From: Sphaerochaetaceae bacterium
GTDB lineage: Bacteria; Spirochaetota; Spirochaetia; Sphaerochaetales; Sphaerochaetaceae
Direction: 5' to 3'
Assembly (NCBI GenBank): GCA_028532765.1
Contig: JAQQAR010000080.1
Coordinates: forward strand, 1 to 64,000
DNA: 64,000 nucleotides
A model generated the notes under the pieces. That model saw only the letters and a program-made list of their open reading frames with translations, made no database searches and had not been told where the DNA came from. Positions 1 to 64,000 of the stretch are shown here, in pieces. How positions within the stretch are numbered: position 1 is the stretch's first letter; the number at the start of each line of letters is the position of its first letter. Position numbers and translations under genes: made by a program.

Positions 1-1
1 T

Positions 2-97
2 TTCATCGGTTTTGCATTGGCATCTTTCATAGATACAATTATATCTATGTTTGATGCTTTTGTCACGTACTTTCTGCCATTATCTGCAACTATTTAA
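2..97 (+). CDS. C-terminal fragment of an unidentified membrane protein (cut by window edge)
   Basis: An open frame enters from the left edge and stops at the TAA at 95-97. The 31 readable residues are strongly hydrophobic (FIGFALASFIDTIIS...FLPLSATI), as expected for the last transmembrane helix of a membrane protein. No family can be assigned from so little sequence, and a chance open frame of this length is possible. Confidence 0.3.
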   Translation, partial: FIGFALASFIDTIISMFDAFVTYFLPLSATI

Positions 98-140
98 AAG
101 AATTATTCAAATCCTAGTTACAACTGAGACGGGAATTTGA

Positions 141-1112
141 GAACCTGGGGTCTCCATCATTTGGCAGGGAGAACTCACAACTCACCCGGGTAGCCCACAG
201 TTCAACTGGGCATATTACAATCTCACAGAAGGGAAATCGTATATTTATGATGGAACAATCTGGCAGGTACTTGCCCAGGATGGAAATGATGGCATAGACG
301 GTGAGGATGGGAAAACCGCCGTTTGGATTAAATATGACAGTAATCAGGGTGAAAGTGGAACTGCCCCAGATATTGAGTATCTCTACGCAGGAGATTCAAC
401 AACGATCAAAAACAATACAGGTAATCTGGCAAGGACTGGCTATATCTTCTCCGGTTGGAATACTGAGGCAGATGGAGAAGGGGTTGACTATACCATTGGA
501 TCCTCTCTCATTTTGGAAGAAAGTAGAACACTCTATGCAAAATGGACTGTGACAGTTGGCGGTCCTGGTCAAGCTGGAGGAATCATTTTCTATGATGATG
601 AATCTGATGGTATTGATAATAATCCAGGGTTTCGTTATTTAGAAGCAGCTCCTGCTGATTGGAACACTATGGGTGAAAATACTACTTATATCTTTGGTTA
701 TTATCGCGCGACTTGGGATGGAGAAAATCTGTCTGTTGGTACTTCTACAAACATAGGAGCAGGAATGTCGAATACCATAGGATTAGTAGAAAAAATGGGG
801 GATATAATCTTTGATAATCCTAGCGGAACATCGACTAAAACCTCATTATACGCTGCAAAGATATGTACCGATTATCAACTGGAGAATGAGGGTGTAACCT
901 ATGACGATTGGTTTTTACCTTCGAGGGAAGAGCTGGCTCTCATGTATTGGAATCTTAAGCAACATAATCTTGGAGGATTTTCAGACGCCAATTATTGGAG
1001 TTCAACAGAGAAAAATGCACTTTACGCAGCTTTCTTCGATTTTAATGGTGGACAAAATTATGATGGATACCGCTACTCCGATTTTAGAGTAAGACCAATA
1101 CGCGCTTACTGA
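141..1112 (+). pseudogene. 5'-truncated DUF1566 (Lcl C-terminal) surface protein
   Basis: The frame is open from just after a TGA at 138-140 to 1112. It reads through three recognisable modules: a segment of the type seen in collagen-like or fibre proteins (IIWQGEL...NWAYYN...SYIYDGTIWQVLAQDG followed by a short Gly-Asp run), an InlB/Listeria-Bacteroides repeat ending in TLYAKW (about 360-545), and a C-terminal DUF1566 domain (GGPGQAGGIIFYDD...DWFLPSREEL...YWSSTE...FRVRPIRAY). No ATG or GTG, and no credible TTG, lies upstream in frame. The first in-frame start, TTG at 513, would cut the InlB-type repeat, and there is no signal peptide. I read it as a gene that lost its 5' half. The in-frame TGA at 138 may itself be a nonsense mutation. 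It shares the DUF1566 domain with the lipoprotein at 2267-4618 across the aldolase gene. Confidence 0.7.
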
Positions 1113-1259
1113 TTAATCCCTTTGATGGACCTGTTGTAATAGCATTTACATCGTATGCAAGCGAATTATCTGGTCCCTCACTTGCTTGCTTTACTACATT
1201 TGAGTACCTTTAACTTGTAACCAATAAAAAACTTATATTGGTAATAAGGAAGGAAGCGT

Positions 1260-2147
1260 ATGAACAGAGAACAACTTAGCCGTATGGTAACTGGAAAAGG
1301 TTTTATCGCTGCTTTGGACCAGAGTGGAGGCAGTACACCCAAAGCACTGTTGCACTATGGAATCCCTGAAGATGCCTATGCAACGGATAAAGAAATGTTC
1401 GATCTTGTACATGCAATGCGCACCAGAATCATTACGAGCCCCGCTTTTACCGATGCCCATATTCTGGGGGCTATTCTGTTTGAAGACACCATGGACCGGA
1501 CCATTGAAGGAATGCCAACGGCTGCATACCTTTGGAAAACCAAGAGAATAGTCCCATTCCTGAAAGTGGACAAAGGTCTTGCAGAACTCTCTGAAGGAGT
1601 TCAGTTGATGAAACCTATGCCAGACCTTGAACCACTGCTAGAGAAAGCAGTCGAGCAGGGGATTTTTGGCACCAAAATGCGTTCAGTCATCAAGGAATCC
1701 AATCCAAAGGGAATCAGGAAGATAGTCGAACAGCAGTTTGAAAATGCCAAGATCATATTGAAAGCAGGTTTGGTTCCGATCATTGAACCCGAGGTCGACA
1801 TCCACAGTATGGACAAGCAAGCATCAGAGAAGATACTGAAGGCTGAGATGACAAGACAGCTTGAACACCTCAATGAAGAGGATCGGGTCATGCTGAAGCT
1901 CTCCATACCTACCGAACCAAACTTCTATGCTGAACTGCAGAAAGAGAAACACATGGTTCGTGTGGTGGCTCTCTCTGGAGGGTATCCTCGCAATAAGGCT
2001 AATAAACTCCTTGCAAAGAACCATGGACTTATCGCCAGCTTCTCAAGAGCCCTCGCGCAAGATCTGCATGTTACGCAGAGTGACGAGGAGTTCAACAAGC
2101 TACTTGAAACTTCAATACGAGAAATCTACGAGGCTTCCATTACCTAA
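1260..2147 (+). CDS. fda: class I fructose-bisphosphate aldolase
   Basis: This is a 295-residue protein of the short bacterial class I aldolase type (staphylococcal Fda size). These enzymes cleave fructose-1,6-bisphosphate to DHAP and glyceraldehyde-3-phosphate in cytosolic glycolysis through a Schiff-base lysine and without metal. The N-terminus ([19 protein letters not shown]) is diagnostic. The Schiff-base lysine is probably Lys213 in the VMLKLSIP strand, and IIEPEVDI and LSGGY fit the TIM-barrel phosphate site. The ATG at 1260 follows a strong AAGGAAGG site. The gene stands alone, preceded by about 150 bases of noncoding DNA and followed by a symmetrical terminator at 2225-2247. I am confident of the family. 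Closely related aldolases can also accept other ketose phosphates. Confidence 0.95.
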
Positions 2148-2224
2148 TGATATATGCTCCTTACTGATGAGAAATGGATATTGTGAGGAGATACTCTTTC
2201 TGGCTAGAAGCTTATAGAAGTAAA

Positions 2225-2247
2225 CAACGGTGGCACTGCCACCGTTG
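2225..2247. terminator. bidirectional hairpin between fda and the DUF1566 lipoprotein
   Basis: A perfect 10-bp stem (CAACGGTGGC / GCCACCGTTG) with a 3-base loop lies between two convergent genes. On the minus strand it is followed by a T-rich tract, so it probably ends the lipoprotein transcript and may also serve the aldolase gene. Confidence 0.75.
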
Positions 2248-2266
2248 AATTGCCTATGCATACGCC

Positions 2267-4618
2267 CTAGAAAGCTCTCACCGGCCGAACCTTCAAGGAA
2301 TCCATTTTGGAACTCACGTACTGAGATCCATCATCGAAATTAAGATAATATGCATAGCTGTTGCTTCCATCTTTCCATTCAGTAGATGACCAATACAGAT
2401 CTCTGGCAAACCCTCCCAAACCTTCCTTATGTACCTTGCTGTAGATTTCAACCAATTCTGCGTGTGAAGGCAGAAACCAATCATTGAATCCACCATAGGA
2501 AAGACTCTCACAAGCTTGCGCGGCGTATTCATTTCCAGAAGTAGTGTTCGCATAGGTACGTACAATTTTCCCAGTATAGTCTTCACCCCTACCGATTTCA
2601 TCATCAACATCAAATACGCCTGCAGTCATCTCGTTGTTTGGAGCCCACATTTTAGTCATTTCGGCGCCTTGGGGAGCAAGCTCAAGATATCGCCATCCAT
2701 TGCTGAATTCACCCTTGTCATAGAAGATTATTCCTCCGGCTGGACCATTCATGCCAACAGTATAGGAAGATGCGGTGCGCTGTGCGGGTACGGTTGTTGT
2801 AGCTGGTGAACTTTGTTCTCCAGATGAGATTTTCGTACCTATCCAGAGATAGTCGGTATATGCATCAACCACCATCTTTCCCTCGAATGCATCACCACTG
2901 GGGGTAAAAACAAGATTGAACGTACCTTCAATTCCCATGGAGGAAAAGGTTCCAGAGAACGTATTGTTGGAGAAGTTACCTTGCACCTCACCCATCGGAT
3001 ATTCTCCTGTTACCGATGATCCTCTCTGGGTAAGTGTCATTTTCCCAAAATTGGTATCATACACTCCCGCTATGGAACCTGACTGTACAGGTATCTCCGT
3101 TTTAAATTGGTTGTTGAATGCAATTACATCATCCTTGTTGCTGATCCAATGCCGCTCCAAGACCAGCTGATCACCATCGAGTGTGAGGAGAAGCTTAGTC
3201 CCATTAGAATCATACGTACCCTCAAAGGTGACATAATCCCCTTGTGGACCTTCTACAAATAGGGTGATGTTCTTGCCATTTGTGGTCCAGTATCCCTCAG
3301 CAATTTCACCATCGAAGAACAGGATTAATGACGTATCGGCACCGAACACAAAGCCAGAGTTGTCTTCATTCACATCGATCCAACCACCATAATACAGATC
3401 AAATTCATCAGTATCGACCTGCGTAGTTCCCGTATCCGTACTCACCTGGCGTGATGAGCCAGTCCTTACCCCCGTCCAAGGAAGTGAATCTGGGTTGCTC
3501 GCATTTGGTTCGATTGAACCAGTATTCTCATATCCACTGAAGCTTTTTGCATCGGGCGAAAATTTCAATATCATTCTGCCTCGTGTCCAAGGACTTTCCC
3601 AGGTTCCTTCCAGCGTATTCCCCGTAAGTGTGCCTGCAATTATCCCATTTGGGTATGTACCAGATACATACTCTCCTCGTTGTTCCAGAACAATCTCCCC
3701 CCAGTTGTCACTGTAGTAGGTGCCGCTCACAGATAATGGAGTAGTTTGCTTGGATTCAGTTTCAGGTTGCTTGTTGGTTACCCCTTGTTGGGGTGGGGCA
3801 TTCCCACTGATTTTCGTACCATTCCATACATGGCTCTCCCCTTGGTACAACATCTCTCCCTGAAAACCACTGCCGTCAGAAGCGAAGGTAAAGCGGATAT
3901 CAGCCGTTGTTCCAAGTGAGTAGATTTGCCCAGTAAGTTCGTAACCGGACATTTGTCCCGTAAGTGTGCTCTGAGGATAACTTCCCGTTACTGTACTTCC
4001 ATTTTGGGATAAAGTCAGTTCACCTAAGCTTGTCCTATAAACTCCAGTGGCATTGAACGCTGAGGATGATCCTGTACTGGATGATGTGGTAGCAGTAGAC
4101 TTTTCTGCTATTGGAGGTGACACAAGTTCCTGTGTTTTTGTTTCTTGGCCGGGTAGTGATCCCGTCCTTGTTCCACTCCAAGGACGAGCATCAGGATTAT
4201 CAGGGCTAGGTTCTAGGTTGCCCATGCTCTCATAGCCATTAAAGCTGCTTGCATCAGAGGAAAATTTCAGTCGCATCCTTCCAGCTACCCAAGGTCCTGT
4301 CCACCTTCCTTCCAACGTATTTCCAGTGAATGTTCCCTCTATCGTACCATTTGGGAATGTTCCCGTAACCTGATTATCTTTTTGAATAAAAACAATTTCA
4401 CCCCAGTTTTCACTGAAGTATGTTCCGCTAATATTGCCATCAAGTTCACTGCCTGTATTGTTCTCCTCTTGAGCGGAGGCCATTTCACCAGTGCCTCCTG
4501 TGCCGTACAGTAACTCATTCATAAATTCTTCTGTGACTATACAGCTTGTGAAGAATAAAACGATGATCCCGATCACCCCAAGTGCACATACTAGTTTCGT
4601 TTTATTTTTTGTTTTCAT
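2267..4618 (-). CDS. repeat-rich lipoprotein with C-terminal DUF1566 domain
   Basis: This is a predicted surface lipoprotein of 783 residues. The start is the ATG at 4618 (MKTKNKTK), preceded by GAAGAA; a TTG two codons upstream is less likely. A signal peptide ends in a lipobox (FFTSC). The mature part holds four related beta-rich repeats of about 80 residues, near residues 62-150, 190-270, 298-390 and 515-600. Copies 1 and 3 are nearly identical in pattern (SGTY.S.NWGEIV...G..PNG.I.GT.TGNTLEG.W..PW..GRM.LKFS), and copies 2 and 4 form a shorter variant (GVY.T..G...L.Q.GS.VTG.YP). A separate beta domain lies at about 405-505. The last 150 residues are a DUF1566/Lcl C-terminal domain (GGIIFYDKG...DWFLPSHAEL...YWSSTE...KVRPVRAF), found in adhesin-like surface proteins. 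The gene stands alone. The ligand is unknown. Confidence 0.85.
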   Translation of the reverse strand: MKTKNKTKLVCALGVIGIIVLFFTSCIVTEEFMNELLYGTGGTGEMASAQEENNTGSELDGNISGTYFSENWGEIVFIQKDNQVTGTFPNGTIEGTFTGNTLEGRWTGPWVAGRMRLKFSSDASSFNGYESMGNLEPSPDNPDARPWSGTRTGSLPGQETKTQELVSPPIAEKSTATTSSSTGSSSAFNATGVYRTSLGELTLSQNGSTVTGSYPQSTLTGQMSGYELTGQIYSLGTTADIRFTFASDGSGFQGEMLYQGESHVWNGTKISGNAPPQQGVTNKQPETESKQTTPLSVSGTYYSDNWGEIVLEQRGEYVSGTYPNGIIAGTLTGNTLEGTWESPWTRGRMILKFSPDAKSFSGYENTGSIEPNASNPDSLPWTGVRTGSSRQVSTDTGTTQVDTDEFDLYYGGWIDVNEDNSGFVFGADTSLILFFDGEIAEGYWTTNGKNITLFVEGPQGDYVTFEGTYDSNGTKLLLTLDGDQLVLERHWISNKDDVIAFNNQFKTEIPVQSGSIAGVYDTNFGKMTLTQRGSSVTGEYPMGEVQGNFSNNTFSGTFSSMGIEGTFNLVFTPSGDAFEGKMVVDAYTDYLWIGTKISSGEQSSPATTTVPAQRTASSYTVGMNGPAGGIIFYDKGEFSNGWRYLELAPQGAEMTKMWAPNNEMTAGVFDVDDEIGRGEDYTGKIVRTYANTTSGNEYAAQACESLSYGGFNDWFLPSHAELVEIYSKVHKEGLGGFARDLYWSSTEWKDGSNSYAYYLNFDDGSQYVSSKMDSLKVRPVRAF

Positions 4619-4987
4619 ACACAATTTTCTTCATAATATATGTCATAAGTCAATCTTTTGAGATACCGATTTTTATAATGTTGCGAATAATTATTACTAG
4701 CAATCCACAAGTTGATCTGTTCTACCAACATCAGAGAACACCAATGGCCACCTATTGCTCATTGGAGATCTTCGCAAACATGAGGAATGCTGTTTTAAAG
4801 AAATCAACGAGCATTCTCCTCCTTTGTTCTTCTTTTCAATGAAAAGATGATGTATCTAGTACCTGAAATCATCCTAATTACAACTAAATACGTAGCTGTT
4901 TATTCCATTTCTCATACATTTTTCCGATAGGATCAGCCATCACTGAGCGATATCCTTTCTACCATCATACGTGAATAGGAGAATATT
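4619..4987. other. intergenic region, no gene seen
   Basis: This 370-bp AT-rich spacer separates two divergent lipoprotein genes and should hold both promoters. An imperfect inverted repeat (GAGGAATGCT at 4782-4791 against AGCATTCTCCTC at 4810-4821) is followed by T-rich DNA and could be a weak terminator or an old remnant. I see no coding sequence that I would defend. Confidence 0.5.
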
Positions 4988-6421
4988 ATGGTAGGGAAGA
5001 AGTATAGGCTTTGGATAATAGGATTGCTTTTGGTTTGCGTCTTGTTTATAACCTCCTGTTTAACAGGGCCCCGTGCGGTTCGCTTGGAGCTTCCAAAGCC
5101 TAAGGAGGTGAATGCCACACAGGCTTTTGTTCATGCAACAGTAATTCCCATGACTGAGCCTGACAAGATTATCGAGAATGCAGTGGTAATCGTAGAAGAT
5201 AAAAAGATTGTATATGTGGGTACTGATTATGAAAGAATCCCTGCATCTGCAGATCGTATCGACTGTACCGGCAAGTGGATAGTTCCGGGCCTGGCGGATG
5301 CGCATGTGCATCTCCTTTTCAATGCCTTGGATCCCTTGCTGTTCTTGGCAAATGGGGTGACTTCAGTTCGCAATATGGCGTCCTTTACTGATGCCGGTCG
5401 GGATGATGCAAGGTTTGCCTTCAGTGACCATCTGGAATTCCGGGACTCGGTTCGAAAAGGAGAAGTGCTTTCACCTTGGGTGTACCAAGCAAGCCCCATT
5501 CATGAAGCGAGAACGGGCAAATACTTTGATAAGTCGCTCTACTTGGACACAAAGACGGCCAACGAAGGGGTGGATGCTGTCCGGAGGGCTAATGAGAAAG
5601 GATTTGAATATTTCAAAGTGTACAATAAGCTTCCCTCAAGCGCATTCTACAGTATTGCAAAAGAGGCCAAGAAGTTGGGTTTTCCTGTGGTAGGGCATGT
5701 TCCTCATGAGGTAGGAATTGAAGAGGTAGTCGATGGTTCCTTGATGCACTCCATTGAACATCTGACCGGTTATATCAACCCATTTGGCACATTCAAGATA
5801 GAACCCGAAATACTTGATGAAATTGCAAACCGTACTGCCGAGGCAGGAATTTGGAATATCCCTACATTGGAAGTCTGGAGGAATATCGTTGCTCCCGAAC
5901 ATATTGATGCCATTGATGCTGATCCCTGGACACGCTATATATCTCCGTCAAATCGGGCATTCTGGTCTGCATCAGTAGAATCATTTTCCAAGCTCATACA
6001 GAAAAACGTGGAGGGGTACTCTGTATTGCCCTCTGATCACATGGAAGATTTTGCTTTGATCGTGGAGGCACTTATCAGGGCAAACGCTCCTATTGCAGCG
6101 GGGACGGACAGTGGAACCCTGAACGTAGTTGCAGGTTCTTCACTGCACAAGGAATTGGAAAGATTGGTTGCGTTGGGCATGACCACCTGGGAGGCAATTG
6201 CTGCTTCCACGGTACGGGCTTCTGAATGCTTTGAAAAATCAGATGAATTCGGAACAGTACAGGCAGGTCGGCGCTCTGATCTATTGGTCTTAAACAGTAA
6301 TCCACTTGAGGACATTAACAATCTGAGGGATATCAATCTTGGTGTTGTACAAGGTGTGCCTTATAGGCAGTCTAAATTGGTGGGAATGCTTGATCAATTG
6401 GTAGAAAAGAATAGTCACTAA
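4988..6421 (+). CDS. exported amidohydrolase-family lipoprotein
   Basis: This is a 477-residue metal-dependent hydrolase of the amidohydrolase superfamily (imidazolonepropionase/prolidase-like exported branch). A signal peptide ends in a lipobox (LFITSC), so the enzyme should be anchored outside the cytoplasmic membrane. The metal site is visible in order: HVH after PGLADA (about residue 107), a lysine in FEYFKVYNK that is a candidate carboxylated ligand, GHVPH, SIEH, and the catalytic aspartate in AGTDSG. The end (AGRRSDLLVLNSNPLEDI) is the usual small beta-domain closure. The ATG at 4988 follows TAGGAG. The barrel gene at 6447 starts 25 bp downstream and is probably co-transcribed. The substrate cannot be read from sequence; relatives act on dipeptides or cyclic amides. 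Confidence 0.88.
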   Translation: MVGKKYRLWIIGLLLVCVLFITSCLTGPRAVRLELPKPKEVNATQAFVHATVIPMTEPDKIIENAVVIVEDKKIVYVGTDYERIPASADRIDCTGKWIVPGLADAHVHLLFNALDPLLFLANGVTSVRNMASFTDAGRDDARFAFSDHLEFRDSVRKGEVLSPWVYQASPIHEARTGKYFDKSLYLDTKTANEGVDAVRRANEKGFEYFKVYNKLPSSAFYSIAKEAKKLGFPVVGHVPHEVGIEEVVDGSLMHSIEHLTGYINPFGTFKIEPEILDEIANRTAEAGIWNIPTLEVWRNIVAPEHIDAIDADPWTRYISPSNRAFWSASVESFSKLIQKNVEGYSVLPSDHMEDFALIVEALIRANAPIAAGTDSGTLNVVAGSSLHKELERLVALGMTTWEAIAASTVRASECFEKSDEFGTVQAGRRSDLLVLNSNPLEDINNLRDINLGVVQGVPYRQSKLVGMLDQLVEKNSH

Positions 6422-6446
6422 CAATATATAAGGAAGTAAATGAAGT

Positions 6447-7085
6447 ATGACTAAGAATGTAAGAATCGGGTTGTTGGTTTTGGTGGTTCTATGTGGTGGA
6501 AGCGTGGTATTTGCATCGCAAACAGTGTTTGAAGGTTCTAGCCCCACATGTTCATTTGTGAATTATCTCCATGTGGGAGGGGGAGAAGCATTCATCGAAG
6601 ATGAAATGGCCATTTTACTTGATGTATCCTATGGGTTTAGACTCTCACCCAGTTTATCTCTTGGTGCTTTCATTGCCGTCAATCCATTATCCAATTTTGC
6701 CCACGCAGATTTAGGGTTGTCTATCGCGAATACCGACGCAGCGTATGCAATGATGTCGGGAATGGAGATGTTGTTCACATTCTCTCCTGATAGTCTGGTC
6801 CACCCCATCATGCGCTTGGCAGTTGGAGGGATCTCAGTTGGGTATCTTGAGGATGTTGACGGTAAGGAGGGGTATGATGTCGCATTCTCCCATCGATCTG
6901 CTTTTGCTTCCGTATCTGCTGGCCTTGAGCTGAATATAACCACATATATGCAACTAGCACTGCGCGGAGGATGGCAATTTGCTGCAAACGAGGAGGTTAT
7001 GGGAATAGCACAATATGGACTAAGTGGTCCAGAAATTTCCTTGTATGCACGGATGGTCTGGGAAACTGCTATCAACAAACAATAG
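6447..7085 (+). CDS. small predicted outer-membrane beta-barrel protein
   Basis: This is a 212-residue exported protein. A signal peptide (LLVLVVLCGGSVVFAS) is followed by alternating hydrophobic and polar strands typical of an eight-stranded barrel (MAILLDVSYGFRLSPSLSLGAFIAV, FASVSAGLELNITTYMQLALRGGWQF), ending near YARMVWE. It resembles the protein at 23575-24180 in length, strand order and details (an NPLSNF / EPLSNF motif and a 'GLELNI' / 'GLEVNI' strand), so the two are probably paralogues. It lies 25 bp after the amidohydrolase gene and before a hairpin at 7103-7147. Function is unknown. A soluble periplasmic beta protein is an alternative. Confidence 0.7.
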   Translation: MTKNVRIGLLVLVVLCGGSVVFASQTVFEGSSPTCSFVNYLHVGGGEAFIEDEMAILLDVSYGFRLSPSLSLGAFIAVNPLSNFAHADLGLSIANTDAAYAMMSGMEMLFTFSPDSLVHPIMRLAVGGISVGYLEDVDGKEGYDVAFSHRSAFASVSAGLELNITTYMQLALRGGWQFAANEEVMGIAQYGLSGPEISLYARMVWETAINKQ

Positions 7086-7102
7086 CCTGATAGGTACTGA
7101 GG

Positions 7103-7147
7103 GGATCACCATTACATGGATATTCCTATTATAGTAATGGTGGTCCC
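7103..7147 (+). terminator. hairpin ending the amidohydrolase-barrel operon
   Basis: Inverted arms GGATCACCATTAC and GTAATGGTGGTCC (one G-T wobble) enclose an 18-base loop and are followed by TGTTTGT. The position just after the barrel gene supports a terminator and argues that the next gene does not start at the ATG inside this hairpin. Confidence 0.6.
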
Positions 7148-7253
7148 TGTTTGTACAATAACCGAAAATCAAAAATTCAGGGTGGCAATGCCCTATGTTC
7201 TGAATTACAATGACCATTCACAAACAATTATTAACAAGCATTTGGAGTCTTTG

Positions 7254-8030
7254 GTGATTAAGCATTCATATGTGTCTCATTGTTCTATAAAGTCAGCAAT
7301 CAATATTGCTCTCGTTGCATTACTACTTCTCTCTATTGGTCTTGTCTTTATGTCATGTTCGCTTGAACAAGGATCGGCCCACATGATACCTATATTCAGA
7401 AGTGCATTACCATTTGAGCGTTCTATTCGTTCCTCTGCTTCTGATTATTCCTTTGCCATTCCTCCTATCGAGGGTTGGAAAACAGAAGTGGTTCCCACTG
7501 GTACCAGTGCTATTGATATCGAAATCTTTGGTACTACAGTTTCTTGTACCATTGAAGAGGGTAATAATTATGTACGATTTACTGGGGCAAATGAAAACAT
7601 TGATCTAGATTTCACAGTATTTGCTAATGGTAAATTCTCATATACGGGAACTATGTTGTTTACTAAATCAGATAATACCGTACTTGTGGTGGAATCATCA
7701 CTTGAAGATGGTGAGATCAGTGGGGATTTCATTTCTGGAACAAGCGGAATTGCAAGGGCTTGGGAGGTGACTTCTTCAAGTGATGACAACGATACAGGAA
7801 CTGCAAGGCTGTTGTCTCTCACCTACGATGTACATGTTGAAAATGGCACACCTTCCTTTACCACTAACACAATTGATCATACTGATAAGTCTTCGTGGTA
7901 TGTAGCACCCAGTGAAATTGACCATAGCAAATGGGAAGAGAAGAAATTGCTCTTTGATGAAGAGTTCCCTTCAAGCTCTGAGACTCCAGAAGAAGTGACA
8001 TACACCTTCAACAACGGAGTGTGGGAGTAG
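7254..8030 (+). CDS. hypothetical lipoprotein
   Basis: I do not recognise this protein. The frame opens at 7116, but that ATG lies inside the hairpin at 7103-7147. The GTG at 7254, six bases after GGAG, gives a short charged N-region, a hydrophobic core (IALVALLLLSIGLVF) and a lipobox cysteine (MSCS), so I choose it (258 residues). The mature part is acidic, rich in Ser and Thr, with beta-strand patterns (IDIEIFGTTVSCTIEEGNNYVRFTG and FANGKFSYTGTMLFT) and no known motif. It ends in a short acidic tail (TFNNGVWE). The surface location is inferred. Confidence 0.65.
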   Translation: MIKHSYVSHCSIKSAINIALVALLLLSIGLVFMSCSLEQGSAHMIPIFRSALPFERSIRSSASDYSFAIPPIEGWKTEVVPTGTSAIDIEIFGTTVSCTIEEGNNYVRFTGANENIDLDFTVFANGKFSYTGTMLFTKSDNTVLVVESSLEDGEISGDFISGTSGIARAWEVTSSSDDNDTGTARLLSLTYDVHVENGTPSFTTNTIDHTDKSSWYVAPSEIDHSKWEEKKLLFDEEFPSSSETPEEVTYTFNNGVWE

Positions 8031-8081
8031 CGTAGTCTGCTCTGTGGATGATTGGCTCTATCCGGAAAGGATTCCTTAGGT

Positions 8082-8633
8082 TTAGAACGACCAGGAAATA
8101 CCAATCGTTGGGGCCATCGCTATGAGAATCACATATATAAACGATGCTGTGGAAGGCCAGTCGTCTTCAGGAATGGGCTCTTCATAGGTATCTCTGAAAA
8201 CAAGTGGGAGCAGAAAATCAAAATTCAACTCCCAATGCTTCTCTGGAAATTTCCAGGCATATTGAAGAACTGGGCCAACCCCTACCATGTACTCGTCATC
8301 GTACAAATCAAGGTAACTAAGCATCCCCACACCTCCATACAATACATGTCGTTCGGTTGGTGTGATCTTGGTAGAGATGATGGCTTTCCCTATGATTTGA
8401 TTCTGTTCTACCATCTGCAGCCCCTCTTGTTTGAGGGGTGCACGCAAGTATTCCAAGGTGAATACATGCAAGGCAAGTTCGCTACGCAGGTTCTGATGTT
8501 CAAACTGTCCAACAATACCCGTAGTACCAGGCAACCCAAGTTCTATTCCCAAGGAAGTCTGTACAGAGAATACAGACTGGAGAATGAAAAGGAGCAGAAT
8601 ACCTGAGCAGAGTATTTGCTTGTATCTATTCAT
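8082..8633 (-). CDS. small exported beta-barrel-like protein
   Basis: This 183-residue protein has a signal peptide (ILCSGILLLFILQSVFS). It then has a run of beta-strand-like segments (TSLGIELGL, LRSELALHVFTLEYL, ERHVLYGGVGMLSYL, YMVGVGPVLQYAWKF) and ends in an aromatic residue (TIGISWSF), as outer-membrane barrels usually do. The ATG at 8633 has GGAG upstream. It is a single gene, convergent with the lipoprotein at 7254. Function is unknown, and family membership with the barrels at 6447 and 23575 is only suggested by general architecture. Confidence 0.6.
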   Translation of the reverse strand: MNRYKQILCSGILLLFILQSVFSVQTSLGIELGLPGTTGIVGQFEHQNLRSELALHVFTLEYLRAPLKQEGLQMVEQNQIIGKAIISTKITPTERHVLYGGVGMLSYLDLYDDEYMVGVGPVLQYAWKFPEKHWELNFDFLLPLVFRDTYEEPIPEDDWPSTASFIYVILIAMAPTIGISWSF

Positions 8634-8831
8634 CTCATCACTGCTCCTTGATAGCTGATGTTCTATGCATGAGATTCAGTACCAGCCAAGCAAGTAATAT
8701 AGAGTCAATATTGAAAACCAATCAAATTACCTAAAAGTATATTGCATACAGTGAAAGAATTAAAGCTCCATGCCTTTGCCCCCAAAGAGGGGTAGTGTAT
8801 GCATAGTTTCTATCATGAAAGTATGCACATA

Positions 8832-9509
8832 TCACGTTTTTGCATGAAAATGGAACACTCTCGCTATCATGATCGTAAATAGATACCACGGTATAAGCGA
8901 AAGCAGGCTGAATACCATTCCCACAGCTCCGAAGTTTGATGGGATGATCATAAGAAAAGCGGAGATGAAACCAACGATTGCAATACTGGATTTGAATAAG
9001 TGACTTTTTAGCATGGCCGATGAAATAAGGAAAAGGGTAATTCCATTCAAAATATAATAGATATCGAATGCAGTCCCTTTCCAAGCAAGCAGCAACCCCT
9101 GAACCGAGGCAAAGAAAACCTCGTCAGGGAGGTTGGTCCTCCCTCCCCAGTATTCTTTACTGAGAAAGAACATTTCCACTGCCTTGTTGGATGCAAAATA
9201 TGAGGCGATTCCCAGTAACCCTAAAAGGGTGGCAAGTATCATAAGGGTTGGATGTTCTTCCACCAATAGTAAGAAAAGAGCTACGTATATGATGGCTAGG
9301 ATAATGTTATTGATGATGTATAAGCCGTCGAAATGAATAACGCCCAAGACCCAACTCATTTTGAATAGTTCCAACCATCCCAGTACGGTAGTAGGGTGGG
9401 GTGAAAGCACAAATATCAGAATTTGTATCGGGATGAGGACCAACATGGCAAGACAGGCCCAGAAGGAAACCCTATAAAAGCTATGTTGTTGTAAAGGAGC
9501 TGTATTCAT
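8832..9509 (-). CDS. multi-pass membrane protein (DUF4386-like)
   Basis: This 225-residue integral membrane protein has six to seven hydrophobic helices, beginning with FWACLAMLVLIPIQILIFVL and ending with GAVGMVFSLLSLIPWYLFTIMIARVF. The layout, the central helix pair followed by a short charged loop (SKEYWGGRTNLPDE), and the size resemble the DUF4386 family, whose function is unknown. The ATG at 9509 follows a weak AAGGT. The gene is divergent from the TetR-CPBP pair at 9802. Confidence 0.6.
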   Translation of the reverse strand: MNTAPLQQHSFYRVSFWACLAMLVLIPIQILIFVLSPHPTTVLGWLELFKMSWVLGVIHFDGLYIINNIILAIIYVALFLLLVEEHPTLMILATLLGLLGIASYFASNKAVEMFFLSKEYWGGRTNLPDEVFFASVQGLLLAWKGTAFDIYYILNGITLFLISSAMLKSHLFKSSIAIVGFISAFLMIIPSNFGAVGMVFSLLSLIPWYLFTIMIARVFHFHAKT

Positions 9510-9766
9510 TGGTTATACCTTTTTTGATGTATACTATCTAAGACATAACTGTAGAGCATGCTTGTCTGGAATGGAATCTGACAGCACCAGTAAAATGAAT
9601 TAATTATTGATATCGTTTGACTAGGGATATTGTCATGTACGATTACGCCTTGAGCATGCTGTGAGCTACCCAACAGATAGAAAAGTACCTAAGAATATGG
9701 TGTAGGTAACCGAATTTGAATATTTTCAAAATAATAAAAGGAAAGTACTTGTTTAAAACATATCAT

Positions 9767-9788
9767 ACGTTATATAACAAACGTTATA
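9767..9788. promoter_or_regulatory. probable TetR operator upstream of 9802
   Basis: ACGTTATA occurs twice, at 9767-9774 and 9781-9788, 14 bp apart. GTTATATAAC at 9769-9778 is a perfect palindrome, and TATAAC-N4-GTTATA (9773-9788) forms a second one. These symmetric half-sites lie just before the ribosome binding site of the TetR gene, as expected for an autorepressor site. Confidence 0.55.
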
Positions 9789-9801
9789 AAAAGGAGAGCA
9801 T

Positions 9802-10374
9802 ATGCCACCAAAGGTAAGAATATCAGAACAAGCTATTGTGGATGCTGCAATCCAGATTATTCGGGACGAGGGTGAAGGGGCGTTGCATGCTCGCTCACTC
9901 GCCAAGGCACTTGGATGTTCCGTACAGCCGATATTTCATAACTTCCCCTCGATGGAGCATCTCAGAGAGGCTGTGTATCAAAAGGTTGATTCCCTTTTCG
10001 AGGAGCAGTTGCTCCAAGGCTTGGAAAAAAACGCAATACCTTTTCTTGGAATGGGGCTCTCATATATTGATTTCGCTAGGAGAGAGAAGCACCTGTTCAG
10101 GTTATTGTTCATGTCGGATGGATTTCGAGGAAAACAAGTCATTGACCTGGCCTCGGATGATGCAAATAAACCGATCATAAGCATTATCTCGCAAATGACG
10201 CAACTTACAGAGAAGCAATCAGAACAGATATTCCTGGGTATTTGGCTCATGGTGCATGGCATTGCCTCAATGCTGGCAACAAATGAGTGCAGTCTTGAAG
10301 ATGCACAGATTTCCCAGCTTTTAAAGCATACGTTTACAGGTTTGAAAAATGAATACAGTAAAGAAGGAACATGA
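9802..10374 (+). CDS. TetR/AcrR-family transcriptional regulator
   Basis: This 190-residue regulator has the usual N-terminal helix-turn-helix. The segment ISEQAIVDAAIQIIRDEGEGALHARSLAKALGCSVQPIFHNF covers residues 7-48 and carries the recognition helix CSVQPIFHNFPS. The C-terminal half is helical, with an aromatic dimer segment (EQIFLGIWLMVHGIASML) typical of the WHG or TetR_C ligand domain. It begins with ATG after AAGGAG. The CPBP protease gene starts one base after its stop, so the two are co-transcribed and probably self-regulated through the site at 9767-9788. The effector is unknown. Confidence 0.88.
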   Translation: MPPKVRISEQAIVDAAIQIIRDEGEGALHARSLAKALGCSVQPIFHNFPSMEHLREAVYQKVDSLFEEQLLQGLEKNAIPFLGMGLSYIDFARREKHLFRLLFMSDGFRGKQVIDLASDDANKPIISIISQMTQLTEKQSEQIFLGIWLMVHGIASMLATNECSLEDAQISQLLKHTFTGLKNEYSKEGT

Positions 10375-10375
10375 A

Positions 10376-11095
10376 ATGAACGAAGGTAAAGACAAAACGG
10401 TAGTACGGCGCGCACTTCTCTGGATATTGGTCTACATCGTATTGGTGAATATCGGGGATGAAATTGGGAGACAAACAGGCATGGGAAGTCTCATCACTGC
10501 ATTGATACTGGTCGGTTTTTCGGGAGTGCTACTGAAAACCCATCATCTGCAGGACCTCTTACTACGATTGCCAGAGCGAAATATCTACGCAAGTGTATGG
10601 TATTTTATACCACTCCTGATACTTGCACTCATCCAGTGGTTTGTAGGACTGGAAGCTACCTTGGGTCTTTCGGATATCCTGATTGCAGCTTTATTGATGA
10701 TGGCGGTAGGGTTTATAGAGGAAGTGCTCTTTCGTGGATTGCTGTTTCTGGCAATCGAGAAGAATTCCACTACTAAAAGGGCAATCATCATAAGTGGTGT
10801 TACCTTTGGTTTTGGCCATATAGTAAACTTGCTTAGGGGCTACAGCAGTCCTGAACTACTCTCCCAGATAGCAGTAGCAATAGCTGTAGGAATACTGCTT
10901 GCTCTTCTCGTGGCAAAAACGCGAAGCATTATTCCTGGTGCAATTTTCCATGCCCTGTTCAATTTCAGTGGAACGGTGACCAGCCAGGATGCAGAATTGC
11001 AAGCAATGCTGCTCGCCCCCATCCTTGTTATTTCTGTTCTCTACAGTATTATTATCAGCCGTAAATCATTAAAGGGTGTGGTAGTAGCTGGATGA
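10376..11095 (+). CDS. CPBP-family intramembrane metalloprotease
   Basis: This 239-residue multi-pass membrane protein is of the CPBP (Abi/CAAX prenyl-protease 2) family. The family's metal-site motifs are present in order: EEVLFRG (near residue 110), FGFGH (near 140) and HALFNF (near 190), all inside predicted helices. Bacterial members cleave membrane substrates or protect against self-made peptides. The substrate cannot be read here. I start it at the ATG at 10376, which has AAGGAA six bases upstream and sits one base after the TetR stop; the ATG at 10349 would overlap the TetR gene without a ribosome site. Confidence 0.85.
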   Translation: MNEGKDKTVVRRALLWILVYIVLVNIGDEIGRQTGMGSLITALILVGFSGVLLKTHHLQDLLLRLPERNIYASVWYFIPLLILALIQWFVGLEATLGLSDILIAALLMMAVGFIEEVLFRGLLFLAIEKNSTTKRAIIISGVTFGFGHIVNLLRGYSSPELLSQIAVAIAVGILLALLVAKTRSIIPGAIFHALFNFSGTVTSQDAELQAMLLAPILVISVLYSIIISRKSLKGVVVAG

Positions 11096-11199
11096 TTGGA
11101 ACCTGTGGAGCATTCATTTAATAGGTTTGTACAATCATTGCTTAATTGATCTAGGTATCATATAATGCAACCAAAGTTACTGTAATGGAGGTTGCAATA

Positions 11200-12543
11200 A
11201 TGAAGTTTTTCGGAAGGGACTATGAGCTCGATATCCTCAACACTATATACATGCAGTGCAAATCCTCATATGGAAAGATTACGGTAATTACCGGACGAAG
11301 GCGAATAGGGAAGACGCTTCTTGCAAAAGAATACGCAAAAGACAAGGATTCTGTGTATCTGTTTACAAGTAGGAAAACGGAGAAAATGTTGTGTGAGGAG
11401 TATCTTCCATTATATGAACAATTGACTGGGGAGCCTTATATCGGAAGTGTTGAACGATTCTCTGAGATTTTTGAATTATTCATGAAATATGGAATCACTA
11501 AACCATTTGTTCTTATTGTTGATGAGTTCCAGGAGTATGCACACATAAACCCAAGTGTTTTTTCGGAGATCCAGAATATCTGGGATTCTTATAAATTCAG
11601 GACACATGTGCACATTCTTTTTATTGGATCAATATATTCCATGATGGTTAACATCTTTCAGAACGAGAAAGAACCTCTCTTTGGAAGAGCAGATAGAATC
11701 CTCTATCTAAAACCTTTTTCAATATTCACTGTAAAAGAAGTTCTTGAAGTGTACGATGCATATACTGTTAATAACTTGTTTATATACTACCTCATTACTG
11801 GGGGAGTTCCACGATATATAGAGATACTTCTTGAAAATAAATGCTTTACACAGGAAATGGTACTTGAGTACATACTGAGTAAAGATTCCTTTTTCTTAGA
11901 GGAAGGAAAAAATCTCCTTATCCAGGAATTCGGGAAAGAGTATGGAATCTATTTTTCAATACTTGAGTTGATTGCTTCTGGAAAAACATCAAGGCAAGAA
12001 ATCGAGTCGGTAATTACCAAAAGTATTGGTGGACACCTCCAACGTCTTGAGGATGAATATGATATAGTTAGAAAAGTACGTCCCATTGGCGCCAAGAAAG
12101 ATTCAAGAAATCAGAAGTACCAGATCAAAGACCATTTCATGAGATTCTGGTTTAGATTTATATACAAGAATTTTTCTCAAATCGAGAATGAGCGATTCAC
12201 CTATGTAATGAAACTGATACATCGAGATCTGCCTACCTATTCAAGACATACACTTGAGCGTCTATTCCTTGATATCTATTCTCGATCTTCAGACTATTCT
12301 GTCATTGGCATCTATTGGGAACGGGGTAATAAAAATGAAATAGACCTCGTAGCGATTGATGATTTCCATCTAACGATGAGCATTGCAGAAATTAAACTCA
12401 ACAAAGAGAAGATCAGCATACAAAAGCTACAGAAAAAAGTAGAGGGATTATTGAAACCCTATAGTAACTATGCAATACAGTATGAGGCTCTATCAATGGA
12501 AGACATTGAGGGTAAAATGGAGGAATATGCAAATCTCTCCTAG
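11200..12543 (+). CDS. AAA ATPase with DUF234 (PD-(D/E)xK-like) C-terminus
   Basis: This 447-residue protein has a P-loop NTPase domain followed by a DUF234 region. The N-terminus shows FFGRDYELDIL, a Walker A (GRRRIGKT) and a Walker B (FVLIVDEFQEY), then an arginine-rich sensor region. The C-terminus has IYWERGNKNEIDLVAIDD...IAEIKLNK, matching the E...D...ExK pattern of restriction-nuclease-like folds. Such archaeal-type ATPases are widespread in bacteria and mostly uncharacterised. GGAGG lies eight bases before the ATG at 11200, so this start is preferred over the ATG at 11185. The gene appears to be alone. A toxin, defence or mobile-element role is only a possibility. Confidence 0.85.
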   Translation: MKFFGRDYELDILNTIYMQCKSSYGKITVITGRRRIGKTLLAKEYAKDKDSVYLFTSRKTEKMLCEEYLPLYEQLTGEPYIGSVERFSEIFELFMKYGITKPFVLIVDEFQEYAHINPSVFSEIQNIWDSYKFRTHVHILFIGSIYSMMVNIFQNEKEPLFGRADRILYLKPFSIFTVKEVLEVYDAYTVNNLFIYYLITGGVPRYIEILLENKCFTQEMVLEYILSKDSFFLEEGKNLLIQEFGKEYGIYFSILELIASGKTSRQEIESVITKSIGGHLQRLEDEYDIVRKVRPIGAKKDSRNQKYQIKDHFMRFWFRFIYKNFSQIENERFTYVMKLIHRDLPTYSRHTLERLFLDIYSRSSDYSVIGIYWERGNKNEIDLVAIDDFHLTMSIAEIKLNKEKISIQKLQKKVEGLLKPYSNYAIQYEALSMEDIEGKMEEYANLS

Positions 12544-12601
12544 CTCAATTGGTATCCACTTGGTCTCCCATGAAGAGCCTCTATCTGTCAGATAGGAAAA
12601 A

Positions 12602-13750
12602 TCAGTATCTGAATATCGCTGCAACACCAGTAGTGCTTGGCATTATATCCTTCCGAATGACAAGCACATCTCCTTTTCGCATCAAGGTTAATTCAGCAAT
12701 ATCATCCAGGAGGTCATCAAATGCTGGGTCTTTTATGTCTCCGTATTCCACCTCTCCAGTCGCTCGGTTGATCTTTCCTGGTACTATGTTGCTTTCCTCA
12801 ATAAGTAAGGTCGCAATTCGACCATTGAAGGCTGCTTTTGCTATCACTTTGACATCAGATGAGCCCAAAGCTTCGGCTTCTGCAATTTTATAGGATTCAG
12901 CTACCTTCTGTATCTTCTTCTCATTGATCGGTTTGATAATCTCCAAGGCCTTGGCCTTTAGCGTATCCTTGTCCAATGAATCATAGGCGTTTTCAATACC
13001 CTCATCCAATACATACGGATTATTGCTGAGGTTCTTGAAAAGGGAAAGAAATTCTGGAAGGGAGACAACAATGAGTGGTAACTTGGATGGTTTTGAGTAG
13101 TGGTCGAGTATGAACCGGTCGACATACCTGAAATACTTTTCGGTATCATTGTCTCTCTCCTGCTTTGCATCTTCGTGTCCATGATACATGGTATGGCTTC
13201 CAGTCCCACCATACGAGCCATGAGACAGATAGGAATCTGTCAGTTGGTCCCCTAGCACCTCTTCCAATGTACGCGGTGTACCAGAGGGCAGGGTGACTTG
13301 TGAGAATCCATTACGGTCACCTTGATAGAGCGTGAAATGAGTGCTGCTCAACCCTAATAATTGATAGCTTTCCGTTGACTGGAACGCTTTGATCAAAGGC
13401 TTTATGTGAAAACTGTCTGCTACCGTGGCAAATTCCTTAACAGGTATCTGCAGATTATACACTACACACCTGTTCTTGCTTGCAAGGACAGCAATGCCCT
13501 CTGATGTGTTGTTCCAGAATGGGGCATCCTCTTCAAGTTCATGGAACGGCTCCATGATTTGGGTGACAATATCTTTCTTATAATTCTGATTCAGTGATGT
13601 TGCTACTGTTCGAAGTAGATTCTTGAATACAATAGGATCCTGTTTGTTTTCCGGAAAGCGTCTATGCGTTGGTTGATAGAGCGAGACAAAGGGACCTTCA
13701 TCTTGGTACAATACTTCATCTGGAAAACGCTGTGCAATTTCATATGCCAT
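12602..13750 (-). CDS. baeRF-type (release-factor-like) protein
   Basis: This 382-residue cytosolic protein resembles the bacterial archaeo-eukaryotic release-factor-like families (baeRF3/baeRF6 type). The start shows the conserved GPFVSLYQPTHR with DPIVFKNLLR. The middle has the FVDRFILDHY / PLIVVSLPEFLSLFK segment of the second domain, and the end (LLDDIAELTLMRKGDVLVIRKDIMP...GVAAIFRY) matches the third. Members are thought to act in ribosome-linked quality control or defence, but none is well characterised. A His/Gly-rich loop (SHGSYGGTGSHTMYHGHED, near residues 175-195) sits where true release factors carry functional loops. It starts at an ATG after AGGAGAAAAG. Confidence 0.75.
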   Translation of the reverse strand: MAYEIAQRFPDEVLYQDEGPFVSLYQPTHRRFPENKQDPIVFKNLLRTVATSLNQNYKKDIVTQIMEPFHELEEDAPFWNNTSEGIAVLASKNRCVVYNLQIPVKEFATVADSFHIKPLIKAFQSTESYQLLGLSSTHFTLYQGDRNGFSQVTLPSGTPRTLEEVLGDQLTDSYLSHGSYGGTGSHTMYHGHEDAKQERDNDTEKYFRYVDRFILDHYSKPSKLPLIVVSLPEFLSLFKNLSNNPYVLDEGIENAYDSLDKDTLKAKALEIIKPINEKKIQKVAESYKIAEAEALGSSDVKVIAKAAFNGRIATLLIEESNIVPGKINRATGEVEYGDIKDPAFDDLLDDIAELTLMRKGDVLVIRKDIMPSTTGVAAIFRY

Positions 13751-13857
13751 GCTTTTCTCCTTTTACATTCGTAGTACGTCGCATCCGTCAATATTTTTAA
13801 CTATAATATACAAAATAAATTACGAATCGTAAACCAGAGAAACAAGTCCCTATGAAA

Positions 13858-13905
13858 CAAAAAAAAAGAGCGCGAACACCCAGATCAGTACTGGTATTTC
13901 GCGCT
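13858..13905 (-). terminator. intrinsic terminator after the 13951-14382 gene
   Basis: An outer stem AGCGCGAA / TTCGCGCT (13869-13876 and 13898-13905) encloses a nested CCAG/CTGG stem. On the minus strand it is followed by nine or ten T residues, a textbook intrinsic terminator for the small membrane-protein gene that ends at 13951. Confidence 0.85.
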
Positions 13906-13950
13906 AGGTTGTATCAATACAGGTATTGATAAGCTACTTGGTAAGCATTC

Positions 13951-14382
13951 TCACTTCTGCAATTGCACTATGCTTGCCAATACGATGAGATGCAGTACGA
14001 CTTGCTCTATCCAGGAAAACCAGTCAGAACCTCTGAAACCACCAAAGTCAATGGTCAGGATGTCCAGGATGACAATCAGGGCAAGCCAGAATACCAGGAT
14101 AATGGTCAGTGCGAGTTTGCCGAACTTCTCTGGGATCCCTTTCATGAAGAACTGGGCGACAAGGAAGATACCGCAGAGCAATTCAAGTGCGGAGAGAATG
14201 TAAAGTAGGAGTTCCCGGTCTCCTCCAAACATGTTGGAGAGCTCACGGGAGAGCTGAATTCCAGCCCCTGAAGCAGTAGAAAATCCCATTAATCCCATTG
14301 CTATGAACAAGAGGGCAATAAGCAATTGCTGTATCTTTGTTGTTGCGAGTACTCCGAGTGTGTCCTTTGGATTCTTAGCCAT
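13951..14382 (-). CDS. small four-helix membrane protein
   Basis: This 143-residue protein has four predicted transmembrane helices: LLIALLFIAMGLMGFS, LLLYILSALELLCGIFLVAQF, LALTIILVFWLALIVILDIL and a final helix near VVLHLIVLASIVQL. The segments and short loops resemble DoxX-like or inner-membrane accessory proteins, but I do not recognise a family. The ATG at 14382 follows AAGGAG. It is a single gene with its own terminator at 13858-13905 and is divergent from the TetR operon. Confidence 0.65.
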   Translation of the reverse strand: MAKNPKDTLGVLATTKIQQLLIALLFIAMGLMGFSTASGAGIQLSRELSNMFGGDRELLLYILSALELLCGIFLVAQFFMKGIPEKFGKLALTIILVFWLALIVILDILTIDFGGFRGSDWFSWIEQVVLHLIVLASIVQLQK

Positions 14383-14550
14383 ATACCGACTCCTTATCGT
14401 TACTACGATTTGTTTTGTATTAGTGTAGTCCCCCAGAAGGTAATCGTAAAGGGGAGGATGACCTTGGTTTTCATGGTGTACTGATAATACATACGAATAC
14501 AGCTACAATCAGATAGGATGTAACTGACTATCTAGCAATAAAAAGATTTC

Positions 14551-14578
14551 TTGACCTGAGAAGGGCTTGTGGTATACT
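14551..14578 (+). promoter_or_regulatory. sigma-70 promoter of the TetR-FGGY operon
   Basis: TTGACC at 14551-14556 and TATACT at 14573-14578 are separated by 16 bp. Transcription should start inside or next to the palindrome at 14582-14607. Confidence 0.7.
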
Positions 14579-14581
14579 TGG

Positions 14582-14607
14582 ATAGTGAGTGAGTACTCAC
14601 TCACTAT
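14582..14607. promoter_or_regulatory. 26-bp perfect palindromic operator
   Basis: The sequence at 14582-14607 reads the same on both strands (arms ATAGTGAGTGAGT and its complement, core GTAC). It lies directly downstream of the -10 element and 22 bp before the TetR start codon. This is the classical place for a TetR dimer that blocks its own operon. Confidence 0.85.
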
Positions 14608-14629
14608 TGAGAGAATGCAAGGATATACT

Positions 14630-15289
14630 ATGGGAGAAACAGAACGTAAACTCACCAAACCAACGTTTGACAATCTCTCTGAAGAGAAGAAACTCATGAT
14701 TCTACGGACAGCAATCAGTGAGTTTGCTTGTCAGGGATTTGACCATGCGAACATCAATACCATTGCTGAGAAAGCAGGAATTAGTGTTGGCTCCTTATAC
14801 AAGTATTTTGGGTCTAAGCAAGACCTTTTTCTTGTGACTATACATCAAGGAACTGAGGTGCTGAAGACCATCTTGCAGGCAATTGTACCTTCCGATTTAT
14901 CCTTTGAAGAGAAGTGTAGGGAATTGGTCAAGGCAATCCAGAAAACCAGTAGAGAACAACAGGAACTGATACGTCTTTACAGTGAACTGACCTCAGTGGG
15001 AAACAGTGAACTTGTAAGGCAACTCTCCTATGAGATCGAATCCATCTCCGCCGAGATGTATACTGAGCTGGTAAAGGAAGGCCAGAGAACGGGTGAGATT
15101 AGAAGGGATATTGACCCTACGATGGCAGCCTTTCTTATGGACAACCTCTTCATCTCGCTCCAGTTCTCCTATTCCAGTGAGTACTACCAACAACGCTTCA
15201 ATATTTTTTTGGGGGACGATATCAATGACCTGGATGCTTTTGTCCTGAATCAGACGGTACGATTCCTCTGCGCTGCCCTGAAAGGGTGA
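14630..15289 (+). CDS. TetR/AcrR-family regulator of the FGGY-aminotransferase-aldolase operon
   Basis: This 219-residue regulator has a clear TetR helix-turn-helix (MILRTAISEFACQGFDHANINTIAEKAGISVGSLYKYFGSKQDLF). The C-terminal helical ligand domain is of the TetR_C type with a long loop. I chose the ATG at 14630 because AAGGA lies six bases upstream; the ATG at 14615 has its purine tract touching the codon. The start is 22 bp after the palindrome at 14582-14607, so the protein probably represses itself and the following four genes. The kinase gene begins 23 bp after its stop. The inducer is likely the substrate or an intermediate of the encoded pathway. Confidence 0.88.
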   Translation: MGETERKLTKPTFDNLSEEKKLMILRTAISEFACQGFDHANINTIAEKAGISVGSLYKYFGSKQDLFLVTIHQGTEVLKTILQAIVPSDLSFEEKCRELVKAIQKTSREQQELIRLYSELTSVGNSELVRQLSYEIESISAEMYTELVKEGQRTGEIRRDIDPTMAAFLMDNLFISLQFSYSSEYYQQRFNIFLGDDINDLDAFVLNQTVRFLCAALKG

Positions 15290-15312
15290 TGATCCTTGCA
15301 TAAGGAGTGACC

Positions 15313-16908
15313 ATGAACGAAACAACATACCTGCTCTCCTATGATGTTGGAACCACGGGAATGAAAACCTGCTTGTTCTCCACTGATGGTCACTTGAGGC
15401 TTGTTGCTTCCGCTCTCGAAACATATCCTCTGTATCTCTTGGAAGACGGAGGAGCAGAACAGAATCCTGAGGATTGGTGGAAGGCGATGGTAAGCACGAC
15501 TGGTGAGATTCTCTCTGGGTCTGCAATCGATCCTGCAGACATAAAGGGAATCTCCTTTTGTTCCCAGATGCAGGGCTTGGTGCTTGTGGATAGAGAAGGA
15601 AATGCACTGAGGAATGCATTCAGCTACCTGGACCAACGTGCAACCGAAGAGTTGAAAAAAGGGATGGCGCATGGTTTGCAGATTGCAGGAGCGAATATCT
15701 GGAAGCTTCTTGTCTCTCTGTCCATCACAAAGGCGGTTGCAACCAGTGTGAAAGACCCGGTTTGGAAATATCACTGGGTAAGGAACCATGAACCGGAACT
15801 GTTTTCACGTATCTACAAGTGGCTGGATGTGAAGGAGTACCTGATAGCGAAACTGACAGGTTCGTTTATCATGACTGAAGACTCAGCGTTTGCAACTCTC
15901 TTGTTTGATACAAAAAGACGCTCCTGGAGCAAGGCAATGTGCAGGATGCTCAAGGTTAACCCAGATCATTTGCCTCATATCATACAATCGACGAAGCAGA
16001 CTGGAACAATGAAAGAGCAGGCAGCGAGCGTGCTTGGGTTGCTGCCTGGCACTCCGGTCTTCGGTGGGGGAGGCGATGCTGCTTCAATCGGTCTGGGTTC
16101 TGGTGCCACCAACCCAGGGGATACCCATATATACATGGGTACCTCAGGGTGGCTCTCTACTGTGGTTGAAAAGAGCATGGTCGACCCTGCATCAAAAACG
16201 GCAGCAATCGTGAGCGCACTTCCTGGGCGATTTACCTATTTCTCTGAACTCGAGACAGCCGGAAAATGTCTTGAATGGGTAAAGGACCATCTTGCACTGG
16301 ATGAGATCAACCTGTATTTGGAGAAGAAACTGATAACAGATTCTCCTGAGGCTATTGCCAAAAACCTCTATGACTATATGGCTTCGGTAATCGAAACGGT
16401 ACCTCCTGGAAGCAATGGAGTGATCTTCACCCCATGGTTGCACGGGAATCGATGTCCATTTGAGGACAGCAAAGCCCGGGGAATGTTCTTCAATTTGCGC
16501 CTTGAAACAGGAAAGACAGAGATGATCAGAGCAGTTACCGAAGGGGTTTGCATGCATATGCGCTGGTTCCTGGAAGTACAGGAGAGAAAAGTCAAGACAT
16601 CTTCGGTTATCCGGTTTGTTGGGGGAGGGGCTCTCTCTCCCGTTACCTGCCAGATTCTCAGTGACATCTTGGGAAGGCGGATACAGAGTATTGAGAACCC
16701 GCAGAATGTAGGAGCGATGGGAGCTGCCATTATTGCAGGACTTGGTCTCGGGATTTATCAGAGTGAGAAAGAGGCAACAGATGCAATCCCAAAGGGGAGG
16801 GTATATGAACCGAGGATAGAGAGCCAGAGAGTGTATGAACGTAATTACAAGGTGTATACACAACTCTATAGATCCAACAAGAAGCACTTTGCTGCCTTGA
16901 ATGCATAG
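15313..16908 (+). CDS. FGGY-family carbohydrate kinase
   Basis: This 531-residue sugar kinase resembles xylulokinase and related FGGY enzymes, which use ATP to phosphorylate ketoses or polyols. The N-terminal phosphate loop (YDVGTTGMKTCLF), a conserved aspartate region (FSYLDQRATEELKK), the ATPase signature (GGGGDAASIGLGSG and MGTSGWLST) and the C-terminal GGGALSPVTCQILSDILGR motif are all present in order. The ATG at 15313 is preceded by AAGGAG; the GTG at 15307 overlaps that site. It sits between the TetR gene and GtrA. The product would be a sugar or polyol phosphate, a natural substrate for the class II aldolase encoded three genes downstream. Exact sugar unknown. Confidence 0.9.
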   Translation: MNETTYLLSYDVGTTGMKTCLFSTDGHLRLVASALETYPLYLLEDGGAEQNPEDWWKAMVSTTGEILSGSAIDPADIKGISFCSQMQGLVLVDREGNALRNAFSYLDQRATEELKKGMAHGLQIAGANIWKLLVSLSITKAVATSVKDPVWKYHWVRNHEPELFSRIYKWLDVKEYLIAKLTGSFIMTEDSAFATLLFDTKRRSWSKAMCRMLKVNPDHLPHIIQSTKQTGTMKEQAASVLGLLPGTPVFGGGGDAASIGLGSGATNPGDTHIYMGTSGWLSTVVEKSMVDPASKTAAIVSALPGRFTYFSELETAGKCLEWVKDHLALDEINLYLEKKLITDSPEAIAKNLYDYMASVIETVPPGSNGVIFTPWLHGNRCPFEDSKARGMFFNLRLETGKTEMIRAVTEGVCMHMRWFLEVQERKVKTSSVIRFVGGGALSPVTCQILSDILGRRIQSIENPQNVGAMGAAIIAGLGLGIYQSEKEATDAIPKGRVYEPRIESQRVYERNYKVYTQLYRSNKKHFAALNA

Positions 16909-16922
16909 GGAAAGGAAGATTC

Positions 16923-17372
16923 ATGGAACAAAACAACAATACTGCGATGACCGGAAAACAGAATCTCATCCAATTTGGGAAGTTCGTACTCTTCTCCATC
17001 AGTGCGGGAGTCATTCAGGTATTGGTCTTTACGCTCCTGGAGGAAGTGTTTCATCTCCAGTATTGGCCCAGTTATCTTACCGCCCTCATTGCAAGTGTAC
17101 TCTACAACTTCACAGTGAATCGGCGTTTTACGTTCAAGAGTGCAAACAATATCCCCAAGGCCATGACCCAGCTGGGAATCTATTATCTGATTTTTACCCC
17201 ACTCTCAACATGGTGGGGCGATGCCTTGGTTGGCCTTGGTATCTCTGACTACCTTGTCCTTGGCGGTACGATGGTGGTCAACCTGATCTCAGAGTTCTGT
17301 GTCAATCGATTCATCATCTACAGAACTTCCATGAATACCCGTGTAAAACCGGCAAAAACACCATCCATCTAG
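16923..17372 (+). CDS. GtrA-family membrane protein
   Basis: This 149-residue protein has four transmembrane helices and the GtrA pattern (IQFGKFVLFSISAGVIQVLVFTLLEE, YLTALIASVLYNFTVNRRFTFKS, GTMVVNLISEFCVNRFIIYR). GtrA proteins usually flip lipid-linked sugars or move small solutes for cell-surface glycosylation. Here it lies 14 bp after the kinase and 10 bp before the aminotransferase, inside a catabolic-looking operon. That is unusual. It might carry the substrate or be a passenger. The family assignment is firm, the role is not. Confidence 0.85.
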   Translation: MEQNNNTAMTGKQNLIQFGKFVLFSISAGVIQVLVFTLLEEVFHLQYWPSYLTALIASVLYNFTVNRRFTFKSANNIPKAMTQLGIYYLIFTPLSTWWGDALVGLGISDYLVLGGTMVVNLISEFCVNRFIIYRTSMNTRVKPAKTPSI

Positions 17373-17382
17373 GAGGAATGAT

Positions 17383-18861
17383 ATGGATACCCGATTTGCA
17401 ATCTCAACCTACCCTGATGCAGCAGAAATCTCTAAGAAACTTGATGCATTGATCAAGAGCCCCATCTACAGTATTTCCAGAGAGGCCTTGGCACACTACG
17501 AGAGAAATTATTTTGATGAATCTTGCCCTCTTTCAAAAACTATGATAGGAAAGGCCAAGGACTACATCCCAGGTGGAGTACAACACAATCTTGCCTTCAA
17601 TCATCCCTTCCCATTGGTGATGAATAAGGCAGAAGGAGCATATCTGTATGACATCGATGGGCACAGGTATTTCGACTTTCTGCAAGCAGGAGGTCCTACG
17701 GTTCTTGGTTCCAATCCCCCATCTGTTAGGGAGAAGGTTGTAGAACTCCTGCAAGACGGTGGTCCGTCTACAGGTCTCTTCCACGAGTATGAGTATAAGC
17801 TTGCAAAAAAGATATGTGAAAGCATTCCAAGCGTTGAGATGTTCAGGATGTTCAACTCAGGTTCAGAAGCGTGTATGGCAGCAATAAGGGTTGCCAGGCT
17901 CGCTACTGGTCGGAAGAACATCATCAAGATGGGGGGTGCATACCACGGTTGGAGTGACCAACTTGCCTATGGAATACGACTGCCGGGCACAAAGGGGATG
18001 CAGGCTCATGGAGTACCTTCCTATCTCTTCAAGCACACCCAGGAATTCTTTCCCAACAACCTTGATGCCTTGGAGCGGACCTTGCGTTTGAACAAACTCA
18101 GGGGAGGCACCGCTGCAGTCTTTATTGAACCGGTAGGACCAGAGAGTGGTACCAGGCCACTGGACAAGAACTTCAATAAGGAAGTGGAGAGGCTCTGTCA
18201 TGCCTACCATGCTTTGCTGGTATTTGATGAGGTGGTAACCGGTTTCAGGATTGGCATGGCAGGAGCCCAGGGATATTTTGGAGTTTCCCCAGATCTTACG
18301 GTATTTGGGAAGGTCATCGCAGGGGGGTATCCTGGTGCTGGTGGGCTTGGAGGGAAACAGGACTATATGAAATATCTTGCTGCAGGGATACAGACCGGAG
18401 ATAAGATCCACAAGGCCCTGGTTGGGGGTACGATGGCCGCAACACCCCTGAGCTGTGTTGCCGGGTACTATACCTTGGAGGAGATAGACAAGAGTAATGC
18501 CTGCCAGAGGGCCGGCCTCATGGGGGACCGACTTACCAAAGGACTGCAATCACTTATAGAAAAGCATTCTCTTCCATTTGTGGCATTCAACCAAGGTTCC
18601 ATCTGTCATCTGGAGACGGTAGGCACCATGCACTTTTCCGTCAATTGGAAGAAACCGTGGACAATCCCCCACGTTATTGCAGAAACTTCAAAACGAAAGA
18701 AAGAGATGGAGTATATGGGTGCAGCCTACATGGCCGAAGGGTTGGTAACGTTGGCGGGAAGCAGACTCTACACCAGTGCAGCGTATACTGAAGAAATGAT
18801 TGACGAGTCACTGAAAGCCTTCGACCGGGTATTTTCCCAGATTGAGTGTATCAAGGATTGA
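17383..18861 (+). CDS. class III PLP-dependent aminotransferase (GSA-aminomutase-like)
   Basis: This 492-residue enzyme is of the class III aminotransferase family, closest in pattern to glutamate-1-semialdehyde 2,1-aminomutase. Visible are YIPGGVQHN near residue 60, the N-terminal YLYDIDGHRYFDF, the cofactor site FNSGSEACMAAIRVAR, the aspartate in LLVFDEVVTGFR and the Schiff-base lysine in VFGKVIAGGYP. It transfers or shifts an amino group of a small aldehyde, ketone or amine. A dedicated hemL would normally sit among heme genes, so a catabolic role is more likely. The operon position (10 bp after gtrA, 3 bp before the aldolase) supports a shared pathway. AGGAGG precedes the ATG. Confidence 0.88.
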   Translation: MDTRFAISTYPDAAEISKKLDALIKSPIYSISREALAHYERNYFDESCPLSKTMIGKAKDYIPGGVQHNLAFNHPFPLVMNKAEGAYLYDIDGHRYFDFLQAGGPTVLGSNPPSVREKVVELLQDGGPSTGLFHEYEYKLAKKICESIPSVEMFRMFNSGSEACMAAIRVARLATGRKNIIKMGGAYHGWSDQLAYGIRLPGTKGMQAHGVPSYLFKHTQEFFPNNLDALERTLRLNKLRGGTAAVFIEPVGPESGTRPLDKNFNKEVERLCHAYHALLVFDEVVTGFRIGMAGAQGYFGVSPDLTVFGKVIAGGYPGAGGLGGKQDYMKYLAAGIQTGDKIHKALVGGTMAATPLSCVAGYYTLEEIDKSNACQRAGLMGDRLTKGLQSLIEKHSLPFVAFNQGSICHLETVGTMHFSVNWKKPWTIPHVIAETSKRKKEMEYMGAAYMAEGLVTLAGSRLYTSAAYTEEMIDESLKAFDRVFSQIECIKD

Positions 18862-18864
18862 CGT

Positions 18865-19947
18865 ATGGAACTTCAGGAAGCAAAACAGGCGGTACTGGAA
18901 GCAACGAAAAAATTGGTTGCCTCGCAATTGGTTGCAAGAACATGGGGAAATATCAGTTGCAGGGTAGGGAGTAATCATTTCCTTATCACCCCCAGCGGTA
19001 AGTCCTATGAGCACCTGACGGAGGACCAATTGGTATTGGTCTCGCTGGAGGGACTAGCGTATACAGGCTCTCTGAAACCTTCCTCCGAGAAAGGAATCCA
19101 TGCCTTGGTCTATAGAAAACATCCCCATGTAAACTGTGTCATACATACTCATCAGGAGATGGCTTCTCTGATGAGTCTGGTTGGCAATGACCTATCCATT
19201 AGTGATGAGTGGAGAGAATTGCTTGGAGAGACCATACCCACCTCACGATACGGATTACCAGGTACAAAGGCTTTGAGGAATCGGGTAGGAAAGGTTCTTG
19301 AGAACTGTGCAAGCCCTGCAGTCCTGATGGCTAACCATGGTGCGCTTTGTTTTGGATCCAGTCCGCAAGAGGCTTTCAGTATTGCTGAAGCCTTGGAAGG
19401 GTTATGCAAGGATCAGGTCTTCAATCTCGCCCCACTTCTTTCCTCTTTCGATGGGGAAGTGCATATACGTACTTTTGCTAAGAGAGATGGTGAGGAAGTG
19501 ACGTATACAAGCAATGAATTTCCTTCATTGCAGGCAATGGCGAATTTGATAATGAAGAGTAAGAAGGATTGCATCTCTATCCTCTTACTTACCTCCCAGG
19601 AGGTTCTGGAGGTAAGCAAGAGAGGTAAAAATCTGAACGCGTATCTCGACGATTTCGCACAGATAGCCGGCCCTTCAGTACACATATACCAACAGAATCG
19701 AATAGGATCCTTACACCTCAAGCATCGTGATGCAATGCTTATTGAAGGAGTTGGTGCACTTTGTATGGGCAGCAGTGAGTCAGAGGCTCTTGCGGTTGCA
19801 ACACTGGTCCAAAAGAACAGCAAAGCTGCATTGCTTAAACTCTCCTGTGCGCAGGTGAAGCCACTTCCATATCTGGATACCCATCTGATGCGTTATGTGT
19901 ACAAGAAGAAGTATGCGAAGCTTGCCTGTTCATCCAATAATCGTTAG
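18865..19947 (+). CDS. class II aldolase with a degenerate second domain
   Basis: This is a 360-residue protein. Residues 1-200 form a class II (fuculose-1-phosphate type) aldolase domain: GNIS, the phosphate-binding TPSG, a catalytic Glu in SSEKGIHA (Glu75), the metal ligands HTH (His94, His96) and NHG (His158). Such enzymes split a ketose-1-phosphate into DHAP and an aldehyde with zinc. Residues 220-360 look like a second, shortened copy of the same fold: AMLIEGVGALCMGSSESEA mirrors AVLMANHGALCFGSSPQEA, but the metal histidine is a valine. A similar non-catalytic second half occurs in rhamnulose-type bifunctional aldolases. It starts 3 bp after the aminotransferase stop. No terminator is obvious after it, but a promoter precedes the BCCT gene. 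Confidence 0.85.
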   Translation: MELQEAKQAVLEATKKLVASQLVARTWGNISCRVGSNHFLITPSGKSYEHLTEDQLVLVSLEGLAYTGSLKPSSEKGIHALVYRKHPHVNCVIHTHQEMASLMSLVGNDLSISDEWRELLGETIPTSRYGLPGTKALRNRVGKVLENCASPAVLMANHGALCFGSSPQEAFSIAEALEGLCKDQVFNLAPLLSSFDGEVHIRTFAKRDGEEVTYTSNEFPSLQAMANLIMKSKKDCISILLLTSQEVLEVSKRGKNLNAYLDDFAQIAGPSVHIYQQNRIGSLHLKHRDAMLIEGVGALCMGSSESEALAVATLVQKNSKAALLKLSCAQVKPLPYLDTHLMRYVYKKKYAKLACSSNNR

Positions 19948-20044
19948 AGGTAGCACATCATAAACATATTTGTACGTAATTACTAATAGATACAATATAG
20001 TTATTTTGTCCTCTAGCGAATAAAATTGGGACAATTTACGCCTA

Positions 20045-20073
20045 TTGACAGATATCCTGTATTGGTTTTCAAT
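20045..20073 (+). promoter_or_regulatory. promoter candidate for the BCCT operon
   Basis: TTGACA at 20045-20050 is a perfect -35 box, with TTCAAT at 20068-20073 after a 17-bp spacer. It is about 50 bp upstream of the ribosome site at 20110-20115, so BCCT may have its own promoter in addition to read-through from the aldolase operon. Confidence 0.6.
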
Positions 20074-20122
20074 CAGAGCAGAATTATGATTATGCTAGTA
20101 GCTATATATAAGGAGCTTTGAT

Positions 20123-21763
20123 ATCAAACAGAAAAAACCATCTACCAAACGTAAACTTGACTTTGACATCCATCCCGTGGTGTTCTTCACCTCCGCTTCC
20201 CTTATCATAGGATTTGTCATTGTTTCGGTATTCTTCAACGAGATGCTGGGGAATATATTCAACCCTCTTCTTAATGGGATTTCCACCAACGCTGGTTGGT
20301 TTTTCACGCTTTCAGTGAACATTATCCTGCTGTTCGTACTCTATTTGATGTTCAGCCGTTATGGGGATATACGACTGGGAGGGGGCGATGCTGAACCAGA
20401 TTTCAGTACCCTCAGCTGGTTTGCCATGCTCTTCTCTGCTGGAATGGGAATAGGCTTGCTCTTCTACGGTGTAGCCGAACCAATGTTCCATTTCATGGTT
20501 CCCCCGGTTCCTGCTGATTCTGCGGCCGAAGCTGCACAGAATGCCATGAAGTATACATTCCTCCACTGGGGTCTGCATCCATGGGCAATTTACGCACTGG
20601 TTGCGCTTGCCTTGGCTTTCTTCAGTTTCAATAAGGGCCAACCGCTGTCCATCAGATCAATTTTCTATCCAATTCTTGGTGAGAAGATCAACGGGGGATG
20701 GGGTAATCTAATCGATATCCTGGCAACCATCGCTACGTTGTTTGGTGTTGCCACCTCCCTCGGATTTGGTGTACAGCAGATCAATGCAGGACTGAATCAC
20801 CTCACCGGTCTCGAGCAGAGCCCTCTTGTGCAGCTGTTTCTTATAGCAGGGATTACCACGATTGCAACAATCTCAGTAGTCAGGGGACTTGATGCTGGTA
20901 TCAGAAAGCTCTCAGAGCTCAATATTTGGCTCGCCTTATCCCTATTGGTGTTTGTGTTCGTCTTTGGCCCCACACTCTTTATTGCAAACGGGTTTGTCGA
21001 GAATATTGGTGCTTATCTCACTTCGTTCGCTGAGATAGCTACATGGAATGAAACATTTGAGAATGCATCCTGGCAGAATGACTGGACTGTCTTCTACTGG
21101 GCTTGGTGGATCGCTTGGTCTCCCTTTGTAGGCATGTTTATCGCTCGTGTCTCCAGGGGCAGGACCATCCGGGAATTCCTTATGGGAGTACTTTTGATCC
21201 CGACACTCGTTACCTTCTTGTGGATCACTGTATTTGGTAATTCTGCCCTCTATATTGACCTATTCAAGGGAGGTAATCTTGGCCAAGGGGTAACCGAGAA
21301 TGTACCGCTTTCTCTCTTCCTTCTGTTGGAACATTTCCCGCTCTCTTCAGTTCTATCTGTTCTTGGGGTATTGGTTGTGGTGAGTTTCTTTGTCACCTCA
21401 TCTGATTCCGGTTCCATGGTAATCGATATCATTACAGCTGGTGGTAATCCAGATCCACCAATTCCCCAGCGGCTTTTTTGGGCAATCCTGGAAGGTGTGG
21501 TGGCAGCTGCCCTGTTACTCAGTGGAGGCCTTGTTGCGCTCCAGTCAGCGGTCATTGCAACTGGGCTCCCCTTTGCGGTAGTCCTGCTTCTGCTTACCTA
21601 TAGCCTTAAGAAGGGCTTGAACGAGTATACCGGGGTGCAGACGTTCTCTGTGAAAACGGGAAAACTGAAGACCCGTCATTTCCAGATTGAGAGTGGAGAG
21701 GCTCCTCTTGTGAGATTCCATAAGAAATCCAAGAAAAAACAACAGGAGAAATCAGATGTTTAA
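20123..21763 (+). CDS. BCCT-family transporter (betaine/carnitine/choline type)
   Basis: This integral membrane protein has twelve transmembrane helices. The family motifs are present: the Gly-rich GMGIGLLFYGVAEP, HWGLHPWAIYALVALALAFF, and the aromatic substrate region FYWAWWIAWSPFVGMFIARVSRGRTIREF. These carriers import trimethylamine zwitterions or related compounds by sodium or proton symport, or by exchange. The coding frame continues upstream of the first GTG (20174, 20177) through family-typical FDIHPVVFF. AAGGAG at 20110-20115 is followed seven bases later by ATC at 20123. No ATG, GTG or TTG lies in that frame, so an AUC start is the best fit (546 residues). It overlaps the next gene by 8 bp. 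The exact substrate is unknown. Confidence 0.85.
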   Translation: MKQKKPSTKRKLDFDIHPVVFFTSASLIIGFVIVSVFFNEMLGNIFNPLLNGISTNAGWFFTLSVNIILLFVLYLMFSRYGDIRLGGGDAEPDFSTLSWFAMLFSAGMGIGLLFYGVAEPMFHFMVPPVPADSAAEAAQNAMKYTFLHWGLHPWAIYALVALALAFFSFNKGQPLSIRSIFYPILGEKINGGWGNLIDILATIATLFGVATSLGFGVQQINAGLNHLTGLEQSPLVQLFLIAGITTIATISVVRGLDAGIRKLSELNIWLALSLLVFVFVFGPTLFIANGFVENIGAYLTSFAEIATWNETFENASWQNDWTVFYWAWWIAWSPFVGMFIARVSRGRTIREFLMGVLLIPTLVTFLWITVFGNSALYIDLFKGGNLGQGVTENVPLSLFLLLEHFPLSSVLSVLGVLVVVSFFVTSSDSGSMVIDIITAGGNPDPPIPQRLFWAILEGVVAAALLLSGGLVALQSAVIATGLPFAVVLLLLTYSLKKGLNEYTGVQTFSVKTGKLKTRHFQIESGEAPLVRFHKKSKKKQQEKSDV

Positions 21764-22436
21764 ACAGATCAGTCAAAAATATGCAGGTGGATGTTTTTTC
21801 TTGTTACGACAACAAGAAGATGTAGTAGTCTTCCTGGGAACGGCCTTTCTCGTACATGAACAGGGATACCTCCTTACTGCCACCTACTTGCTGGAAGAGA
21901 ACTATGAGGGGTTGATGGTAGCTCGACCCAGCAATCCAGAGGCGTTCTCTCCACTCAGTCTTGATGTGGTCCAGGCAATCCCTGTGGAGGTTATCAAAGC
22001 CGATCATACAACCAATACTGCGCTGCTTCGCTTCACAAAGCCCCTAATCATCGATACTCCTGACCATATGGTAGGAAATGTCGAGTCCGTACAACTGGGT
22101 TCTTCGGTACTAGGATTTGGATTCCCTTTCGGACATGAGGACCTACAGAACCTTGCTGTACAGAGTGGAATTATTGCCTCTAAAGTTTCACTCAGGGATT
22201 CTGTGAATCTTTTTCTGTTCGACCGAGCCATGCATACTGGGATGGCAGGAGGTCCGCTGGTCAATTATGACGACGGAAGAGTCATTGGTATCATGATGGG
22301 CCTTTTTGTTCCAAAAGAAGAGGGTGGGGATTTTGTCAGGGGGTCCCTTCCAGGGTATGAATCAAGTTTCAGTTATGCCATCTCGATCGAGTATGGAAAG
22401 GCTATGCTTGAGGATTTGGGATTGACGTTACGATAG
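21756..22436 (+). CDS. trypsin-fold (HtrA-like) pseudoprotease coupled to BCCT
   Basis: This 226-residue cytosolic protein follows the two-barrel trypsin fold: FLGTAFLVHEQGYLLTATYL, then NTALLRF, then LGSSVLGFGFPFG and AVQSGIIASKVS, then MHTGMAGGPLVNYDDGRVIGIMMG. All three catalytic positions have changed. The usual His of TAAHV is Tyr44, the usual Asp of DLALL is Asn87, and the usual Ser of GNSGGP is Ala164. The fold therefore looks preserved with no protease activity. The ATG at 21756 has AGGAG seven bases upstream and overlaps the BCCT stop, so the two are translated together. It has no signal peptide. I infer a regulatory or binding role for the transporter. Confidence 0.8.
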   Translation: MFKQISQKYAGGCFFLLRQQEDVVVFLGTAFLVHEQGYLLTATYLLEENYEGLMVARPSNPEAFSPLSLDVVQAIPVEVIKADHTTNTALLRFTKPLIIDTPDHMVGNVESVQLGSSVLGFGFPFGHEDLQNLAVQSGIIASKVSLRDSVNLFLFDRAMHTGMAGGPLVNYDDGRVIGIMMGLFVPKEEGGDFVRGSLPGYESSFSYAISIEYGKAMLEDLGLTLR

Positions 22437-22466
22437 TTTGTGTTACTTTTTCAATTTTTTGGAATC

Positions 22467-22504
22467 TATGCACTGTTTGGTGATGCGATACTGAACAGTG
22501 CATA
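22467..22504 (+). terminator. intrinsic terminator after the BCCT-pseudoprotease operon
   Basis: The 11-bp arms TATGCACTGTT and AACAGTGCATA are perfectly complementary around a 16-base loop and are followed by TTTTGT. Confidence 0.85.
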
Positions 22505-22546
22505 TTTTGTCTATGAATGACAAAGAATGTGTTTGAAGGAGAGCAA

Positions 22547-23464
22547 TCATCTTAAGGCAAACTGCTCCTTCATATACGCTATCCGTTGGCCTATGATCAT
22601 CTGGGTATAGCTGCTTTCATAGTTCAGCTCAAACCCATGGACAGTCCCCTCTGTCTTCACCAGATTCACTTCAATACCGGTCTTTTGGAGTTTCTTTGCG
22701 TACTCGATTGCCTCATCCCTGAGACAATCGAACTCATTGACCTCAATATAGGTATTTGGCAATCCCTCCAATGAGATAATCTCATTTGGGGAGGCATATG
22801 AACCCTTTTTCCCTGCAAGGTAGAGTTTCCACATCTTGGCATTGAGCTTTGCGTTCCAGATAGGGGTATCAACATATTGCTGCATGGAATCAGTGGATAA
22901 CCTTGCATCAAGGACCGGATAGATAAGCATCTGGAACTGTGGCATCTGCTGTGAGCGATCCCTGATCAAATGTGTCAATCCAGAGGCCAGTGCACCTCCA
23001 GCACTATCCCCGTAGATAGCGATACGACCAGGATCGATGGAGAGTTCCTTTGCATGTTGAGTAGTCCATTGATAGACTGAAAAGCAGTCTTCCAGTCCGT
23101 AAGGGTATGGATACCTTGGTGCCAATCGATAATCAGCCATGACTACTTTGCAAGAGCATCCGAGAGCAAAATCAATGATCAATTGCTTATGGTGGTCGGC
23201 AGCAGGGAGTGCAAATGCCCCTCCATGTAAGAAGAGAATGCAAGGAGCATTTGGCTCAATAGACTTGGGACTGAACAACTCTATTGTTATGGGATATCCA
23301 TCATGAGCAATACAGGTTTCTCTCTTATGCGTGAGTGTCTCAGGGATGGATCGCCGTACATATGCAGAGCGGGTCAACCTTTGCAGCAATGGTAGTAAAG
23401 GTGCATAGAAAGGAATACTCATCTGCAACGTATGAAAATCTTCATGTACCGGATACTTCTTCAT
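22547..23464 (-). CDS. HSL-type alpha/beta-hydrolase (esterase/lipase)
   Basis: This 305-residue hydrolase belongs to the hormone-sensitive-lipase branch. The oxyanion motif HGGAFALP, the nucleophile elbow GDSAGGALASG, the aspartate in the NEFDCLRDEA segment and the histidine in EGTVHGFEL are all visible in order. It has no signal peptide, so it probably acts on small acyl esters in the cytosol. The start is uncertain: a GTG at 23476 or the ATG at 23464 (MKKYPVHEDF), both with weak ribosome sites. I prefer the ATG. It is a single gene, separated from the barrel gene at 23575 by the hairpin at 23526-23551. Confidence 0.82.
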   Translation of the reverse strand: MKKYPVHEDFHTLQMSIPFYAPLLPLLQRLTRSAYVRRSIPETLTHKRETCIAHDGYPITIELFSPKSIEPNAPCILFLHGGAFALPAADHHKQLIIDFALGCSCKVVMADYRLAPRYPYPYGLEDCFSVYQWTTQHAKELSIDPGRIAIYGDSAGGALASGLTHLIRDRSQQMPQFQMLIYPVLDARLSTDSMQQYVDTPIWNAKLNAKMWKLYLAGKKGSYASPNEIISLEGLPNTYIEVNEFDCLRDEAIEYAKKLQKTGIEVNLVKTEGTVHGFELNYESSYTQMIIGQRIAYMKEQFALR

Positions 23465-23525
23465 GTTGTCACTCACTAGCTGTAGGATGCTGAATCATAT
23501 CATGAAACCAAATCTCAGCATACAG

Positions 23526-23551
23526 AGCACCTCCTGGGGAAAGGAGGTGCA
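23526..23551. terminator. hairpin between the barrel gene and the esterase gene
   Basis: The arms GCACCTCC and GGAGGTGC (23527-23534, 23543-23550), extended by one pair inside, form a GC-rich stem just past the stop of the barrel gene, with no clear T tract. It probably terminates or insulates. Confidence 0.6.
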
Positions 23552-23574
23552 CAGAAAAGATCTTAACCCTGTTT

Positions 23575-24180
23575 TCAATCCAAGTACGCCTTGAATGCAA
23601 CACTGTTGAAGGAACCGCTTAATGTGTGAGGTTCTATATCAAATATTCTTCTATGTGGAATGTAACGATATCCGTGCACAAATTGGATGGAGACTCCCTG
23701 GAAGATGTTCACTTCAAGTCCGGTAGCGACCGTGCCATGCATTACATATTCGAGGTTTGACATGACGTACTCATCATCCTCACTGATTAGGTGCCCGATA
23801 GCCATGGTTCCAATTCCAGCTTGGACAAAGGGGTTGAATGCTGCATCATGGAACATTCTGGCAGTTACTGCCAAGCCGCTGCTGAAAGCAAACGTTGCTT
23901 CTGTTTCGGTGATATCAACACCAAAATCTTCTCCAGGAAAATTCGAAAGCGGTTCAATTCTTGCGAATATTTCGGTGGATGTCCGGCTTGAAAGCTTGCT
24001 TCCAACGGTAATACCAACATTTGGTACTTCCTGTTCTTCTACCATACTATGGCCATAATCGATGCCGAGGTAGATACGAGGCGATAGGTATACACACCTG
24101 TCTGCTGCGAAAAGGGTTGTCATCGTGGTGAATGCGATGATCATGAGTACAGCAAGCTGTTTCGTACTGTTTTTGTTCAT
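23575..24180 (-). CDS. small predicted outer-membrane beta-barrel protein
   Basis: This 201-residue exported protein has a signal peptide (LAVLMIIAFTTMTTLFAA), then alternating strands (VYLSPRIYLGIDYGH, NVGITVGSKLSSRTSTEIFARIEPLSNF, VATGLEVNIFQGVSIQFVHGYRYI) and a final NSVAFKAYLD. It is probably a paralogue of the protein at 6447-7085: both share the PLSNF motif and a GLE(L/V)NI strand, and have similar length. The ATG at 24180 is followed by the spirochaete-type export signal. Function unknown. Confidence 0.65.
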   Translation of the reverse strand: MNKNSTKQLAVLMIIAFTTMTTLFAADRCVYLSPRIYLGIDYGHSMVEEQEVPNVGITVGSKLSSRTSTEIFARIEPLSNFPGEDFGVDITETEATFAFSSGLAVTARMFHDAAFNPFVQAGIGTMAIGHLISEDDEYVMSNLEYVMHGTVATGLEVNIFQGVSIQFVHGYRYIPHRRIFDIEPHTLSGSFNSVAFKAYLD

Positions 24181-24458
24181 AATAATGCTTATCTCTCCAT
24201 AGAATTTTGGAGGTCTTCACGAACTCCTGCTTGTACTTTGCAACAACCGTGCCAAAGCAAGAAACCATGGAAAATAGAACGAAAAGTACCTGCTCATCAC
24301 ATGGTGACTACCCCTGAATGGTAAAATCGACCAATGGGAAGGGATAATTTACCAAAGTATCAATAGCTGATTATTTATTTTATCTACCCTTATACAGTAT
24401 ATTTTTCTGCCCTGATACGATACAAATAGATACAATACTATGTTCTGGGAGATAAAAC

Positions 24459-25577
24459 ATGTTGGTTCTGATTATTTCATTGTTTGTGCGTCTTTCGATT
24501 TGTACCACCACGTACGTAGGCGAAGCAGAGACCGGGATTGTGCAAATACCCTCACGTGATGGGTACTTAATCGAAGGATTCCTCTCCATGCCCGATGATG
24601 GGAATGCTGAAACGCTGGTTGTGTACGTCAATGGTTCTGGACCGAACACTTATGATAACAAGCGAATGCTGGATGAGAAAAAACAGTTCACCTATTTTGA
24701 TCTCTTCCGCGATGAGTTCAATGCACGTGATATAGCATTCTTCAGTTACAATACCCGTGGGGTAACCCCTTCAGATGAACCACCGTACTTTACTTCAGTT
24801 GATGACATTGTCTACAGAAGCTATACCCCTCATGCAAGTGTGAATGATGTTGTTGCAATTGTTGATCAGCTGAGAGAGTACAAAGGGCTACAGAATGCAA
24901 AGGTCCTCCTCCTGGGATGGAGTGAAGGTACCTTGATCGCTCCTTTGGTGTCACTGAAGACGTATGTTGACGGACTTATCCTCTGTGGCTTTATGTATGA
25001 CGATATGATGAGTATTCTCGATTGGCAGCAAACAGGTGGGTCAAGCATGGTCTTCTACCGCAACTACTTTGACTACAACAAGGATGGGATTGTATCACCC
25101 GAAGAATTTGTTGAAGACAGAAACGGGATTGCAGCACATTTCGGTGTTACCTATGATTACATGGACCAGGACAAGAGCGGGGTCATGGATGAAAAAGATT
25201 TTGCCATCATGCTTGAACCAACCAGGAATGAGCTATACCGGGCCATCGAAGAGAGAGATCGAGAGTACCTAAAGCATTCCTATGGGGTATATCTTACCCC
25301 AGAATGGTTTGATGCACACAAGATGATGCCCACCAACCAAGAAATCCTTCCATTTGTTGACATTCCGATCCATATCATCCATGGGACCTTTGACCAGAAC
25401 GCTCGGGTAGAGGGCGTCTATGAAGTCAAGGAATTGTTTGAGCAATTGGGAAAAGAGAACCTAACCATCTCTGTCCATGAAGGGTACAACCATGATCTGA
25501 ACTATATGGACTATGTTTTCACTGAAGAAATACCTGAAGGATTAGCTGAAATTTTTACTACAGCTGAAACATTGTAA
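24459..25577 (+). CDS. exported alpha/beta-hydrolase with an inserted EF-hand pair
   Basis: This 372-residue enzyme starts with a hydrophobic segment (MLVLIISLFVRLSICTTT), so it is probably secreted or membrane-anchored. The hydrolase core shows YVNGSGP as the oxyanion region, the nucleophile GWSEG (Ser155), an acid in GTFDQNA (Asp312) and a histidine in GYNHDLNY (His345). Between core strands lies an insertion with two EF-hand loops that meet the consensus, D205-E216 (DYNKDGIVSPEE) and D236-D247 (DQDKSGVMDEKD), so it should bind calcium. The family otherwise resembles dienelactone- or peptidase-S9-like hydrolases. GGGAG precedes the ATG at 24459. It is a single gene, ended by the hairpin at 25596-25625. 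Confidence 0.85.
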   Translation: MLVLIISLFVRLSICTTTYVGEAETGIVQIPSRDGYLIEGFLSMPDDGNAETLVVYVNGSGPNTYDNKRMLDEKKQFTYFDLFRDEFNARDIAFFSYNTRGVTPSDEPPYFTSVDDIVYRSYTPHASVNDVVAIVDQLREYKGLQNAKVLLLGWSEGTLIAPLVSLKTYVDGLILCGFMYDDMMSILDWQQTGGSSMVFYRNYFDYNKDGIVSPEEFVEDRNGIAAHFGVTYDYMDQDKSGVMDEKDFAIMLEPTRNELYRAIEERDREYLKHSYGVYLTPEWFDAHKMMPTNQEILPFVDIPIHIIHGTFDQNARVEGVYEVKELFEQLGKENLTISVHEGYNHDLNYMDYVFTEEIPEGLAEIFTTAETL

Positions 25578-25595
25578 TACTCGGTGAAGGTGAGA

Positions 25596-25625
25596 CCAGG
25601 GGGATTCTCTATCTCATCCCCCTGG
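25596..25625. terminator. bidirectional terminator overlapping a stop codon
   Basis: The arms CCAGGGGGAT and ATCCCCCTGG are perfectly complementary around a 10-base loop. The stem covers the end of the minus-strand GGDEF gene (stop at 25609) and lies 18 bp after the plus-strand hydrolase stop. It is thus shared between the convergent genes. Confidence 0.75.
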
Positions 25626-26730
25626 GATCGTGCTTTTTCATCTCTTGCTTCTGTACATACATCTTATGGTCTGCAATATTGCTTAGCTCATCAGAAGTCA
25701 TCCCAGGCAGGGGTGAATGGTACCCGTAGCTGAACCGTAGGTTCTTGATGAGTTGGTTGTCATTCTGCTGCAAATGCCCCTTCATCATCTCGATGATAGC
25801 TTCAACATTACCAGAGTCAAATATTGCTGCAAATTCATCCCCTCCAAGTCTGAAGGCAAGTCCCTTGTGGGCAAATGCTCTCTTGAGTGCCTTGGCAAAG
25901 CAGATCAGTGTATAGTCTCCCATTTCATGGCCATATTTGTCATTGATCTCCTTGAAGTAGTTCAGGTCAAACACAATCAGTGAGAACTGTTTGTTGCTTT
26001 GCAACAGGTGCTGCATATACGCATCATAGCTGCTGCGGTTGTAGAGTTTGGTTAGGTAATCCTCATCGGATGGTGTAGATTCAAGAAAGACATAGATGAC
26101 AAACAAAGCCAATGCAATTGATGTCCAGGAAAAGTGCAACTTGGAATTGAAAAATTGAAGTACCATTCCTGCTATGGGGATGAAAAAGAAAAACTGATAG
26201 ATCAAGGTTTCATTGCGGGTAATATTCTTTCTATTCATGGTGATAAAGACAAAGAAATACCCATACAGCAAGCCAAGCAAGATGTAGTGGATGAACTTGA
26301 AAGGTTCACTACTATAACTGTTGGTCTCAGGGTTTACTGAGAAATAGAGAGGCAAGAAGGTATTCATGATAAGTATAAAGAGTGTAAGCAGGCTTGCATG
26401 CTGATAGTACCATCTCTTTTGGACTCTCTTCCTGTCATGAAACATCCTGAAATCCACATAGGACATGAGCAGTCCCCCGATGACAGGACCAATGAGGTAA
26501 AGCAGGAAGTTGGTGGAGTATTCAAGGAGAAATGCACCAAGGAATTGCTCGCCATCAATTATCCATGTCAGAGGTTCATCGATAATGGCAATACTGGTAG
26601 TGAGCAGGGACCAATTGAGGAGATGTTTACTGAATGTCTTGATCCTTGATTTCTGCATGAATAGATAGAGGATTACCAAGATAGCGAAGGCAAATATGTT
26701 GATCTGGAACTGAATCAGATAGTTCATCAC
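25609..26730 (-). CDS. membrane-bound GGDEF diguanylate cyclase
   Basis: This 373-residue protein has six to seven N-terminal transmembrane helices (from FQINIFAFAILVILYLFM to FSWTSIALALFVIYVFL), followed by a GGDEF domain with the exact RLGGDEF active site and the FDLNYFKEINDKYGHEMGD metal loop. It should make cyclic-di-GMP at the membrane, sensing a signal through its membrane half. The usual inhibitory RxxD site is absent five residues before GGDEF. The membrane-plus-GGDEF layout is like that of the protein at 54136. The ATG at 26730 is preceded by a short GGGAGG site. It is a single gene. The signal is unknown. Confidence 0.88.
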   Translation of the reverse strand: MMNYLIQFQINIFAFAILVILYLFMQKSRIKTFSKHLLNWSLLTTSIAIIDEPLTWIIDGEQFLGAFLLEYSTNFLLYLIGPVIGGLLMSYVDFRMFHDRKRVQKRWYYQHASLLTLFILIMNTFLPLYFSVNPETNSYSSEPFKFIHYILLGLLYGYFFVFITMNRKNITRNETLIYQFFFFIPIAGMVLQFFNSKLHFSWTSIALALFVIYVFLESTPSDEDYLTKLYNRSSYDAYMQHLLQSNKQFSLIVFDLNYFKEINDKYGHEMGDYTLICFAKALKRAFAHKGLAFRLGGDEFAAIFDSGNVEAIIEMMKGHLQQNDNQLIKNLRFSYGYHSPLPGMTSDELSNIADHKMYVQKQEMKKHDPRGMR

Positions 26731-26851
26731 CGGCCCTCCCTAAAACAAACAGATACAATAGTATCTTCATCATACATCCATGCGTTATCGCTTGACTAAC
26801 ATTAAAGATCTGACAAAAGTGAGCAACGAATTCTATCGGGAATAGTTCAAG

Positions 26852-27910
26852 CTATGCAATAGGACAGGTGTCTGATTCTCTCTCTGTCATAGGGTAGGGG
26901 ATTCCCCCATTTGCCCGAATCACCTTTATTTCAGGACGAAGCTTTACATGCTCGGGAAAGTCTTCCCAACTGCCCCCCAGCCGTTTTAGAAGAAGGGTGG
27001 AGACTTCTCTCCCAATCTTTTCACAAGGTTGTGCAACTGCATAATGACAGAGCTTGAGCAGTGGAGCATAGCTGAGATAGTCAAAACTTGCAAAAACCAG
27101 TTGCCCCAGCTGATGAGGGGAGAGCATTTCTAATGCTTGGATGGTTGCCCCTAGATGCAGGGAATCATTGGCAATGAAAAAGGCTTCTGGATAATCTACT
27201 TCAAGAAGTGCTTGCCTGAGGAGATACCGCCCAGAGGCCTGGGTCATTGCATCCTGATGATAGACGAATCGATTTTCGACTGTAAGCCCCTGCTCCTTCA
27301 TTGCCTCCAGATATGCGTACAATCGTTCATGTGCCGTATGGATACTGAGGTCTCCACCGATATACCCGATTCGCTTATATCCTTCATGCTTGAGCGCCTT
27401 GATCATCTGACGAACCCCATATCGGCTGTCGGTTTCCACAAAATCAACCTTAAGTCCATCGATACATCGGTCGACCATGACCAAAGGGATTCTTGACAGT
27501 GCATTTGCCAGGAAGTGCCGGCCATCTGCCCCTGCCGGCATCACCACAATCCCATCCACATTACGTTCAATGAATATCTGGAGCTTTCGCTTCTCCTCTT
27601 CCACTGAATCGTTGGAAGAGGTGATGATCAATGAATATCCGTGCGGAGCCAGGCAGCGTTCCATTGCCTCGACAACTTCCATGAAAAAGATGTTGGAGAG
27701 TTCTGGAGCGATAATACCGATCGTCTTGGTATGCCGAAACTTGAGGGAACGTGCCACCTCATTACGGTTGTAGCCAAGCGTATCCATGGCGTCCAATACT
27801 TTTTTTTGTGTGTGTATGTTCACAGAATCCCCATGGTTGAGGACACGAGAAACTGTAGCAATAGACACATTCGCTGCTCTTGCAACATCTTTGATGGTAG
27901 GGGATGCCAT
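26852..27910 (-). CDS. LacI-family regulator of the ribose-type ABC operon
   Basis: This 352-residue LacI/GalR repressor begins with the typical DNA-binding segment (PTIKDVARAANVSIATVSRVLNHGDSVN), followed by the hinge region and a periplasmic-binding-type ligand domain (IGIIAPELSNIFFMEVVEAMERCLA...GYIGGDLSIHTAHERLYAYLEAM). The ATG at 27910 has GAGGAG upstream. Longer N-termini would place non-conserved residues before the helix-turn-helix. It lies downstream of the binding-protein gene and just beyond the hairpin at 27925-27960. It probably binds the palindrome at 31946-31961 and senses the imported sugar. Confidence 0.9.
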   Translation of the reverse strand: MASPTIKDVARAANVSIATVSRVLNHGDSVNIHTQKKVLDAMDTLGYNRNEVARSLKFRHTKTIGIIAPELSNIFFMEVVEAMERCLAPHGYSLIITSSNDSVEEEKRKLQIFIERNVDGIVVMPAGADGRHFLANALSRIPLVMVDRCIDGLKVDFVETDSRYGVRQMIKALKHEGYKRIGYIGGDLSIHTAHERLYAYLEAMKEQGLTVENRFVYHQDAMTQASGRYLLRQALLEVDYPEAFFIANDSLHLGATIQALEMLSPHQLGQLVFASFDYLSYAPLLKLCHYAVAQPCEKIGREVSTLLLKRLGGSWEDFPEHVKLRPEIKVIRANGGIPYPMTERESDTCPIA

Positions 27911-27924
27911 GTTGGTCTCCTCAG

Positions 27925-27960
27925 AAAAAGGGGTCAGCCGGTACAAATGCCGGTGACCCC
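27925..27960 (-). terminator. intrinsic terminator between binding protein and lacI-type gene
   Basis: An imperfect 11-bp stem (GGGGTCAGCCGG against CCGGTGACCCC, one bulge) is followed on the minus strand by five T residues. It sits 37 bp after the binding-protein stop and directly before the lacI ribosome site. Confidence 0.8.
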
Positions 27961-27997
27961 CCAAACTTATGAGATGCAATCTCTGTTCAACGGTTCA

Positions 27998-29089
27998 TCA
28001 ATCGTAGATCAAACCCTTGATGTCTGCATCATCCATGTTCTGATAGTTGTAGAACTTTGCACCGGTGTCTACATCAGCAACAGGTTCACCCTTGTAGGCT
28101 TTGTATGCCAGTTCGACTGCTTTGTATCCAATCTGGTAGGGGTCTTGGGTAATGGAACCGAGGAAGTATTGCTGGCGAACCGCATTCTTCTGTGCAGCGC
28201 CTGCATCATACCCGATAACCACCACATCCTTGAATGCGGAATTGCTCTTCAAGGTTGCTCCATCGTTGGTTGCAGCAAGAAGACCCTTGACCGTTGCTTC
28301 ATTGGAACAGAAGATTCCCAGAACATTGTCACTGGTCACCTTGTTCAGCATTGCCTGTGCTGCATTGGTTGCATCAGTCATGGCGGCAGAAGCGGGGACG
28401 ATCATCTCAATAAAGACTTTTCTTCCCTTGGTTGGGCTGTCTGCAGCAATGTATGCAGTGTTTCCAATTACTGCAATATCACTCTTGCTAAGTGAAGTGT
28501 TCTCGTCAATCAACTTGATCATGGTGTCTCTGAAGCCCTTTCCACGGCTAAGCAGCGATTCACCTGAAGCGTCCTGATTCATGACGACAATCTTGACGGG
28601 GTTGGCGATTGAAGCAGCTTCAATTTTGCCTTTGATCACATCAAACATCTTCTCGGCAGCCATCCCTGCTGCGGCATAGTTGTTGGTTGATGCATTTGCC
28701 CAAATTGATCCTGCTGGAGCTTCCGGTACACCAGAGTCAAATCCGATGACAGGAATACCTTGGTTCTTGGCCTGCTGGAGCTGGTCAAGCACACTGCTGG
28801 TATTCAATGCCGCCAAGGCAATTGCCACAGGGTTCTTTGCCATTGCATTATTGAGCATCTCAACCTGGATTTGTACATCACTTTCTGAAGGAGGGCCTTC
28901 AAAGGTAATATCAACCCCATAATCTGCTGCTGCCGCATTGGCTCCCAGTTTCACTTGCTGCCAGAAGTCGTGTTGTTCTCCTTTTGAAACAACAGCGATA
29001 TAAGGCTTTTGCTCCTTTACTCCTTCCGCAAACAGAACAGTGGAAGTAAGCAACACTAGAACCATTAGAACGACTAAGGTCTTCTTCAT
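27998..29089 (-). CDS. ribose-type ABC substrate-binding protein
   Basis: This 363-residue secreted sugar-binding protein is of the type I periplasmic-binding fold (ribose/galactose/D-allose family). A short signal peptide (TLVVLMVLVLLTSTVLFAEG) is followed by IAVVSKGEQHDFWQQVKLGANAAAADYGVDI and the typical ligand segments PVIGFDSGVP, NQDASGESLLSRGKGF and GIFCSNEATVKGLLAA. The ATG at 29089 follows AGGAGG. Codon order and neighbours (permease and ATPase upstream) show an importer with the genes at 29156 and 30389. The sugar cannot be read from sequence. Confidence 0.9.
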   Translation of the reverse strand: MKKTLVVLMVLVLLTSTVLFAEGVKEQKPYIAVVSKGEQHDFWQQVKLGANAAAADYGVDITFEGPPSESDVQIQVEMLNNAMAKNPVAIALAALNTSSVLDQLQQAKNQGIPVIGFDSGVPEAPAGSIWANASTNNYAAAGMAAEKMFDVIKGKIEAASIANPVKIVVMNQDASGESLLSRGKGFRDTMIKLIDENTSLSKSDIAVIGNTAYIAADSPTKGRKVFIEMIVPASAAMTDATNAAQAMLNKVTSDNVLGIFCSNEATVKGLLAATNDGATLKSNSAFKDVVVIGYDAGAAQKNAVRQQYFLGSITQDPYQIGYKAVELAYKAYKGEPVADVDTGAKFYNYQNMDDADIKGLIYD

Positions 29090-29140
29090 ACTAATCCTCC
29101 TGTTTTCTACCGGATCCAATAACCCGGATTTGCTATATAC

Positions 29141-29157
29141 AACGGATCTATTCCGTT
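29141..29157. other. small hairpin between permease and binding-protein genes
   Basis: AACGGA and TCCGTT pair around five bases at the permease stop codon. It may set differing amounts of permease and binding-protein mRNA. It is short and could be chance. Confidence 0.35.
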
Positions 29158-30376
29158 ATCTCTTCACGAATTCCTTCTCCTTCTTGCGTAGCTCTGCTCT
29201 TTGTTCTTTTTCATCCCGTCTCAGAGCACGGTATTGTGCACGCATATCCAGGCGAAGCTCGGCAAGTTTTTTCTCTATTTCTTTTTTGGCTGCTGGTTCA
29301 GCAGAGGACAATTCAGCCTTCAGTTGAGAAATCTTGAGCAGCATTTCCTCTTTGTACCTGTCAGACTCGGAGAGAATGCGAACCTCAGAAGATTTTTTCG
29401 TTCGATAGATATCGAGCATGACAGCACCCAGAACAACTACACCAGTAAAGAACGTCTGGTATTGTGACTGTAGATCCATCGATGGCAATCCAGCGCGCAA
29501 TACACTCATGATATACACACCAATCATTGTCCCGAAGACTGAACCAGCCCCTCCGCTAAGACTGGTTCCCCCGATAACGGTTCCTGCTATAGCATACAAT
29601 TCAAAACCCTGGCCTTGGGCAGGCATAACGGTGGTGTAGACTGCAGCAAAGGCAATACCGCCGATACCGGCAAGGAAACCGCTGATCACATAGGCCATCA
29701 TTTCCCATTTTGCGACATCAATACCGCTAAGACGTGCTGCTTCCTTGTTTGATCCAACGGCGAAAATATATCGCCCCATCTTTGTTCTGGTAAGAATGAT
29801 ATAAGCAATGAATGCTGTACCGAAGAGTACGATGGCACCGGTGGGGTAGGAGGTATTATCCTCCGCGATAAACTTGAATATTCCCTTGAACCAGCTATCT
29901 TCTGCCCCACGAGCCGGGAAGGTAGCACTGCGCACATTCGATACAATGGATCCGGTACCTAAGCTGATCATCATGGTACCGAGGGTTGCGATGAAAGGTG
30001 GCAACTTCAGTCGGCTTACCATGATGCCATTGAAAAGACCAAAGGATGTTGCAACCACAATGATGAGGATCAATGAAATCCACATTGGCCATCCCCATGT
30101 CTTGTATGCTGTTCCGCCGATGATTGTCGCTGCCATCATCACTGTACCACAAGAGAGATCAATTCCACCGGTAATGATGACAAAGGTAACCCCGATGGCC
30201 AGAAACCCAATATAATAGGAAGAGTCAAGGATGTTTACCAATGTCGTATAGGAGAAGAAGTTCCTGCCAAAGAGCGCAAAGAATGCGTAGATGATAACGA
30301 GAGCCAGTGGTGCAAGCAACTTTTGGAGATTCAATCCTTTCTTTTTTTTCAACTCAACCAAATCCTTCGTTTTCAT
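29156..30376 (-). CDS. ribose-type ABC permease with C-terminal coiled-coil tail
   Basis: This 406-residue protein carries the RbsC-like transport core: about ten transmembrane helices, with VTFVIITGGIDLSCGTVMMAATI near the N-terminus and GIDVAKWEMMAYVISGFLAGIGG later. It passes the sugar across the inner membrane with the ATPase at 30389 and the binding protein at 27998. The typical family member is about 320-340 residues. Here a charged extension of some 80 residues (SEVRILSESDRYKEEMLLKISQLKAEL..., ending EKEFVKR) follows the last helix and looks like a long cytosolic coiled coil. The ATG at 30376 is 12 bp downstream of the ATPase stop. Substrate unknown. Confidence 0.88.
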   Translation of the reverse strand: MKTKDLVELKKKKGLNLQKLLAPLALVIIYAFFALFGRNFFSYTTLVNILDSSYYIGFLAIGVTFVIITGGIDLSCGTVMMAATIIGGTAYKTWGWPMWISLILIIVVATSFGLFNGIMVSRLKLPPFIATLGTMMISLGTGSIVSNVRSATFPARGAEDSWFKGIFKFIAEDNTSYPTGAIVLFGTAFIAYIILTRTKMGRYIFAVGSNKEAARLSGIDVAKWEMMAYVISGFLAGIGGIAFAAVYTTVMPAQGQGFELYAIAGTVIGGTSLSGGAGSVFGTMIGVYIMSVLRAGLPSMDLQSQYQTFFTGVVVLGAVMLDIYRTKKSSEVRILSESDRYKEEMLLKISQLKAELSSAEPAAKKEIEKKLAELRLDMRAQYRALRRDEKEQRAELRKKEKEFVKR

Positions 30377-30388
30377 CTAGGGTTACTC

Positions 30389-31885
30389 CTATCCATGTTG
30401 TGTAGCCAATTCCATGATCTTTTCCTGGGTTGCCTCTTCTATTGGAAGGAACCCAGTGAGTTTTCCTTCACACATTACTGCAATTCGGTCACTCATTCTC
30501 AGAATCTCATTCAGTTCACTGCTGATCATAATGATGGACTTGCCTTCCTTGACGAGTTCATTCATCAGGTGATAGATCTCACTCTTTGCCCCTACATCAA
30601 TCCCCCTTGTTGGTTCATCGAAAATGAGGATGGAACAGTTCTTGATCAGCCACTTTGCGATAACCACTTTCTGCTGGTTGCCCCCAGAAAGATTTTGTAC
30701 GAGCTGGTCCAGTGAGGGTGTCTTTACATTGAGTTTCTCTACATTCTCTGCAGCAATCTGATGTAGTTTGGAACGAGGAAGGAAGAGGTTGGGGCAGAGG
30801 TCTTCGTACGAAGCCATGATGGCATTGGATTCGACAGAGAGCTTGATCGCCAGGCCAAACCGTTTTCGGTCTTCTGATAGGTATCCAATGCCATTGAGCA
30901 CGGCATCTTCCGGACTTTCAATGAGTGTCTTCTTTCCATTAATATAGATTGAACCAGAGGCTTTATCTGCACCGAAGAGAGCACGCATCGTCTCAGTCCT
31001 GCCCGCACCCATGAGTCCAGAAAATCCGAGGATCTCTCCCTTATGCAACTCGAATGAGATGTTCTGTACAAGTTTGCCCGCATTAAGATTCTCAACCTTC
31101 AGGATAATTGGTGCATTATCGGGAACATTGCTTTTTGCTTTAGGCTGTTCATAGATAACCCGTCCAACCATCATGTTGATCATCTCATCCTTGCTTAACT
31201 CCTTGGTTAGCTTGGTACCCACATATTCTCCATCCCTGAGGACGGTAACTCGGTCGGTTATAATGCCGATTTCATCAAGACGGTGGCTGATGTAGATCAT
31301 ACCAACGCCTTTTTTTGCCAAATCTTTCATGATGGTAAACAGGTCCTTGATCTCTCTGTCGGTCAAGGCAGCAGTAGGTTCGTCAAAGATAAGAATCTTG
31401 AGATTATGGGAAACAGCCTTTGCAATCTCAACCATCTGTTGCTTGCCAACGGTAAGGTCCCGTACCTTTTCTTCTGGGTCTATGGACATATTCAGATGAG
31501 CAAACAAATCCCTGGCTATCTTGTTTTGTGCTTTCTCATCCAAAAACAAGCCATGGTGTTTGGTAGCCTCACGCCCAATATAGAGATTTTGTGCTACAGT
31601 GAGATGCTCCATCATATTCAGCTCTTGGTGCACGATTGCAATACCTGCATCCAATGCTTCCTTAGGGCCCTGTGGATTAAACAGCTTACCCATGTAATGG
31701 ATTTCACCTGAGTCTTTTGGAAATATGCCAGTGAGGGCTTTCATCAATGTTGATTTGCCAGCCCCGTTTTCACCGACGATTGCATGAATTTCACCTTCAT
31801 ACAGATCGAAATCTACACCCTTGAGTGCATGTACACCGGCGAATCGCTTATCAATCGCTTTCATGGACAGGATTACGTTACTCAC
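30389..31885 (-). CDS. ribose-type ABC ATPase with two nucleotide-binding domains
   Basis: This 498-residue ATPase has the RbsA/MglA layout of two tandem ATP-binding domains. The N-terminal half has Walker A GENGAGKST, signature LTVGKQQMVEIAKA and Walker B ILIFDEPTAALTD. The C-terminal half has a degenerate Walker A (GLMGAGRTE), a normal signature (LSGGNQQKVVIAKWL) and Walker B (ILIFDEPTRGIDVG). It powers the permease at 29156. It is the first gene of the operon, with a promoter and LacI-type operator just upstream. The ATG at 31885 follows AAGGAG. Confidence 0.93.
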   Translation of the reverse strand: MSNVILSMKAIDKRFAGVHALKGVDFDLYEGEIHAIVGENGAGKSTLMKALTGIFPKDSGEIHYMGKLFNPQGPKEALDAGIAIVHQELNMMEHLTVAQNLYIGREATKHHGLFLDEKAQNKIARDLFAHLNMSIDPEEKVRDLTVGKQQMVEIAKAVSHNLKILIFDEPTAALTDREIKDLFTIMKDLAKKGVGMIYISHRLDEIGIITDRVTVLRDGEYVGTKLTKELSKDEMINMMVGRVIYEQPKAKSNVPDNAPIILKVENLNAGKLVQNISFELHKGEILGFSGLMGAGRTETMRALFGADKASGSIYINGKKTLIESPEDAVLNGIGYLSEDRKRFGLAIKLSVESNAIMASYEDLCPNLFLPRSKLHQIAAENVEKLNVKTPSLDQLVQNLSGGNQQKVVIAKWLIKNCSILIFDEPTRGIDVGAKSEIYHLMNELVKEGKSIIMISSELNEILRMSDRIAVMCEGKLTGFLPIEEATQEKIMELATQHG

Positions 31886-31908
31886 TCCGCATCTCCTTGT
31901 ACATTTGT

Positions 31909-31938
31909 ATTATTTGCACGTCAATTCCTATCTGTCAA
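31909..31938 (-). promoter_or_regulatory. promoter of the ribose-type ABC operon
   Basis: On the minus strand TTGACA (31938-31933) and AATAAT (31914-31909) are separated by 18 bp. This is about 25 bp upstream of the ATPase start codon. Confidence 0.65.
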
Positions 31939-31945
31939 GGAAAAT

Positions 31946-31961
31946 TTGTAAACGTTTACAA
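31946..31961. promoter_or_regulatory. perfect 16-bp LacI-type operator
   Basis: TTGTAAACGTTTACAA is a perfect palindrome with the central CG typical of LacI/GalR operators. It lies 8 bp upstream of the -35 box of the ABC operon, which also encodes a LacI regulator. A site upstream of -35 could repress by looping or exclusion, or activate. Confidence 0.85.
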
Positions 31962-32002
31962 TAATGCAATTTAGAGACAAGAAAACTTACCTTCAGTGAT
32001 GT

Positions 32003-32947
32003 CTAATGCTCATTGTTTGGTAAGAATGTGAGGCTTTTCTGCCAGAGCTTTGCAGCCATCTCTCGGTCGAGTGCATGAGGTGCGGGAATTTCTTCAGTTG
32101 TGAAGTTGAAGAACTTTCCTGTAATTCCCTCCACATCAGCAGAGACTCCCAGGTAGTACAACGCCTGGGCTGACAGCTGGGGGGTTCTGGCTGAAGGATT
32201 GATCAGGTGATGCTTGAACCATTTATAGAGCTTCCCGTTATTTTCACCCATATTGGTCCTTACATCACCAGGGTGCATCGCATTGATCGTAACTCCACTA
32301 TCCTTGAAGTATTCGGTAAAGGGGAAAAGAGAGAGCAGCTGTGCAGTTTTTGCTGAGCCATAACTCTTCAGTCCACTATAGTGGTGCCTCTTCCAGTCTA
32401 GATCATCGAGATGCAATCCTGAGAGTGCGAACCTGTGCCCCTCAGAATTGACATACAAAATTCTTGCACGTTCATGTCGTTTGAGTTTTTCCATCAACAG
32501 GTAGGTAATGATGAAGGAAGCAAGATAGTTGACCTGGAAGACCTCCTCCAAGCCATCGGCAGTAAACTGCTTTTTGGTATTGTATACCCCGGCGTTATGA
32601 ATAAGCACTGCGATATCTTGTGCTAGTCCTGCCAGCATGGTAGCGGCAGCATGTATCTGATCAAGATGCGAGAAGTCTGCAATAAAGTAAGTACAGGGTA
32701 CCTTGAACTCATGCTCTATTTCTTGTTTCAGCTGTTCTGACTTCGCCTTGTTTCGGTTGATTAACAGAAGAGAGGCCCCGTGGGAAGCGAAAAGCCTGGC
32801 TGTCTCGTACCCGATGCCTGAGGTAGCTCCTGTGATGACAACCAAATTTCCGGTGAAGCCTTTCTCTTCGCTTTTGGGAGTTGCCTTGTTGTTCTTGAGC
32901 ATGGCTGCAATATGTGACCATTCGTACTCTTTCAGATAGGGATTCAT
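32003..32947 (-). CDS. short-chain dehydrogenase/reductase (retinol-dehydrogenase-like)
   Basis: This 314-residue NAD(P)-dependent oxidoreductase has the Rossmann glycine motif (TGATSGIGYETARLF), an NAG segment (LIHNAGVYNTKK), the catalytic Ser region (YVNSEGHRFAL) and the YxxxK pair (SYGSAKTAQ). Its length and C-terminal extension fit the retinol-dehydrogenase/WW-oxidoreductase-like branch. The start ATG at 32947 follows AGAGGT, 14 bp after the SnoaL-like gene. The two are co-transcribed from right to left. The substrate is unknown. Confidence 0.85.
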   Translation of the reverse strand: MNPYLKEYEWSHIAAMLKNNKATPKSEEKGFTGNLVVITGATSGIGYETARLFASHGASLLLINRNKAKSEQLKQEIEHEFKVPCTYFIADFSHLDQIHAAATMLAGLAQDIAVLIHNAGVYNTKKQFTADGLEEVFQVNYLASFIITYLLMEKLKRHERARILYVNSEGHRFALSGLHLDDLDWKRHHYSGLKSYGSAKTAQLLSLFPFTEYFKDSGVTINAMHPGDVRTNMGENNGKLYKWFKHHLINPSARTPQLSAQALYYLGVSADVEGITGKFFNFTTEEIPAPHALDREMAAKLWQKSLTFLPNNEH

Positions 32948-32961
32948 GACTACCTCTTGTG

Positions 32962-33402
32962 TTACCCAAATTTCTTATGCATGAACTTGCGATAGGCTTT
33001 GCCGAAGCGGGGGATGTTGTCAAAGATATCTCCCCATAGGTCATAGTAATCGCGTTGTTCTATGATTTTTCCTAGTTCGTTCAAGGTGACCCTGCTTGCG
33101 CCATATACCGATGAATTGGGGTATTTCTTGAAACTCAGTGTCATCTCCCACTCAAGGAACATGACATTGCCGTTTTGGGCAATATTCTTGATATCCATCT
33201 TCAGGTCGCTGGACCTGGCGATCAAGCGCTCGGTCATTGCAGTGAATTCTGCAATACCATGGATTTTCTGGACACTGTCCCAAAAGAAAATATGCTCATC
33301 ATAGTAAGGTAGTATGTGGGACCAGTCGGGCTTCCCCTCTGTATTGTAGATATTGGTCCATAATTCTCTCAGTTGTTCTTTGCTCTGTATAGAAAATTCC
33401 AT
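32962..33402 (-). CDS. SnoaL/NTF2-like protein
   Basis: This 146-residue protein resembles the NTF2-like fold: one long N-terminal helix (SKEQLRELWTNIYNTEGKPDWSHILPYYDEHIFFWDSVQKIHG), then a curved sheet with the WEMTLSFKKYP and ASRVTLNELGKIIEQRDYYD strands. Such domains are small-molecule isomerases, polyketide cyclases or binding proteins. The ATG at 33402 has AGGA nine bases upstream; the ATG at 33411 lies too close to it. It heads a two-gene unit with the SDR gene, which suggests related chemistry. Confidence 0.72.
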   Translation of the reverse strand: MEFSIQSKEQLRELWTNIYNTEGKPDWSHILPYYDEHIFFWDSVQKIHGIAEFTAMTERLIARSSDLKMDIKNIAQNGNVMFLEWEMTLSFKKYPNSSVYGASRVTLNELGKIIEQRDYYDLWGDIFDNIPRFGKAYRKFMHKKFG

Positions 33403-33771
33403 TGTACCCATTCCTGATTACTGATAACTTGATGTGAAATATATAGCACAGTTTTTGCTGTGCTTGGGAAAATGTTCGCATTAGGAGCGGTAATTTTGGA
33501 TTTCCTGGCATGGTATGCAGACTCTACGCCCACAGAGATATCATTTCATAAACGTTCACTATTCTCATTCCTATGTGTTGAACTCTTCATATGAATCGAG
33601 AAAGACACGAACGGATGATGGTTTAAAGTGTGTTCCTGTACATCGATTCAATTCGTGCATTGTGCCTACCTCATTACTCAAAACGACCAATCATAATGTA
33701 CAGAGGACAAAAACTACTGCAATGGTAAATACCAAATAAAACCCACCAATTATAATTGCCAGCGTCCTGGA
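33403..33771. other. intergenic region, no gene seen
   Basis: About 370 bp separate two minus-strand operons. It should contain the promoter of the SnoaL-SDR pair. Open frames here have no ribosome site and low coding quality. A short minus-strand stretch reads as a hydrophobic peptide (GGFYLVFTIAVVFVLC) but is interrupted by stops, so it may be a remnant or nothing. Confidence 0.5.
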
Positions 33772-34128
33772 CTACCCACTGACACTAAGCTGGTGCTCAG
33801 TGTCCATATGTTTCAGTCTAGGATACAATTGTGAATAAAAGGTCATGATTGAGAAAATTAGGGCGATTACGCTGAATACTTTGGTCTCTTGCCCTCCTGT
33901 GATGACAATCCCAATGATCAGCACGATAAAAATCAACTTGGTGCCTGCAACCCAATTGATGAGATAGGTAACAAACTCCCCAATCTCTGGGTCCTTTTGT
34001 GATTTCTCATATGCCTTGAACACTCCCACGGCATTCCCCCGTGTTGAGGAAGGCATCCTGTAGAGTAACACCACATTGAGAGTCTCCAAGGTGATAAATG
34101 CAATCAATACCCAGGAAAGAATATCCAT
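33772..34128 (-). CDS. small membrane protein in a quaternary-amine binding-protein operon
   Basis: This 118-residue protein has three or four transmembrane helices (ILSWVLIAFITLETLNVVLLY, VAGTKLIFIVLIIGIVI, KVFSVIALIFSIMTFYSQLY) and one short charged loop. I do not recognise the family. The ATG at 34128 follows GGAG, eight bases after the stop of the binding-protein gene, so they are co-transcribed. It may help the importer or be a passenger. Confidence 0.65.
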   Translation of the reverse strand: MDILSWVLIAFITLETLNVVLLYRMPSSTRGNAVGVFKAYEKSQKDPEIGEFVTYLINWVAGTKLIFIVLIIGIVITGGQETKVFSVIALIFSIMTFYSQLYPRLKHMDTEHQLSVSG

Positions 34129-34136
34129 ATATGCTC

Positions 34137-35081
34137 CTACAAAAACGCCTTTTCCTTGAGATAGTTCTCAGCGACCATCCTGGCTGGTTGTCCCTCAACA
34201 GCAATCCTGCTGTTAAGCAACTGCAGTGTTTCAAGGTCAAGACTTTGGAAAACAGGTTCTAGAATAGTCGCAATTTCAGGATTTTGCTCAAGCACTTCAG
34301 AGCGGATGATCGGGGAGGGAGCATAGACCGGTTGGATGTTCTTCGTATCGGTGAGGACCTTCAAGCCAAGTGCAGCAAGCTGTCCATCGGTTCCGTATGC
34401 CATAGCAGCATTGACCCCTTCCTGACCAGAAGCTGCAGCCTGCTCGGTGAGGGTTGTGTTCCCACCTGCAAATACCAAGAGCTGGCTTTCATCAAGAGAA
34501 AATCCGTATCCCTTCTCAAAACTGGGGAGTGCTGCCTCACTGGATACAAACTCTTCACTTGCGGCAAGCTTGAAATGACCTCCATTATTTACATAGACGG
34601 CAAGATCATCCAAGGTTTTTAGGGATTCCTTTTCAGCGAGATCCCCACGAACTGAGATTGCCCATGTGTTGTTGGCAGGGGCAGGAGTGAGCCAGACTAT
34701 GTTGTTGGCTTTTAGGTCGAGCTCAGCAGCCTTTTTATAGCCAGCTTGGAAATCCTTCCAGAGCTCTGCTTCGCTCTCTCCAGAGAAGAAGTAGTAGGCA
34801 TTGCCAGTATACTCTGGGTAGATATCGATTTCACCAGCGATGATGGCAGAGCGGACAATGGGTGTGGACCCAGTTTGCGTCTTGTCGATAACACGAAACC
34901 CATCGTTCTCCAGCATAAGTACAATCATGTTTCCCAGCAAGGCGCCTTCTGTATCTATCTTGGAACCCACAGTTATCTCTGGCTTATCCCCACGCTCCGT
35001 TGTACCTGCAGCAAAAATAGGTATGGACAACAGTAAAAGTGCCAATGAGAGAAAGAGTACATTCTTTGCAAATAGTTTCAT
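34137..35081 (-). CDS. OsmF/YehZ-type quaternary-amine ABC binding protein
   Basis: This 314-residue secreted protein is of the OpuAC/ProX-like type II binding family for glycine betaine, choline and related compounds. Signal peptide (FLSLALLLLSIPIFAAG), then EITVGSKIDTEGALLGNMIVLMLENDGFRV, the conserved TGSTPIVRSAIIAGEIDIYPEYTGN and the C-terminal half with AAMAYGTDGQLAALGLKVLTD. It should deliver substrate to the permease-ATPase genes of the divergent operon at 36638-39697. It starts 2 bp after the flavoprotein stop with a GGAGG site. The exact ligand is not known. Confidence 0.9.
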   Translation of the reverse strand: MKLFAKNVLFLSLALLLLSIPIFAAGTTERGDKPEITVGSKIDTEGALLGNMIVLMLENDGFRVIDKTQTGSTPIVRSAIIAGEIDIYPEYTGNAYYFFSGESEAELWKDFQAGYKKAAELDLKANNIVWLTPAPANNTWAISVRGDLAEKESLKTLDDLAVYVNNGGHFKLAASEEFVSSEAALPSFEKGYGFSLDESQLLVFAGGNTTLTEQAAASGQEGVNAAMAYGTDGQLAALGLKVLTDTKNIQPVYAPSPIIRSEVLEQNPEIATILEPVFQSLDLETLQLLNSRIAVEGQPARMVAENYLKEKAFL

Positions 35082-35083
35082 GA

Positions 35084-36439
35084 TTACGCCTCCGATTGAA
35101 ATGAAGAGAATACCCAGGGAATCAATTCCGCCACAGTAGGGTGAGGAATGACGGTATCCTGGATTGTCTGATAGCGAAGACCTGCTTGCATGGCGAGAGC
35201 GATCATACTGATCACTTCATCTCCACCCACACCAAATACAGCAGCCCCAATAATGGTATCGTTCCTCTTGTGTACCAAAATCTTGATACGTCCTTTCGTC
35301 TCATTCTTCTCCTTCGCTCTACTGATCGTTTTCATCTCCTTGGTTGCCACCAAATATGGAATATTTTTATCCTTTGCTTCTTTCTCACTCAAACCTACTC
35401 TTGCAAGTGGTGGATCGATGAATAGTGAGTAGGTGGGAATACGGTCAGTTATTTTTTTCGAACCTCCAGAAAGCACCGAGAGGAAAACCTGGCCGTCATG
35501 GACGGATGTGTGGGTAAAGGCACCTCGTCCGTTTACGTCCCCGAGTGCAAAGATATGAGGGACGGATGTTCTACACTCATCGTCAACCGTGATGAATCCT
35601 CTTTCATCCATCACGATGCCAGCACTGCCCAGGTTGAGTGCGTCACTGTTTGGAACTCTACCAATACCAACCAAAAGGTGGGACCCTGTTATGGTTCCTC
35701 CCTGGTAGTGTACTGAGATTGACTTGTCAGCTTCTTTTGAGACAGAGCTGATGGCGGCGGAGGTAACGATTTCAATTCCCTCATCTTCCAAGATCGAACG
35801 GGCAATCTCACTGATCTCTTCATCCTCCCTGGAAATGATATGTGGAGATGACTCAAATATCGTTACCTTGGAGCCGAGTCTCCTGAAGGCCTGGGCGAAT
35901 TCCAGCCCGATATACGACCCTCCTATGATCAGGAGATGGGAAGGGAGCTCCCCTAGAGCCAAGATTCCCTTGTTGTCCAACCAAGGAACGTCATCGATAC
36001 CAGGGATATCAGGAACCCTTGCCCTGGTGCCCGTATGAATGACGATTTTCTCTCCATTGATACGTGTTCCCTCAATCTCGACGGTATGTGAATCGATGAA
36101 TGACCCTAAACCAGCATAGAAGTCAACTGTTTGTTCTAGCCATTCCGTAAACCCTTTGTTTGCTTCATCACGGATGGCATTGACACGTTTCATGACCTTG
36201 GAAAAATTGGTCTGGTAGGATGCTACTTCGATGCCAAACTCACTTCCTCTGTGAATCATGTGAGCGGTGCGGGCGCTTGCGATAAGGGTCTTGGTTGGGG
36301 TACACCCCCAGTTTACGCAACTTCCTTCAACACGATCTGACTCAACCACAGCAACAGATTGGTTTTGCTTCAGAAGTTCTCCAAGTCTGGTCCCCGTTGC
36401 TTGCCCTGTTCCAATGATAATCACATCATACTGTTTCAT
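35084..36439 (-). CDS. FAD-dependent disulfide oxidoreductase (dihydrolipoamide-dehydrogenase-like)
   Basis: This 451-residue class I flavoprotein has FAD and NAD(P) Rossmann folds (VIIIGTGQATGTRLGELL and LLIIGGSYIGLEFAQAFRRLGSKVTIFE), the redox pair in GSCVNWGCTPTKT and a C-terminal dimerisation domain with HPTVAE. It is closer to the mercuric-reductase-like group than to housekeeping dihydrolipoamide dehydrogenase, since it has no neighbouring lipoyl-enzyme genes. The ATG at 36439 follows AGGAGG. It shares an operon with the quaternary-amine binding protein, which is an odd pairing. Confidence 0.88.
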   Translation of the reverse strand: MKQYDVIIIGTGQATGTRLGELLKQNQSVAVVESDRVEGSCVNWGCTPTKTLIASARTAHMIHRGSEFGIEVASYQTNFSKVMKRVNAIRDEANKGFTEWLEQTVDFYAGLGSFIDSHTVEIEGTRINGEKIVIHTGTRARVPDIPGIDDVPWLDNKGILALGELPSHLLIIGGSYIGLEFAQAFRRLGSKVTIFESSPHIISREDEEISEIARSILEDEGIEIVTSAAISSVSKEADKSISVHYQGGTITGSHLLVGIGRVPNSDALNLGSAGIVMDERGFITVDDECRTSVPHIFALGDVNGRGAFTHTSVHDGQVFLSVLSGGSKKITDRIPTYSLFIDPPLARVGLSEKEAKDKNIPYLVATKEMKTISRAKEKNETKGRIKILVHKRNDTIIGAAVFGVGGDEVISMIALAMQAGLRYQTIQDTVIPHPTVAELIPWVFSSFQSEA

Positions 36440-36637
36440 CGGGATTACCTCCTGATAGAGCTTCAGTATACCTAGCACTATAAAGGTGATTGCTCACCCA
36501 CACAAGAAAATAGACCCCGTGAAAACTTGATTCCCTCCCTTTCTCCTGTTATTCTCAAATCAACCAGGGACGAGCGGCCCTTTCATGCGAGGGATAGATT
36601 GTGATTACTAGGCGGTTAGCCACAGAGGGGAGAGTCA

Positions 36638-37813
36638 TTGAATCGGAACGTACTCCAGTGGAGATCCCTCGATAAACAGGTGATATTAACGCTGTTCCTT
36701 TTTTTTGTGAGCTTAACCCTGCCATTTATTCAATCACGGGAAAACAGGATATCTGAAGAGTTTACAGTATATGTGCTTTCACTTGGGTTTATTTCCATAC
36801 TTCTCTTGCTTACGCCCCCACTCATTCTCTTGGTAAGTGTAATCATTCCAGAGAAAAACCATGCTCGGCACCTTGCATCTATTTCCATGGCGTTTGGGGT
36901 GTTGTTTCCCATTTTGGTTCTGGGGATTGCTGGAAATACTTTGGTTGAAGATCTGGGGGCTTTTGCCCGCTATAGTCCAGCATCAGGGATGTATGTGTAT
37001 CTTGCCTCTGTCTCCATTCTTTACTTCATGCAAAAAACCTTGCATAGACGTGATAAGATTGCCCTCTTCCTGGTATTGACCATGATAGTAGGCATGGGCT
37101 TTCTTGGCATGTTCGATCGCCTGGGAATTCTCCTGGAAGCAAGGAACCTGGGCACACGCTTGGCCCGTGAGATTCTATCTCATATCAGGATTACCGGTAT
37201 AAGCCTGCTTATCAGTATGCTTATAGGAATTCCAATTGCATTTCTCGCCTTTATGAACAAAGCTGTCAGACGTGTGGTATTCCCCATCCTCAATGTATTG
37301 CAGACCATTCCAGGAATTGCTCTTTTTGGTCTATTGATTGCTCCACTTGCCGCTCTCTCCCAGGCTTTTCCGGTTCTTCGACAGTGGGGAATCCAGGGAA
37401 TAGGTAATGCACCAGCAATCATTGCGCTCAGTATGTATGCACTCTATCCGATTATCCGCTATACCTACACATCTCTTACTGGAATTGATGAGCAAGTGGT
37501 CCTTGCCGCGAAGGGGATGGGTATGAACTCAACACAATTATGGAAGATCGTCCGCCTTCCCCTGGCAACGGTTGGGATCCTCCATGGTATTCGGGTAGCA
37601 TTGGTACAAACAATAGGGAATGCCACACTGGCAAAGTTGATCGGAGGGGATGGACTTGGGGTCTTGGTGTTTGAGGGACTCGGCCAAGCTTCAGTCGATA
37701 TGGTCTTGCTAGGTATGTTGCTTATCATTGCCCTGACCGTAATCTCTGACCGGCTATTCCAGCTCCTGATTATTTTCTTCACTCCTACATTCTTGGCAAG
37801 GGAGGAACGCTGA
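36638..37813 (+). CDS. quaternary-amine ABC permease (YehY-type, long)
   Basis: This 391-residue permease has four or five extra N-terminal helices before a classic ABC permease domain (LISMLIGIPIAFLAFMN, GMGMNSTQLWKIVRLPLATVGI as the EAA-like coupling loop). The length and extension match the YehY type of the YehZYXW osmolyte importer. A TTG at 36638 with GGGGAG upstream is the start. The ATPase gene overlaps its stop (TGATG). It is divergent from the flavoprotein-binding protein operon. Confidence 0.88.
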   Translation: MNRNVLQWRSLDKQVILTLFLFFVSLTLPFIQSRENRISEEFTVYVLSLGFISILLLLTPPLILLVSVIIPEKNHARHLASISMAFGVLFPILVLGIAGNTLVEDLGAFARYSPASGMYVYLASVSILYFMQKTLHRRDKIALFLVLTMIVGMGFLGMFDRLGILLEARNLGTRLAREILSHIRITGISLLISMLIGIPIAFLAFMNKAVRRVVFPILNVLQTIPGIALFGLLIAPLAALSQAFPVLRQWGIQGIGNAPAIIALSMYALYPIIRYTYTSLTGIDEQVVLAAKGMGMNSTQLWKIVRLPLATVGILHGIRVALVQTIGNATLAKLIGGDGLGVLVFEGLGQASVDMVLLGMLLIIALTVISDRLFQLLIIFFTPTFLAREER

Positions 37814-38922
37814 TGCAATCGCCTGCCCATCCTATCCTTTCTGATACTTCCATTTTCCTACAAGCAGACCGTATTTCTGTGCGATATGGAGAGACAGAGG
37901 CCCTCAAGGAAGTCTCCTTACAGATTCCCACTAATCGGGTAACCGTGTTGATCGGCCCAAGTGGGTGTGGGAAATCAACTACGCTCAGGTGTATCAATGC
38001 ACTGGAGAAACTCTCCTCTGGAGTCATAACCTATGGTGATGAGTCTATACAGAACATGAATGAGACTGAGCTCAGGAGATCCATGGGGTATGCCATACAA
38101 TCTGTTGGTTTGATGCCTCACCTGAGTGTAGAAGAGAATGTTGACCTGGTTCCACGATTGCTTGGACAGGAACGGTCAGGAAGAGGGGAGCGGGTAGAGC
38201 GATTGCTCACTCTGGTGCGGCTGGACCCCAAGATCTACCGGAACAAATATCCCCATGAACTCTCCGGTGGGGAAGCCCAGCGTGTAGGGGTTGCCCGTGC
38301 CCTTGGAGCAGACCCTCCTGTACTGCTGATGGATGAACCCTTTGGGGCTGTGGATCCTCTTACCCGTGAACAGCTCCAGGATGAGTTTATCCGTATCCAA
38401 AGGCAATTGAAGAAGACCGTTATTTTTGTCACCCATGATATTGATGAGGCTATCCGTCTTGCTGACTATCTGGTGATCATGAAGGATGGGGAAGTGGTAC
38501 AAGCTGATACCCCGGAGCAGATTCTTGCCGCTCCACAGGATGACTTCGTGGAGCGATTTCTCGGCCCCGATCGGTCACTCAAACGCCTATCCCTCTTTAC
38601 TGCCGACCATTGTTGCATACAAGAAGTACTCTCTGGGATGGAAGAGGCGAGCACATCAGTATTACCTGAGGATTCACACAGGTGTTATTGGCAAGTTGAT
38701 GAAAAAGGGCGACCTATCAAAGGGTTTGTGTGGGTGAAGGGCCGTCTCGTATCGCGTGCGGTACACAGCGCAAACCATACAGTACAGACGTATTCATCAA
38801 TGAGAGAGTGTATGGCTGCCATCCTGAGTTTGGGGTTGCCTGCAGCTGCCGTGGTGGATGAGGAAGGACTGTTATTCGGGGAGGTTCGATTTGAGACAAT
38901 CCAAACAATCAGCATCTCCTAG
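37813..38922 (+). CDS. quaternary-amine ABC ATPase (OpuCA/YehX-type)
   Basis: This 369-residue ATP-binding protein has Walker A IGPSGCGKST, Q-loop YAIQSVG, signature LSGGEAQRVGVARAL, Walker B VLLMDEPFGAVDP and the switch histidine in VTHDIDEAI. The C-terminal 130 residues after DFVERFLGPDRS form a regulatory extension reminiscent of one CBS pair, used in related importers to sense ionic strength. It overlaps the stop of the upstream permease (ATGA type). The third subunit gene begins inside its 3' end. Confidence 0.92.
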   Translation: MQSPAHPILSDTSIFLQADRISVRYGETEALKEVSLQIPTNRVTVLIGPSGCGKSTTLRCINALEKLSSGVITYGDESIQNMNETELRRSMGYAIQSVGLMPHLSVEENVDLVPRLLGQERSGRGERVERLLTLVRLDPKIYRNKYPHELSGGEAQRVGVARALGADPPVLLMDEPFGAVDPLTREQLQDEFIRIQRQLKKTVIFVTHDIDEAIRLADYLVIMKDGEVVQADTPEQILAAPQDDFVERFLGPDRSLKRLSLFTADHCCIQEVLSGMEEASTSVLPEDSHRCYWQVDEKGRPIKGFVWVKGRLVSRAVHSANHTVQTYSSMRECMAAILSLGLPAAAVVDEEGLLFGEVRFETIQTISIS

Positions 38923-39697
38923 AGAAATGATCAAGCGATGGGTACCTCTTCTCCTGATCTCTGTTGGGTTGGCCCTCTATATTTCCTCTGATGCATTGCA
39001 AACAACGATTCTCTCGTTCTTGTTTCCTTCAGAGACACAGTTCACCCATTCAAGGAAGAACATTCTGCAAATGACCGGTGCCCACATTACCCTAACGATT
39101 GCAGCAACGCTGCTTGCCAGTGTGTTTGGCATATTCATTGGCATCCTGGTTACAAGAAGGGCAGGAAGAGAGTTCCAACACCTGGTACTTAAGCTGAATG
39201 CTTTTATCCAGACCTTTCCTCCATCAGCGGTAATAATACTTGCATTTCCCGTGTTGGGTTTTGGTTGGCAACCAGCCTTGTTGGCGCTGTTTCTCTACTC
39301 TCTCTTTCCTGTCCTGGGAAACACAATAGTAGGGTTCAATGCAGTAAACCCAGCTGTAATCGATGCTGCAAAGGGAATGGGAATGACTTGGTTCCAGCAA
39401 CTTCATATTGCTGAGCTCCCACAAGCGTTGCCCATGATAATCACCGGTATACGACACAGTTATATCCTCAATCTTGGGACTGCCGCCATCGCAGCAGTAA
39501 TTGGTGGGGAAGGACTCGGGACTATCATCATTAGTGGACTTACCCTGCGTAACTCTGCCTTGGTACTCTCCGGCACCATCGTAATCAGCATGCTCGCTTT
39601 CATAGGGGAACAGGTATTTGGTCTGCTCTCCTGGAATCAGACAAGTCATGCAGGGAGAACAGAGCAACAAGCCACTATGTCAAAAAAAGAGAAGTAG
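38891..39697 (+). CDS. quaternary-amine ABC permease (YehW-type)
   Basis: This 268-residue permease has five or six helices and the EAA-like loop (GMGMTWFQQLHIAELPQALPMIITGIRHS). It completes the importer with the genes at 36638 and 37813. The start is probably the TTG at 38891, six bases after GGGGAGG, overlapping the ATPase by 32 bp; the ATG at 38927 has only a weak site. The 3' end overlaps by 18 bp with the convergent DUF3307 gene. Confidence 0.85.
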   Translation: MRQSKQSASPREMIKRWVPLLLISVGLALYISSDALQTTILSFLFPSETQFTHSRKNILQMTGAHITLTIAATLLASVFGIFIGILVTRRAGREFQHLVLKLNAFIQTFPPSAVIILAFPVLGFGWQPALLALFLYSLFPVLGNTIVGFNAVNPAVIDAAKGMGMTWFQQLHIAELPQALPMIITGIRHSYILNLGTAAIAAVIGGEGLGTIIISGLTLRNSALVLSGTIVISMLAFIGEQVFGLLSWNQTSHAGRTEQQATMSKKEK

Positions 39698-40402
39698 CCA
39701 TACTACAAGTACAATGAGAATACTCAAGAGAGTGCCCAGAAGATAATACTCTGCAAAATCCTTATCCTTGAGCATCTCATAGCGAGAAATTGACTTTGCC
39801 GCCATCACCAAAGCCAGTGCACCAAACTGCCCAAGACTGAGCAGTATTATCATGATATAGCGCTCAAGGGTACCGATCATGGCCCCGGCATTATTTCGGG
39901 GTGTCTCTTCTTTCTTTCCTAAACGTGAAATAATGTGTTTGATGGTAATATTGGAAGGTTTAGCAAGTATCAAGATACTGACAGCCCAGGTAAGGATGGT
40001 ATCAGGGCAAAAGTTACTGGAATTTAGCAGACCGGTAAGCCATGAAGCTGGAGCTAATGGTGCTGGAATGAGTAGTGTTGCCACTCCTGCTAGTGAGATG
40101 AGATGGACTGTTTGATCGGCCAGATATAGTGTGGATTCCTTGCACTTTCCAAGTCTGTGAAACAAGAACTTTGCCGTGTCTATACAAACGTGAAGAATGA
40201 TGAGAAATACAAGTGAATTGACCAACGACGGGGAAGGGTGCATAAATGCTAGTGAGGTAAAAAATGGGAGTGCATATATAAGACTATGGAGCAGTACCGC
40301 TGGATATTTGTTTCTCTTTGACGCTGCCAGTCTTTCACTCTGGAGGTAGTAGTCACCCAATATATGTAACAGGAGATAGAACAGGAAAATATCAGTATTC
40401 AT
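39680..40402 (-). CDS. DUF3307 membrane protein
   Basis: This 240-residue protein has about six to seven helices. The diagnostic DUF3307 start (LLLHILGDYYLQSERLAASKRNKYPAVLLHSLIYALPFF) is followed by HVCIDTAKF, which fits the family's conserved HxxxD region. Function unknown. It starts at the ATG at 40402 (TAATG overlap with the SatD stop), six bases after GTGAGG, so it is translationally coupled to SatD, its common partner in other bacteria. Confidence 0.85.
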   Translation of the reverse strand: MNTDIFLFYLLLHILGDYYLQSERLAASKRNKYPAVLLHSLIYALPFFTSLAFMHPSPSLVNSLVFLIILHVCIDTAKFLFHRLGKCKESTLYLADQTVHLISLAGVATLLIPAPLAPASWLTGLLNSSNFCPDTILTWAVSILILAKPSNITIKHIISRLGKKEETPRNNAGAMIGTLERYIMIILLSLGQFGALALVMAAKSISRYEMLKDKDFAEYYLLGTLLSILIVLVVWLLLFF

Positions 40403-41148
40403 TAACATGCCTCACTTAGTCTGCTCGTTATTCCAGCTAACGTATGCAAGTAGGTATAAAAATGAGCCGAAGATAATGCGCTATTCACCGTTGGTTGTGT
40501 GATACCGAGCAAATCAGCTGTTTTCTGTTGGTTATATTGTCCTCCTTCCATGAACGTGTGCAATGTTTTCTGCTGTTTTTCTGTCCAGCCTTCTTTCAAG
40601 GTTGAAAGGAGGGAAAAAGCCATGTTGAGCATAAGAGAAAGATTCTCATCATTAATAATTCCGATTCGAGTGGTAGTATATGGTTCCTTATGTTTTTTTT
40701 CGCTTTGCTTCAGGTGAGTTAGCATATCACGTGCAATATGATATGCAGGACCGTCCATTCCAAACGGTGAATCCTTGATGATTTCAGTATGGATTTCTCC
40801 GATACCGATACCAAATCGGATACGTACCGGCCACATATGACGTTCAATATAATCAACAATGGAAACTACATGAGAACAATCACTTAGTAATCCCTGAAAC
40901 TCATCTCCTAGGGTAATGGTGAAGGAGGAAGTAATCGAATTCTTCTCATTTGTGAGCTGAACTTGTTTTTTAGTAGAGTATGAAAAGGGTGAGATATCTA
41001 GGATTTGTTTGTAGGTATCCAAAAAAGCAAAACTGTTTACTCTCTGCAAGACCTGCTGCAGTTGTATCTGGACCTGTTTTCGGTTTGTAAGAGTCCGAGA
41101 GTCAATAATGTCACCAATAATAGCGACGTAGTGTTGTGTGTTGTCCAT
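40402..41148 (-). CDS. SatD-family protein
   Basis: This 248-residue protein is of the SatD family. The N-terminus has AIIGDIIDSR and a cyclase-like FTITLGDEFQGLL region, followed by RIRFGIGIGEI. The C-terminus has a helix-turn-helix segment (NQQKTADLLGITQPTVNSALSSA). SatD was named from an acid-tolerance locus in streptococci, but its biochemistry is unknown. It is the first gene of a two-gene unit with DUF3307. Confidence 0.82.
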   Translation of the reverse strand: MDNTQHYVAIIGDIIDSRTLTNRKQVQIQLQQVLQRVNSFAFLDTYKQILDISPFSYSTKKQVQLTNEKNSITSSFTITLGDEFQGLLSDCSHVVSIVDYIERHMWPVRIRFGIGIGEIHTEIIKDSPFGMDGPAYHIARDMLTHLKQSEKKHKEPYTTTRIGIINDENLSLMLNMAFSLLSTLKEGWTEKQQKTLHTFMEGGQYNQQKTADLLGITQPTVNSALSSAHFYTYLHTLAGITSRLSEAC

Positions 41149-41297
41149 GAGAGTAGATTACATCTGATCGATTTCTCTGTCAATATAGATATAAAATACT
41201 ATAAATAATAAATATAATAATTAGAATCTATAAATAGGATATAAAGCATCAATAAACTATATAGTTTGTGAATCTTTTATACTTACAAACCGCTTAC

Positions 41298-41870
41298 CTA
41301 GTTGCAGTTAACCGGTTCTGGTGTTACCACAAGCAATGTTTCCAAGGATTGGAAAAACAATTCCCTCCATGCAAAGTCACCAGAAAGAGTGCACCACATA
41401 TACTCATAACCAGTAAACATATAAGCCGCCGCTTCATAGAGTACCTTTGGTTCATTGCTGTTGAGAAACTGTCCTTTTTCTTGGCCTAAGGAGATGATAT
41501 CTATTGCAATCTCCTCTAAGTGTTTCCTTAGGTGTAGAGCACGGTCTTTCCTCTGAAGATTCACGATCAACAGTTGAGTGTTCAACTCAGGTCCCAATGC
41601 TATGAACTGAGTGATGAGATAATCAAAGAGGTGTTTTATTTGCTCCCAACAGGAAGGTAAGTGCAGCATCTGTCTTAGCATTGGGGTCAGATTGTCAACG
41701 ATAATATCATAGCTTTGCAACAGAATTTCCTGTTTTGACTTCAGATGATAATAGAACGTGGTCTTCGTAATGCCACAGGCTTCACAGATATCATTCACGG
41801 TAACTTTCTCATACCCCTTATCTTTGAAAAGCTCATTCCCCTTGGCAATAATCTGTGCCTTCATGTCCAT
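41298..41870 (-). CDS. TetR/AcrR-family regulator next to the OYE-type gene
   Basis: This 190-residue regulator has the TetR helix-turn-helix (QIIAKGNELFKDKGYEKVTVNDICEACGITKTTFYYHLKSKQEIL) followed by a helical C-terminal ligand domain. I chose the ATG at 41870, which has GGGAG eight bases upstream, over earlier ATGs. It is divergent from the flavoprotein gene at 42075, with two repeats, TACCC(A/G)AGTA, in between. It therefore probably represses that gene in response to its substrate. Confidence 0.85.
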   Translation of the reverse strand: MDMKAQIIAKGNELFKDKGYEKVTVNDICEACGITKTTFYYHLKSKQEILLQSYDIIVDNLTPMLRQMLHLPSCWEQIKHLFDYLITQFIALGPELNTQLLIVNLQRKDRALHLRKHLEEIAIDIISLGQEKGQFLNSNEPKVLYEAAAYMFTGYEYMWCTLSGDFAWRELFFQSLETLLVVTPEPVNCN

Positions 41871-41960
41871 ACCACGATCTCCCTTCGCTCCAAACTCTAC
41901 CAGAAGCATCCTCATTCAACAAGTGTGCATGATGGATAGCCATATATCGATAAAATAGTA

Positions 41961-41989
41961 TTGACAACACATGATTGGTTTGCTAAGGT
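41961..41989 (+). promoter_or_regulatory. promoter of the OYE-type gene
   Basis: A consensus TTGACA at 41961-41966 and TAAGGT at 41984-41989 are 17 bp apart, just upstream of the paired operator sites. Confidence 0.65.
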
Positions 41990-41990
41990 G

Positions 41991-42021
41991 TACCCAAGTA
42001 CAATAAAGAATTACCCGAGTA
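41991..42021. promoter_or_regulatory. paired operator sites TACCC(A/G)AGTA
   Basis: TACCCAAGTA at 41991-42000 and TACCCGAGTA at 42012-42021 are 21 bp apart (two helical turns). Each sits in a near-palindrome (GTAC-N4-GTAC; ATTAC-N4-GTAAT). They lie at the probable transcription start of the gene at 42075, so the divergent TetR protein is the likely ligand. Confidence 0.75.
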
Positions 42022-42074
42022 ATATAACCACCAAGTACGTAATCAGAAAACTCAATACAGGAGAGGAACGAAAG

Positions 42075-43985
42075 ATGAAACTTTTAGAACAGACACGCAT
42101 TGCAGGCATGAAATTGCGAAACCGCACATACATGGCACCGATGGGAACCCAGACAAACGCTGACGGTTCCTTCTCCGACAGATCCATTCGTTACTATGAA
42201 GAGCGCGCCAAGGGTGGTTTTGCACTCATTATTACTGGTGCAAATCAGGTTACCATGGAGTATGAAGCAAAGGCATGTAATGTACTTGGTACTGCAAAAA
42301 CATTCGAGCAGATGAATTTCCTTGCTCGACGTATCCATAATCATGGTGCAAAACTTTGTATCCAGCTTACCCCAGGATTGGGAAGAATGCAGTTCACCAC
42401 CGGTGATGTACGACCATACTCTGCAAGTGAAGTCGATTCATTCTGGTTTCCTGAAGTGAAATGCAAGGCTTTCAGCAAAGAAGATATCCAGTTCCTCGTC
42501 ACAAAGATGGCAGAAGGAGCTGCAACTGCCAAGAACGCTGGGGCAGATGCAGTCGAGCTACATGGATATGGTGGGTATTTGATGGACCAGTTCCAGTCAA
42601 CCCTCTGGAACAAGCGCACTGATGAATATGGTGGTAGCTTGGAAAACCGTATGCGTTTCTCAGTAGAGTGTGTGAAGGCAATTCGTCAGGCTGTAGGACC
42701 GAACTTCCCGATTCTTTACAAGTTCACCCCGTACCACGGAGTGGAAGGGGGTAGGGAGCTTGACGAAGGAACTGCAATGGCAAAGATACTTGAGGAAGCT
42801 GGTGTCGATGCACTCCATGTTGATGTTGGTTGTTATGAGGCTTGGTACAAGGCAATCAATACCGTTTATCAACCACCAATGGTACAATTGCCAGTTGCCG
42901 CAGAGATCAAGAAGCATGTAACGGTACCTGTACTGTCACAAGGAAAAATGCAGAATCCTGCAGATGCAGAAGCTGCCTTGCAGGATGGAAAAGCTGATAT
43001 GATCGGACTGGGGCATATGGCTATCGCTGACCCTTACTGGGTCCAGAAGGTCAAGAAACATGAAACCTACGACATTACTCCCTGTATCGGCTGTAATGAG
43101 TGTCTCTTCGCTGGTTTCAGTGGAAAGATTCTGCATTGTGCAGTGAACCCGCTTGCTTTCGCTGAGGATTATTATCCTGTCGGTAAAGATGATTCCAGCA
43201 AGCGTATCCTGGTCATCGGTGGTGGTCCTGGTGGTATTGTGGCTGCACTGACTGCAGAGCAGAGAGGCATGCAGGTAGAATTGTGGGAGAAACGTAACGT
43301 GCTTGGTGGATTGTTGCTTGCAGCAGGCGGACCACGCTTCAAGAAGGACGTGAAGGACTACGTCGACTACTTGGTTGGAAAACTGCACCGTAGTAGCGTG
43401 AAGGTTTCACTTATGAAGGACGGAACTCCTGAAGAAGTTCTTGCTGGCGGTTACGACAAGGTGATTTTCGCTACCGGAGCAACGCCCATTATGCCTCCGA
43501 TCAAGGGAATTGACCAGGATTGGGTAACGGGGCCAAATGACCTACTGACCAACAAGAAAACCTATGGAAAGAAGGTTGTTGTGGTTGGAGCTGGCTTGGT
43601 CGGATGTGAGACCGCCTGTCACTGTGCAGAGAAGGCAGATTCTGTAACCATGATCGAGATGCTCCCTGAGATTCTTGCAACCACAAGACACTGCAAGAAC
43701 AATGACCAGGCACTTCGTCAGTTGATCGAGGACTGCAAGGTGAAGAGTGTGACTTCTGCAAAGGTGCTCTCATTTGAAGATGGCAAGGTCATCTATGAGA
43801 AGGACGGCAAGAAACATACCCTTGAAGCCGATACCGTTGCAATTGCTGCTGGATACAAGGCAAATACAGAGTTGTATGATGCACTTTCTGACAAGGTCGA
43901 CTGTGCCTTGGTAGGGGATGCCGAGAATCCAGATAATATTCTCTCTGCAGTGCACCATGGATTCCACGCAGTTCGCTGTATCTAA
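42075..43985 (+). CDS. old-yellow-enzyme-type Fe-S flavoprotein (2,4-dienoyl-CoA/enoate reductase-like)
   Basis: This 636-residue oxidoreductase has three parts. Residues 1-330 are an FMN TIM barrel of the OYE type (MAPMGTQTNADG, HGYGGYLMDQFQSTLWNKRTDEYGGSLENRMRF). Residues 337-355 carry a 4Fe-4S cluster motif (CIGCNEC...C). The rest is a double Rossmann region for FAD and NAD(P)H (VIGGGPGGIVAA, VVVVGAGLVGCETACHCAE). The same layout occurs in 2,4-dienoyl-CoA reductase, trimethylamine dehydrogenase and bile-acid BaiCD/BaiH enzymes. The ATG at 42075 (MKLLEQTRI) follows GAGAGG. It is monocistronic and ends at the hairpin at 44011. The substrate is an unsaturated acid, thioester or related compound, but is not readable. 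Confidence 0.9.
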   Translation: MKLLEQTRIAGMKLRNRTYMAPMGTQTNADGSFSDRSIRYYEERAKGGFALIITGANQVTMEYEAKACNVLGTAKTFEQMNFLARRIHNHGAKLCIQLTPGLGRMQFTTGDVRPYSASEVDSFWFPEVKCKAFSKEDIQFLVTKMAEGAATAKNAGADAVELHGYGGYLMDQFQSTLWNKRTDEYGGSLENRMRFSVECVKAIRQAVGPNFPILYKFTPYHGVEGGRELDEGTAMAKILEEAGVDALHVDVGCYEAWYKAINTVYQPPMVQLPVAAEIKKHVTVPVLSQGKMQNPADAEAALQDGKADMIGLGHMAIADPYWVQKVKKHETYDITPCIGCNECLFAGFSGKILHCAVNPLAFAEDYYPVGKDDSSKRILVIGGGPGGIVAALTAEQRGMQVELWEKRNVLGGLLLAAGGPRFKKDVKDYVDYLVGKLHRSSVKVSLMKDGTPEEVLAGGYDKVIFATGATPIMPPIKGIDQDWVTGPNDLLTNKKTYGKKVVVVGAGLVGCETACHCAEKADSVTMIEMLPEILATTRHCKNNDQALRQLIEDCKVKSVTSAKVLSFEDGKVIYEKDGKKHTLEADTVAIAAGYKANTELYDALSDKVDCALVGDAENPDNILSAVHHGFHAVRCI

Positions 43986-44010
43986 TCCTTTCATACACAT
44001 ATTTCTCAAC

Positions 44011-44040
44011 AAGAGGGGGTGCTTTGCAGCACCTCCTCTT
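44011..44040 (+). terminator. terminator after the OYE-type gene
   Basis: The 13-bp arms AAGAGGGGGTGCT and AGCACCTCCTCTT (one G-T) close a short loop just downstream of the gene. The T tract is modest. Confidence 0.75.
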
Positions 44041-44116
44041 GTATTGAAGTAGGTAATTAGCACAAAAATATAGCGTTTGGAACAGAAAAATTCTTCATTC
44101 AAGAAAAAAATAACGA

Positions 44117-44161
44117 TTGCTAGTATGAATACTTGACACTAGCAACTATACATATTATTTT
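44117..44161 (+). promoter_or_regulatory. promoter with an overlapping TTGCTAGT operator
   Basis: TTGCTAGT (44117-44124) and ACTAGCAA (44138-44145) form an inverted repeat with half-site centres 21 bp apart. The perfect TTGACA -35 box (44133-44138) overlaps the right arm, and TATTTT (44156-44161) is a -10 at 17 bp. A bound dimer would mask the promoter of the gene at 44191. Confidence 0.7.
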
Positions 44162-44190
44162 TTCACCGTTCGTTACACGAGGAGTTATTA

Positions 44191-46191
44191 ATGAAGAATG
44201 TATTGATCATAGGCGGTGTTGCAGCTGGAGCAACGGCAGCAGCAAGAGCACGAAGACTAGATAATGATGTGAATATCACCCTCTTGGAGGCTGGAGCAGA
44301 TGTCTCGTTTGCAAACTGCGGCCTTCCTTATTATCTTGGACGGGATATTGAATACCGTTCTTCCTTGATTCTTGCAAGTGAAGAGACGTTTCATGAACAG
44401 TATCGCGTTAAGGTACATACCCATACAGAGGCGCTCGCTATAGACCGTGAAAAGAAGCAGGTCAGAGCAGTGAATAATGTTACTGGAGAGGAGCATGTGT
44501 TCCCCTACGACTCCCTGATTCTCGCCCAAGGTGGAAAGCCGGTCGTACCGCCTCTTCCAGGCGTGAATAAGGAACATGTGTTCCAACTATGGACCCTTGC
44601 AGATATGGACAGGATCGACCACTACATCAATGAGAAAGACCCTAAGAAAGCAGTAGTAGTTGGCGGTGGTTTCATAGGCCTGGAGATGGTTGAGGCACTC
44701 ACCAAGCGTGGGATTGCTGTAACACTGGTTGAGATGGCACCCCAGGTAATGCCCAACCTGGAAGGGGAGTTTGCAGGGTTTATCACGAAGGAACTATTGG
44801 ATTATGGTGTGAAGCTCAAACTGGGTAAATCAGTAGAGGCTATCGAAGATAAACAGGTACTCATCAACGACGGTACCTCCATTGATACCGATTTTGTTCT
44901 GCTTTCAGTAGGTGTGCGTCCTACCTTGCAACTTGCAAAGGATGCAGGCCTCGAGATGGGCACTTCCGGTGGTCTTAAGGTTAACGAGCATATGTGCACC
45001 AGTGATCCTTCCATCTTTGCTGCTGGGGATATGGTGGAGATCTCTCACAATATCCTTGGGAAAAATGTGAGGATGCCACTGGCAGGTCCTGCAAACAGAC
45101 AGGGAAGAATTGTTGGAGAGAATGCTCTTGGAGGGAACCGTACCTATAAAGGTGTTTCCGGTAGCTCGATCGTTAAGGTATTTGAGGCTATTGCTGGTTC
45201 TACAGGAATGAGTCTAAAGGCAGGTAGGGATGCAGGTCTCAGCGTTGATGCTGTGGTCGTGCACAAGGCCAGTCATACTGCTTATTACCCCGGGTCAGAG
45301 AAAGTGAGCTTGATGCTCGTGTTTGATAAAAAGACCAAGAAAGTACTTGGAGCCCAGGTCGCTGGACGGGTAGGGATAGATAAGAGAATCGATGTTATCG
45401 CAACTGCTATTGCAGGTGGACTGACACTTGATGATCTTGCTGAACTCGACTTGGCGTATGCTCCTCCGTTCAACTCACCGAATGGGCCAGTCAATATGGC
45501 AGCTTTTACCGCAATCAACCATACCAGTGGGTTCAGTCCTTCTATCCTTGCACAGGATTTTGAACACTTTGTCATGGAACAGCAGCCTATTGCAATCGAC
45601 CTTCGTGATCCGATCAGCTATGGAAAAGCCAATCTACGTGGGACCAACAACTTGAGCCAGGATATGATCAGGGAGAATCTGGACAAGATTCCCAAGGAGA
45701 ATCCAATCATCCTTATCAGTGATGATGGGCAGAAGGGTCACGTAGTACTGAGAATGCTCAAGGGTGCAGGGTTCGACCGTGTGTTTAACGTGAGTGGTGG
45801 CTACATCAGTCTAGAGCGACATGCCAGAGCTATTGGTTTCCAGTATCTACAGGTAGGAAAGTTCCCGATCGTAAAGAAATCTGTAGAGGATTCCAAGGAG
45901 ACAAAGAGTGAAGAAGCTGATGAGTCTGAAGCGCTTGCTTCTGAAGGACCAATCATCCTGGATGTCCGTACTCCTATGGAATTTGAAATGGGTGCATACC
46001 CAGGAGCAATCAATGTTGGACTCGATTCCCTACAGGAGTGGGCTGAAGGAATAGAAGATAAAGATCGAGAGATCATCATCTATTGTGCTTCAGGAGCCCG
46101 ATCCAGCTATGGCATGCGTATCCTTAACCAGATGGGATTCACCAATGTGGAAAATGGTGGTGGTCTGCATAATATGATGGCGAGGGGTTAA
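44191..46191 (+). CDS. CoA-disulfide-reductase-like flavoprotein with two rhodanese domains
   Basis: This is a 666-residue enzyme. Residues 1-450 match the NAD(P)H CoA-disulfide reductase/NADH-peroxidase-like family: LIIGGVAAGATAAARARRL, active-site Cys43 in FANCGLPYY, the second Rossmann VVGGGFIGLEMVEAL and the AAGDMVE FAD site. The next domain (about 468-565, PIAIDLRDPISYGKA...ILISDDGQKGHVVLRMLKGAGF...SGGY) has the rhodanese fold with the catalytic cysteine replaced. The last domain (about 585-665, ILDVRTPMEFEMGAYPGAINV...IIYCASGARSSYGM) is an intact rhodanese with its cysteine. It should reduce CoA-disulfides, persulfides or polysulfides and move sulfane sulfur. GAGGAG precedes the ATG. 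Confidence 0.9.
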   Translation: MKNVLIIGGVAAGATAAARARRLDNDVNITLLEAGADVSFANCGLPYYLGRDIEYRSSLILASEETFHEQYRVKVHTHTEALAIDREKKQVRAVNNVTGEEHVFPYDSLILAQGGKPVVPPLPGVNKEHVFQLWTLADMDRIDHYINEKDPKKAVVVGGGFIGLEMVEALTKRGIAVTLVEMAPQVMPNLEGEFAGFITKELLDYGVKLKLGKSVEAIEDKQVLINDGTSIDTDFVLLSVGVRPTLQLAKDAGLEMGTSGGLKVNEHMCTSDPSIFAAGDMVEISHNILGKNVRMPLAGPANRQGRIVGENALGGNRTYKGVSGSSIVKVFEAIAGSTGMSLKAGRDAGLSVDAVVVHKASHTAYYPGSEKVSLMLVFDKKTKKVLGAQVAGRVGIDKRIDVIATAIAGGLTLDDLAELDLAYAPPFNSPNGPVNMAAFTAINHTSGFSPSILAQDFEHFVMEQQPIAIDLRDPISYGKANLRGTNNLSQDMIRENLDKIPKENPIILISDDGQKGHVVLRMLKGAGFDRVFNVSGGYISLERHARAIGFQYLQVGKFPIVKKSVEDSKETKSEEADESEALASEGPIILDVRTPMEFEMGAYPGAINVGLDSLQEWAEGIEDKDREIIIYCASGARSSYGMRILNQMGFTNVENGGGLHNMMARG

Positions 46192-46208
46192 TCGTTCTGC
46201 TTATAAGC

Positions 46209-46245
46209 AAGCCGGGCTTTTCTGATGAACAGGAATGCCCGGTTT
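46209..46245 (+). terminator. terminator after the CoA-disulfide reductase-like gene
   Basis: CCGGGC and GCCCGG (46212-46217, 46237-46242), extended outward by A-T and G-T pairs, are followed by TTTTACTTT. Confidence 0.75.
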
Positions 46246-46288
46246 TACTTTCTATACCAAGTCTCCTATGTATGGTATATTGCCTTTC

Positions 46289-47551
46289 ATGAAAACCATG
46301 AGAAATATTCTAATCCTTGGCTTTGGTCTTATACTTGGGCTTCTTTCTTCTTGTGCTTCGACACAACTATCCAGTGATATAGATATGTCTGACCCCAGAA
46401 GAGAGGACCTACAGCTCCTTATGACTACCCTTGAGCATAATCATCCTGATCTGTATAGCGTGACCAAGGAAAAAGCTTTCAAGACATTGTATGATGAAAT
46501 ACTGGTATCGGCTCCCCAAATGGAAGATATTGAATTCTATTTTGCCGTACGTGAAATCGTTGCCCAGGTAGGTGATTCCCATACGATGGTTGGATTTCCC
46601 AAGGATATCGCTGCAAGCTTGCATGCGCTTCCTATCCAGATTGCATATATCGACAATGCATGGCGCCTGATTGTGGTAGAGAAGAGCCAAGAGCCAATGC
46701 TTGGTTCTGAGGTGCTCAGCCTCAATGGCGTATCGATTGAGCAGATAATGGAAAAGGCAGAACCGCTGGTTGGATATGACAATCAGGTTTGGTTCAGCCA
46801 AAATGTTTCCCAGCTTCTTAACGTTGCAGAGTTCTACTCATATCTGGGGATAGCTGAGAATCCCAGTGATCCAATAACGCTTACCATCGACCATCGCACT
46901 TGTCAGAATGTCTCTTCATCTTCAATCACACCAATTTCAATCACTGAGTTTTACCAGAAAGAGTTCGTGACCCTGTATGACAATCCTTCCCGTACCGGTA
47001 GTGCGCGTGTCTACTACCGAACTGAATTTCTTGACACTCAAGAAGATATACTCTTCATACAATACAATGTCTGTGCCTCAGACCCTGCTTTCCCTATAGA
47101 TGCCTTCATTGAGGAGACCTTGGCCCTTGTATCCTCCAAGAAACCTGCCAAGATTATCGTTGATCTCAGATATAATGGAGGAGGCGATTCAAGTTTGTTT
47201 GAACCCATGATTGATGGATTGGCAACGTATCAGAAAACACAGGGATTTTCACTGGATGTGTTGATTGGAGAGCGTACATTCTCTTCAGCTTTGATGAATG
47301 CAGTACAACTCAAGCAGCACTCAAACGCAACGCTTGTGGGAACACCCACGGGAGGGAGCGTGAATCACTTTGGAGAGGTGAAGTCCTTCACCCTTCCCAA
47401 CAGTGGGATTCCCGTGCAGTACTCAACAAAGTTCTTTGTCATGGACAAGTCACACCAGGGTGGTTCCCTTCAGCCAGATGTATTCGTTACTCCTACTGTT
47501 GAGGATTTGCTCTCTGGAGTTGATACCGTGGTTCAGACACGTATTAAATGA
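46289..47551 (+). CDS. S41-family peptidase lipoprotein
   Basis: This 420-residue exported protein has a lipobox (LGLLSSCAS) after a hydrophobic segment, then a C-terminal-processing-peptidase fold. The S41 core is visible as KIIVDLRYNGGGDSSLFEPMIDGL, the nucleophile in TFSSALMNAVQLK and a lysine in the VKSFTLPNSGIPVQYSTKFF stretch. The N-terminal tricorn-like half holds REIVAQVGDSHTMVGFP. A PDZ domain is not clear. It would process extracytoplasmic proteins or peptides. The true start may be the ATG at 46289 or 46298; both have weak ribosome sites. It is a single gene. Substrate unknown. Confidence 0.82.
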   Translation: MKTMRNILILGFGLILGLLSSCASTQLSSDIDMSDPRREDLQLLMTTLEHNHPDLYSVTKEKAFKTLYDEILVSAPQMEDIEFYFAVREIVAQVGDSHTMVGFPKDIAASLHALPIQIAYIDNAWRLIVVEKSQEPMLGSEVLSLNGVSIEQIMEKAEPLVGYDNQVWFSQNVSQLLNVAEFYSYLGIAENPSDPITLTIDHRTCQNVSSSSITPISITEFYQKEFVTLYDNPSRTGSARVYYRTEFLDTQEDILFIQYNVCASDPAFPIDAFIEETLALVSSKKPAKIIVDLRYNGGGDSSLFEPMIDGLATYQKTQGFSLDVLIGERTFSSALMNAVQLKQHSNATLVGTPTGGSVNHFGEVKSFTLPNSGIPVQYSTKFFVMDKSHQGGSLQPDVFVTPTVEDLLSGVDTVVQTRIK

Positions 47552-47709
47552 TCAGGAAAGAGCATAGAAGTGTAGGAAATGCTCTTTTTCTGGTCGTCTA
47601 CGAACATATACTGAGAAGGTTTTTCCCAAATTCAGACAATCTTCCGATAGGATACACAACGCAATGCTCCTTACACTGCTGATGAAAATCAACAACGAGG
47701 AGCATTTTT

Positions 47710-48568
47710 ATGCACAAAAGAACAAAACGACTTATTCCTATTGCAAACATTCTCATTGCATCCCTTCTGATCATTTCATCCTGTACTCATACAGCGACTA
47801 TACGTGATCAAGCAGGCAATAGGCTGGAGTTGGAAGTAGATAGCAGGGAACGTGTATCGATCAATGGTACAAAACAGGCCATCTATTTGGCAGGAGAGAA
47901 AAGAGACAATCTTTCTCCTTGGGCACTCCTGGGGTGGTTTTCTGGGTTCTCTTGCAGCTGTAGAGCGACCTGATCTATTCCATGCCTTCATTGCTGCCTC
48001 CCCACATATCAACTCTACTGAGAACGACACCATAGGATACAGAATGATATTGGAGGGTGCGAGGAGAAGAGGAGATACAAAAACAATCCAGACACTTGAG
48101 GAGATTGGATTACCTCCTTACGAAAAGATTGATAAAGAGGGAAATCTGGTAGGAGACGGGCAAGCCTATTATGCGTTACTTTCACGCCTTTATTCATACA
48201 GTCCCAGTGCTCCAAGTGATCATGGTTTTCGCTCAGAGAAAATGTTTCTTGCACCTGAGCACTCTTTTTTCTCTAAAATAAATCTGGTCAGAGGGGTGGT
48301 CCGTGGGACAAAGACTGTCTACCCAAAGATACGGCATAGAAGTCTGGAAGAGGAAGCCAATTGATTCACCATACCACTGTTTGTAATCAACGCGGCATAC
48401 GATATGACGTGCGTTTCAAGTATCACCGAGCGTTGGTATGAAAGCGTCGAAGCACCTGAAAAAAAGATGCTATGGTTGGAACATTCAGGACATAACGGAA
48501 TATACACAGAGAGTGAAGCGTTCACGGAATTCATGAAGGAGTCTGTGATACAGGTACTACCTGAATAA
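47710..48568 (+). pseudogene. decayed alpha/beta-hydrolase lipoprotein (frameshift, deletion, nonsense)
   Basis: The first frame (47710 to about 47905) starts after GAGGAG and encodes a lipoprotein signal (LIASLLIISSCTHT) plus ATIRDQAGNRLELE...INGTKQAIYLAGEKRDN, the usual start of an exported proline-iminopeptidase-like hydrolase. The next recognisable part is in another frame and already at the nucleophile: IFLLGHSWGGFLGSLAAVERPDLFHAFIAASPHIN. The block between them that should hold HGGPG is missing, so there was an internal deletion with a frame change. Reading on, a TGA at 48362-48364 interrupts the same frame, after which FTIPLFVINAAYDMTC...WLEHSGHNG (catalytic Asp and His) continues to TAA at 48566-48568. 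The whole is a clear pseudogene of a complete hydrolase. Confidence 0.88.
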
Positions 48569-48604
48569 GTAAGGACCATTGTATTTCATATTCTCAAGAT
48601 GAAT

Positions 48605-48630
48605 GATGACCGGAGAGAACTCCGGTCATC
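48605..48630. terminator. terminator for the 940-aa lipoprotein gene
   Basis: A perfect 11-bp stem (GATGACCGGAG / CTCCGGTCATC) with an AGAA tetraloop lies 20 bp after the minus-strand stop and between convergent features. Confidence 0.8.
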
Positions 48631-48649
48631 ACATGAAAAAGATTGAATG

Positions 48650-51472
48650 TCAGTCTGCCAAGAGAATAAGGGCATCATGGGCCTTGATCGTGACATCCCC
48701 ACTAACCATCTGGCCGTTGTTGGTAACTGTATCCAATCTGCCTTTGATGTGTCTGGGATTTGTCCTGTTCAAAGGTCCCTTGATATCCCTTAATGATACC
48801 GTTTTATCCTCATTGGTAGCATTGACTATGACAATGCCATGCTCAAAATCCCTTCTGTAGAGTCCACTATCGCTCCTGCTGATCTTCACATTGGACACTT
48901 CCACGATTCCTTGCTTGCCTATATTGAGCATACAGCTCATGAGTTGTTTGGCGGGTACGGTAGTGTGGAAAGTCACATGACCGGAGGAGCCTTGTAAAAC
49001 AGAGGAAAGAGGGTAGTAGTCTATCCAAGTGTTGTCCAGTGAGACATTGAGCGTTGGATTGGAAGTTGATGTTTCCAAGATTTTCCAATCTAACTCAATG
49101 GTATATTGCTTACTTTCCGTTTCCTTGGTTTTTTGTTTGAAGAGATCAATGTACTTGGTTCTTCGGTTCCCCAGCATTATGGGCTCAGAGATGCTAAATA
49201 CCACCTCCTCATTGCTGGATAGGTGTTCCGTATCTGCCAAGGCTTTTCCAAGCCAACCTTTCCCGGAGATATCATCAGTACTTCGACCTTGGGGAGTGAC
49301 CAGAAGCTCGTCGAAGAAGAAGGGAGCACTACGACCATCTACCAAGTCATACTCATAGAAGGAATCGGTCAAAAGTGCAGTCCCCAGTGCAAACCGATTA
49401 AGCGGGTAATCGGATTCGAGTGGCTCACGTTTTCCATCGGTAAACTCTAGAGGAGTTGCCTCCAGAAGAATTATTGCTGGGTCAAGAAGCATGTCTTCCA
49501 ATTCCCATATATGGTTTACCAGATGACTCCATTGTGCTTCTCCAAACCACTCTTTTTTCCCATCTTTATGATACCAGCCCCAGTTGAAATTTCGTATTGT
49601 CACCCCATTGCAGAAAGGGGCAAGAATAGGATCGATCAGATGTCCTGGAATAAGTAATGTATTCGCTCCAGCTTTTTCTCTGAGAGATCTGATCATTGTC
49701 AGAGAAGAAGCAACTGTCATTTCATGGATCCAAGGAGGGGTCTCATCCTTTTTCTGGTTTACATTATAGTCGGCGTCCACCTTGGTTTTATAGCTAATCC
49801 CCTTAATCAAATCGTTACCACGATCCAGGAGTTGATGAAGGTACACCCCATCCCAAGTACCGTCTTCAACGTGAAGATCGAACATGGTTTCCTTCCAGTA
49901 ATCAAGGTAGGTTTGCCCGCTACTGTTTGGGGGACAGAAGGGTGATATATTCAACAACAATGTATCGACGCCATCCGTGTCGTTGATTCTCTTCCCTTTT
50001 ACTGTGGTGAGGATCCAATCCGGATTAATGCCACGGATGAAAGAAATTTCAGCATTGGCAAGCTCGTTGGTCATTTGCTCCTGCATGTATTCATCACCTT
50101 CCCAGAACGTATGTGTGGTTACCGAGGGAAGAAGAAGAATCGAAGGATTCTGCGTACGCATCCTTACCGCAAATGCGGGATCATTGGTGCTGGTAATCTC
50201 ATGCAGAGCGAGCAGAACATCGTTGTATGCCAATTTCTTTTCAAGTTCGAAGAGACTCATCCATGGAGTTTCCCCCTGGGCGGATCCACTTCCATCAGAA
50301 GCGACCCATTCACCATATGCTGTAAAGAAATCACCAAGGCGAGGATATACTGCCTGCAAGGCAGGTATTTCAGGGGCAGGTTGTACCGGTATCTGTTTCG
50401 ATAGCTTGATATTGGTGAATTCCATCTCTACATCATCATGGATTCCCAACTCCAATATATAGGTGCCATCCATTGTTCCTGTTTTCACTGCACCTGTATA
50501 GTGTCCTTCTTGCACATTATATGCAGGTACATTGAGCATGCCACGATCTGTGGCGGTATCAGACTCGAGGAAAAGTCGTACCCAGCCAAGATGTTCCCGG
50601 TTATTAATATTCTTGTTCACCTTGTAGTCAAATTCAAAGAGAATGATACTATCCTTGGGTATGGTCATTACCTCAGGGTTAGTCCAGACCCTTGAGAATC
50701 CTTTGGTGAAGATACTGGAACCGTCTTCTATGATAGTACTCGGTTTGATTGAGAAATTTCCTTCACCTCGAAGGAAAAGTGAATGACCGTGTCTCACGGC
50801 GTCCCCATGTTCCTCTGCGACAACCTTTCCAGTTTCTAAGTCAGTTATCACAATATCACGAACAGCAATGGAACCTTTCCTGACAATATTCATAAGGAGT
50901 ATGTAGTCAGGATAGTTCTTAAGTCGTGCAGTGAAAGATGCTTCTCCTTGGCTGCCCTCGGATTCTGTAATGAAGATACTGTCACCTACCCAGTCGTTTC
51001 GAGAGGCCCCGGTATCAGAGTAGAAGATTACCTCGAATCCTTTGTCTGGGGTTTCCAGTACCTTATACGTGAATTTTACTTCATAGAGCCCATTTGCTTT
51101 GAGTTGTATAGCCTCGAGGTCAGTGGAATAATATTGCCGATAATCACGTTCTCCTTGTGACCTCCCCACAATCCAGTAGTCTTCAGGGTCACTGGGAAAA
51201 AGGCCTGCCTCTTGTAGCAGAAAACCTGGGGTAGGGGCACGCATGATAGTAGAGAAAGTCTCAACTCCCAAGAGTTCGTATTCCCGTCCATATCCTTGAA
51301 CGGATTCGGGGACGGAAAGTGGCATTGTCTCCAGTTCCTGAAAGGATGGAGAGTACGACAGTGCTTCAATTGTTTCTTGTTGTGTGTGTGAGCAGGAAAT
51401 GGAGAGCAGCATTAACAACAGGACGAAGCCAATAAGAAAGGGACGTATCCCTTTTCTGGCGTTGCGGTCCAT
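48650..51472 (-). CDS. large lipoprotein with a GHL15-like putative glycosidase core
   Basis: This 940-residue lipoprotein (lipobox LLSISCS) has three regions. The N-terminal 360 residues look like two beta-sandwich, carbohydrate-binding-like domains, each with a strand rich in LFFE/ILFEFDYKV. The middle (about 370-700) reads like a TIM-barrel glycoside hydrolase of the uncharacterised GHL15 type: LLALHEITSTNDPAFA, FIRGINPDWILTTVKG, DGTWDGVYLHQL and NTLLIPGHLIDPI...CNGVTIRNFNWGWY. A final beta domain follows. I infer surface attachment to, or cleavage of, a polysaccharide. No catalytic pair is proved. GGAG precedes the ATG at 51472. It is a single gene. Confidence 0.7.
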   Translation of the reverse strand: MDRNARKGIRPFLIGFVLLLMLLSISCSHTQQETIEALSYSPSFQELETMPLSVPESVQGYGREYELLGVETFSTIMRAPTPGFLLQEAGLFPSDPEDYWIVGRSQGERDYRQYYSTDLEAIQLKANGLYEVKFTYKVLETPDKGFEVIFYSDTGASRNDWVGDSIFITESEGSQGEASFTARLKNYPDYILLMNIVRKGSIAVRDIVITDLETGKVVAEEHGDAVRHGHSLFLRGEGNFSIKPSTIIEDGSSIFTKGFSRVWTNPEVMTIPKDSIILFEFDYKVNKNINNREHLGWVRLFLESDTATDRGMLNVPAYNVQEGHYTGAVKTGTMDGTYILELGIHDDVEMEFTNIKLSKQIPVQPAPEIPALQAVYPRLGDFFTAYGEWVASDGSGSAQGETPWMSLFELEKKLAYNDVLLALHEITSTNDPAFAVRMRTQNPSILLLPSVTTHTFWEGDEYMQEQMTNELANAEISFIRGINPDWILTTVKGKRINDTDGVDTLLLNISPFCPPNSSGQTYLDYWKETMFDLHVEDGTWDGVYLHQLLDRGNDLIKGISYKTKVDADYNVNQKKDETPPWIHEMTVASSLTMIRSLREKAGANTLLIPGHLIDPILAPFCNGVTIRNFNWGWYHKDGKKEWFGEAQWSHLVNHIWELEDMLLDPAIILLEATPLEFTDGKREPLESDYPLNRFALGTALLTDSFYEYDLVDGRSAPFFFDELLVTPQGRSTDDISGKGWLGKALADTEHLSSNEEVVFSISEPIMLGNRRTKYIDLFKQKTKETESKQYTIELDWKILETSTSNPTLNVSLDNTWIDYYPLSSVLQGSSGHVTFHTTVPAKQLMSCMLNIGKQGIVEVSNVKISRSDSGLYRRDFEHGIVIVNATNEDKTVSLRDIKGPLNRTNPRHIKGRLDTVTNNGQMVSGDVTIKAHDALILLAD

Positions 51473-51770
51473 GATTTGCTCCTTTTTAAAAACCTGTAAT
51501 ATCTACCATATTGAACCTGTTTTTCTTTCTGTCAATATTGTGAATCGATTCTTGATGTAACCATGGGAAAAGAAAAATATTCTGGTTAACTAGTATGAAT
51601 TACCTTATATATAGTAGATAGTAACGAGGATTATTCACTATTCACCAATTTTAATGACAAAGTGATTTACTAAGATCATATACGTATTGATGTGAATTAT
51701 TTTCAAGGTAAAAAATATCCAACTGGCACATAAGCGTGCTAGTTGGATATTTCCTGTAAAACCTGAACTA
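51473..51770. other. intergenic region
   Basis: About 300 bp hold the promoter of the lipoprotein gene at 51472 and the terminator at 51713-51752. I see no coding sequence. Confidence 0.55.
51713..51752. terminator. long hairpin after the ClC gene
   Basis: 17-bp arms (AAATATCCAACTGGCAC against GTGCTAGTTGGATATTT, one G-T) enclose a six-base loop just past the ClC stop, with an A/T-rich base that can act as a T tract on either strand. Confidence 0.8.
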
Positions 51771-53543
51771 TTAACTTAGACGTTTCTTTTGTAGGTAGTT
51801 TTGTATAAGCCTATTGGTAGTAACAAACCCAACCACCTTACCATCCTTGTCCTTTACAATAAGGATATTGGTTTTTTCCTCTTCCATTACCTGAAGTGCA
51901 TCATACAGATTTGCAGAGTAGGGGATGGATATGTCGATTTTCTTCATCAACGAGGAGACTGGTTCTTTGCTCTTTTCTTTACTCTGATGCAATCCGATGT
52001 ATCCTATAGTTCCAAGCACATTGTCCCCATCAATTACAGGGAGTAACCCGATTCCATGGTCATGCATGATGTTCCAGACAGTTTCTGCAGTGTCGGAGGG
52101 TTTGCAGCTGATCAAGTCCTTTTTCATGATTTCTCCAACAGAGAGAGTCTTCATGGTCGGAATTCGCTTGTCAAACTGTATTTGGATACCTCTCCTGGTG
52201 AGTTTCTGCGTGTACATTGTCTCACCGTAGATAAGCCTTGCAACAAAGAAAGAGAGTACTCCGCTGAGCAACAGGGGGAGCATGATTGCATAGTCCCGTG
52301 TCATCTCAAAAACCATGATGATAGCGGTAAGTACCCCACCAGTTACCCCCGAGACAATTGCGGCCATCCCAACAATGGCATATGCAGAGATAGGACCAGT
52401 TGTCTCTGGGAAGAGCGTGTTCACGATAATGCCAACCGTTGCACCCAAGGCACCACCAAGAAAGAGTGATGGGGCAAAAATGCCGCCAGACCCTCCAGAG
52501 GCAAGGGTCAAAGAGTTAGCAAGCAATTTCATGAATATAAGGGCGAATGCCATCACCAATGCAGTGATCTTGTTATCAAGAACCAAGTCGAGGAAGTCAT
52601 AACCAACTCCGAATACATGATAATTACCAAAAAGGCGGAGGCTGATATAGCCGATGGTTCCTACGATCAGTCCACCCATGATTGATTTCACTGTAGCAGG
52701 AATTTTCAGTCCATCAAAAAAGTCTTCCATTCCATACACAGATTTGATGAAAACAACAGAAAGCAATCCTGCGAGCAACCCTAACAGTGCATAGAAAATG
52801 AGTTCATAATGGGAGACCATCGTATATTCAGGAACAATGAAAGCAGGGTGTGAACCCATGAATACCGCTCCCACAGTAGTGGCAATAATTGCCGATACGA
52901 CCAATGGCATAATGGTCATGATACTATATTCAGGAAGAATGAGTTCCAAGGCGAACATTATGCCGCCGATAGGTGCGTTGAACGTTGCACTGATTCCTCC
53001 CGCAACTCCAGCACCTACAAGGATGATAGTCTCCCTGGATGAGAGCTTAAGTGATTGCCCCAATGTAGAACCAAAACTAGCCCCAATTTGGACAATGGGG
53101 CCTTCCTTACCGACAGAACCCCCGGATCCGATCGTTATTGCAGATGCAAATGATTTCACCAGAGCAACGACGGGGCGTATCTTGCCTCGGTTTTCTGATA
53201 CTGCGACCATGACCTCAGGAACTCCGTGTCCTTTAGCCTCCGGTGCCCATTTTGTAGTAATCCATTGGGCGAGGGTAATACCGATTGCAGGAACAGCTAT
53301 AACAAAGGGACCCCAGGAACTGATAAGTCCTCCACGATTATGTTGGAAGGAGAGTTGACCGGAGAAGAAAAGATTATGGAAGAACTCGATCAAGTACTTG
53401 AATCCGGCAGCACCCAATCCTGCTATGGCTCCAACAAGAATACAGAGAAGGCTGATGTAGACCGTCCGCTGAATTTGGTTCTGCTGTGTTAATACTACCC
53501 GCTCATATGTGGGTTTCTCAGAAAACTGGTTTTTGTTTTGCAT
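51771..53543 (-). CDS. ClC-family chloride channel or H+/Cl- antiporter with CBS pair
   Basis: This 590-residue membrane protein has the ClC core of about 11-12 helices, with the selectivity motifs GSGGSVGKEGPIVQIG (carrying the gating Glu), and the GSGGIFAPSLFLGGALGA region. The last 120 residues form two CBS domains (MKKDLISCKPSDTAETVWNIMHDHGIGLLPVIDGDNVLGTIGY and ...SLMKKIDISIPYSANLYDALQVMEEEKTNILIVKDKDGKVVG), which usually bind adenine nucleotides and gate the channel. It starts at the ATG at 53543; a TTG at 53567 has no ribosome site. Transport mode is not decided from sequence. Confidence 0.9.
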   Translation of the reverse strand: MQNKNQFSEKPTYERVVLTQQNQIQRTVYISLLCILVGAIAGLGAAGFKYLIEFFHNLFFSGQLSFQHNRGGLISSWGPFVIAVPAIGITLAQWITTKWAPEAKGHGVPEVMVAVSENRGKIRPVVALVKSFASAITIGSGGSVGKEGPIVQIGASFGSTLGQSLKLSSRETIILVGAGVAGGISATFNAPIGGIMFALELILPEYSIMTIMPLVVSAIIATTVGAVFMGSHPAFIVPEYTMVSHYELIFYALLGLLAGLLSVVFIKSVYGMEDFFDGLKIPATVKSIMGGLIVGTIGYISLRLFGNYHVFGVGYDFLDLVLDNKITALVMAFALIFMKLLANSLTLASGGSGGIFAPSLFLGGALGATVGIIVNTLFPETTGPISAYAIVGMAAIVSGVTGGVLTAIIMVFEMTRDYAIMLPLLLSGVLSFFVARLIYGETMYTQKLTRRGIQIQFDKRIPTMKTLSVGEIMKKDLISCKPSDTAETVWNIMHDHGIGLLPVIDGDNVLGTIGYIGLHQSKEKSKEPVSSLMKKIDISIPYSANLYDALQVMEEEKTNILIVKDKDGKVVGFVTTNRLIQNYLQKKRLS

Positions 53544-53665
53544 TGTGCATATAGTTGTAACGAACAAACCGAAAAAGGTAAAGGCGGGTTTTGATAAGAA
53601 AAACCAGACAAAAATGTTTTCTTGTATGCGATTTGTTTTTCATTCTATTGCATAAGGCTGATACC

Positions 53666-54139
53666 TTACTTCAACGACGTTAAAACTTCCTCAATCTTCT
53701 CTGCCGCGCTCTTGATAACCACATAGCCCCTGTCGCTAATGGTTTCCTGGGGAGGTGAATCTTTTCGTCTCATACTAAGCCAGAGAGCATCGCTTCCTAC
53801 GACTTGCTGGCAAGCAGAAACAAAGAGCGTGACGCTATCAGTTCCCTGTTTGTATGTGGCAAGTCGTTCTTCAAGAGATGGTACTTCCAATTCTTCTGCA
53901 AGCTTCTCTGTTTCCTGATGGATATCAGCGTAGAATTCACTGGTGCTATCAAGCAGCGACAAGAGATAGAGTGAGGTTTCCAAAGCCAGAGGTCTAAAAA
54001 GCCTGAGTTGCAATGTGGTTGAGGTTTGGCCCATGTAGTACCCTACAAGGTCTCCGAAATCTGAATATGCCTGGGATATTTCTGTTGCAGTATCCCCTAT
54101 AACCTGATAACACATCGCAAGCTTGTCGTCATCTGTCAT
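53666..54139 (-). CDS. hypothetical cytosolic protein overlapping a diguanylate cyclase gene
   Basis: I do not recognise this 157-residue protein. It is helix-rich (ETSLYLLSLLDSTSEFYADIHQETEKLAEEL) with no membrane segment or signal. Its start overlaps the GGDEF gene end by 4 bp, so they are translated together. A regulator, adaptor or sensor for the cyclase would fit, but I see no motif. Confidence 0.65.
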   Translation of the reverse strand: MTDDDKLAMCYQVIGDTATEISQAYSDFGDLVGYYMGQTSTTLQLRLFRPLALETSLYLLSLLDSTSEFYADIHQETEKLAEELEVPSLEERLATYKQGTDSVTLFVSACQQVVGSDALWLSMRRKDSPPQETISDRGYVVIKSAAEKIEEVLTSLK

Positions 54140-55338
54140 TCTGAATCTCCTGTCAGGTTACCAATGATGCGGTTTCGTCCTGCTTCCTTTGCTTGGTAGA
54201 GCAAGGCATCTGCACGCTGTATGGCGCTATCCAGCGTATCATCAGTCGTAAGCAGGGTAAAGCCTCCGCTTAAGGAACATCCGTGAGTATCTGGATATTG
54301 CTTACAAATATCGCGCATCATCTCTTTCATTCCTTGTAAAAGAGGTGCAATTGTGTCCTTGTCCCTCCTTACCACTAAAAGCAAGAACTCATCACCACCC
54401 CAACGACCCAAAAGATCTTGCTCTTCAAGCAGAGAAGATAAACCTTGTGCAGTATGCTGCAATACGACATCACCACACTGATGTCCGTAGGCATCATTCA
54501 GGTTCTTGAAATAATCAATATCAAGCATAAAGAGAAATGCAAAAGCACTATCTTGTTTCTTAGGTACATAGAGACTGATGAGTTGTTCGATGGTACGGCG
54601 GTTATAGAGGGTAGTAAGTTCATCATGCTCGGCAAGGTTCTTCAGATGCAGAGAAAGGGTCTTCTGGTTTTCTACTTGCGTTTGGAGATCATGTAATAAC
54701 TTCTTATAGACCAGTAGGAGGATTATGAAATTGACAATAAAGAGCATCAATCGATTGACGACCGCTGTAAGGGCATACCCCGTAAGATCGAATCCATTGG
54801 TAGAGGGGTTGCCATGGATGATATTTTCGAGTGTGGTGATTATCCTGTAGATCTGAGTAAATCCTAAGATGGTGTAAATCACAAACAATATCACCATGAG
54901 TGACCCGAACCAACCAGAAAAATTTGGGATGAAAACAGTATAATAGAGGGCGATGATTGCAAGAAAATAAAGTGCATTGATGATGATGAAAATTTCCAAG
55001 GGGAGTGAAAGAAAGATCTCAGTGAGAGAGGAAATAATCATGGAAAGTATCAATGCGTAACAAATTTTCCAGTGAACTGGACGTGCAGTATAATGAGCGA
55101 AGCCGATGTAAAAGAACAGCCCCCCACTGAATAGCATCAGATTGGCAATAATTCTGGAGAACTGGAGTCCTGTTTGTACAAACACCATTTGCAGTATCAG
55201 ACCAATTGTGTAAAGAAATAAATTGAGCGTCCAATAACCAATTCCTGGAACCTGTCGTTTTGAAATAATCCATGCATAGCACATGACCGAAAAAAACAAG
55301 AAGTGATACACATTTTGGATGATGATTCCCTGCAACAT
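54136..55338 (-). CDS. membrane-bound GGDEF diguanylate cyclase
   Basis: This 400-residue protein has about seven N-terminal helices, followed by a short coiled region (LHDLQTQVENQKTLSLHLKNLAEHDELTTLYNRRTI) and a GGDEF domain with the exact GRWGGDEF site and the MLDIDYFKNLNDAYGHQCGD metal loop. It should make cyclic-di-GMP in response to a membrane-sensed signal. The inhibitory RxxD motif is not present at the usual position. The ATG at 55338 follows GGGAG. It is translationally coupled to the gene at 53666. Confidence 0.9.
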   Translation of the reverse strand: MLQGIIIQNVYHFLFFSVMCYAWIISKRQVPGIGYWTLNLFLYTIGLILQMVFVQTGLQFSRIIANLMLFSGGLFFYIGFAHYTARPVHWKICYALILSMIISSLTEIFLSLPLEIFIIINALYFLAIIALYYTVFIPNFSGWFGSLMVILFVIYTILGFTQIYRIITTLENIIHGNPSTNGFDLTGYALTAVVNRLMLFIVNFIILLLVYKKLLHDLQTQVENQKTLSLHLKNLAEHDELTTLYNRRTIEQLISLYVPKKQDSAFAFLFMLDIDYFKNLNDAYGHQCGDVVLQHTAQGLSSLLEEQDLLGRWGGDEFLLLVVRRDKDTIAPLLQGMKEMMRDICKQYPDTHGCSLSGGFTLLTTDDTLDSAIQRADALLYQAKEAGRNRIIGNLTGDSE

Positions 55339-55478
55339 TGATGCTCCCTTGGTCGTATATCCTATCAGAATCATACGGTCTGTAGGACATGTAGGCAAGA
55401 AAAACGTAAGAGGTAGGGAAGAAGTTTTACAAACAAGGATTTATTTGTCTATCTTACACGTTCAAAATTGATACATAG

Positions 55479-55504
55479 CACTGGGAGTCTCACGACTCCC
55501 TGTG
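55479..55504. terminator. terminator of the Nup/methylthioadenosine operon
   Basis: GGGAGTC and GACTCCC (55483-55489, 55494-55500) with flanking CAC/GTG pairs form a stem just beyond the last permease stop. Confidence 0.65.
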
Positions 55505-55507
55505 TAA

Positions 55508-56461
55508 TCACTCGTATACATCCCCAAGAGCTCTTGGTGCTTTGGTCTTTGATGAGAAAAAGAGCAACAAGACCAGGGTAACGATATAGGGAAGGGTAAG
55601 GACGAGATCTCCAAAGGAAGATGGCAATTCCAGTTTCTGTACCAGCACATATCCAGCACTCCGGGCAAAGCCGAAAAGAATACAAGCAAGGAATGTCCGG
55701 CTAATTTTCCAAGAACCGAAGATATAGGCAGCAATGGCAAGATAGCCAAAACCCATATAAATGTTCGGAGAAAACGTGGTAGAGATGGAGTAGGCAAAAC
55801 ACATGCCCCCAAGCCCTGCAAGAGCACCGCTGACCAATACCGATATAAAGCGGATTTTCATGACATTGCCACCAGCGGCAGCCACTGCATGGGGGTTGTC
55901 GCCACATGCTCTGATATGCATACCGAACGGAGTCTTGTAGAAGATGTATGCCATAAGGAATGCAACTACAACAATAATCGGAATAAAAGTGTACAGATCA
56001 GTAAACACAGCTCCCAGGATAGGAATTCTTGATAGGAAGGGAACCGTTACCTTGGGGAAGATCTCCAAGAGGAACTTGTTCGATGGTTGTCCAAAAACTG
56101 ATGCATTGATCTGGTTTGCAAGAAAGGCAGTGAGAGCTACACTAAGCATGTTTATAACCACACCGCTGATAACCTGATTTGCCTTGAACTTGATACACAT
56201 CAGTGCATGAAGTGATGCAAGCAACGCTCCTCCTGCCATGGCAAACGCCAAGGAAGCATAGATAAGCAATAATGGGTTCCCTGTGATAACACTGCTCAGA
56301 AGAGCATAACTCAGCCCTCCTGCAAAGGCACCAAAGCCAAGCAGTCCTTCAAGGGCGAGGTTTATCACCCCGCTTCCCTCACTATAAATGCCCCCGATTG
56401 CAATGATGAAGAGCGGAATGGAGAATGCGATTCCTTCAATGATAATGCTGTCCATACTCAA
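55508..56461 (-). CDS. nucleoside-type ABC permease 2 (NupQ-like)
   Basis: This 317-residue permease is of the BMP-family nucleoside importer type (RbsC fold). It has about eight to nine helices, with GGIYSEGSGVINLALEGLLGFGAFAGGL near the N-terminus and KTPFGMHIRACGDNPHAVAAAGGNVMKIRFISVLVSGALAGLGG later, both characteristic. It forms the transmembrane half with the gene at 56458, which it overlaps by 4 bp. It is the last gene of the DeoR-mtn-BMP operon. Confidence 0.9.
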   Translation of the reverse strand: MSMDSIIIEGIAFSIPLFIIAIGGIYSEGSGVINLALEGLLGFGAFAGGLSYALLSSVITGNPLLLIYASLAFAMAGGALLASLHALMCIKFKANQVISGVVINMLSVALTAFLANQINASVFGQPSNKFLLEIFPKVTVPFLSRIPILGAVFTDLYTFIPIIVVVAFLMAYIFYKTPFGMHIRACGDNPHAVAAAGGNVMKIRFISVLVSGALAGLGGMCFAYSISTTFSPNIYMGFGYLAIAAYIFGSWKISRTFLACILFGFARSAGYVLVQKLELPSSFGDLVLTLPYIVTLVLLLFFSSKTKAPRALGDVYE

Positions 56462-57588
56462 ACCTCCTCAGCTTCGCGGGCATAGCGGTTTCCAAGAGCC
56501 CTGAAGAAAATACCAATTGCACTGAACAACAGCAGGATACTGGTGATGAGTGCAGCAATTTCTCGAAGAACCTGCATTCTTGATGACATGTAAGTCGTAC
56601 CTGAGTCGAATACCATGACTAATAGGGATGCGAAGAAGCTTCCAATGGCGGTTGTATTGCCAAGGAGAGCGACCGCAATGGAGTCAAACCCTAGGGAAGG
56701 GAGTACCCTTGGTTGGATCGAGGCATTGCTTCCCAGGTAGTAGGAAACACCTGCCAAACCTGCAAGAGCTCCGCTGATCAACATCGTTGTTACCATAGTC
56801 TTCCCGACATTGATCCCTGCATAGTTGCTGGCTTTGCTGTTCAGTCCTACTGCCTTCAGTTCAAACCCAAAACGGGTTCGGTTGATGAAGTAACGAATCA
56901 AGAACACAGTGAGTAGAGCAAGCGGGAAAACCAAGTTGATTTCCATCTTCAAATTCATGATCGGGTAGTCGAAGAGTGTCAAACGTGCATTCTGTCCAAC
57001 CTCAACCGACTGACGAGTGATCGGGTCAACAAACTTGGTCTGGATAAAAAAGCTGACCACATAACTGATAATATAGTTGAGCATGATTGCCACAACCACC
57101 TCGTTCATGTTGAAGCGGTGTCTCAGATATCCGATTAATACTCCGATCAGCCCACCGGCCAAGATCCCGATCAGGATAACCAAAGGTTTTGCAATAATCG
57201 GGGAAAGTGATGAATATCCCACCAAGACAGTTGCCAAGAATCCAGAGAATACCATAATGCCGGAAACGCAGATATTGAAGATTCCACTCTTCAGGGCAAC
57301 CGCAACAGAGAGTGCGGCGAAAATCATGGGAGTCGTGTAATTAAGCAAACTCATGAAGTCGGTAAGCTGACTCTTTTTTCCAGCATACCGTGCCTTGGGA
57401 AGAATGCCGGAACCTTGGAGAATGCTCCGGTACGCTTCAAGAGGGTTTTTTCCGAGCAGCAACAGCAATACCGCTCCAGCAAGCAGGCTGAGAAATATAC
57501 AGAACAGACTTACCCTGAGTAGTTGATGCTTGCCTGGACCACAACAGGACATAAATAATCGTTTGACAAGATTAGGCTTTTTCAACAT
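56458..57588 (-). CDS. nucleoside-type ABC permease 1 (NupP-like)
   Basis: This 376-residue permease is the second transmembrane subunit. It has the N-terminal cytosolic stretch and helix LLRVSLFCIFLSLLAGAVLLLLLG, then LKSGIFNICVSGIMVFSGFLATVL and the coupling segment TRFGFELKAVGLNSKASNYAGINVGKTM. Its start overlaps the ATPase by 17 bp. The other subunits are at 55508 and 57572. Confidence 0.9.
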   Translation of the reverse strand: MLKKPNLVKRLFMSCCGPGKHQLLRVSLFCIFLSLLAGAVLLLLLGKNPLEAYRSILQGSGILPKARYAGKKSQLTDFMSLLNYTTPMIFAALSVAVALKSGIFNICVSGIMVFSGFLATVLVGYSSLSPIIAKPLVILIGILAGGLIGVLIGYLRHRFNMNEVVVAIMLNYIISYVVSFFIQTKFVDPITRQSVEVGQNARLTLFDYPIMNLKMEINLVFPLALLTVFLIRYFINRTRFGFELKAVGLNSKASNYAGINVGKTMVTTMLISGALAGLAGVSYYLGSNASIQPRVLPSLGFDSIAVALLGNTTAIGSFFASLLVMVFDSGTTYMSSRMQVLREIAALITSILLLFSAIGIFFRALGNRYAREAEEV

Positions 57589-59110
57589 GTACCCCCATCA
57601 TATACTCCCCAACCTCAAGTTTGGTCATTGTTGATGCTGGCTTGATCGTCTGCTTTCTTCCGTTGTAGAGAACGAGGATCGTGTCAGCAAGCTCCATGAT
57701 CTCATCAAGCTCCAAGGAGATGAGCAGAATTGCCTTCCCCTGTGCCCTGAGTTCATCAATTTTCTTATGTATAGTCTCGATTGCTCCTACATCCAACCCA
57801 CGAGTAGGTTGCACAAACATCAATACGTTTGCCTGCAGATTGATCTCACGAGCAATAATGGCTTTCTGTTGATTTCCCCCGCTCATACTTCGAGCCAAGG
57901 TGGAGGCACCCGAACCACTACGGATATCAAAAGAGGAGATAAGCTCGGTAGCGAGAGTATCCATCTCCTGTTGTTGCAGCACTCCACGTGAGTTGCTGTA
58001 CGGTTCTTGGTAATACTGCTTCAGGCAGAGATTCTCACGGAGAGGAAAATCGAGTACCAGACCAACAGAGTGTCTGTCTTCAGGTATGTAGGCAACTCCT
58101 GCCTCAATACGCTGTCGAACGGTATACGTGGTAATATCCTGCCCATCAAGCGTAATAGAACCCTCTTTTACAGGAAGGAGCCCTGCAATGGCATCCGCGA
58201 TCTCAACCTGTCCATTACCGGCTACCCCTGCAATAGCAAGTACTTCCCCCCTATGGAGGGAGAAACTTACCTTGTCAACTTTTCGAATATGGTCATCCGT
58301 TTCGACAGTAAGCCCTTCAACACGAAGTGCTTCGGCTCCTTGGGAATGCTCTGTGGAGGTAAGGGTAAGGGAAACATCTCGTCCCACCATCAAGGCACTC
58401 ATTTCCTGTGTAGTGGTAGAGGGTACATCTAGTACACCAACCAGTTTTCCTTTACAGAGAATGGCACAACGGTCGGCAATCTTCTTGATTTCATCCAATT
58501 TATGGGTGATGAGAATGATGGTTTTTCCGCTGTCCCTGAGATTCTTGATGATACCCAACAAGGATTCAATCTCCTGTGGGGTTAAAACTGCACTTGGTTC
58601 ATCAAAAATGAGAATTTCTGCATTTCTGTAGAGCATCTTGAGTATCTCAACACGTTGTCGTGTCGATACGGGAAGGTCCTCGATGATGTCTTCTGGATTT
58701 ACTTCCAATTGGTAGTGCTTCGACAGTTCACGAACCTTATCATTTGAAGACTGTACATCTACATATGGAAAGAGCCCAAGATATCGTTTCTTTGGTTCTA
58801 TTCCCATGATGATGTTTTCTGTGATGCTCTGGTTTTCCACCAGCATGAAGTGCTGGTGTACCATACCGATGTTCAAATCATTTGCAACAAGTGGACTGGA
58901 GATATGCTCTTTCTTTCCCCTGATCAGGATTTCTCCTTCATCGGGTGTCTGCATACCAAAGAGCATGCTCATCAATGTCGACTTGCCAGCACCATTCTCA
59001 CCGAGAATTGCTAATATTTCCCCTTTCTTGATGGAAAGAGAGATGTCATTGTTCGCAATGATCCCGGGAAATCGCTTGGTAATGTGTCTAAATTCTACCA
59101 CCGTGTCCAC
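57572..59110 (-). CDS. nucleoside-type ABC ATPase (NupO-like, two domains)
   Basis: This 512-residue ATPase has two ATP-binding domains: Walker A GENGAGKST with ILIFDEPSAVLTP in the first half, and a degenerate Walker A (VAGNGQVEI) with the intact signature MSGGNQQKAIIAREI in the second, as in BMP/nucleoside importers. I place the start at the GTG at 59110, after GGGAG, because the longer GTG at 59170 would include the hairpin at 59135-59162. The NupP gene overlaps its end. Confidence 0.9.
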   Translation of the reverse strand: MDTVVEFRHITKRFPGIIANNDISLSIKKGEILAILGENGAGKSTLMSMLFGMQTPDEGEILIRGKKEHISSPLVANDLNIGMVHQHFMLVENQSITENIIMGIEPKKRYLGLFPYVDVQSSNDKVRELSKHYQLEVNPEDIIEDLPVSTRQRVEILKMLYRNAEILIFDEPSAVLTPQEIESLLGIIKNLRDSGKTIILITHKLDEIKKIADRCAILCKGKLVGVLDVPSTTTQEMSALMVGRDVSLTLTSTEHSQGAEALRVEGLTVETDDHIRKVDKVSFSLHRGEVLAIAGVAGNGQVEIADAIAGLLPVKEGSITLDGQDITTYTVRQRIEAGVAYIPEDRHSVGLVLDFPLRENLCLKQYYQEPYSNSRGVLQQQEMDTLATELISSFDIRSGSGASTLARSMSGGNQQKAIIAREINLQANVLMFVQPTRGLDVGAIETIHKKIDELRAQGKAILLISLELDEIMELADTILVLYNGRKQTIKPASTMTKLEVGEYMMGVHVEKA

Positions 59111-59134
59111 GTCTTGTTGCTCCCTACAAATAGA

Positions 59135-59162
59135 GGTACTGGTATCAGTCGATACCAGTACC
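59135..59162. other. 12-bp perfect hairpin between binding-protein and ATPase genes
   Basis: GGTACTGGTATC and GATACCAGTACC flank a four-base loop, immediately downstream of the BMP binding-protein stop. There is no strong T tract. It could protect the upstream mRNA 3' end so that more binding protein than transporter is made. Confidence 0.7.
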
Positions 59163-59176
59163 GAATACACGTAAAA

Positions 59177-60298
59177 TCAGTTTACCTTGAATCCCTCAGG
59201 AGTGAACCCACCAAAGTTGGAGGCAGGAACGATTGTCTTATCCTGAACCAGCTTATAAGCTTCATCTAGCTTTTCAATTGTGGAAGAGGCGAGCTGGTGA
59301 CGACCATTCTCTTTCACAAACCCAGTTGAATCGGTGTCAGCTTTCAGCAGTACATTGGCGCCCTCGAAAGTACCGTCCTGAATACTGGAAAGTGCACGAT
59401 GTACATTCAGGCTCATCACCTTCAAGACACTGGTAAGGATAATGTTGTCGTTTCCGACCTTGCCGTCATCCCACTGGTCAACATCGCATCCGATGACGTG
59501 CAGCTTGCCATCACTCTCTTTTGCTGCAGTAAAGACTCCGTTCCCGCTGGCTCCGGCTGCAACAAAAACAATGTCTACACCCTGTCCAAGCAGCTGCTGT
59601 CCGATTACCTTGCCAGTTGCCTCATCTGCGAAAGAACCGACATAGTTACCACCTACATTCGCACCGGTAACATCGGTACCTGCCTGGGAGGCCAGTTCAA
59701 CGAGTTCAGCTTTGGTTCCGAGTTTCTTGTTTGCATAAATAACACCACTCTCAAAGCCATACTGGTAGTTGACGTTTGAAGGGTAGGCAACACCATTGAC
59801 TACCGCAACTTTGTTTGTCTTGGTTTCAAGGGCGGCTGCTACGCCGGCAAAGAATCCACTTTCCTGTTCTGCAAAGGTCATTGCATATACATTGGGAAGC
59901 TCAACAGTGTTTCCTGCGGCATCAGTGGGGTAGGTATCTACCAGGATGAACTTTGTCTCGGGATTTTCCTTTGCCAACTCACCGATACCTGCAAACTGGA
60001 ATCCTGTGCATACAAGCACATCATACTCAGCTACGACATCAGCTGCAGTCTTTAGAGCAGCAGCAACATCCCCACTGGGTTCACGAATAGCCGTTACCTG
60101 TGCTTCAGGATTCTCATCGATGAATGCCAGGATACCGTTGTAGTTGTCCTGGTTGAAAGACCCATCATCGACACCACTTGGGGTGGTGATAATGGCAATG
60201 TTCAGACCTGTTTCCTGTGATGTCTTTTCTGCTGAACCTGCTGCGAACAACAGACCTGCAATAAGAACCATTGCGATAAAACCAACAAATTTCTTCAT
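59177..60298 (-). CDS. BMP-family ABC binding protein
   Basis: This 373-residue secreted protein belongs to the basic-membrane-protein/PnrA group of purine-nucleoside binding proteins. Signal peptide (FVGFIAMVLIAGLLFAAGSAEK, no lipobox Cys), then the family signature IAIITTPSGVDDGSFNQDNYNGILAFIDENP, CTGFQFAG, the FAEQESGFFAGVAAALET segment and the DVDQWDD ligand loop. It delivers substrate to the permeases at 55508 and 56458. Neighbouring MTA-salvage genes suggest a nucleoside such as 5'-methylthioadenosine. The ATG at 60298 follows AAGGAG. Confidence 0.92.
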   Translation of the reverse strand: MKKFVGFIAMVLIAGLLFAAGSAEKTSQETGLNIAIITTPSGVDDGSFNQDNYNGILAFIDENPEAQVTAIREPSGDVAAALKTAADVVAEYDVLVCTGFQFAGIGELAKENPETKFILVDTYPTDAAGNTVELPNVYAMTFAEQESGFFAGVAAALETKTNKVAVVNGVAYPSNVNYQYGFESGVIYANKKLGTKAELVELASQAGTDVTGANVGGNYVGSFADEATGKVIGQQLLGQGVDIVFVAAGASGNGVFTAAKESDGKLHVIGCDVDQWDDGKVGNDNIILTSVLKVMSLNVHRALSSIQDGTFEGANVLLKADTDSTGFVKENGRHQLASSTIEKLDEAYKLVQDKTIVPASNFGGFTPEGFKVN

Positions 60299-60373
60299 TT
60301 CTATCTCCTTCTACCTATTTTGTGATATCCATCATTTTCCATGATGAGTAATCTCTCTCTTGATTGCTGTTAC

Positions 60374-61438
60374 TCACTTGCTGAGATGACGTTTGATCTT
60401 CTCTGCATTTGGGGACTCAATGATACCTTTCTCAGTGATAATGGCGGTAATAAGCGAAGCATCGGTAACATCAAAAGCTGGGTTGTACACCTGTGCATCC
60501 TTCGGACCCGTACGTTTTCCAAAACCATTGATCACCTCATCTCCGTCACGCAACTCAATAACAATATCGCTGCCTGTCTCTGTCGAAACATCAAACGTTG
60601 AACTTGGAGCAGCCACATAAAAAGGAATGTGGTAATAGCGTGCAAGTATCGCAACACCACTGGTGCCTATCTTGTTTGCTGTATCCCCGTTAGCGGCTAT
60701 TCGATCAGCACCTACAATTACTGCATCGATTTTCTTTTCCTTCATTACCAATGATACCATATTATCACAAAGAACAGTGACATCAAGGCCACCTTTTGCA
60801 AGTTCGTAGGCAGTAAGTCTACTTCCCTGCAACAACGGTCTTGTCTCATTCGAATAGACCTTGAATTGATACCCTTGTTCATGACCAAGGTAGAGTGGGG
60901 CAAGAGCGGTTCCATATCCACTGGTGGCCAATCCTCCTGCATTGCAGTGTGTCATCACACCCCACTGTTTCTCCTTGTCAAAGAGGGACAGCCCATGCAT
61001 TCCTATTGCCTTGCCCATCTCCTGGTCTTCATTGAAAATGGTATTGCTCTCCTGCAATAACGATGCAAGTATATCTACTTGCTTGCTGCCTGGCTTGTTA
61101 CGGACATCAGTGAAGGTCTTGTTCATGCGGTCCAACGCCCAGAACAGGTTAACTGCAGTGGGACGACTGGATGCAAAATACTCTGTAAGTTCCTTCATGT
61201 CCTGCTCCATATCCTCAAGACTTTGGTACTCTTTCTGTGACAGACACACATAGATCCCATAGGCAGCAGCGATGCCGATGGCAGGAGCACCCCTGACGCG
61301 GAGTTTCTTTATAGCCTCGAATATGGATTGTCGTGTATCAAGATAGAGGAACTCCTCTGCAATAGGAAGTTTTGTCTGGTCGAGCACTACGAGCTTAACT
61401 GGATCATGTTGCAAGTAAACAGGGATAGTGGTGGGCAT
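60374..61438 (-). CDS. mtnA: S-methyl-5-thioribose-1-phosphate isomerase
   Basis: This 354-residue isomerase converts methylthioribose-1-phosphate to methylthioribulose-1-phosphate. The family motifs are present: RVRGAPAIGIAAAYG near the N-terminus, the catalytic cysteine in HCNAGGLATSGYGTALAP, and the catalytic aspartate in VIVGADRIAANGDTANKIGT. MtnA relatives also include archaeal ribose-1,5-bisphosphate isomerase, but the neighbour MtnP fits MtnA. The start at the ATG 61438 (MPTTIPV) follows AAGGAG; earlier ATGs lack a site. It lies 19 bp after mtnP. Confidence 0.92.
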   Translation of the reverse strand: MPTTIPVYLQHDPVKLVVLDQTKLPIAEEFLYLDTRQSIFEAIKKLRVRGAPAIGIAAAYGIYVCLSQKEYQSLEDMEQDMKELTEYFASSRPTAVNLFWALDRMNKTFTDVRNKPGSKQVDILASLLQESNTIFNEDQEMGKAIGMHGLSLFDKEKQWGVMTHCNAGGLATSGYGTALAPLYLGHEQGYQFKVYSNETRPLLQGSRLTAYELAKGGLDVTVLCDNMVSLVMKEKKIDAVIVGADRIAANGDTANKIGTSGVAILARYYHIPFYVAAPSSTFDVSTETGSDIVIELRDGDEVINGFGKRTGPKDAQVYNPAFDVTDASLITAIITEKGIIESPNAEKIKRHLSK

Positions 61439-61457
61439 GTAATTAATTCTCCTTATA

Positions 61458-62240
61458 TTATAAATGAAGGACTGCTTTGGAGCAGCCACAATGGTCCTGG
61501 GTTAATGGTTCTGTCGTAAAAATATTGCTGATGATCTGCAAGGCAGACTCCTTCGCCTGGGCAATCCTTTGGCCGTGGTCGATGTGTGCAAGATTCTCAC
61601 CTTTCAAACCACAAGCCATGTTCGAGATAAGGCCGATGGCGGCATAGCACATTCCCAGTTCTTTAGCCAGGAACATTTCTGGAATACCTGTCATGCCTAC
61701 CAAGGTGCCTCCACAATTTTGGAACATGGCGATCTCTGTTTTACCCTCAAATCGGGGACCTTCCGTACAGACGTATACACCTTGGGTATGGATAGGTATG
61801 CCAGTTTCCTCTGCTGTTTCTACGAACAGCGACCTCAGATTTTGGCAATAAGGGTCACTCATATCAACATGGGCTACCTTGTTGTCATGCCCATCAAAAA
61901 AGGTCTTGTTGCGACCAGTGGTGAAATCGAGAAAGTCCTCAATAACAACCAGTGATCCTTCATGGATTGATTCATCCATCGACCCACTGGTGAGCAACGC
62001 AAATATATGGGTAATTCCCTCCTGCTGGAGTGCCTTCATCTGGGCTCGGTAATTGATGGCATGGGGCGGTGTATTATGAGCTTTTCCATGCCGGGGAAGG
62101 AAAAGAATCTCTTCCTCAGCAAGAGTAAAACGGTACGTCTCTACATTCCCATACGTTGTTTCTATAATAAAAGGCCCTTTCAAGTTGGCTAGTGAGCCGA
62201 CCCCGGTTCCTCCAATGATAGCTTTTCTACAATACTGCAT
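61458..62240 (-). CDS. mtnP: 5'-methylthioadenosine phosphorylase
   Basis: This 260-residue enzyme is a purine-nucleoside phosphorylase of the methylthioadenosine type. It cleaves the nucleoside with phosphate to a base and (methylthio)ribose-1-phosphate. IGGTGVGSL, LPRHGKAHNTPPHAINYRA (phosphate site), CTEGPRFEGKTEIAMF and VGMTGIPEMFLAKELGMCYA are in order. The next step in the cytosol is the isomerase encoded 19 bp downstream. The ATG at 62240 follows AAGGA. Related enzymes accept inosine or guanosine, so substrate range is not proved. Confidence 0.9.
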   Translation of the reverse strand: MQYCRKAIIGGTGVGSLANLKGPFIIETTYGNVETYRFTLAEEEILFLPRHGKAHNTPPHAINYRAQMKALQQEGITHIFALLTSGSMDESIHEGSLVVIEDFLDFTTGRNKTFFDGHDNKVAHVDMSDPYCQNLRSLFVETAEETGIPIHTQGVYVCTEGPRFEGKTEIAMFQNCGGTLVGMTGIPEMFLAKELGMCYAAIGLISNMACGLKGENLAHIDHGQRIAQAKESALQIISNIFTTEPLTQDHCGCSKAVLHL

Positions 62241-62250
62241 GGTAGTTCCT

Positions 62251-63000
62251 TTATAAATCCGAGGGATGAGCAATGACAAGATTCTTCATGTCAGACTCTT
62301 TTATCCCGGCTTTTTCTGTAGTAATGATACAGTCGAAGTCTTCAACCTTTGCAAATTCGTGATGACTGAAAGCAGAGAACTTGGTGGAATCTGCAATCAG
62401 GATACGTTTCTTTGAACGACTAAGCACGAGTTGGTTGATGACTGAAACATCATGGTCAAAGGAGGAAACTCCCCCCTTCGTGATTGCACTTGCACCGATG
62501 ATGCATGTACTGAAATTCATTGTATCAATGTTTCCATATACCTCAGGACCATGGGTAATTCCATAACTATGATCGAGGGCTCCTCCAATAACAATCGTCT
62601 TGATCTTGTACTCCAATAGTTTCGGAAGATGGAAAATACCATTGGTAACCACAGTGCAATGCTTGCCTGCCAGAAACCCAATAAGGTAGTTTTCCGTAGT
62701 ACCCGGGCCAAGATATATGAATTCATTGTTCTCAAGCGATTTTGCAGCTTTACTGCAGATTAGGTATTTCTCTTCAGAATTAACCTCCAGCCTGGCTACT
62801 ACCGAGTGTTCGGCTTCTTCATTTGGCCTTACCCCGCCGCCATTGAGAAGAATGATCTTTCCTTCTTCCTCCAGTTTCTTGAGATCACGACGAACGGTTG
62901 GAAGTGAGACGTTTGTCAATTCCAGCAACTCCTCAATGTAGGCAATCTGCTTCATTTTAATATATGAATATATCTGGTTCTGACGTACGTAGGGAATCAT
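62251..63000 (-). CDS. DeoR-family regulator of the methylthioadenosine operon
   Basis: This 249-residue repressor has an N-terminal winged helix (YIEELLELTNVSLPTVRRDLKKLEEEGKIILLNGGGVRP) and a DeoR sugar-phosphate sensing domain (YLGPGTTENYLIGFLAGKHCTVVTNGIFHL). The ATG at 63000 has GGAGG seven bases upstream. It is the first gene of the operon, ending 10 bp before mtnP. The effector is most likely a sugar phosphate such as methylthioribose-1-phosphate. A clear operator was not found upstream. Confidence 0.88.
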   Translation of the reverse strand: MIPYVRQNQIYSYIKMKQIAYIEELLELTNVSLPTVRRDLKKLEEEGKIILLNGGGVRPNEEAEHSVVARLEVNSEEKYLICSKAAKSLENNEFIYLGPGTTENYLIGFLAGKHCTVVTNGIFHLPKLLEYKIKTIVIGGALDHSYGITHGPEVYGNIDTMNFSTCIIGASAITKGGVSSFDHDVSVINQLVLSRSKKRILIADSTKFSAFSHHEFAKVEDFDCIITTEKAGIKESDMKNLVIAHPSDL

Positions 63001-63034
63001 AACAGTGACCTCCATCTGATCTCAGTTCTGTAAA

Positions 63035-63063
63035 GATAGGCAGCCCTTAGGCGGCTGCCTATC
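63035..63063 (-). terminator. terminator of the partial gene at 63078
   Basis: A perfect 11-bp stem (GATAGGCAGCC / GGCTGCCTATC, 7-base loop) follows the minus-strand stop and is followed on that strand by TTTAC. It leaves about 35 bp before the DeoR start. Confidence 0.8.
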
Positions 63064-63077
63064 CAACTTATGGTATC

Positions 63078-64000
63078 TTACTGGTAATCTGCACCGGTTA
63101 GATAGCGGTAGAAAGCATTATTTACGAATAGTGCTTTCTCCTGTACTTCCAATCCACTCAGGTCTTCCAGTGTATTGATAAGGTTGTGCTTGTTCTCAAG
63201 CAGGGAGAAGGGGTGGATGGAATATCCGTCCTCCATCAGGATACAGTCGACGATTTCCTGGTATGCCTGGGGGTCGGCATTGAACGTTGTGCTGTACAGT
63301 GGTTGCCACCAAGCACCTTGGAGCAATGCTATGTTGCTGCCCTTTGCTTGATTCTTGTCATTTTTCTTTGCATATGTGTTGATGATTTGGTCAAATTTCA
63401 ATAGATCTTCTTCCTTTTCGAACTCGAATTTTGCGTCATACTCAACTGCATAGGCAAGATAGAAATCTTCACTATTTTCCAGAACCATGTAGTAGGGACT
63501 TGGTTCAGGTACTGGACCCCAGTCAAGCAGGTATTCATAGATGGAGACTTTTGGTTCTATCTGCAGTTTGGCATTCATTCCTTCACTGGCAAGAAGAACA
63601 ACAAGCTGTTTCAGGTGGGTCTCATCGCTATGGCCATACTGGATGGTACGGGATGAAAGGAATTGTGCATCATCAGCATCCCTCTTCAAGTTGTATCCGG
63701 TGGAAGCCTTTCTCTGCACCGCTTCAGCACCGATTGCATCCAGATTGTTGTCGGAGAAGAGGGTATAGCTGTCAAAAGCGTTGGAAATTCGCATAAGGAT
63801 ATCGCTATCCTGTATATTGCCGATATAGTTTCTACTTACACCGTTTGCATTGGCAATGCTCATCAGCAGATTTGCAGCAGTTATGCTGTCAAGTGATGAT
63901 GTTCCCATGATTTCCTCGGCAACAGAAGGGGGAAGCAATGATGCATCCAGGGCACATGCAAGATAGGGTAGTACATTCTGGGGAACCTCACTCATGATGC
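63078..64000 (-). CDS. unrecognised protein, 5' end cut by the window
   Basis: At least 305 residues are visible and the frame is open to the right edge, so the start is not in the window. No ribosome site lies before the ATG at 63995. I do not recognise a family. It is rich in Asn, Asp and Tyr with helical blocks (ITAANLLMSIANANGVSRNYIGNIQDSD, KEEDLLKFDQIINTYAKKND) and ends in ALFVNNAFYRYLTGADYQ, suggesting a soluble, possibly surface or secreted protein. Its downstream hairpin separates it from the DeoR operon. Confidence 0.6.
   Translation of the reverse strand, partial: IMSEVPQNVLPYLACALDASLLPPSVAEEIMGTSSLDSITAANLLMSIANANGVSRNYIGNIQDSDILMRISNAFDSYTLFSDNNLDAIGAEAVQRKASTGYNLKRDADDAQFLSSRTIQYGHSDETHLKQLVVLLASEGMNAKLQIEPKVSIYEYLLDWGPVPEPSPYYMVLENSEDFYLAYAVEYDAKFEFEKEEDLLKFDQIINTYAKKNDKNQAKGSNIALLQGAWWQPLYSTTFNADPQAYQEIVDCILMEDGYSIHPFSLLENKHNLINTLEDLSGLEVQEKALFVNNAFYRYLTGADYQ

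Follow-up and report, generated by a model that had tools for sequence, protein, structure and literature searches.

A catalytically dead protein of the trypsin/HtrA fold is encoded directly behind a betaine-type BCCT transporter gene in Sphaerochaetaceae, and its orthologues in many genera of Spirochaetia are inherited with a single clade of BCCT transporters. None of the 29 full-length orthologues retains the catalytic triad, and the coding sequence is under purifying selection. The start of the pseudoprotease gene overlaps the end of the transporter gene, and the transporters of this clade carry a long C-terminal tail of their own kind. The protein is probably a dedicated cytosolic, non-catalytic partner that controls or stabilises one betaine BCCT clade, perhaps via that tail. 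A partnership with the BCCT as such appears highly probable; docking on the tail combined with control of transport is a more tentative proposal, to which we give somewhat less than even weight.

The window, the whole 64,000-nt stretch of DNA that was analysed, contains the following features of the locus.

20111–20115, + strand: AGGAG Shine-Dalgarno-like site with a 7-nt spacing to ATC 20123, kept in five Sphaerochaeta genomes
20123–21763, + strand: BCCT betaine-type transporter gene, 546 aa from the probable start ATC 20123 (the mechanical ORF begins at GTG 20177)
21602–21760, + strand: long, predicted cytosolic C-terminal tail of the BCCT (SLKKGLNEYTGVQTFSVKTGKLKTRHFQIESGEAPLVRFHKK...), a candidate docking site from its length, conservation and model
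21744–21748, + strand: AGGAG Shine-Dalgarno-like site of the pseudoprotease, within the end of the BCCT gene
21756–21763, + strand: 8-nt overlap of the pseudoprotease ATG (21756–21758) with the BCCT stop TAA (21761–21763)
21756–22436, + strand: intact trypsin/HtrA-fold pseudoprotease ORF, 226 aa plus TAG (PF13365, AlphaFold2 model, dN/dS)
21885–21887, + strand: TAC codon, Tyr44 in place of the catalytic His
22014–22016, + strand: AAT codon, Asn87 in place of the catalytic Asp
22245–22247, + strand: GCA codon, Ala164 in place of the catalytic Ser (GMAGGPL instead of GNSGGPL)
22467–22504, + strand: weak terminator-like stem-loop from a motif scan, 16 pairs followed by a T-rich stretch, 3' of the pseudoprotease gene

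Fold and loss of the catalytic triad

The first-pass annotation had described an intact HtrA-like frame with Tyr44, Asn87 and Ala164 at the catalytic positions, starting within the end of the BCCT gene, and had suggested structure prediction as a check. The frame is intact over its 226 codons, the three residues were read from their codons in the DNA and agree with alignments to HtrA proteases, and the overlap measures 8 nt. The Pfam Trypsin_2 profile (PF13365) is matched over its full span (E = 3.2e-13; 51.1 bits, cut-off 27.6). It is the sole Pfam match, and no PDZ domain was found in the 226-aa protein. With the NCBIfam Do-family profile TIGR02037 the protein scored 40.1 bits, below the cut-off of 416.2. 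The closest matches among solved sequences are the HtrA proteases MucD, HTRA1 and DegP, and the closest named homologue is a protein of Sphaerochaeta sp. M55B162 with 94% identity; the window belongs to a Sphaerochaeta-like genome. An AlphaFold2 model built with the 29 orthologues as input (pLDDT 86, pTM 0.86) placed HtrA proteins on top of a Foldseek search, with MucD at E = 3e-13, and was aligned by VIA-align to HtrA chains with Z-scores of 21–23, including 23.1 to MucD and 21.8 to the protease domain of MamO (5hma). The predicted structure thus matches HtrA.

In both the model and the structural alignments the protease domain starts at residue 1, a position invariant in 29/29 orthologues, and no signal peptide region was found in the model, the structural alignments or the 29-orthologue alignment. 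Because this arrangement leaves no room for a signal peptide, the pseudoprotease should be cytosolic and share its compartment with the BCCT tail, a placement that also draws on BCCT topology.

Orthologues were searched in 100 relatives and then in 395 Spirochaetia genomes, many of them metagenome assemblies with short contigs. This profile-depth search covered Spirochaetia and yielded 29 full-length orthologues of 31–99% identity. When orthologues were sought beyond the class, a phylum-wide search yielded nothing but generic HtrA, in ORFs of full enzyme length; a contig scan of the genomes returned one Sphaerochaeta locus, and a plasmid search only stand-alone proteases.

An intact H-D-S triad was present in 0/29 orthologues, while all 25 outside HtrA/Trypsin_2 sequences that could be read at the three positions of the same alignment were H-D-S. 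In five further outside sequences the matched stretch stops short of the His loop, and D and S are retained. Since the controls are intact and the orthologues broken in a shared alignment, loss of the triad is a family trait, the exact residues being lineage-specific. The possibility that an intact triad lies at other positions of the frame, which the first-pass annotation had named as grounds for abandoning its reading, was rejected: the motifs on either side are in register in all three loops, where the controls read H-D-S. The Y-N-A replacement is limited to Sphaerochaeta; the other orthologues are broken in other combinations, namely H-N-A, H-N-T, H-N-S (L101), H-G-I, H-D-A (L080), R-D-A/V/L/I, S-G-V, A-G-I, S-D-I and R-D-S (L088, L089). 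The nucleophile position is freely variable, being A, T, I, V or L in 26/29. Asp is always absent from one sub-clade; in the second, His is mostly replaced by Arg, and Ser mostly by Ile, Val or Leu. This difference is compatible with two losses as well as with a single early loss and later drift, and a tree including the outside sequences gave a single origin of the family a support of 53/0. The invariant columns of the family are mostly Gly, Asp, Tyr and Phe, and Cys13 is near-invariant.

Inheritance with one BCCT clade

Conservation of the pair in relatives had also been suggested as a check. The pseudoprotease gene adjoins, on the 3' side, a BCCT gene of one monophyletic clade in 26/29 orthologues, in one of two layouts: BCCT followed directly by the pseudoprotease, or (11 loci) BCCT, OpuAC lipoprotein and pseudoprotease. 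Among the tight pairs the overlap is 8 nt in 12/13 and 11 nt in the remaining one; L080 and L039 are adjacent pairs whose genes lie 1 and 18 nt apart. L036, L099, L101 and L080 were counted as paired from their intergenic gaps. No RNA structure was detected at the BCCT/pseudoprotease junction (z 0.57). The stem-loop at 22467–22504 could plausibly, if weakly, mark the end of a two-gene operon; the terminator scan gave one consensus match, below the shuffled mean.

A tree of 65 BCCTs placed the partners in a clade of 30 rows with support 100/99. The clade comprises 26 paired loci, three cut by contig ends (L146, L147, L165) and one truncated BCCT (L145), and none of the 35 BCCTs outside it has a pseudoprotease. 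Other betaine-type BCCTs of the same genomes manage without one. The pair persists between families whose flanking genes are wholly different. Across the 395 Spirochaetia genomes, 32 have both genes, 47 the BCCT only, one a profile match only and 315 neither; the co-occurrence (Fisher p ~3e-24) is descriptive only, as relatedness is ignored and the value is inflated by shared ancestry. The lone profile match (G083) is a stand-alone protease with an intact triad. Five Sphaerochaeta genomes that lack the pseudoprotease were tested for a BCCT, and none has one. The arrangement is not due to chance, since even orthologues of only 31% identity share the reading frame, the pairing and a broken triad. 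The suggestion of the first-pass annotation that a dead protease is kept as a binding or regulatory partner of the transporter gains support: the pair is strongly conserved, and none of the 29 orthologues has an active triad in the same arrangement.

In Sphaerochaeta, dN/dS is 0.036–0.058 for the pseudoprotease and 0.014–0.077 for the BCCT, and full-length orthologues contain no frame-breaking stops. A dN/dS of about 0.05 rejects a pseudogene. Pairwise distances of the two proteins are correlated (r = 0.915; 0/2000 permutations), a descriptive value inflated by shared ancestry.

The tail is likewise a property of the paired clade, with 56–115 aa versus 18–60 aa in other BCCTs (medians 64.5 versus 29.5). 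Within the overlap group, identity among relatives is 0.73 over the first 42 tail positions and 0.25 past them, with 0.81 in the membrane core. Residues 505–546 of the BCCT lack secondary structure in a mediocre model (pLDDT 66) that is too weak to place the tail. As judged from sequence and this model, the conserved, apparently unstructured tail looks like a docking peptide. Its sequence differs between the two layouts, with no obvious common motif past GLxxYxG...F. The long tail and the pseudoprotease mark the same clade, and their association may reflect a single evolutionary event.

Several loci depart from the common pattern. In L145 (G041) the paired-clade BCCT is broken near residue 430 and no trace of a pseudoprotease was found there, so that both were probably lost jointly. 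In L081–L087, L090–L093 and L165 an OpuAC-type lipoprotein gene separates the BCCT from the pseudoprotease or, where the contig ends, follows the BCCT; the lipoprotein belongs to the glycine-betaine binding family PF04069 (E = 1e-59). These loci combine a periplasmic binding protein with a secondary transporter, and no ABC components occur in the immediate neighbourhood. Three orthologues of one genus (L088, L089, L094) come from genomes without a paired-clade BCCT and lie directly behind an ORF without a Pfam match; two of them have Ser at the nucleophile position and Arg for His. They are nested inside the family in the tree, with a neighbour that differs from the BCCT. They show that the pseudoprotease can outlast the BCCT or has acquired another role there, and in this lineage some transporter-independent function is possible.

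Proposed role and alternative explanations

In the model that we favour, the pseudoprotease would bind the BCCT, a sodium-coupled transporter probably specific for glycine betaine, in the cytosol, where the protein's former substrate cleft or a neighbouring surface would grip the tail as an extended, uncut peptide. The activity or stability of the transporter under osmotic stress would be set by capture and release of the tail, for which ionic strength or a bound ligand may be the trigger. HtrA proteins and BCCTs are both commonly trimeric, and by analogy a matched trimer symmetry of the two is possible. Against the model, neighbouring genes may be co-regulated although their products never make contact. 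In lineages with OpuAC, the periplasmic betaine binder would probably be part of the same uptake unit. We regard it as doubtful that the clade forms a two- or three-component osmolyte importer made up of the BCCT, a pseudoprotease that reads the tail and, in some lineages, an OpuAC lipoprotein feeding it from outside; were this true, a dead HtrA would act as the osmotic gate of a secondary transporter.

This model has precedents. BetP, the best-studied BCCT, is controlled via its cytosolic C-terminal domain, and the soluble trimeric proteins GlnK and SbtB directly control transporters (PMC10710835). The paired BCCTs belong to the same family of glycine-betaine symporters (TC 2.A.15) as BetP, whose C-terminal cytosolic extension is regulatory; in contrast to BetP, they carry a different, apparently non-helical conserved tail sequence and have a soluble partner gene attached. 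The GlnK-AmtB and SbtB-SbtA systems (PMC10710835) share with the present pair a small cytosolic protein encoded beside a transporter (glnK-amtB). GlnK and SbtB, however, are PII-family proteins, whereas the present pair is built on a dead-protease scaffold whose binding to the transporter is putative.

The strongest rival is that the pseudoprotease serves as a private assembly or stability factor, which helps the BCCT to fold, or protects the transporter or its tail against housekeeping proteolysis, and does not tune transport. HtrA relatives also function as chaperones, the genetic evidence fits this explanation as well as the one we favour, and the overlapping start, with translation right after the BCCT, would suit co-translational capture. 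Small partners that shield transporters from FtsH are known (review table, PMC10710835). However, other BCCTs, including betaine types of the same genomes, do without such a factor, and the clade-specific tail resembles a control element in a family whose tails are osmosensors. We consider this explanation unlikely, though it deserves more weight than the others that follow.

A sensor of a ligand or metal that acts on a target other than the BCCT, with the two genes merely co-regulated, is improbable. In favour of such a sensor, three orthologues persist without the BCCT clade. MamO, which has the same fold, has lost catalysis and binds transition metals (PMC4794232; 5hma, Z 21.8). Against such a sensor stands the strict tie to a single BCCT clade instead of a range of partners. 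In addition, a comparison of sequence columns in the 29-orthologue alignment showed no invariant His pair that could form a di-His metal site, and the invariant residues of the family are mostly of other kinds.

Residual hydrolysis through a rearranged or partial active site is very improbable. One sub-clade outside Sphaerochaeta retains His, Ser persists in L101 (H-N-S) and in L088 and L089 (R-D-S), and Cys13 is kept nearly throughout; but no member has the full triad, the nucleophile is replaced in nearly all of them, and Cys13 sits in the first strand of the model, outside the catalytic loops. A decaying ex-protease hitchhiking behind the transporter can practically be dismissed: the catalytic residues do drift among lineages, but purifying selection, open frames and retention of the pair across large divergence refute this reading, unless the DNA alone is under selection.

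A controlling or stabilising partner remains our preferred role for the pseudoprotease. BCCT transporters are regarded as self-contained osmosensors, and a conserved soluble partner for one clade would show that this control can be outsourced. It would also be a further example of a protease scaffold that became a regulator by holding a peptide, a change that could be followed through two differently broken sub-clades and active relatives. The pair is small and self-contained and occurs in culturable Sphaerochaeta, which makes it directly testable.

The protein resembles HtrA/Deg proteases (MEROPS S1C, PF13365; MucD, DegS, DegP, HTRA1) along the whole length of the protease domain, including the GxGGPL loop, the frame of the catalytic loops and the C-terminal strand. 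Unlike them, it lacks the triad, the PDZ domain and the export signal region, and its gene overlaps that of a BCCT. The one described HtrA pseudoprotease tied to a transporter domain that we found in the literature is MamO of magnetotactic bacteria (PMC4794232, 5hma), which derives from HtrA, has lost catalysis under selection and is physically joined to a membrane domain of the transporter type. MamO works at magnetosomes, has a TauE-like domain fused to it and uses a di-His site to bind metals, whereas the Sphaerochaeta pseudoprotease is a separate 226-aa gene product with a single Pfam domain, is predicted to be cytosolic and is paired with a BCCT. The first-pass annotation had called the arrangement undescribed, and our search of open-licence papers likewise found no description of a BCCT-linked pseudoprotease. 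With the pseudoenzyme as a probable partner of a transporter, the pair would be a new scaffold–transporter combination.

Nearest by profile and length are stand-alone Trypsin_2 proteases of ~220–230 aa without PDZ, found on plasmids of Klebsiella (NZ_CP058136.1) and Acinetobacter (NZ_CP103341.1) and in the spirochaete G083; unlike the pseudoprotease, they have an intact H-D-S triad and no adjoining BCCT gene. The G083 protein (L040) was rejected as a family member on both counts. In L078, L079 and L040 (the small Klebsiella and Acinetobacter plasmids and G083) the protease gene is directly followed by a small gene, a hypothetical protein or unannotated ORF, and the two together are possibly a separate two-gene system.

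Start codon and upstream region of the BCCT gene

The transporter matches PF02028 (E = 3.8e-197, 656 bits) and TIGR00842 (542 bits against a cut-off of 407.55), and scores 596.3 bits with the glycine betaine BCCT equivalog NF047988, slightly below the cut-off of 650. Betaine specificity is likely from these profiles, not assured, and is supported by the OpuAC gene in sister loci.

D15, H17 and P18 of the BCCT lie upstream of GTG 20177 and are invariant in the clade alignment (A3), and in Sphaerochaeta no ATG, GTG or TTG occurs from the in-frame stop to the invariant D-I-H-P motif. Translation probably starts at the non-canonical ATC 20123, upstream of the GTG. AUC and AUU start codons are rare in bacteria. 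The codon at this position is ATC in four and ATT in one of the five Sphaerochaeta genomes, and an AGGAG-like site with ATC or ATT is found also in remoter members of the overlap group. Overall, 13/14 BCCT genes of this group have an apparent ATC/ATT start 6–8 nt past an AGGAG-like site, and L099 may use TTG; scripted spacings may be one base too long at AGGA matches, and the 7 nt of the window were recounted by eye. The loci with an apparent ATC/ATT start include the window (20111–20125), L034, L035, L036, L037, L038, L098, L100, L101 and L145. Such a conserved start could hold synthesis of the transporter low relative to its partner.

Upstream of the gene, a strongly conserved block at 20030–20110 (CTATTGACAGAT...CAATCAGAGCAGAATTAT) is present in the five Sphaerochaeta genomes. 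A sigma-70 consensus scan gave no match in this block, which is likely a promoter or operator.
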